Of a DNA stretch of 21,129 nt, positions 1 to 21,129 are shown piece after piece. This stretch comes from a virus. Every line of letters begins with the position of its first letter. Within the stretch, counting starts at the first letter, position 1. The stretch spans positions 1 through 21,129 of the IMG/VR virus record IMGVR_UViG_3300034190_001133, one strand, 5' to 3'. A program made the position numbers and the translations under genes. The notes beneath the pieces were generated by a model, which was not told where the DNA came from, did no database searches, and saw only the letters and a list, made by a program, of their open reading frames with translations.

Positions 1-404
1 TAACCATCGTCCCTGTCGTAGTACGCCGTGTTAATTGTCACATCAGAGTTTGAACCCTGCTTCTTATCAGCACTACGTCCACGCCATTGCTTTGGTTCGT
101 AGAACTCAGGCTCTTCATCAACGTAGCGCCTAGATATTTCGTTCCATCTCAAGAACTTATGCTTCACTAGCTGCCGTGCTACAAAGATCGGAGCCTTGAT
201 GTGGAAGCTGGCAAAGCAATGCCCAAAGGGACTGATATGTTTCTCTCTTGCAAGGTAACGTATCAGCTTTGCATCCTTCTCCTTGAGTACGGGTGGACCC
301 CATGGATCATCTTCCATCTCGCTTGTCTTGCCGAATGATACACGAGCAGCGTTGGCTACAGTTAAGTCTTTACCCATGTGGTCGATGTATGTTACTTTAA
401 TCAT
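1..404 (-). CDS. thyX: Flavin-dependent thymidylate synthase ThyX (C-terminal part beyond window edge)
   Basis: Makes dTMP from dUMP using FAD, NADPH and methylene-tetrahydrofolate, supplying thymidylate for phage DNA synthesis. 134 residues are visible; the gene runs off the left edge. Recognisable stretches are ANAARVSFGK (residues 18-26), SPFGHCFASFHIKAPIFVARQ (about 58-79) and WNEISRRYVDEEPEFYEP (about 87-104). The family signature RHRx7S appears here as KHKx7S (K81, H82, K83, S91), so both arginines are replaced by lysine. The start ATG overlaps the end of the upstream DUF1127 gene by 8 nt (ATGATTAA), which suggests translational coupling. Family membership is clear from the long conserved segment; activity with the changed signature is not shown. 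Confidence 0.93.
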   Translation of the reverse strand, partial: MIKVTYIDHMGKDLTVANAARVSFGKTSEMEDDPWGPPVLKEKDAKLIRYLAREKHISPFGHCFASFHIKAPIFVARQLVKHKFLRWNEISRRYVDEEPEFYEPKQWRGRSADKKQGSNSDVTINTAYYDRDDG

Positions 405-609
405 TGTTGTTTTTACTTTCTTGCTCAGTTATGTTGCGAACTGTTCTGTGAAAATCTATAACGCTACGGGCTACTTCATCAATCTGTGTTCTGTGTATCC
501 CAATATCACGAAGTTCTAGATCATTTAGTTCGTGAAGTGATTTAATAGTTGCATTCATATTCCGTCTGCGTCTTAGTGTTTCTCGTATTTCTTTAATTTT
601 ATTAAACAT
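397..609 (-). CDS. DUF1127 (YjiS-like) small protein
   Basis: 70-residue basic protein. Residues about 15-47 carry the DUF1127 pattern: an Arg-rich start (RRRR), then SLHELNDLELRDIGIHRTQIDEVAR, matching the family core L..L.D.EL.DIG..R..I. The domain is common in Alphaproteobacteria. At least one bacterial member, CcaF1 of Rhodobacter sphaeroides, binds RNA and affects sRNA maturation and RNA turnover; that is family knowledge and not shown here. The start has an AGAGGA ribosome binding site 8 nt upstream. The gene overlaps the preceding gene by 8 nt and thyX by 8 nt, so the three form a coupled leftward unit. A phage copy may have been captured from the host and could act on host RNA metabolism (inference). 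Confidence 0.8.
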   Translation of the reverse strand: MFNKIKEIRETLRRRRNMNATIKSLHELNDLELRDIGIHRTQIDEVARSVIDFHRTVRNITEQESKNNND

Positions 610-787
610 TTAAAGTTTCCTCTATTTTACTATTTGCATAATACATGTAACTACTTGGTATTCCACTTTCATGACACTTTTTATACACTAGTTCTTTGAA
701 TGTCTTTTCAGTTGAGAAGTCACCAAACATATAAACATCCATGATTATATCATCGATATCTATTGTTATTCCTTTTACTTTACCCAT
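602..787 (-). CDS. Hypothetical 61-residue protein, first gene of the DUF1127-thyX unit
   Basis: I do not recognise a family. The protein is acidic in its N-terminal half (ITIDIDDIIMDVYMFGDF) and has no membrane segment. The start is supported by an AAAGAAAGG-like ribosome binding site and by the 8-nt overlap of its end with the DUF1127 start (ATGTTTAA). Upstream on the minus strand lies the CCTGT-loop hairpin at 841-863, then the divergent TerS gene. The strong terminator at 1374-1419 should separate this unit from the leftward genes further upstream, so it probably has its own leftward promoter between 788 and 890. I could not identify one with confidence. Confidence 0.7.
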   Translation of the reverse strand: MGKVKGITIDIDDIIMDVYMFGDFSTEKTFKELVYKKCHESGIPSSYMYYANSKIEETLNV

Positions 788-796
788 TGTGTTGCC

Positions 797-819
797 TTTC
801 TTTAAGTTCCTTATAGAGA
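797..819 (+). promoter_or_regulatory. Copy 1 of the TAAGTTCCTTATAGRGA element (candidate phage promoter)
   Basis: The core TAAGTTCCTTATAGAGA lies at 803-819, 70 nt before the TerS-like gene and in the same orientation. It matches three other copies in the window (6990-7013 minus, 7326-7348, 9133-9158). The TATAGAGA end resembles the start-site side of T7-family promoters (TATAGGGA), placing a putative start near G816. The flanks TTCTTTA and TAGAGAA can also pair across the 9-nt AGTTCCTTA, so an RNA hairpin is an alternative reading. Confidence 0.6.
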
Positions 820-840
820 AGAGGGTTAATCTCTCTTTTA

Positions 841-863
841 AATCCGACCCCTGTGGTCGGATT
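841..863. repeat. CCTGT-loop hairpin, copy 1
   Basis: Perfect 9-bp inverted repeat AATCCGACC / GGTCGGATT around CCTGT, preceded by CTCTTTTA. It lies in the divergent region between the TerS-like gene (889, +) and the 787 minus-strand gene. It shares loop, stem length and the flanking CTCTTTT(T)AA with the copies at 4664-4686 and 5269-5291. No run of T follows on either strand, so it is not a classical intrinsic terminator. Confidence 0.8.
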
Positions 864-888
864 ACTAAAGTTATAAGAGGTACTAAAT

Positions 889-1281
889 ATGACTAGAGAG
901 GTTCATCCAAACAGCCTTAAAAACTTAGCTCCTTCATTCACCAAAGAGAATGCTCGTGAGATGCAACTGAAATCAGCAGCTTCCCGTAAGGCGTCTAGAG
1001 ATGCTAGAGAAGCCTTAAAGATGAGCATGAAGGATTGGCGTCAGTACAAAGAAGATGTGCTGGATCATGTCGATATGAACTCTTTAGATGTCTTGAAGAT
1101 CCTAATGTTCAAAGCTTTGGACAAAGAGGATTTCGATACTGCTAGTGATCTTGCAGCAAAAGTTGCAGAGTATGAGCAACCAAAACTACAGCGCAGAGAA
1201 CTTCAAATTGAAGAGTTAGGTGCTGAGAGTTTGTCTGATGAAGAGCTTGACAGTAAACTGAGGGCACTGCGAGTTGTGTGA
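889..1281 (+). CDS. Putative terminase small subunit (TerS-like)
   Basis: 130 residues, helical and highly charged. Residues 5-60 resemble the N-terminus of small phage packaging proteins (HPNSLKNLAP, then a Lys/Arg/Ala-rich stretch). Residues 60-110 carry the LDVLKILMFKALDKEDFDTASDLAAKVAEYEQPKLQR region that I associate with terminase small subunits of marine podoviruses. TerS would bind the packaging site and hand DNA to TerL (7362-9014). The ribosome binding site is AAGAGG about 9 nt before the ATG. It is the only + strand gene in the left block, with a promoter-like element at 797-819 and a terminator at 1374-1419, so it is probably expressed with the late genes. Function rests on remembered family pattern, not on a search. 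Confidence 0.6.
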   Translation: MTREVHPNSLKNLAPSFTKENAREMQLKSAASRKASRDAREALKMSMKDWRQYKEDVLDHVDMNSLDVLKILMFKALDKEDFDTASDLAAKVAEYEQPKLQRRELQIEELGAESLSDEELDSKLRALRVV

Positions 1282-1297
1282 GGTTCTATGAGAACCT
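1281..1297 (+). other. Short perfect stem-loop just after the TerS-like gene
   Basis: AGGTTCT / AGAACCT, a 7-bp perfect stem with a 3-nt loop ATG, begins right at the stop codon. No T-run follows, so it is more likely an mRNA 3'-end or stability structure than a terminator. Confidence 0.5.
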
Positions 1298-1303
1298 GAA
1301 AGA

Positions 1304-1362
1304 AAATGCCAGTGCGCTTTGTCGGTTACCAAAAAAAATGCAAGTGCGCTTTGTCGGTTACC
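1304..1362. repeat. Tandem pair of 27-nt direct repeats
   Basis: Copies at 1304-1330 and 1336-1362, period 32, differ at one base. The shared 20-nt core is AGTGCGCTTTGTCGGTTACC, each followed by a run of A. The pair sits between the TerS-like gene and its terminator, in sequence that does not look coding. It could be a duplicated protein-binding site or part of a 3' UTR; nothing in the sequence decides. Confidence 0.85.
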
Positions 1363-1373
1363 GAAAAAACTAT

Positions 1374-1419
1374 AAGAACCCAAAGATTCTCTGTGAGAGT
1401 CTCTGGGTTCTTTTTTTTT
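1374..1419. terminator. Strong bidirectional intrinsic terminator between convergent genes
   Basis: Arms AAGAACCCAAAGA (1374-1386) and TCTCTGGGTTCTT (1400-1412) pair at 12 of 13 positions, with an inner TCTC/GAGA stem extending it. Nine T follow on the + strand (1411-1419). On the minus strand the reverse hairpin is followed by ATAGTTTTTTC. It lies between the + strand TerS-like gene and the minus-strand gene whose stop codon falls inside the T-run, so it can stop transcription from both sides. Confidence 0.9.
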
Positions 1420-1663
1420 ATTTCCATAAGAGTCCGTGGAATCCCTCTGAGGAATCGAACGACTTTATTAGATCTTTGTACATTCCTGGTGACATTGTTA
1501 CTACATCATATCCATCAATGTCTCTATTGAATTGTCTGATAGATGCATAGCCCTGATATTCTCCAGCGTTTTCTATGATAATTGTAAAGTCAAGATCGTC
1601 CCCTGAGTCATCCATGATAACTATCTCAGTAGTCCAGGGTTTTTCTTCTATTGTGAATGGCAT
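1418..1663 (-). CDS. Hypothetical acidic protein, 81 residues
   Basis: No family recognised. The protein alternates charged and hydrophobic residues (TEIVIMDDSGDDLDFTIIIENAGEYQGYASI), suggesting a small beta-rich soluble fold. I chose the ATG at 1663, one nucleotide after the stop of the upstream gene; an in-frame GTG at 1675 would add four residues. The stop codon is embedded in the bidirectional terminator, so this is the last gene of its transcript. Confidence 0.7.
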   Translation of the reverse strand: MPFTIEEKPWTTEIVIMDDSGDDLDFTIIIENAGEYQGYASIRQFNRDIDGYDVVTMSPGMYKDLIKSFDSSEGFHGLLWK

Positions 1664-1664
1664 T

Positions 1665-1916
1665 TTACATCTCACTTACGCCAAGCACACCACCGTTTTC
1701 CCATTCTGCATATAGACCATTAGCATGTAGGATATCATTGATTTTATGATTAACACCAAAATCATCTAGTGCTGCATCGTTTTCACGATAGTAGTCAGCC
1801 CATACAGTGTCATAGTTATCTTCTGCGGAGATTATGAAATCATCATGACCATGATCTATTACAGGTACTCCGATTTTACTAAGTTGATTGAATGCTGTTC
1901 TGTATTTACGTTTCAT
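1665..1916 (-). CDS. Hypothetical protein, 83 residues
   Basis: No family recognised. It has a basic N-terminus (MKRKYRTAFNQL) followed by an acidic, aromatic-rich body with a HGHDD cluster at about residues 22-26. There is no signal peptide or membrane segment. The start is supported by AGAGGA about 8 nt upstream. It ends one nucleotide before the next gene's start, consistent with coupled translation. Confidence 0.7.
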   Translation of the reverse strand: MKRKYRTAFNQLSKIGVPVIDHGHDDFIISAEDNYDTVWADYYRENDAALDDFGVNHKINDILHANGLYAEWENGGVLGVSEM

Positions 1917-1919
1917 TAT

Positions 1920-1985
1920 CTATCCTCTTTGGTTAGCAGCTATGATGATTATCAGTACTGAGAATATGAATACTGCTACGCTCAA
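1920..1985 (-). CDS. Possible 21-residue membrane peptide
   Basis: A TTG start overlaps the TGA stop of the MazG-like gene and opens a 21-codon frame ending at TAG. The product is almost entirely hydrophobic (VAVFIFSVLIIIIAA) with a short polar end, a single potential membrane helix. It fills a gap between two coupled genes. There is no clear ribosome binding site and the start is non-ATG, so this is tentative. Confidence 0.3.
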   Translation of the reverse strand: MSVAVFIFSVLIIIIAANQRG

Positions 1986-2296
1986 CGATCATCACCAGAG
2001 CCACTGAGAGTCCCCTTAGAAGCACGGTTGTGTAATTTAAGTAGGTTACCTGCTGCGAGACTGTCCAGGTCTTCTCCGAGGTAGTGTGCGAGTACTGCTA
2101 CATACCAAAGAACATCTCCTAGTTCTGCTGCAATACCATCATAGGATGCACCATCACGTATACACTTCTTGATTTTATTTGCAACTTCCCCAGCTTCTCC
2201 GCATAGGCCCAATGCTAAATAGGGAATTGCTTCTGACTCTGGGAAGATTGCAGTTTCTCTAGCTTTAGTCTGATATTGATTCATATAGATTGTCAT
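1982..2296 (-). CDS. MazG-like nucleotide pyrophosphohydrolase
   Basis: An all-alpha NTP pyrophosphatase (MazG/dUTPase-like fold) that would hydrolyse nucleoside triphosphates to monophosphates and PPi. Numbered from the chosen start, the metal-binding helices show GEAGE at 33-37 and ELGD at 58-61, the two E-x-x-E/D motifs expected to bind Mg2+. Length (104 residues) fits single-domain MazG-like proteins. I chose ATG 2296 because AAAGGAG lies 9 nt upstream and family members begin near the NQYQ segment. An in-frame ATG at 2338 overlaps the upstream stop as ATGA and cannot be excluded. With ThyX it suggests management of dNTP pools or of the alarmone response; phage MazG substrates vary. Confidence 0.85.
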   Translation of the reverse strand: MTIYMNQYQTKARETAIFPESEAIPYLALGLCGEAGEVANKIKKCIRDGASYDGIAAELGDVLWYVAVLAHYLGEDLDSLAAGNLLKLHNRASKGTLSGSGDDR

Positions 2297-2334
2297 GTCA
2301 GGAAGCTCCTTTCTAGTAGGCCAGTAGGATATTT

Positions 2335-2568
2335 TCATTCAGTCCGGAAAGCTTCGTAGAGTTTCCATTGTGCTTCTGATAGTTTACGAACATCTGAGAT
2401 ATAAAGATCATTACATTCTTCTAGCATTTGAACTACGTTTTTCATAGTTTCTTCTGCTGACTTGATTGCACTTTGCTGAACTTTATTTAGTAACTCATAG
2501 TTCTTTTTATTATCTTGAAGACGTTTATTGAATTCTTTTTGCCATTCTGGGATTTCATCAGTTTTCAT
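2335..2568 (-). CDS. Hypothetical helical protein, 77 residues
   Basis: The sequence is rich in Lys, Glu, Gln and Asn with regularly spaced hydrophobics (about residues 15-60), suggesting a coiled coil or helical bundle. No family recognised. Its start overlaps the stop of the GP88-like gene by one base (TAATG), and its stop lies about 40 nt before the MazG start. Confidence 0.7.
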   Translation of the reverse strand: MKTDEIPEWQKEFNKRLQDNKKNYELLNKVQQSAIKSAEETMKNVVQMLEECNDLYISDVRKLSEAQWKLYEAFRTE

Positions 2569-3203
2569 TAGTACCTCTTTACTTTTTCTATGATTGTATC
2601 TACATCATTGATTTCATAGCACAATCGACAGTCTTGACACTTTTGACCAGTGCAGTTTTGTCTTTCTGCAAACTCATGAGTTAATACATTGTTGAATGTT
2701 TTGTCAAAGTATTTAGGTGGCTTTGACATTACTACACTTTTCTTTGGGTTGCTGTATATAAGGTTTATGTTTTTAGGTTTACTTTGTGTTTTCATCCAAC
2801 GAAACACAAGATCTGTTCGTTTAGTCCACAGAGCAAATCTACACCAAGGATTATCTATAACAATTTTCATCAGGTTGTCTAGGTGTTGCATGTTTATTAG
2901 CTCACCGTGTGCATTGAATCTGAAGATGCTATCTATAATCCTTGGTATTTCTTGTGGTTCTAATGGTCTTGAAGACAGCAAGTCACTATTGCGTTGTAGT
3001 GCTGGAGCCATGTTTTTGCGGAAACCGTCTAGCATTTTATGACTGTAACAGTCCCCACAGATATTATCTGTTTTGTTTTCTATGGCTTTCTTGTGTTGAT
3101 CTATGCAATACTTGTTACTTTTTGTGTTAGTACTTATTGCTTTGAGACCTTGAAGTTTACCTGTCATTACAGATATATGTACTGCGGGTTTAGTCATAGT
3201 CAT
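2568..3203 (-). CDS. GP88-like conserved phage protein with cysteine clusters
   Basis: 211 residues. The pattern C-x2-C-Y (C49, C52, Y53), then RFNAHGELINMQHLDNL (about 95-111) and FALWTKR (123-129), resembles the phage GP88 family. The C-terminus has C184, C189, C192 and C195, a second cysteine cluster. Six or seven cysteines arranged this way suggest bound zinc or an iron-sulphur cluster. Biochemical function is unknown to me. It overlaps the downstream gene by one base and is spaced 4 nt from the upstream one, so it belongs to the leftward operon. Family assignment is from memory of the motif layout. Confidence 0.6.
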   Translation of the reverse strand: MTMTKPAVHISVMTGKLQGLKAISTNTKSNKYCIDQHKKAIENKTDNICGDCYSHKMLDGFRKNMAPALQRNSDLLSSRPLEPQEIPRIIDSIFRFNAHGELINMQHLDNLMKIVIDNPWCRFALWTKRTDLVFRWMKTQSKPKNINLIYSNPKKSVVMSKPPKYFDKTFNNVLTHEFAERQNCTGQKCQDCRLCYEINDVDTIIEKVKRY

Positions 3204-3207
3204 TCCT

Positions 3208-3450
3208 TTATGTGTCTAGTTCCTCTATACTATCATCATCCTCAGATATGAAACCATTGTCTACACCATAGCTTGCAAACAGTGCACCGATTGCTGTGAA
3301 TATCTCGTGCTCTGTGTAGTCTTCATGGCTTTCCATACTTATTTCATACTCATTGTTTGTACCAATCCACATCGTCACATGGAATAGTTCATCAATCCTT
3401 TTAAAGTCATCTTCTTTAGGTTTAGGTTTAAATTCGATGACTTCAGACAT
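3208..3450 (-). CDS. Hypothetical acidic protein, 80 residues
   Basis: No family recognised. The strongly acidic C-terminus (SEDDDSIEELDT) follows a compact region with HVTMWIGTNNEYEISME. I chose ATG 3450 because it overlaps the upstream stop in the 8-nt arrangement ATGTCTGA also used by other pairs in this block; an in-frame ATG at 3477 would add nine residues. An acidic small phage protein could be a DNA mimic or host-enzyme inhibitor, but nothing here shows it. Confidence 0.7.
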   Translation of the reverse strand: MSEVIEFKPKPKEDDFKRIDELFHVTMWIGTNNEYEISMESHEDYTEHEIFTAIGALFASYGVDNGFISEDDDSIEELDT

Positions 3451-3628
3451 CAGGCTGTTCGCCAATATCTTCTGCATAGTTGTTCATACAATCGTGCATA
3501 TCTCTGAGTGTATGGCCTAAGTCTGTGAATAGTATTTCTGCTTCTACACGAGACAAGATTAGTGCTCGTCCTGCAATCTCAATGACTACTTCTCCTTCTG
3601 CTGTCCAGAAGACATTTGATTTATCCAT
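3443..3628 (-). CDS. Hypothetical protein, 61 residues
   Basis: No family recognised. Residues 10-35 (EGEVVIEIAGRALILSRVEAEILFTDLG) look like beta strands followed by an amphipathic helix. It overlaps its upstream neighbour by one base (TAATG) and its downstream neighbour by 8 nt, typical of this operon. Confidence 0.65.
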   Translation of the reverse strand: MDKSNVFWTAEGEVVIEIAGRALILSRVEAEILFTDLGHTLRDMHDCMNNYAEDIGEQPDV

Positions 3629-3840
3629 TAATTGAAACCTCGTAGTTTGATTACGTTGCGAATACGATCTACAGTTGATGCTGAAAGTTTAGAACGAGAT
3701 ACAAACCGACCTGTTTCAACATCCCGTGCTACAGATAGGTAACCTTGGTGGCCTGAGAATGAACCTACTGGTTTACCATAGCGTTTTGTTACACGACGAA
3801 ATTGCAGATTCTGGCGACCGATTGGGTTTACTGTTGTCAT
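3628..3840 (-). CDS. Hypothetical basic protein, 70 residues
   Basis: Rich in Arg, Lys and Ser with few acidic residues (RRVTKRYGKPVG; SRSKLSASTVDRIRNVIKLRG), so it could bind nucleic acid, but no family is recognised. The start has AAAGG-like purines upstream. It is the first gene after the 551-nt gene-poor stretch, so its transcript must start in or pass through the stem-loop cluster there. Confidence 0.7.
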   Translation of the reverse strand: MTTVNPIGRQNLQFRRVTKRYGKPVGSFSGHQGYLSVARDVETGRFVSRSKLSASTVDRIRNVIKLRGFN

Positions 3841-4391
3841 AGTGTTAGCCTTTCTGTGACTAATTTAAGTTAAGATCTTTCTCTAGTAGTTGCAACCATA
3901 ATGTAACCAACTACCCATAGTCCAAATAAAATTGATATATTAAAATGCCTCTTGTTGGAATGGGTCTTGTCGGACCCTCCAAAAATCAGAGTGACCCCTA
4001 AGGGTCACGAAGGATTCTGAAGGAATCCTATAGAGATCTGAAAGATCTCTCTGAGGAATCTTGAAAACCTTTAGGTTTTTGAGACTCCGATTAAAAACAG
4101 GATCCCGCAAGGGATTCTATTTAAAAAACTATGGACCCTGACTGGAAACCTCAGCGCAGCATTACTACGGGGTCTCAACAGCCAGGGGTACAGGGACTTC
4201 AACGAGAACTTCAGCAAGGAGTTCGGATCGGAGTCACCCGTATTAGTTGTCCCAACCGGAGTTTGAGCTTGAAAGGATAAAAGAACCCAGACTCAACAGT
4301 TGGAACAGACAACACTGGGAGGTGTGTTGTATAGAATTGTATGAGCAGTTTAACTGTGTTGCTCAGCACTTTTACATCACGTTGATATATA
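3841..4391. other. 551-nt gene-poor stretch with a stem-loop cluster and a GC-richer segment
   Basis: This lies between two minus-strand genes. From 3962 to 4117 six stem-loops follow each other: 3962-3977 (5 bp), 3991-4008 (GTGACCC / GGGTCAC), 4011-4029 (AGGATTC / GAATCCT), 4032-4050 (AGAGATCT / AGATCTCT), 4064-4079 (AAAACC / GGTTTT) and 4100-4117 (stem closed by GCAA, a GNRA tetraloop). From about 4131 to 4280 the sequence is visibly GC-richer than its surroundings and open in several frames without a ribosome binding site. I do not call a protein here. A structured noncoding RNA, replication element or recombination scar are all possible. Confidence 0.7.
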
Positions 4392-4559
4392 TCACCATTC
4401 CCCATTCATTTGAGCGATAAATTCATCGACAGTTTCACTGTCTGCATTGTTATATGCTGTTTGCATATCATTACGAACATACGATTCTAAAGCATCCATG
4501 TCTAATGCCTCTATGTATTGCTCAATGGCAGCGTCAAGTTCATCTTCACGATACGACAT
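4392..4559 (-). CDS. Hypothetical acidic protein, 55 residues
   Basis: Acidic and probably helical (DELDAAIEQYIEALDMDALESYVRNDMQ). No family recognised. I chose ATG 4559 because AAAGGA lies 8 nt upstream; an in-frame ATG at 4601 lacks a site. It is separated from the SSB gene by about 140 nt holding the second CCTGT-loop hairpin. Confidence 0.65.
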   Translation of the reverse strand: MSYREDELDAAIEQYIEALDMDALESYVRNDMQTAYNNADSETVDEFIAQMNGEW

Positions 4560-4663
4560 ATTTTGTATCCTTTCAAAATGCTGATACCTTACGTATCTCA
4601 CACTCCTAGCAGTAGGAATTTTATAAGCAGTTTATTGAGATGCTTAGCTCGTTACTCTTTTTA

Positions 4664-4686
4664 AATCCGACCCCTGTGGTCGGATT
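4664..4686. repeat. CCTGT-loop hairpin, copy 2
   Basis: Perfect 9-bp stem AATCCGACC / GGTCGGATT with loop CCTGT, preceded on the + strand by CTCTTTTTAA. It is identical in stem and loop to copy 1. It sits between the SSB gene (stop at 4700) and the 4559 gene, i.e. in the minus-strand leader of the latter. Confidence 0.85.
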
Positions 4687-4699
4687 CAGATAGAGGCTG

Positions 4700-5224
4700 T
4701 TAGAACATTGCCTCTAGGTCTTCGTCTTTGACACCTGCAACAGTTGGTGACACACTGTCAAGAAGATCAAAGTCTACACCATCACTGCCGTTGTACTCGA
4801 TAAGATCAGTTACTTGTACAGCTGTGAGGGAGTTGAAGACTGATTCGTTATTGTCACCGTAAGGAGCTTGCCATACGATAACATTAACTGTTGAACCATT
4901 ACCAATAGTTTTAGCGTCCATTGGTTGTTTGTCATTACCAACCACACGAGGCTTACCATTGTCACTGCCATCTTTCCTGAGAGCCCGACGACGAAGTGTC
5001 AGTGTTTCGACACCTTCGTTGTTTTCTCTTACAGGCAAATGGTTATCTTTCCACAGTTTGAGAGTCGCTTCATCTTTAGCACGTAGCTGAATCTCAAATT
5101 GTAATGGTGTAGTGAAAGGGCGACCATTGACTGTGCCTTTACCAATCTGGGGTGTTTCCAGTTTAGGGTAAAAGCATAAAGCGTCTTTGATCATGAAGTT
5201 ACGGGCTTTTTCAAGTTTAGTCAT
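4700..5224 (-). CDS. Single-stranded DNA-binding protein, T7 gp2.5-like
   Basis: 174 residues. It would coat single-stranded DNA at the phage replication fork and recruit polymerase and helicase. Evidence is the central OB-fold-like beta-rich region (for example NGSTVNVIVWQAPYG, about 108-122), the segment FNSLTAVQVTDLIEY seen in phage gp2.5-type proteins, and an acidic tail ending in phenylalanine (DEDLEAMF). The acidic tail with terminal Phe is the partner-binding feature of bacterial and T7-type SSBs. The ribosome binding site AAAGGAAC precedes the start. CCTGT-loop hairpins lie both upstream and downstream of the gene. Confidence 0.78.
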   Translation of the reverse strand: MTKLEKARNFMIKDALCFYPKLETPQIGKGTVNGRPFTTPLQFEIQLRAKDEATLKLWKDNHLPVRENNEGVETLTLRRRALRKDGSDNGKPRVVGNDKQPMDAKTIGNGSTVNVIVWQAPYGDNNESVFNSLTAVQVTDLIEYNGSDGVDFDLLDSVSPTVAGVKDEDLEAMF

Positions 5225-5268
5225 TTTAGTTCCTTTACATGGATTGTGAGAGGATATCTCTCTTTTTA

Positions 5269-5291
5269 AATCGATCCCCTGTGGGTCGATT
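5269..5291. repeat. CCTGT-loop hairpin, copy 3 (different stem)
   Basis: Arms AATCGATCC and GGGTCGATT around CCTGT pair at all nine positions if the + strand is RNA, with one U-G wobble. The stem differs from copies 1 and 2 at several positions on both arms while pairing is kept. It follows CTCTCTTTTTAA and a GAGAG/CTCTC mini-hairpin (5248-5262). It lies about 45 nt before the SSB start and overlaps the stop of the 35-residue gene. Confidence 0.8.
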
Positions 5292-5397
5292 ACTTTGAGT
5301 TATTATCATAGTATTCTTCAATGAACTTAATCCATTCATAAGCATACCAGATAGAGAAGATTAGAAATACTGCTATCAGACCTGAGAGTAATAGCAT
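5290..5397 (-). CDS. Small single-pass membrane protein, 35 residues
   Basis: An N-terminal hydrophobic helix (LLLSGLIAVFLIFSIWYAY, residues 2-20) is followed by an acidic, aromatic tail (EWIKFIEEYYDNNSK). This is a typical short phage inner-membrane protein with a cytoplasmic or periplasmic tail. The ribosome binding site is weak and no family is recognised. It fills the gap between the 5414 gene and the SSB leader. Confidence 0.5.
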   Translation of the reverse strand: MLLLSGLIAVFLIFSIWYAYEWIKFIEEYYDNNSK

Positions 5398-5413
5398 TTC
5401 AATATGATGCGTA

Positions 5414-5623
5414 TCATGATCCAAGTAGCTCATCTAAACGTCTATTGACAATAGTTGTCTCAGTCTCTAGTGTATGCTTGTTGCACATCTCATCAAACAC
5501 AGAAGCGGGACACTCATTAAACAAGTGTTCATAAATGTCTTCATCTTCTACATGGTCAGGCACTTCATACTCTGGATACCAAGTATCTGTGCGTGTAAGT
5601 TTTAGTCGTATTGTTCTAGGCAT
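5414..5623 (-). CDS. Hypothetical protein, 69 residues
   Basis: The N-terminus TIRLKLTRTDTWYPEYEVPDHVEDEDIYEHLF looks like a small beta strand plus acidic helix. No family recognised. It overlaps its upstream neighbour by one base (TAATG). Confidence 0.65.
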   Translation of the reverse strand: MPRTIRLKLTRTDTWYPEYEVPDHVEDEDIYEHLFNECPASVFDEMCNKHTLETETTIVNRRLDELLGS

Positions 5624-5814
5624 TAGTTAGCTCCTTTGTTCAGTTCCTTTAGCCTAGTCTCAGCATGTCTCAAGTCATCATAAAGGTTCTCAAGTTCTCC
5701 GAGAACCCAGGCGGGTCTGAGACCATGACCATAATTTTTATGTAAGTCATTGATCTCACTTTTATAGATTGAGATACTGGTCTCAGCCAGTTCTATCTCT
5801 CCAGACATACTCAT
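5623..5814 (-). CDS. Hypothetical coiled-coil protein, 63 residues
   Basis: Mostly helical with evenly spaced Leu/Ile and many charged residues (LAETSISIYKSEINDLHK; LGELENLYDDLRHAETRLKEL). No family recognised. Its start overlaps the previous stop as ATGA; an in-frame ATG two codons later (5808) is possible. GGGGGAA upstream can serve as ribosome binding site. Confidence 0.65.
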   Translation of the reverse strand: MSMSGEIELAETSISIYKSEINDLHKNYGHGLRPAWVLGELENLYDDLRHAETRLKELNKGAN

Positions 5815-5981
5815 TGGTTCCCCCTATATAGTTGACATGACAAGTAACCGACAGACTCCTGCATTACTAGGAAGTCTTGCATCCGCTCCAGACAGTCTGT
5901 ACCTGTGAGGTTGTAATCAAGTATGTGATTAATTCCACAATCTTGGTACAGTGTTAAGACAAGTATGTAGACTTTTATCAT
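5811..5981 (-). CDS. Hypothetical protein, 56 residues
   Basis: The reading frame is joined to both neighbours by ATGA overlaps (5978-5981 and 5811-5814), strong support for a real gene despite its size. The product has three cysteines and begins with a hydrophobic strand (MIKVYILVLTLYQD). No family recognised. Confidence 0.6.
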   Translation of the reverse strand: MIKVYILVLTLYQDCGINHILDYNLTGTDCLERMQDFLVMQESVGYLSCQLYRGNQ

Positions 5982-6091
5982 GAAAGATACCCAAGAACTT
6001 CTTCTACATAGTACGTAGCCTTTGCTTTAGTCATTGATGGGTATTTTGCAATAGTATTAGCTATTGCTTTTTCTTTTGAGATTTTAGTCAT
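5978..6091 (-). CDS. Hypothetical basic peptide, 37 residues
   Basis: It starts with an 8-nt overlap (ATGACTAA) with the upstream gene and ends with ATGA shared with the downstream gene. The sequence is Lys/Ala rich with SKEKAIANTIAKYPSMTKAKATYYVEEVL, which could form a small helix-turn-helix-like fold. No family assigned. Confidence 0.55.
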   Translation of the reverse strand: MTKISKEKAIANTIAKYPSMTKAKATYYVEEVLGYLS

Positions 6092-6350
6092 TTTCCACAT
6101 CCTTACGTGTTTCAATTGTATTACGAACATTCTGAAGAGTTTCTATCAAACTGTCCAGATTGTTGTCGTAACTTAGTATAACCCAGTCATGAGAGTTTTT
6201 AGGCAAGATGGCAATCTCATGTATAATTACAATGTCACTACCATCAGCTTGAAACTCGCTGTGTTGAGCTATAGATACCGCATGAGAACCATGTGTTACT
6301 CTTACGTTATTGAGTTTGAATTTTGTTTGAAAGCCATTGTCTTCCATCAT
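6084..6350 (-). CDS. Hypothetical protein, 88 residues
   Basis: Looks like a small beta-sheet protein with a C-terminal helix (LDSLIETLQNVRNTIETRKD). No family recognised. AAAGGG lies upstream of the tandem ATGATG start. The ATG at 6350 overlaps the upstream stop; the second ATG (6347) is equally possible. Confidence 0.7.
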   Translation of the reverse strand: MMEDNGFQTKFKLNNVRVTHGSHAVSIAQHSEFQADGSDIVIIHEIAILPKNSHDWVILSYDNNLDSLIETLQNVRNTIETRKDVEND

Positions 6351-6520
6351 TTAACCCTTTCTCCAGAGCATTGAACATTATGTACCACATATCCAGAATC
6401 TTCCCAACCTGAGATGATGTCAGGTATTCTGGTTGATTCTATGTGGTACGATACTTGGTGATTCACATCGTCCTTGTAGGAGTAGGACTTGAAGATGTTC
6501 ATTTTGTATTCAAGTTTCAT
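6347..6520 (-). CDS. Hypothetical protein, 57 residues
   Basis: AAAGG lies about 8 nt upstream, with an ATGA overlap with the preceding gene and overlap of its stop with the next start. The product is rich in aromatic residues (EYKMNIFKSYSYKDD; SGWEDSGYVVHNVQC) and has one cysteine. No family recognised. Confidence 0.6.
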   Translation of the reverse strand: MKLEYKMNIFKSYSYKDDVNHQVSYHIESTRIPDIISGWEDSGYVVHNVQCSGERVK

Positions 6521-6678
6521 TTGATTGACCTTTCAATAGGTGATGTTTCGATGAATTCTACATGATATCCACCGAAATCTTTTACGAATACACCTACACC
6601 ATTATTGTCGATGTAGAATATTTTTGCCACTACCCATGTCAGCATAGCAGCACATAGAAGCATAGATAGTTTAGGCAT
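6517..6678 (-). CDS. Small exported or membrane protein, 53 residues; first gene of the leftward block
   Basis: An N-terminal hydrophobic segment (LSMLLCAAMLTWVVAKIFYI, residues 4-23) follows a single Lys, suggesting a membrane anchor or signal, with a short hydrophilic domain after it. I chose the second of two close ATG codons because AAAGGA lies 8 nt before it; the first, at 6684, is too near the site. The gene opens the leftward operon, about 315 nt downstream of the minus-strand promoter-like element at 6990-7013. Confidence 0.55.
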   Translation of the reverse strand: MPKLSMLLCAAMLTWVVAKIFYIDNNGVGVFVKDFGGYHVEFIETSPIERSIK

Positions 6679-6786
6679 TGGCATATCCTTTCAAGATATA
6701 TGTCGGACCCCACACCTCTGTGAGATTCATGAGACACCAAGAGAACCTTGGAGTCAGTACAGGGACAACCCCTATACTTCTTCTTA

Positions 6787-6809
6787 GATCTGGCCCCTGT
6801 GGACAGATC
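6787..6809. repeat. CCTGT-loop hairpin, copy 4 (diverged)
   Basis: Arms GATCTGGCC and GGACAGATC around CCTGT pair at eight of nine positions (one G/A mismatch). The stem sequence is again unlike the other copies while the loop is unchanged. It lies in the leader of the leftward operon, about 110 nt before its first gene. Confidence 0.7.
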
Positions 6810-6840
6810 ACATACTATCCGAACCAATCATGTAGAGGTC

Positions 6841-6966
6841 TGAGAGATACTGAGAGATACTGAGAGATACTGAGAGATACTGTACATTGGTCTAGACTGA
6901 GAGATACTGAGAGATACTGAGAGATAGACTAGGAGATCTTATAGTATAGATATAGATATATAGTAA
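6841..6966. repeat. 10-bp iteron array with adjacent AT-rich tract (candidate origin)
   Basis: Four perfect head-to-tail copies of TGAGAGATAC (6841-6880), a 17-nt spacer, then three more (6898-6927, the last with one change at its end). About 10 nt further lies an AT-rich run (6938-6966, CTTATAGTATAGATATAGAT and on). Iterons one helical turn apart beside an easily melted tract, next to a leftward promoter-like element, fit a replication origin; they could also be regulator-binding sites or a repetitive mRNA leader. The repeats are plain in the sequence; the role is inferred. Confidence 0.85.
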
Positions 6967-6989
6967 CCTAAGGGAGGGACTGGAAGGCT

Positions 6990-7013
6990 TCTCCCTATAA
7001 GGAACTTAGAGAA
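6990..7013 (-). promoter_or_regulatory. Copy 2 of the TAAGTTCCTTATAGRGA element, facing left
   Basis: Read on the minus strand: TTCTC, then TAAGTTCCTTATAGGGA, then GA. The putative start is at about G6995. It faces the leftward operon and is the only copy on the minus strand. Flanks TTCTCTA and TAGGGAG pair fully across AGTTCCTTA when U-G wobbles are allowed. Confidence 0.6.
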
Positions 7014-7020
7014 CAGTACA

Positions 7021-7325
7021 CCATCCCCCCACAGTCTCTCACAGAATCCCACACAATCCCATAGTCCCGCTAGAGCCTATGCCACATAAGACCCTCAGAG
7101 AGCCTCACAGAGCTTATAGAAGTCTCAGAGTACCTCACAGTACCTAAAAGATAGACACCTACCTGAGAGGGCCTCTTAGAGATCTAGGGGGTACTGCAAG
7201 ACTATGAGGGTACCTGATAAAAAAAGTACTTATTAGGCTCTCTTCCTCAAAGACTCTCCCAAACCTAGGAGGGGGTACCTCAATCTCTCACAGAATACCC
7301 ACATATCTAAAAATATATAAATATA
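7021..7325. other. Noncoding stretch rich in CTCACAG-like motifs (candidate packaging or origin region)
   Basis: No gene seen. The stretch is dense in variants of CTCACAG and CTCAGAG, including a near-exact direct repeat TCTCTCACAGAAT followed by CCCACA at about 7035-7056 and 7285-7305, and several GGTACC/GTACCT words. The motifs echo the reverse complement of the nearby iterons (GTATCTCTCA). A short AT-rich run (7308-7328) precedes the terminase promoter-like element. Placement directly before TerL would suit a packaging site. Confidence 0.6.
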
Positions 7326-7348
7326 TTTCTAAGTTCCTTATAGGGACA
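7326..7348 (+). promoter_or_regulatory. Copy 3 of the TAAGTTCCTTATAGRGA element, upstream of TerL
   Basis: TTTC followed by TAAGTTCCTTATAGGGA and CA. A start at G7343 would leave a 19-nt leader before the TerL ATG, with GAGG as ribosome binding site. This copy has the weakest inverted-repeat flanks of the four. Confidence 0.65.
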
Positions 7349-7361
7349 TAGAGGACACACA

Positions 7362-9014
7362 ATGAACAATAAAGAGATACAGTCTCTTCTCAAAGAAAAA
7401 GAGAGGAGGGTAAAACTAAAAGGGTACGAGGGGGACTTTACTTCCTTTGCCGAAGAACAGATACAAATTATTACCAAGGATACTAGCTTAGGTTTCATAC
7501 CTTTTAGGTTTAACGAGTGCCAAGAGCGTATCACTAAGGCTCTCGTAGAACAACAAGAAGAAACTGGTATGGTTAGGGCTATTATCCTAAAGGCTAGACA
7601 ACAAGGTATCAGCACTTACTGTGCTGGTAGGGTCTTTTGGAAGTCATACTTCTCACCTCATTCTAGATCAGTGGTTATGGCGCATGACTCTGCTACATCA
7701 GATGCCTTGTTTAGTATGTCTAAGAACTTGATTAGGAATATGCAGGGTGAGTTAGTACCTAAGGAGATTACATCTAATGCTAAAGAAATTAAGATACAGT
7801 CTCCTGCTTACAATGATAAAGATGCTATTGGCTCTTATCGTCTCTATACAGCGGGTTCTCCGGAGGCTGGTCGTGGTACTACACCAACAATTGCTCACCT
7901 ATCAGAAGTAGCCTTCTGGACTCACGATGAGAAGATCTTGGCTGGTTTGTTCCAAGGTATCTCCCAAGCACCAGGCACTGAGGTTATCTTAGAGTCTACA
8001 GCTAATGGTGCTCAAGGGGAGTTCTACAGGCTCTGGAAGGGTGCTGTTGCAGGAGAGAATGAGTATCTACCTATCTTCCTACCTTGGTTTATAACTCCTG
8101 AGTATAGGCGTACAGCCCCTGAGGGTATGGAGTTGTCAATTGAAGAGGAGACCCTCGTAGAAAACTATGGGTTAGATAATGATCAACTCTATTGGCGTAG
8201 ATTAAAAATAGCAGAAGGTGGTAAGTTAAAGTTTCAACAGGAGTACCCTGCTACAGCGGATGAGGCATTCATTGTGTCCGGTGCTAATGTCTTTGACATT
8301 GATAAACTAAACTCCCTTATCCCTCGCCCAGAACAAAAGCGTAGTGATTGGGATCCATCCAGTAAGATGTTTGATGATAATAGGGAAGGTAACTTGTCTA
8401 TCTATGGTTATCCTAAGTGGGAGGAGCCTTATGTAATTGGGGCTGATGTCTCTTTAGGGGTAGGTCAAGACTACAGTGCTGCTGTCGTTATGAATAATAA
8501 ATATGAAATTGTAGCTGTATATCGTAACAATCGTATTGATCCTAGTATGTGGGGTGAGTTGTTATTCTACTTAGGTAGATATTATAACAATGCCTTCTTA
8601 GCAGTTGAGTCTAACTCTATGGGTATTGCCACACTGCAGAAGCTAGAACAGATGGGTTATCTCAATCTGTACAAACAAACAAAGATGGCTAATGTGTCTA
8701 ATGAGGAAGGTTTACGTCTAGGTTTCAGAACAACATCTGCATCTAAACCTGTAATCATTGGGAACCTAAAGAATCTAATAGACAATGAGGATATTATGAT
8801 ACCCTCACCTATTGTCATTAGAGAACTCAAGGACTACATCTCTACAGCTAGTGGTAAGACAGAAGCAGCTCCTGGTTGTTGTGATGATACTGTCATAGCT
8901 CTTGCTATTTGTGCTGAGGTATTACGTACACATTGGGATCGTCTAAACACAAGGAATGTTTCATGGAAAGAGAGGATCTCGGACTGGGAGCAGGACAACA
9001 CTCAGTGGATTTAG
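7362..9014 (+). CDS. terL: Terminase large subunit (packaging ATPase/nuclease)
   Basis: Motor that pumps DNA into the prohead and cuts the concatemer. 550 residues. The ATPase domain shows a Walker A-type LKARQQGIST (76-85), a Walker B-type IAHLSEVAFW (177-186, acidic residue E182) and coupling motif ESTANG (211-216). The C-terminal RNase H-like nuclease shows its acidic triad in GADVSLG (D362), AVESNS (E416) and CCDDTVIAL (D508/D509). Length is usual for the family. GAGG lies 7 nt before the ATG. It is preceded by a promoter-like element at 7326-7348 and is the first gene of the rightward late block; TerS is over 6 kb away. Confidence 0.95.
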   Translation: MNNKEIQSLLKEKERRVKLKGYEGDFTSFAEEQIQIITKDTSLGFIPFRFNECQERITKALVEQQEETGMVRAIILKARQQGISTYCAGRVFWKSYFSPHSRSVVMAHDSATSDALFSMSKNLIRNMQGELVPKEITSNAKEIKIQSPAYNDKDAIGSYRLYTAGSPEAGRGTTPTIAHLSEVAFWTHDEKILAGLFQGISQAPGTEVILESTANGAQGEFYRLWKGAVAGENEYLPIFLPWFITPEYRRTAPEGMELSIEEETLVENYGLDNDQLYWRRLKIAEGGKLKFQQEYPATADEAFIVSGANVFDIDKLNSLIPRPEQKRSDWDPSSKMFDDNREGNLSIYGYPKWEEPYVIGADVSLGVGQDYSAAVVMNNKYEIVAVYRNNRIDPSMWGELLFYLGRYYNNAFLAVESNSMGIATLQKLEQMGYLNLYKQTKMANVSNEEGLRLGFRTTSASKPVIIGNLKNLIDNEDIMIPSPIVIRELKDYISTASGKTEAAPGCCDDTVIALAICAEVLRTHWDRLNTRNVSWKERISDWEQDNTQWI

Positions 9015-9130
9015 AGGAAGAGTTTAACAATAAAGTACTAGAGTATTGGATACAAGGTAGGGTACCACACGATATGGTGTTGGTTAATTATGAAGATAAA
9101 TGCCTTGAAGTATACTATGGTTATGCGTAA
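8963..9130 (+). CDS. Hypothetical acidic protein, 55 residues, overlapping the end of terL
   Basis: I chose the ATG at 8963 because AAGGA lies 8 nt upstream; an in-frame ATG at 8933 has no site. The first 52 nt overlap terL in another frame. The product is acidic (MEREDLG; LEEEFNNKVLEYW; NYEDKCLEVYYGYA). No family recognised. It ends just before the promoter-like element at 9133. Confidence 0.6.
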   Translation: MEREDLGLGAGQHSVDLEEEFNNKVLEYWIQGRVPHDMVLVNYEDKCLEVYYGYA

Positions 9131-9132
9131 GA

Positions 9133-9158
9133 TTCTCTAAGTTCCTTATAGAGAATAG
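9133..9158 (+). promoter_or_regulatory. Copy 4 of the TAAGTTCCTTATAGRGA element, upstream of the 9237 gene
   Basis: TTCTC, then TAAGTTCCTTATAGAGA, then A. The arms TTCTCTA and TAGAGAA are a perfect 7-bp inverted repeat around AGTTCCTTA, the best of the four copies. The putative start is near G9151. It would drive the 9237 gene and the virion genes that follow. Confidence 0.62.
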
Positions 9159-9186
9159 AGATTCCTGCATTGTCCTCATAACGCGC

Positions 9187-9220
9187 TGGTGGTCGCGGCA
9201 GGTAAACCACCAACTAATTT
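9187..9220 (+). other. Leader stem-loop before the 9237 gene
   Basis: TGGTGG (9187-9192) and CCACCA (9207-9212) form a 6-bp stem with a 14-nt GC-rich loop, followed by ACTAATTTTTG. It could be a weak terminator or a structured leader. The ribosome binding site TGAGGAG follows immediately. Confidence 0.4.
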
Positions 9221-9236
9221 TTGAGGAGTATTTAAA

Positions 9237-9503
9237 ATGAATATTATTATCGGGTTAATCTTAGCCCTTGCGGTTACTGGAAGTGTAGCACCCCAAACTA
9301 AAGACGTAGTAGATCCAATGATTATCGGTCTTTCGGTAGGGGCTATCGCTGCACCACTTGCCACATCGGCTGGAGTTACTGGTAATGCATCTATCTTAGG
9401 AACCACATACACAAATGCTAGTGTCGTTGGGACTGGTGCGGGTGTTGTTGCAAGCTCTGCAGTTGCTGTAGATGGTCTTTTAGATGAAGAAACAGAAAAG
9501 TAA
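9237..9503 (+). CDS. Small hydrophobic protein with signal-like N-terminus, 88 residues
   Basis: The N-terminus MNIIIGLILALAVTGSVA looks like a signal peptide or membrane helix. The rest is rich in Ala, Gly, Val, Thr and Ser (IGLSVGAIAAPLATSAGVTGNASILG; GTGAGVVASSAVAVDG) and ends in an acidic LLDEETEK. GAGGAG precedes the start. No family recognised. Having its own promoter-like element between TerL and portal suggests high late expression; a minor virion or envelope-acting protein is possible but unproven. Confidence 0.65.
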   Translation: MNIIIGLILALAVTGSVAPQTKDVVDPMIIGLSVGAIAAPLATSAGVTGNASILGTTYTNASVVGTGAGVVASSAVAVDGLLDEETEK

Positions 9504-9725
9504 TATACAGTTCGTCTGGCACTAACGCAAAGTGCTACGCCACGAGGTTACACAACCTCACTCGTTACGTTGTTTTGCAGATGGAATTCGCTACCGTATA
9601 GTTTGGGTATCAACCAACTATAGCTGAACACTGGGCAGGCGTCATCCTAGTCATGATATAAAACTGACTACATAAAACCATAGGGCATAGCCCCAAGTTT
9701 GTTAGTTAGACCCACGGAGGGAGCT
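9504..9725 (+). other. 222-nt intergenic stretch with stem-loops
   Basis: No convincing gene. Stem-loops lie at 9519-9535 (GCACT / AGTGC) and 9544-9559 (GAGGTT / AACCTC, loop ACAC), with a short GGGC/GCCC hairpin near 9686-9696. The frame of the 9237 gene stays open for about 39 codons after its stop, which I treat as chance. Its last bases carry GGAGGGA, the ribosome binding site of the next gene. Confidence 0.5.
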
Positions 9726-9872
9726 ATGCGATTTAATGAAACACAAGTTGAACCAAAGAAAGAGCCTAAACCTAAAAAAGAAAAGGTTGTTATCAAGGCT
9801 GGTAGTAAGGATTATGACTACGCTGAGTTAGCTAAGACTAAGAAGATTCTTACAGGAAGGGGTTCATTCTAA
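9726..9872 (+). CDS. Small Lys/Glu-rich protein, 48 residues, coupled to portal
   Basis: A strong GGAGGGA site lies 5 nt before the ATG. The stop overlaps the portal start by one base (TAATG). The sequence has a charged, proline-containing stretch (EPKKEPKPKKEKVVIKAG) and ends ILTGRGSF. Small proteins of this kind often precede portal in marine podoviruses; function unknown. Confidence 0.6.
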   Translation: MRFNETQVEPKKEPKPKKEKVVIKAGSKDYDYAELAKTKKILTGRGSF

Positions 9873-12028
9873 TGGCTGGTAATAAGTATAAAGAAAAAGT
9901 GTCTGATGATAGTCTAATCAATTTGATTGAGACTGGTATTCAGAACTCTACAGGGGAATGGTTAAACTCCTCTGATATGACACGGGAACGTCAACGATCT
10001 ACGTATGAATTTGCAGGTATTGCTGCAGATCACTTAGCACCACAAGGTGTATCTAGTATTGTTGACACATCTACTACAGAAACAGTAGAAGCATACACTT
10101 CAATCTTGTCTGATTTGTTCTTAAACAATGGTAAATTGGCTAGATTCGTACCATATGACAACTCCCCAGGCTCTTTTAAGAGTGCTAGGGATGCCTCTAT
10201 GATTACTAATTATGCTATCTTTAAGCAGAATAATGGGTGGGAACTTATCCAAACCTGGATAAAAAGTGCCCTATTGTGGAAAAATGGTATCATTCGGTGG
10301 GACTATGTAGAGGGTTACGACTACGAGTTTGAAGAATACGAGAAGATCTCTCAAGGCCAGTTGGATATCCTCCTTGCTGAAGAAGGAGTTGAGATCATTG
10401 GTAACCTAAATTATGAAAATGAGTTAGGTGAGTTAAACATGGAGACCGGACAGCAGGATGCTGAATTGGTTTATGTTGATGTCCGTATTCGTCGTAAGAA
10501 TGATAACTCTCGTGTGAAGATTGAAAACATTCCACCAGAATCTTTTAGGATTTCTCGTGATGCTAAGTCAATAGATGACGCAAGTTTCGTAGGTGTTCAA
10601 ACAATTCTGACTCGCTCAGAGATACGTAAAATGTGGCCGGATGTTGCAGACAGTATTAGCGAAGACGAGTGGGATGAGCTTGGAGATGACACTGGCTGGG
10701 ATGGTAATGGAAGCTATGCAGAAGATATTGCAGCTCGTAAATTAGTAACAGGTCAAAGCTACCTACAAGGTCGTATGTCTGACGATGTGACTGCCCTTGA
10801 AGCGAATCGGGAAGTTACAATCACAGAGTGTTGGATTAATGTTGATCGTGATGGGGATGGGGTTGCTGAGCTTAAGCACTTCATAACTGCAGGTGATACA
10901 GTCTTGTATGAATGTGATGTAGACATGATACCAATTGCGTGTCTATCGCCCATCGATATCCCATATGAGTTTTATGGTTTGTCTATTGCTGACTTCACTC
11001 GCTCGTCAACACTAGCATCTACTGCAATCCTTCGTGGGTTTGTTGAAAATACATATCTTACAAACTATTCACCAAAGCTTGCTGATCCAAACGTTGTTGA
11101 TTTTTCTGCTCTTCAAAATATAAGACCAAAACAAATCATACCAACTAACGGTAATCCTAATGGTGCTGTATCCTCAATGCCTCCAGAGGCAATTAGCTCA
11201 GGTACTGTACCACTGCTCTCACACTTACAGACAATTAAAGAGCAGGCAACTGGGATGTCCAAGGCTGCACAGGGTCTCAATGACTCTCTGTACGTTTCTG
11301 GTAACAGTGAACAGAAATTAGCTGCAGTTCAATCTGCATCTCAAAAACGTATCCAACACATTGCTCGTAGGTTTGCCGAAACAGGTATGAAGCGTCTATG
11401 CACAGGTGTGTATAAAACAATGCGTAAATGCTTAAAGACTCACTCCAAGTTTAGTTACCAAGGTGTGTTTGCTGAGATAGATATCATGTCACTCCCATCT
11501 CGTATGGATGTTGAAGTGTTCCTTGATATCGGTGAAAACTCAAATGCAAATATGATTAAGAAGTTTGAGATGCTTGGTGGTACAGTTCTCCCAGGCCTTA
11601 ACAGCCAGGGCCAGGGTGTTGTAATTCGTCCAGAAGCTCCTGCTGTCTTAGCTACAAAGCTCATAGAATCTATGGGTATTGACAGTAACGATTACCTTGA
11701 AGATTACACTACAGATGAGTTTAAACAGAAAGCTATAGAAACTGTTAAACAACAAACTGAAAATAACCAAAAGGATAGTGCTCTACTTCAACGTAAAGCA
11801 GAAGCTGATGCATTACTGGCCGAAGCCAATGTTACATTTACTAACGCACAATCTAAGAACACTGTAGATGATAACACTAAACAGTTAGCTATCTCTATTG
11901 ATAAGCATTTCCAACAGTGGGCAGAGATTGATATTAAGGCTCGTAAAGAGGGTATTGAACCCCCAATGCGTCCTGACTTTAACCAAATAACAACTCTTGC
12001 AAGAGCTATGATTGCAGGTGAAGTATAA
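9872..12028 (+). CDS. Portal protein (head-tail connector)
   Basis: 718 residues, the size of P22-like and other large podovirus portals. A dodecamer would form the DNA entry and exit pore at the capsid vertex and dock TerL. Supporting features are the position after TerL, the N-terminal region with SSIVDTSTTETVEAYTSILSDLF and NNGWELIQTWIKSALLWKNGIIRWDY typical of portal proteins, the acidic calcium-like DRDGDGVAELKH segment (about 327-338), and a long helical, Gln/Lys-rich C-terminus (KQQTENNQKDSALLQRKAEADALLAEA) like a portal barrel. Translationally coupled to the preceding 48-residue gene. The subfamily is not certain. Confidence 0.88.
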   Translation: MAGNKYKEKVSDDSLINLIETGIQNSTGEWLNSSDMTRERQRSTYEFAGIAADHLAPQGVSSIVDTSTTETVEAYTSILSDLFLNNGKLARFVPYDNSPGSFKSARDASMITNYAIFKQNNGWELIQTWIKSALLWKNGIIRWDYVEGYDYEFEEYEKISQGQLDILLAEEGVEIIGNLNYENELGELNMETGQQDAELVYVDVRIRRKNDNSRVKIENIPPESFRISRDAKSIDDASFVGVQTILTRSEIRKMWPDVADSISEDEWDELGDDTGWDGNGSYAEDIAARKLVTGQSYLQGRMSDDVTALEANREVTITECWINVDRDGDGVAELKHFITAGDTVLYECDVDMIPIACLSPIDIPYEFYGLSIADFTRSSTLASTAILRGFVENTYLTNYSPKLADPNVVDFSALQNIRPKQIIPTNGNPNGAVSSMPPEAISSGTVPLLSHLQTIKEQATGMSKAAQGLNDSLYVSGNSEQKLAAVQSASQKRIQHIARRFAETGMKRLCTGVYKTMRKCLKTHSKFSYQGVFAEIDIMSLPSRMDVEVFLDIGENSNANMIKKFEMLGGTVLPGLNSQGQGVVIRPEAPAVLATKLIESMGIDSNDYLEDYTTDEFKQKAIETVKQQTENNQKDSALLQRKAEADALLAEANVTFTNAQSKNTVDDNTKQLAISIDKHFQQWAEIDIKARKEGIEPPMRPDFNQITTLARAMIAGEV

Positions 12029-12046
12029 CTAAGAGGAGGTGGAGAG

Positions 12047-12469
12047 ATGTTTGGATTACCTTTAGAACTGATTACAATGCTTTTCTCCACCGTCTTAGGT
12101 GGGGTGATGTCTATTTGGGGTCAGAGTAATAAAAATAAAGCAGAACAACAAAGACTACTGATAGGAGCAGTTAACACTGCGCGGGAATACGGATCGAAGG
12201 ATAAACATTTTGCGTGGACACGTAGGATAATTGCCCTTTCAGCTGTGATCTCTATTATTGTACTGCCTAAGTTAGTAGCTGTGTGGTACCCAGAAGTTCC
12301 TGTATTCGTAGGATATACAGAAGTACAGGGTGGATTTTGGAACTTCTTGTTTGGGCCAGATAAACAAATTGTATGGCAGTCTGCTACAGGTTTTGTAATC
12401 ACGCCGCTTGATACGCACATTGTATCAGCCATTGTAGGTTTATACTTTGGGGCGGGGTTTGCAAAGTAA
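12047..12469 (+). CDS. Three-TM membrane protein, possible holin
   Basis: 140 residues with hydrophobic segments at about 3-24, 62-80 and 118-137, and a basic stretch between the first two (NKNKAEQQR). This layout resembles the GTA_holin_3TM family of alphaproteobacterial gene transfer agents and phages, whose members may form lysis holes. AGGAGG precedes the start and the stop overlaps the next start by one base. No endolysin is visible nearby, so a lysis role is unproven. Confidence 0.55.
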   Translation: MFGLPLELITMLFSTVLGGVMSIWGQSNKNKAEQQRLLIGAVNTAREYGSKDKHFAWTRRIIALSAVISIIVLPKLVAVWYPEVPVFVGYTEVQGGFWNFLFGPDKQIVWQSATGFVITPLDTHIVSAIVGLYFGAGFAK

Positions 12470-12717
12470 TGGAAAATAAAAGTATATCTATATCATTTCT
12501 AGTGGGTATCCTCTTTCAAACAGGGGCCTTAGTGTGGTATGTTTCGAGCCTGGCAAGTGCAATTGAGCTTAACTCTAGAGACCTTAGTCGTCATGAAGTA
12601 AGGATAAACAACCTAACATCTATAATGCAATCTCAGGCAGTGACCCTAGGTCGTATGGATGAAAACATTAAATCAATTCGTGATATGATGGAAAACAGTA
12701 GAACTGACAAGGAGTAA
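12469..12717 (+). CDS. N-terminal TM plus coiled-coil protein, 82 residues (copy A)
   Basis: A membrane helix (SISFLVGILFQTGALVWYVSSLAS, about 6-29) is followed by a hydrophilic, coiled-coil-like helix (DLSRHEVRINNL to DENIKSIRDMMEN). It is laid out like inner-membrane spanins (Rz). It resembles the next gene at the VWYVSSLAS / VWWVSQQAS boundary, suggesting tandem duplication. Confidence 0.6.
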   Translation: MENKSISISFLVGILFQTGALVWYVSSLASAIELNSRDLSRHEVRINNLTSIMQSQAVTLGRMDENIKSIRDMMENSRTDKE

Positions 12718-12722
12718 TTACA

Positions 12723-13070
12723 ATGGATAATATTAAACTTCCTATTGCCCTTGTGTTAGCTATGGCTGTTCAGCTTGCAGGTGGTGTGTGGTGGGTGTCT
12801 CAACAGGCATCTACTATATCCAACTTAGAAGAAACTGTCAGCCAACTAGGTTCACGTATGGCTATTGAGGACAACATCAATCTTAAACGTGATGTTGAAG
12901 GTAATGGTATAGAAATACAATACGTATGGGATGACATAGAAGAACTATGGGATGAGCTTGCATCTATGACTTCCGCTATCAATGAGATTAATAAACTCAA
13001 ACAAAGGGTAGCTGTTATAGAAAGTGAGTTACGTTACATTAACCGTGACCACAGAGATATGGCAAAGTAG
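12723..13070 (+). CDS. N-terminal TM plus coiled-coil protein, 115 residues (copy B)
   Basis: A membrane helix (IALVLAMAVQLAGGVWWVS, about 7-25) precedes a long coiled coil (ISNLEETVSQLGSRM; DDIEELWDELASMTSAINEINKLKQRVAVIESEL). The layout and the VWWVSQQAS motif match the upstream gene. An i-spanin-like or membrane-anchored structural role is possible; no partner o-spanin with a lipobox was seen. Its stop is directly followed by the next ATG. Confidence 0.6.
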   Translation: MDNIKLPIALVLAMAVQLAGGVWWVSQQASTISNLEETVSQLGSRMAIEDNINLKRDVEGNGIEIQYVWDDIEELWDELASMTSAINEINKLKQRVAVIESELRYINRDHRDMAK

Positions 13071-13544
13071 ATGATTGATCCTTTTACAGCTATGGCAGCA
13101 GCAACCACAGCCTACAATGGCATCAAGAAAGCTGTGTCCGTAGGCCGTGAAATAAGTTCTATGACTAGTGCAGTATCCCAATGGTCTAAGGCTGTAAGCG
13201 ACTTAGACTTCTTAGAAGATAAAGCTAAAAACCCTCCAATGTATAAGATGTTCAGTGATACTCAGTCCAATGCATTAGAGATATGGTCACAGAAACAAAA
13301 GCTCAAAGAGATGAGAGAAGAACTTAAATCACACATATCTTGGACTTACGGCCCTAGTGCATGGGAAGAGATAGTGAGGATAGAGGCGAAGCAACGTAAA
13401 GAACAACGTGAACTAGTCTACAAGAAACAAGAGTTTGTAGATAACTGCATTAACTGGGCTGTGGGTATCTGTGTAGCATTGGCGGGTGTAGGTGCTTTGG
13501 TAATAGCAATGTATTTTTTAGGTGTAAAACAGGGGAAGTGGTAA
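13071..13544 (+). CDS. Conserved marine-phage protein with C-terminal membrane helix, 157 residues
   Basis: It starts MIDPFTAMAAATTAYNGIKKAVSVGREI, followed by SQWSKAVSDL, KNPPMYKMF, a helical middle (KQKLKEMREELK), GPSAWEEIVRIE, and a C-terminal hydrophobic segment (WAVGICVALAGVGALVIAMYFLG, about 129-151). I recognise this layout from marine podovirus genomes, where it has no assigned function. It belongs with the adjacent membrane-protein genes. The start follows the previous stop without a gap and the stop overlaps the next start (TAATG). Confidence 0.7.
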   Translation: MIDPFTAMAAATTAYNGIKKAVSVGREISSMTSAVSQWSKAVSDLDFLEDKAKNPPMYKMFSDTQSNALEIWSQKQKLKEMREELKSHISWTYGPSAWEEIVRIEAKQRKEQRELVYKKQEFVDNCINWAVGICVALAGVGALVIAMYFLGVKQGKW

Positions 13545-13708
13545 TGTGGTTTTTAGTTTGGTTTATGTTTACTAATAATAAATTAGACCACTACATCTTA
13601 GGTCAATATAGTTCGTTTGATGTTTGTGAACAAGAGAAGATTAGGTCTTCAGTTCTGATAACTAACAGTACAACAACGGTATATTGCTTTGAGGTTATTC
13701 CAAAATAA
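13544..13708 (+). CDS. Small exported protein, 54 residues
   Basis: A short hydrophobic N-terminus (MWFLVWFMFT) precedes a polar domain with two cysteines (DVCEQE and VYCFEV) that could form one disulphide outside the cytoplasm. It overlaps the previous stop by one base. No family recognised. About 95 nt of AT-rich sequence without a gene follow. Confidence 0.5.
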   Translation: MWFLVWFMFTNNKLDHYILGQYSSFDVCEQEKIRSSVLITNSTTTVYCFEVIPK

Positions 13709-13803
13709 AAATAATAAGTACGTGGGTTATAGTAAAGATGGTAAAGTAATCATAATAACTTGCAATAAAAAGATGGCTATTCTTTACATGAGGAGTTTAA
13801 TTG

Positions 13804-14094
13804 ATGCCGAAGAAAAAAGACTCAAGGCTAACTAACGCTGGGGTGTCTGGTTATAATAAACCTAAACGCACTCCATCACACCCCACTAAGTCACATGTTG
13901 TTGTTGCTAAAGAGGGAGAGAAAGTTAAAACTATTCGATTCGGAGAACAAGGTGCGTCTACAGCAGGTGCTCCTAAGTCCGGAGAATCTGATAAGATGAA
14001 AAAGAAACGTGCTAGTTTTAAAGCCAGGCACAGTAAGAATATCGCTAAAGGTAAAATGTCTGCAGCATATTGGGCGGATAAAGAAAAATGGTAA
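13804..14094 (+). CDS. Lys-rich small protein 1, 96 residues
   Basis: Highly basic. The C-terminal half (KTIRFGEQGASTAGAPKSG, then KKKRASFKARHSKNIAKGKMSAAYWADKEKW) is a pattern I know from marine podovirus and cyanophage genomes, without a known function. I chose ATG 13804 over the TTG at 13801 because GAGGAG is 8 nt before it. It overlaps the next gene by 7 nt. The strong positive charge suggests contact with DNA or packaging into the virion (inference). Confidence 0.75.
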   Translation: MPKKKDSRLTNAGVSGYNKPKRTPSHPTKSHVVVAKEGEKVKTIRFGEQGASTAGAPKSGESDKMKKKRASFKARHSKNIAKGKMSAAYWADKEKW

Positions 14095-14270
14095 AGAAAA
14101 AATCCACTGTTAATGAGGCGGGTAATTACACTAAACCTACAATGCGTAAGAACCTATTTAAAAAAATAAAAGCTGGATCTAAAGGTGGAAGCCCAGGCCA
14201 ATGGTCTGCACGTAAGGCTCAACTATTAGCCAGTGAGTACAAAAAAGCTGGGGGCGGTTATCGTGCCTAA
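14088..14270 (+). CDS. Lys-rich small protein 2, 60 residues
   Basis: Basic, with the recognisable core NEAGNYTKPTMRKNLFKKIK followed by AGSKGGSPGQWSARKAQLLA, a small conserved phage protein of unknown function. It overlaps both neighbours (14088-14094 and 14263-14270). Confidence 0.75.
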   Translation: MVKKKSTVNEAGNYTKPTMRKNLFKKIKAGSKGGSPGQWSARKAQLLASEYKKAGGGYRA

Positions 14271-14523
14271 GAAAAAATCCCAGAAGAGTTTAGATAAATG
14301 GACTGATGAAAAATGGGGTACTAAGAGCGGTAAGAACTCCACTCAAGGTAATAAGGCTACAGGTGAAAGGTATCTACCTAAAAAGGCAAGGGAAGCATTA
14401 AGCTCTAAAGAATACTCTGCTACAAGTGCGGCTAAACGTAAGGGCACTAAAGAGGGTAAGCAGTATGTTTCGCAACCTAAAAAGATAGCCAAAAAGACTT
14501 CTAGATACAGGTCTAAATCATAA
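14263..14523 (+). CDS. Lys-rich small protein 3, 86 residues, GTG start
   Basis: The core SLDKWTDEKWGTKSGKNSTQG, then ATGERYLPKKAREALSSKEYSATS and KKTSRYR, is a conserved small phage protein (DUF5872-like by memory). I chose GTG 14263 because relatives begin just before SLDKW and because it gives the 8-nt overlap GTGCCTAA; an earlier GTG at 14233 is in frame. Very basic, like its two neighbours. Confidence 0.7.
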   Translation: MPKKKSQKSLDKWTDEKWGTKSGKNSTQGNKATGERYLPKKAREALSSKEYSATSAAKRKGTKEGKQYVSQPKKIAKKTSRYRSKS

Positions 14524-14532
14524 GGAAACATA

Positions 14533-14835
14533 ATGGAAAAGTATAAAGCTGCAGCGGAGAAGACGCTGAAAGGAAATACACATCCGGATCTACAAGCCAA
14601 AGAAGCATTATTACGTGCTAATTTCTCTTCACAACAACGCGAAGGTTTCTTCAATGAAGCGTATGGAGAGTTATTAGTACAGTATTTTACTGCCTGGTTA
14701 GGAACAGATCCACATGAAGTTAAGACACGAGAGTTTATATATAACTCAGCACTTGCGTTGGGGGATGTTAAACAGAAACTAATTAACTTTGAAACATACG
14801 GAAAGAATGTACCATACATTGAGGACAACGCATAA
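14533..14835 (+). CDS. Hypothetical protein upstream of scaffold, 100 residues
   Basis: A soluble, mostly helical protein (KYKAAAEKTLKGNTHPDLQAKEALLRANFSSQQREGFFNEAYGELLVQYFTAWLG). AAGGAA lies upstream. The stop overlaps the next start by one base. Similar proteins lie next to the scaffold gene in marine podoviruses, but I cannot name a function. Confidence 0.68.
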   Translation: MEKYKAAAEKTLKGNTHPDLQAKEALLRANFSSQQREGFFNEAYGELLVQYFTAWLGTDPHEVKTREFIYNSALALGDVKQKLINFETYGKNVPYIEDNA

Positions 14836-15041
14836 TGAACAATATTGATTACGAAAAGTTGGTAAAGAACGTGGAAAACATGATTAACCTGTTAGAGTAC
14901 GATTCTATGCGATCTCCAGGTAAGGCCAAACTTAATAGCAATCAGCTCATGGCTATGTATAATCTATTAGACCGATACAAAGCCAATAAAGAAACATCCG
15001 TACCAAAGGCAAAAAAGCCTACGGCTAAAAAAGAAGGATAA
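14835..15041 (+). CDS. Hypothetical protein, 68 residues
   Basis: A helical N-terminal two thirds (YEKLVKNVENMINLLEYD; NQLMAMYNLLDRYKANKE) and a Lys/Pro/Ala tail (PKAKKPTAKKEG) like that of the scaffold. Six nucleotides separate it from the scaffold start. No family recognised. Confidence 0.65.
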   Translation: MNNIDYEKLVKNVENMINLLEYDSMRSPGKAKLNSNQLMAMYNLLDRYKANKETSVPKAKKPTAKKEG

Positions 15042-15047
15042 TAAAAC

Positions 15048-16139
15048 ATGTCAGAACAAAATGAATCTCTACCCAACACGGATGATGTTCCCAGTTCTGC
15101 TGGTCCAAACGAACAAGAACTCCTAGATGCCGTATTATCTAATACCGAATTTCTTCGGAATGATGATGTGCCGCTACCAGAAGAGGAGGTCGAGTACGAG
15201 GATCCGGAGGTAACTGCTGAGGAAGACCCAGATGTAGCAGATACCGCCGTTAGCGATGAAGAGTCTGAGGAAGAAACAGAAGAGTCAGAAGATGAGGATG
15301 GCGCGGAAGCCCCTACCCAAGAAGCTGATGTATTCACTGCTGATGATTTAGATTTAGATGCCAAAGTCTCTGTCAAAATTGATGGAGAAGAAATGGAAGT
15401 CTCATTTGCTGATTTGCTCAAGGGCTATCAGACAGATGCTTCACTCTCTAAGAAGGGTCGTGAACTCGGAGAGGCACGTAAGTCTATTGAGGAAGAACGT
15501 GTTGCTAAGCTATCTGAAATTTCAAAAATATCAGATGCTACTAACGCAATGCTAACAATGGATGAACAAAAACTGGCTAAGGAATACCATGATGTTGAAG
15601 CCAAAATCAAGGAAGCTAGGGAAAGTGGTGATACTTATGAGTTAAGTGATCTTAAAGATCAACGTGAACAGGCACAGCAGAAATACTGGTCTGCACGTAA
15701 CACTCGTGAGAATCTTTTAAAAACTGTTGAAGAACAGAAATCAAAACTTCAAGAAGAAAAGTTTGCATCTCAGATGAAACACTTTGAAGAAGTAATACCA
15801 CAAATGATCCCTGACTTTAATGAAAAGGTTGCAGTTGAAATTCGAGACTTTGCTCTTGAAAATGGTATTGCAGATGAACTTTTAAATACGGTGATGGATC
15901 CTAATGTTGTAAAATTCATTGATGATTATCGTCGATTAAAGAATGGAATTACAAAAGGCGCTGCAAAGCGTAAAGAAGTTCCAACTAAAAAGGTTCCAAC
16001 TAAGAAACCAGCAGCTGCTAATAAAAAGGCAGCTGATAAAGAAAAAATGGTGAAGGCTCGTGCATTTAAAGAAGGTGCATCTAAAGATGACCAAATGGAC
16101 TTCCTTCGTCAATATGCCTCCAACTCTCTAAATAAATAA
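15048..16139 (+). CDS. Capsid scaffolding protein
   Basis: Would template prohead assembly and leave before DNA packaging. 363 residues. The N-terminal 90 residues are extremely acidic (EEEVEYEDPEVTAEEDPDVAD and EESEEETEESEDEDG), the middle is a long coiled coil (about 135-240), and the C-terminus is very Lys-rich with a duplicated PTKKVPTKKP (about 309-318) and a final helix, the basic tail that binds coat protein in podoviruses. It lies directly before the major capsid gene, the usual place. Confidence 0.85.
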   Translation: MSEQNESLPNTDDVPSSAGPNEQELLDAVLSNTEFLRNDDVPLPEEEVEYEDPEVTAEEDPDVADTAVSDEESEEETEESEDEDGAEAPTQEADVFTADDLDLDAKVSVKIDGEEMEVSFADLLKGYQTDASLSKKGRELGEARKSIEEERVAKLSEISKISDATNAMLTMDEQKLAKEYHDVEAKIKEARESGDTYELSDLKDQREQAQQKYWSARNTRENLLKTVEEQKSKLQEEKFASQMKHFEEVIPQMIPDFNEKVAVEIRDFALENGIADELLNTVMDPNVVKFIDDYRRLKNGITKGAAKRKEVPTKKVPTKKPAAANKKAADKEKMVKARAFKEGASKDDQMDFLRQYASNSLNK

Positions 16140-16160
16140 TATCCTAGGAGGATTAATAAA

Positions 16161-17231
16161 ATGGCAACTACAGGTGGTCGTAATATCTCCACAGCCCGTG
16201 GAGCAACAGGCACAGGTAAAGACGTATCAAACCGTGAAGATCTAGCGAATTTTATTTCCATGATCACACGAGATGAAACTCCCTTTATCTCTTCAATTGG
16301 TAAATCCAAAGCAACTAACATCTACCACGAGTGGCAAACTGATGAGCTTACAGCTCCAGGTAACTCCCGTGTAGCTGAAGGTGCAGACTTCTTGGCAGCT
16401 GGCTCTACACCTGCTTCCGGAGATGGTGCAGCCTCTACATCAGTAGGCGCAATGCGTACACGTTTGGGTAACTACACTCAAATCAACAGCAAAACAATCT
16501 CAGTATCAGGTAGCCGCCGTGCTATTGATCAAGCAGGTGTTGCCGATGAGTATGCATATCAGCTGAAAAAGCGTGGCACAGAAATGCGCCGTGACATGGA
16601 GTTTGATGTTGTAAACACATATAACAAGCAAACTACTTCTGGTGCTCGTCAGACTGGTGGTTTCCAGTCATTCGTAAACAGTGGTGATACTTGTGTGTTT
16701 AAAGGTGCTTTCACAGCACCATCAACAACTAACGCTGGTACAGCAGTTATTACTGTTGCTTCAGGTGCGGCTAAAGCTGCTTTGGCTCTCACAGACATTG
16801 ACTCAGTGATGCAAAAGATCTATGAAAACGGTGGTTCAGCTTCTCGTATCATGGTATCCCCAAAACTGCGCCGTGACTTCTCTGACCTTATGGTTGCAGA
16901 TACAGGTGTTCGTCGCAACATTGATGAAGATGGTAAACTTCGCCAATCGGTAGACGTTTACATGTCAGACTTTGGTGACTTGATGGTAGTTCCAAACTAC
17001 ATCATGGGCCTTGCACATACAACTACTGACGCAACTACAACACAGTTTGACGCTGCAGATTCATGTGCTCTTGTATATGATCCACAGTGGTTTGCAATGG
17101 CGACATTGCGTCCAATGCAAGAAGTTGAAGTCGGTCAGAAAGGTGACTCAACTGTTGGCATGTTTGTCGAAGAATGGTCTTTGGAAGTTAAGAATCCAAA
17201 AGGCTGTGGCGCGATTTACGGCCTAGAGTAA
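16161..17231 (+). CDS. Major capsid protein, SU10/DUF5309 type
   Basis: HK97-fold coat protein. 356 residues. The N-terminal block REDLANFISMITRDETPFIS, then SIGKSKATNIYHEWQTDELTAPG and VAEGADF, matches the SU10 major head protein family, as do RRAIDQAGVADEYAYQLKKRGTEMRRDMEF (about 118-147) and the closing EEWSLEVKNPKGCGAIYGL. AGGAGG lies upstream. It is followed by an intrinsic terminator, as expected for the most abundant virion protein. Confidence 0.93.
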   Translation: MATTGGRNISTARGATGTGKDVSNREDLANFISMITRDETPFISSIGKSKATNIYHEWQTDELTAPGNSRVAEGADFLAAGSTPASGDGAASTSVGAMRTRLGNYTQINSKTISVSGSRRAIDQAGVADEYAYQLKKRGTEMRRDMEFDVVNTYNKQTTSGARQTGGFQSFVNSGDTCVFKGAFTAPSTTNAGTAVITVASGAAKAALALTDIDSVMQKIYENGGSASRIMVSPKLRRDFSDLMVADTGVRRNIDEDGKLRQSVDVYMSDFGDLMVVPNYIMGLAHTTTDATTTQFDAADSCALVYDPQWFAMATLRPMQEVEVGQKGDSTVGMFVEEWSLEVKNPKGCGAIYGLE

Positions 17232-17239
17232 TTACAAAA

Positions 17240-17280
17240 AGGGGAGGGAGATTATTTCTCCTTCCCTATTTTATTCTATT
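17240..17280 (+). terminator. Intrinsic terminator or attenuator after the major capsid gene
   Basis: GGGAGGGAGA (17242-17251) pairs with TCTCCTTCCC (17257-17266) with one G-U wobble, 5-nt loop, followed by a T-rich run (TATTTTATTCTATT). It ends the major capsid transcript or reduces read-through to the following genes, which share the strand and have no visible promoter of their own. Confidence 0.85.
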
Positions 17281-17294
17281 AGGAGGTATAGAAC

Positions 17295-17525
17295 ATGATG
17301 GTAATCAAAGGGACAATCCCAGCAAATACACTTGGAAATAACTTGGTCGGAGATGTGCTTCATCTACCAGCAGATCGATGTGCTTGGACAACATCTGCAG
17401 CTTCGGCTAGTGGTTATCAAATAGATAAAGCATTTTTAATCCACTCTACAGGTAACGTGACTATCGTTAACCCAACTTTAGGTTACATTGGTAAGTCTGG
17501 TCGCTTCGTAGAGATGGCAACTTAA
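17295..17525 (+). CDS. Small head-region protein, 76 residues (possible decoration protein)
   Basis: Beta-rich (VIKGTIPANTLGNNLVGDVLHLPADR; HSTGNVTIVNPTLGYIGKSGRFVEM). A strong AGGAGG site lies upstream. Position directly after the major capsid gene and the size suggest a capsid decoration or head-completion protein, but I do not recognise the family. Confidence 0.6.
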   Translation: MMVIKGTIPANTLGNNLVGDVLHLPADRCAWTTSAASASGYQIDKAFLIHSTGNVTIVNPTLGYIGKSGRFVEMAT

Positions 17526-17540
17526 TAAGAGGAAGAGGAC

Positions 17541-17876
17541 ATGGCACGTTGGGATGTAACACCTGGCACAGAGAATGGCACTATTAAAGGCACTATCCAA
17601 TGTGATGAGGATGGATCTAGTAACTGGAAAGTATACCAGGATGAAAAACCTTTTTTAGAGCAGGCTAGAAAGGATCGTGATCTTTCAGACAGTGGGTTTA
17701 ATAAAAAAGACTTAGGGTTTAAAAAGTTCGCTACAGTTCCTGATATCGTAGCCATTGAAATAAAAAACAAGTGGGGTATTGATTTGCATGATTCGGCAAC
17801 GATGAAGGATAAAGACATGATGGCTAAATTCATGATTATATTCAAGCAAAACTACCCCCACCTCATGTCTTATTAA
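17541..17876 (+). CDS. Conserved hypothetical head-region protein, 111 residues
   Basis: The C-terminal part (FKKFATVPDIVAIEIKNKWGIDLHD and KDMMAKFMIIFKQNYPHLM) is a pattern I have seen in marine podoviruses; function unknown. The N-terminal part is hydrophilic. GAGGAAGAGGA lies upstream of the ATG. Between capsid and neck genes, so probably a virion or assembly protein. Confidence 0.65.
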   Translation: MARWDVTPGTENGTIKGTIQCDEDGSSNWKVYQDEKPFLEQARKDRDLSDSGFNKKDLGFKKFATVPDIVAIEIKNKWGIDLHDSATMKDKDMMAKFMIIFKQNYPHLMSY

Positions 17877-17887
17877 GGAGATTTAAG

Positions 17888-18784
17888 ATGGCAACATACG
17901 TAGAATTTGTAGGATCTGGTGACTTCACTGGTGATAACGCAGGGTTGATTAGATCCTGGGCAAACAGAGATGTTTCTGTTTTGCCTGACTCAGTGGTGAC
18001 ACGTTGTTTAGATTATGCAGCAGATAAGGCTTACAGAACACTACGTGTGCCGCCTCTAGAGATAACTAAAATTTATGATGTTAATGGTACCCAAGATGAA
18101 ATAACTGCAGCAGGAGTAGCTGGTGTTACTCCAGACATATCCCCAAGCTCTTTTTGGGGTGGTGGGCAAGTGTTGTCTATGACTTCACCCACTGACATGA
18201 TTGAAATTATGTATATCAGGAATGCAGACACTGCTACTAAAAACCCAGGTATTGTGTACAATGAAAGGGTAGATGTGAGAACATTCAATGATGGTCTCAG
18301 TAGCTCTAAGGATTATCACTTTTTCACTAGGATTGGAAATGTTATAAAACTACATGGTAATTTCAGTCGTGGAGATTCAATAGAGTTGCACTACTATCGC
18401 AGGCTCCCTGCACTTAATGCAACCTACTCGGGTACTTATAATAACTGGAAATCCGGATTAGGTACCTTAGATATTGGAGGGGTAGCTACAACTTATTCAG
18501 CCGCTGCAGATAAAACAGAATCAGCATTTGACGCGAGACTTGCACAAAATGCAAACTATTGGGTAGGGGAATTAGCAGCTAACTGGTTAAGAGATGAAAA
18601 TGAAAGGGTTATTTTATTTGGAGCATTATTAGAGGTGTCTATTTATTTAAATGACACTGAAGAAATACAGAAATACATGGTTCTTTTCGATCAAGAAATA
18701 TCGGGATTGAATAAAGAAGAAGTAGCACGAAGAAACAGGGGCGGTAATCTCTCAATGTCATTCGCGTACAGTGGTTTACTCTAG
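17888..18784 (+). CDS. Head-to-tail adaptor (SU10-like neck protein)
   Basis: 298 residues. Would form a ring below the portal and connect it to the tail. The N-terminal part (LIRSWANRDVSVLPDSVVTRCLDYAADKAYRTLRVPPLE) and the helical end (LFGALLEVSIYLNDTEEIQKYMVLFDQEISGLNKEEVARRNRGG) resemble phage adaptor proteins of the SU10/podovirus type. Position between capsid and tail fibre fits. Motif recognition is from memory; moderate certainty. Confidence 0.65.
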   Translation: MATYVEFVGSGDFTGDNAGLIRSWANRDVSVLPDSVVTRCLDYAADKAYRTLRVPPLEITKIYDVNGTQDEITAAGVAGVTPDISPSSFWGGGQVLSMTSPTDMIEIMYIRNADTATKNPGIVYNERVDVRTFNDGLSSSKDYHFFTRIGNVIKLHGNFSRGDSIELHYYRRLPALNATYSGTYNNWKSGLGTLDIGGVATTYSAAADKTESAFDARLAQNANYWVGELAANWLRDENERVILFGALLEVSIYLNDTEEIQKYMVLFDQEISGLNKEEVARRNRGGNLSMSFAYSGLL

Positions 18785-18793
18785 GAGGATACT

Positions 18794-21129
18794 ATGGGAT
18801 TTAGAGACTCAGACACCATAATCGAACCAATTGATGATGGGGGAGCTTTTGACTCAGGTGAAGGCTCTACAAGTTCTACAAGTGAATCTGCAGCTAATGC
18901 TTTACAAGCAGCTAACTCTGCTGCAGCTGCTCTTGTTAGTGAAAACAATGCAGCTGCCGATGTTGTATTAACTAACGCTGACGTTGTATTAACTCATGCA
19001 GATGTTGTTTTAACCAACGCGGATCTTGCTTTAACTAATGCCGATGTTGTATTAACTAACGCTGACGTTGTATTAGCTGAGGCAGATAAAGTGCAAACCG
19101 GACTTGATCGCGCAGCCGTAGCAGCCGACCTAGTGCTAACCAATCAAGATACAATAGACACAGCCGCTAATCTTGTTCTAACTAATGCAGATGTTGTGTT
19201 AACTCATGCTGACGTGGTGTTAGCGGAGGCTGACAAAGTGCAGACTGGTCTTGATCGCATAGCCACTAACGCTGACGTGGTATTGACTCATGCAGATGTT
19301 GTTCTAACTAATGCTGATGTTGTACTGGCCGAAGCAGATAAAGTACAAACAGGGCTTGATCGTATAGCTACCAATGCTGATGTTGTATCAACTAATGCGG
19401 ATGTTGTATCAACTAACGCTGACGTTTTATTAGCTGACGCGGATAGAGTACAAACCGGACTTGATCGTGTAGCTACTGCTGCTGATGTTGTTTCAACTAA
19501 CGCTGACGTTGTACTGACAAATGCTGACGTTGTGAGCGCAGGTAACTCAGTTACTGCTGCCGCTCTTTCAGCAACAGCTTCAGCAACAGCAAAAACAGCA
19601 GCTGAGACAGCAAAAACAGCAGCCGAAACAGCAAAAACAGCAGCCGAGACAGCTGAGACAAACGCTGAAACAGCAGAAACTAATGCTGAAACAGCTGAAA
19701 CAAATGCAGCTGGAAGTGCCACTGCTAGTTCAAACAGTGCCACTAGTGCAGCAACCTCTGCATCAACTGCTACGACTAAGGCATCTGAGGCATCTACATC
19801 TGAGACAAACGCTTTGGCAAGTAAGAATGCAGCGGCTATCTCTGAGACTAATGCAAGCAACTCAGCTACTGCATCAGCTAACTCTGCTAGTTCTGCAGCC
19901 ACTTCTGAAACTAACGCAGCAACATCTGCATCAACGGCTTCTTCTCAAGCCAGCACAGCGACAACCAAGGCATCTGAGGCATCTACCTCTGCCACAAGTG
20001 CAGCAACTTCTGCATCTACAGCAACAACTAAGGCGTCTGAAGCATCTGCTTCTGCTACAGGTGCAGCCACTTCTGCCTCTAACTCTGCATCTTCTGCGAC
20101 AGCCGCACAGACAGCTGAAACAAATGCTGAGACAGCTGAAACAAACGCAGCAGCTTCTGCAACAACTGCGACTACTAAGGCTGGGGAGTCTCTCACATCT
20201 GCGAACTCTTCTGCGTCTTCTGCAACAACTGCTGAAGCAGCTAAGGATGCTGCTCTTGCTGCATTAGATTCATTTGACGATAGGTACCTAGGGGCTAAAT
20301 CCTCTGACCCAACAGTAGATAACGATGGTAATGCTTTAATCTCAGGCGCTTTGTATTACAATACAACCGACGATGCAATGAAAGTTTACACAGGATCTGC
20401 ATGGGTTGCGGCTTATGCATCACTTGCAGGTACTCTTCTTATAGCAAATAACTTAAATGATCTTGACAATGCAGTGTCTGCTAGATCAAACCTTGGGCTA
20501 GTTATTGGGACTAATGTTCAAGCGTTTTCCGCTATCCTTGCAGCCACTACTGCATCATACACAACTGCATTGAATACTAAACTTTCAGGTGTTGAAACTG
20601 GTGCTACTGCTGACCAAACTGGTGCAGAAATTAAAACAGCTTATCAGGCAGAGGCAAACGCTTTTACTGATAGTCTTTACACTAAACTAGATAACATCGA
20701 AGCCAGTGCTGATGTAACAGATACTGCTAATGTGGTATCATCTTTAACTGCAGGGTCTAATATAACCATTGCAGCTGATGGTACAATATCTGGATCTGCT
20801 GCTTACAGCTTACCCACATCTTCTGCCACTGTACTTGGTGGTGTTAAGGTTGGGACTAACTTGTCTATAAGCGGTACAGGTGTTCTGTCTTCTGCTAACA
20901 CTACATACACAGTGGGCGATGGTGGACTTACTCAAAGGAATTTTACAACAACATTAAAAGATAAACTAGATGGTGTTGCTGCAGGTGCAACTAACACTAT
21001 TGGAAATGCTACCCACACTGGCGAAGTCACTGGTTCTGGTGCATTGACAATATCTGACAATGTGGTTGATGAAGCCAATCTTAAAGTTTCAAATTCGCCT
21101 ACCAACGGTTACTTTTTATCAGCACAATC
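18794..21129 (+). CDS. Repetitive tail fibre protein (C-terminus beyond window edge)
   Basis: 778 codons are visible. Order: a short N-terminus (1-50); heptad repeats of NADVVLT type with four LAEADKVQTGLDR modules (about 53-250); an Ala/Ser/Thr-rich fibre repeat with KTAAETA, TNAETAE and STATTKASEAS units (about 251-491); then FDDRYLGAKSSDP, GALYYNTTDDAMKVYTGSAW and KLSGVETGATA / KLDGVAAGATN modules common in phage fibres. Trimeric fibre for host recognition; the receptor-binding end lies outside the window. AGGAGG precedes the ATG at 18794. Confidence 0.88.
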   Translation, partial: MGFRDSDTIIEPIDDGGAFDSGEGSTSSTSESAANALQAANSAAAALVSENNAAADVVLTNADVVLTHADVVLTNADLALTNADVVLTNADVVLAEADKVQTGLDRAAVAADLVLTNQDTIDTAANLVLTNADVVLTHADVVLAEADKVQTGLDRIATNADVVLTHADVVLTNADVVLAEADKVQTGLDRIATNADVVSTNADVVSTNADVLLADADRVQTGLDRVATAADVVSTNADVVLTNADVVSAGNSVTAAALSATASATAKTAAETAKTAAETAKTAAETAETNAETAETNAETAETNAAGSATASSNSATSAATSASTATTKASEASTSETNALASKNAAAISETNASNSATASANSASSAATSETNAATSASTASSQASTATTKASEASTSATSAATSASTATTKASEASASATGAATSASNSASSATAAQTAETNAETAETNAAASATTATTKAGESLTSANSSASSATTAEAAKDAALAALDSFDDRYLGAKSSDPTVDNDGNALISGALYYNTTDDAMKVYTGSAWVAAYASLAGTLLIANNLNDLDNAVSARSNLGLVIGTNVQAFSAILAATTASYTTALNTKLSGVETGATADQTGAEIKTAYQAEANAFTDSLYTKLDNIEASADVTDTANVVSSLTAGSNITIAADGTISGSAAYSLPTSSATVLGGVKVGTNLSISGTGVLSSANTTYTVGDGGLTQRNFTTTLKDKLDGVAAGATNTIGNATHTGEVTGSGALTISDNVVDEANLKVSNSPTNGYFLSAQ
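18950..19543 (+). repeat. Heptad (21-bp) tandem repeats in the tail fibre gene
   Basis: Units encoding N/H-A-D-V-V-L-T repeat in tandem, interrupted by four modules encoding LAEADKVQTGLDR starting at about 19073, 19220, 19325 and 19430. The spacings are 147, 105 and 105 bp (49, 35 and 35 residues), all multiples of seven residues. Confidence 0.85.
19544..20266 (+). repeat. Ala/Ser/Thr-rich low-complexity repeat in the tail fibre gene
   Basis: Tandem units such as ACAGCAGCCGAGACAGC and GAAACAAATGC-like words encode KTAAETA, TNAETAE, SATSAATSAS and TATTKASEAS. The repetition opens long false frames on both strands. It probably forms a flexible or coiled fibre shaft. Confidence 0.8.

Follow-up and report, generated by a model that had tools for sequence, protein, structure and literature searches.

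Hairpins that recur in a phage genome with a fixed loop and a changing stem raise the question of which strand is folded and what recognizes it. Four such hairpins lie in the window analyzed here (the whole 21,129-nucleotide stretch of viral DNA), each 5' of a minus-strand gene. A sequence-only reading had taken them as an RNA element, such as a protein-binding RNA, an RNase site, or a translational operator, and had noted that the single wobble fitted the plus strand, in conflict with the direction of the genes. Most of what is understood of DNA hairpin promoters and of virion RNA polymerases (vRNAPs) comes from coliphage N4 and its family. We find that the hairpins are very probably template-strand DNA promoters for a putative N4-type virion RNA polymerase of this group of marine phages.

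Results

The four 9-bp hairpins with a CCTGT loop were verified on the plus strand of the window (Table 1), where the core CCCCTGTGG occurs four times and on that strand only. As first described, the first two copies are identical, a single T.G pair marks copy 3 and a single G.A mismatch copy 4, and three of the hairpins share the CTCTTTT(T)AA lead-in. The distances to the minus-strand starts at 787, 4559, 5224, and 6678 are about 54, 105, 45, and 109 nt, respectively, in agreement with the placement first reported. In 100 first-order Markov resamplings, the mean number of CCYGT hairpins was 0.13, compared to 4 observed, and any 5-nt-loop hairpin type reached at most two copies in each resampling; dinucleotide shuffles gave a mean of 0.35 and a maximum of 3 for the extended hairpin pattern. 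The window had no match to Rfam families at the gathering score. Intrinsic terminators were ruled out by the absence of a T run 3' of the hairpin on both strands.

Table 1. Hairpins, downstream boxes, neighboring genes, and T7-like promoters in the window
Feature	Position	Strand	Sequence	Remark
Site 1 hairpin	841..863	+	AATCCGACC-CCTGT-GGTCGGATT	Between TerS (+) and large minus-strand early operon
Site 1 box	833..840	-	TAAAAGAG	G at offset 17, not 18, in the window's own subgroup
Site 2 hairpin	4664..4686	+	AATCCGACC-CCTGT-GGTCGGATT	14 nt after SSB gene, before minus-strand gene at 4559
Site 2 box	4656..4663	-	TAAAAAGA	Putative +1 G at 4657
Site 3 hairpin	5269..5291	+	AATCGATCC-CCTGT-GGGTCGATT	T.G pair; before SSB gene
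Site 3 box	5261..5268	-	TAAAAAGA	Putative +1 G at 5262
Site 4 hairpin	6787..6809	+	GATCTGGCC-CCTGT-GGACAGATC	G.A pair; head of minus-strand block
Site 4 box	6779..6786	-	TAAGAAGA	Putative +1 G at 6780
61-aa gene	602..787	-		First downstream of site 1
About 55-aa gene	4392..4559	-		Downstream of site 2
Gp2.5-like ssDNA-binding protein (SSB)	4700..5224	-		Downstream of site 3; phrog_112, 8e-9
53-aa small gene	6517..6678	-		Downstream of site 4; read from sequence
Terminase small subunit (TerS)	889..1281	+		Divergent from site 1; phrog_74
Classical T7-like promoter	804..816	+	AAGTTCCTTATAG	Upstream of TerS
Classical T7-like promoter	6995..7007	-	AAGTTCCTTATAG	Facing minus-strand block
Classical T7-like promoter	7331..7343	+	AAGTTCCTTATAG	Upstream of TerL
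Classical T7-like promoter	9139..9151	+	AAGTTCCTTATAG	Upstream of portal region

All five near-complete relatives (57-60 kb) carry the same four hairpin sites at homologous places and on a single strand. The scan of relatives that the sequence-only reading had asked for found hairpins that keep fixed gene positions, with four per near-complete relative (n = 5). Raw pattern scans also returned many loci that were chance matches in unrelated contigs; these were removed by similarity to the phage group, and one that remained was spotted by eye. Site 3 in three relatives (G004, G005, and G010) is a bulged-T version with an unchanged loop.

Covariation among these sites was strong. Over 23 distinct sites, 96.6% of the stem cells pair and six pairs are altered on both sides; the stem cells altered on both sides number 32, compared to 7.6 +/- 2.2 in shuffles and at most 5 in slid controls. 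Strand-biased wobbles can tell which DNA strand folds, and here the odd pairs among 17 stem types, read on the CCYGT strand, are eight G.T or T.G, five G.A or A.G, and one A.C. Thirteen of the 14 non-Watson-Crick pairs favor the CCYGT strand (13:1; P = 0.002, ignoring relatedness), and DNA folding energies favor it as well (sum of -116.7 versus -106.5 kcal/mol). The terminal pair AGTTCGGCC/GGTCGAACC runs opposite to this bias and counts against template-strand folding. The CCYGT strand serves as template for the minus-strand genes, and the odd pairs (13 of 14) indicate that it is probably the template strand that forms the hairpin. The fit of the wobble to the plus strand is thus true of the whole family beyond the single copy in the window, and if the plus strand acts as template DNA, the conflict with the direction of the genes disappears. 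The proposed selection on structure with a fixed loop is backed by the covariation and by the strand bias of the odd pairs, while its assignment to RNA is not supported: most of these pairs would become A.C or C.U mismatches in minus-strand mRNAs.

Outside the hairpin, the most conserved stretch is a T..AAAGA box at offsets 12-19, downstream of the hairpin in the minus-strand direction. The G at 18 nt from the loop center is present in 25 of the 27 listed representatives, one representative being a chance match, and the upstream side of the hairpin is more weakly conserved, with A/G at offsets -14 and -13. The spacing of the box is fixed relative to the hairpin and not to the start codon, and in sequence this stretch resembles a minus-strand transcription start box.

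These observations bear on three other readings of the hairpins. We give little probability to RNA hairpins in the minus-strand mRNAs, serving as processing sites or translational operators that, for example, SSB might bind or RNase III might cleave. It is true that the sites fall between minus-strand genes and that two of them flank SSB, and in Roseobacter phage CRP-7 two hairpins flank SSB with a TGTAATG loop on the mRNA strand and wobbles favoring that strand. However, the odd pairs of the CCYGT family favor the opposite strand by 13:1, the distance to T..AAAGA is fixed from the hairpin rather than from the start codon, site 1 is at the head of an operon and does not separate two minus-strand genes, and, at 9 bp, the stem is short for an RNase III substrate.

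Hairpins in plus-strand RNA, in late or antisense transcripts such as a TerS mRNA leader, would have their wobbles on the right strand, and site 1 does lie inside the TerS transcript leader from the T7-like promoter at 804. Nevertheless, we consider this very unlikely: there is no evident plus-strand promoter directly before sites 2-4, a terminator-like plus-strand hairpin with a T run follows TerS at about 1380-1421, and at sites 2-4 any such RNA would run antisense within the minus-strand block. Moreover, the G.A variants as RNA fold better on the other strand, and the strong outside conservation would be upstream of the hairpin on the plus strand.

Selection on a single-strand structure, one strand throughout, and proximity to SSB and the divergent center of the genome would also be compatible with single-strand DNA replication sites (priming or origin hairpins) that are intergenic by chance. 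This is highly improbable given that each window site precedes a minus-strand start codon by 45-110 nt, a purine start-like box is at a fixed distance, and each relative has four sites at fixed gene positions.

The template-strand promoter reading leaves the choice of polymerase. Host sigma-70 promoters were rejected, as no enrichment was seen (21 found versus 24.3 expected). The same numbers count against double-stranded operators for a dyad-binding repressor beside host-type early promoters, which we regard as exceedingly unlikely: inverted repeats do precede early genes, but their arms vary around a fixed asymmetric center, the opposite of most operators, and their wobbles are strand biased. 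The phage also has a T7-like RNA polymerase (one chain, 764 aa) with separate linear promoters, which follow a 13-bp consensus, AAGTTCCTTATAG, without a hairpin and number five per genome. Hairpins and T7-like elements would thus both serve phage polymerases within one genome, but the T7-like ones are linear. Since the T7-like polymerase has its own AAGTTCCTTATAG promoters, the hairpins must be something else, and their use as promoters of that enzyme was ruled out.

A second polymerase of about 1,190 aa is encoded by all five near-complete relatives, and its gene, outside the 21-kb window and known from these relatives, is the last of the virion-protein block. It matches phrog_414 and carries the motifs QGR, NAYxDGKTxG, RxxxKxxxMTxGYG, and IYDA. 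The catalytic D, K, Y, and D are invariant in 38 divergent members, as expected of a single-subunit RNA polymerase, and the GR motif is altered in one distant member (L155). The lineage comprises 69 loci from one scan. A profile of the second polymerase matched Schitoviridae vRNAPs with E values of 7.4e-6 and then 1.4e-10 (hhalign), compared to 0.047 to 0.6 for controls; against the phage's own T7-like polymerase, the hhalign E value was 0.6, so by profile the second polymerase is closer to N4 vRNAP (1.4e-10 versus 0.6). An AlphaFold model of the core, built with 38 diverse sequences, had a pLDDT of 90 (45 when the entire protein was modeled from 18 similar sequences) and matched the promoter complexes of the T7, mitochondrial, and N4 mini-vRNAP enzymes. 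The highest TMq was to N4 (0.52), although the fold search E values were better for the T7 and mitochondrial polymerases than for N4; the best viral fold match was a Vibrio N4-like virion RNA polymerase. Searches of the PDB with phmmer and hmmsearch did not recover N4 vRNAP, which was recovered by profile-profile and fold searches, and tblastn against the GenBank phage collection gave no match to the second polymerase at an E value of 0.01. The gene comes after those for large virion proteins, one of which contains a transglycosylase domain, and this position suggests that the polymerase may be packaged in the virion.

Discussion

The hairpins described here lie before putative early genes and have a fixed loop and a varying yet paired stem, as is typical of N4-type promoters. 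The N4 early promoters P1-P3 (Schitoviridae) are read by the virion RNA polymerase gp50 and form a template-strand hairpin with a 5- to 7-bp stem and a 3-nt loop with a central purine (PMC4496689, PMC3715699). Common to P1-P3 and the present family are the template-strand hairpin, fixed loop and inner-stem bases, an outer stem that is free but paired, few copies before early genes, and a G at a fixed downstream distance. The N4 geometry, with a start 11 nt from the loop center, is not found here: the stem is 9 bp, the 5-nt loop is CCYGT, whose middle base on the template is a pyrimidine, and the G is at offset 18, preceded by an AT-rich T..AAA, and not at offset 11, where a similar script places it in N4 P1 and P2.

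The same mixture is seen in the enzyme. In common with the second polymerase, the RNA polymerase domain of N4 gp50 (PDB 3c2p, 3c3l, and 3c46) has a T/DxxGR-like motif, motif A DGxTNGP, motif B RxxxKxxxxxxxYG, and motif C (F/Y)D(G/A); the folds match, and in both phages the polymerase gene ends the virion-protein block. N4-type vRNAPs have N- and C-terminal domains, a length of about 3,500 aa, and an ExDGxxxG motif (PMC10654107). In contrast, the second polymerase has about 1,190 aa, compared to 3,500 for gp50, and YxDGKTxG, with a Tyr where gp50 has Glu557 in motif A. The Schitoviridae hallmarks of shared genes and a heterodimeric RNAPII are also missing, with a one-chain RNA polymerase and a TerL closest to that of CRP-7. 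The second polymerase is best read as a compact virion RNA polymerase outside the N4 family, about one third the size of that of N4.

We propose that the plus strand, as the template for the minus-strand genes, would extrude a DNA hairpin with a 9-bp stem and a 5-nt loop and that the single-subunit N4-type polymerase whose gene closes the structural block, entering the cell with the DNA after being packaged and injected, would recognize it. Recognition would be via the fixed CCYGT loop and the CC/GG closing pairs, the remaining stem mainly needing to pair, and RNA would start near the G 18 nt from the loop center, at about the GA of GATT-T..AAA-GA. The polymerase would then read the minus-strand genes, that is, SSB, the small genes, DNA polymerase, primase, and the T7-like RNA polymerase, presumably early, and the T7-like enzyme would subsequently use the five AAGTTCCTTATAG promoters for the late genes. 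It seems somewhat more probable than the contrary that early and late transcription are both phage driven outside the Schitoviridae, with little or no need for the host RNA polymerase, through a compact (about 1,190-aa) virion polymerase on long lineage-specific hairpins (CCYGT, CTTGT, and CTTG) and a T7-like polymerase on linear promoters, and that the polymerase and the loops co-diverge across marine phages. This would constitute a second, compact, and diverse virion-polymerase lineage, found in marine phages whose genomes show where the promoters of each of the two polymerases lie. It would offer a route to predicting the early genes of uncultured phages, and its natural variation in stem, loop, and spacing could be used to test how folded DNA is read by enzymes of this kind.

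The closest cultured relative is Roseobacter phage CRP-7 (MK613349), whose TerL is 62% identical and which has the same capsid region and a T7-like RNA polymerase with large proteins adjoining. It differs in that its small genes are co-oriented with TerL, and CCYGT hairpins, which were looked for in its genome, are absent; CRP-7 gp33 contains IHDAL, which resembles motif C, but had no significant match. When the distant genomes with the second polymerase were searched blindly for recurrent hairpins, no such family emerged. Inspection of the SSB and TerS flanks, partly after the fact, revealed different hairpins at matching positions in these genomes, with CTTGT or CTTG loops, and the CTTGT hairpins again have a G at 18. 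In one distant lineage, the hairpin is also flanked by two T7-like promoters that face each other.

Hairpins and a putative start box

The window represents 21 kb of the genome of a marine phage, a relative of Roseobacter phage CRP-7 (TerL 62% identical, DNA similarity scattered), with genes for TerS, TerL, portal, scaffold and capsid on the + strand and for SSB, MazG and many small products on the minus strand. The four hairpins picked out by the sequence-only reading lie exactly where it placed them; their number far exceeds chance expectation, and all four are on the + strand, each ahead of a minus-strand gene. A scan of IMG/VR with the exact pattern returned 61 stretches, many of which fall outside related contigs and are chance matches, while the matches from related contigs have paired stems. 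Five records of 57-60 kb carry exactly four sites apiece at equal gene positions, always on a single strand, and the loop in relatives is CCTGT or CCCGT. Additional scans gave 62 distinct contexts, with 27 representatives at <85% identity, one of them a chance match.

Features of the window and its relatives
Feature	Record	Position	Strand	Sequence or context
Hairpin site 1	window	841-863	+	in relatives, between TerS and early operon
Hairpin site 2	window	4664-4686	+	in relatives, one side of SSB
Hairpin site 3	window	5269-5291	+	in relatives, other side of SSB
Hairpin site 4	window	6787-6809	+	in relatives, head of minus-strand block
T7-like promoter	window	804	+	AAGTTCCTTATAG
T7-like promoter	window	7007	-	AAGTTCCTTATAG
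T7-like promoter	window	7331	+	AAGTTCCTTATAG
T7-like promoter	window	9139	+	AAGTTCCTTATAG
Lineage-specific T7-like promoters	loci L214-L216, L223, L226-L228			
Hairpins flanking SSB	CRP-7 (L001)	328-352, 1128-1154		fixed core CCTGTAATGGG
Repeat, two copies	window	1299-1362		contains TTTGTCGGTTACC, after TerS
Tandem decamer, two short blocks	window	6839-6936		CTGAGAGATA, divergent region, site 4 to minus-strand T7-like promoter
Small repeated hairpin	G001 (near-complete relative)	41398, 41749, 42136		TATATCTTGAAAGGATATA, ribosome-binding sites of several minus-strand genes
Stretch similar to small hairpin	window	~6690-6712		
Long gene region, 21-nt repeats	window	18900-20300		

Across 23 distinct sites, standard pairs make up 96.6% of cells, six of the nine stem pairs have changes on both sides, and double changes occupy 32 cells compared to 7.6 +/- 2.2 after shuffling; in a control with the partner shifted by 1-3 columns, at most 5 remained. 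On the strand whose loop reads CCTGT or CCCGT (the CCYGT strand), the non-Watson-Crick pairs of the 17 stem types are eight G.T/T.G, five G.A/A.G and one terminal A.C, a raw count, uncorrected for shared descent. Because the same wobbles and G.A pairs would read as A.C and C.T mismatches on the opposite strand, the CCYGT strand is most likely the one that folds. With DNA parameters it is at least 1.1 kcal/mol more stable in 7 of 17 types, with a worst deficit of at most 0.5. Under RNA parameters, by contrast, the opposite strand would be the better one for the G.A variants, a mild argument for folding as DNA. The disagreement raised earlier between gene direction and the strand of the wobbles is expected, since the + strand is the template for the minus-strand genes.

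A conserved box, T..AAAGA, lies on the minus-strand-gene side of the hairpin at offsets 12-19 (nt from the loop centre toward these genes); of the 27 representatives listed, the chance match included, 25 have G at offset 18, and information falls at offset 20. On the opposite side, an AG at offsets -14 and -13 is all that is conserved, and more weakly. Sites 2-4 of the window have G18, and site 1 has lost one base. We regard the box as a putative start box; the RNAs predicted from it begin GAG.. or GAA.. and run ~40-105 nt to the start codons of SSB and other genes.

Two polymerases

A 764-aa single-subunit RNAP (PF00940, 8e-54) is encoded in these genomes, each of which also contains five linear T7-like promoters (AAGTTCCTTATAG, then purines); they lie on TerS, TerL, portal and tail genes, one of them facing the minus-strand block. 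From their T7-like form we infer that these promoters belong to the 764-aa RNAP. The hairpins are a distinct class and were ruled out as promoters of that enzyme, its evident promoters being linear; host sigma-70-like sites showed no enrichment. The T7-like promoters vary by lineage, with TATATACCCCTTATAG in the distant genomes G015 and G018, CTAGTCCCTATAGG in G019, also distant, and AAGTTCCTTATAG in the window group.

A second polymerase gene, which lies outside the window, closes the virion block of each of the five relatives (~1,170-1,230 aa) and weakly matches phage RNA polymerase phrog_414 (4e-7 for the member in G003, a near-complete relative, and 2e-4 for that in G001). Its motifs occur in the order QGYQGR, NAYxDGKTxG, RxxxKxxxMTxGYG and IYDA, and motif B keeps the T7 spacing. 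A wider-profile scan found relatives at 69 loci, and in 38 members (23-48% identical to the first) the invariant residues lie mostly in motifs A, B and C. Compared profile to profile with nine virion polymerases of Schitoviridae, close relatives gave E=7.4e-6 and the diverse set E=1.4e-10 (probability 97%, motifs in register); the controls gave 0.6 (second polymerase against its own T7-like RNAP), 0.075 (N4 family against the phage's T7-like RNAP) and 0.047 and 0.46 (another large virion protein). Modelled with AlphaFold (pLDDT 90), the core has structural matches in T7, mitochondrial and N4 mini-vRNAP enzymes, with the top query TM-score among the matches listed going to N4 promoter complexes (0.52); the best viral match is a virion RNA polymerase from phi50-12, an N4-like Vibrio phage. 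No match was found by tblastn against GenBank phages. DNHN01000098.1, a contig recorded under a Bacteroidetes MAG, is a phage piece with the same polymerase pair in the same convergent order.

In N4, an ejected polymerase reads template-strand hairpin promoters, which are extruded by gyrase-driven supercoiling and kept accessible by host SSB; conserved loop and inner-stem bases are required, and the remaining stem bases need only pair (PMC4496689). Three hairpins of this kind occur in N4-like Pseudomonas phages, where the stems are 4-5 nt and the loops 3 nt long (PMC3715699). The window family follows the same promoter-hairpin logic but has a longer stem, a larger loop and its G at 18, compared to offset 11 in the N4 P1 and P2 candidates found with a similar hairpin script.

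Distant relatives and other repeats

None of the twelve records whose polymerases are more distant has the CCYGT family, and no such family emerged when distant genomes were searched blindly for recurrent hairpins. One distant lineage has, at the site-1 position before TerS, 7-bp hairpins with template loop CTTGT, G at offset 18 and covarying stems (ccgcag, ccgagg, acgaga); G015 has a second copy ~250 nt ahead of SSB. G019 carries CCACG-CAAG-CGTGTC four times in the same direction, two copies being immediately ahead of SSB and TerS. These comparisons, seen partly after the fact, support the view that polymerase and hairpin would have diverged together. Because the site-1 hairpin of the CTTGT lineage also sits between two facing T7-like promoters, this element may have an RNA role late in infection.

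CRP-7 departs from the behavior of the window group. The hairpins flanking its SSB gene have wobbles suited to the mRNA strand, the reverse of what the window family shows.

The repeat containing TTTGTCGGTTACC recurs after or near TerS in G015, G018 and G019 and is a possible packaging start site. The 21-nt repeats of the window translate to 7-residue units in which A, T, D and N are abundant, and a coiled-repeat fibre or spike is the likely product of this region.
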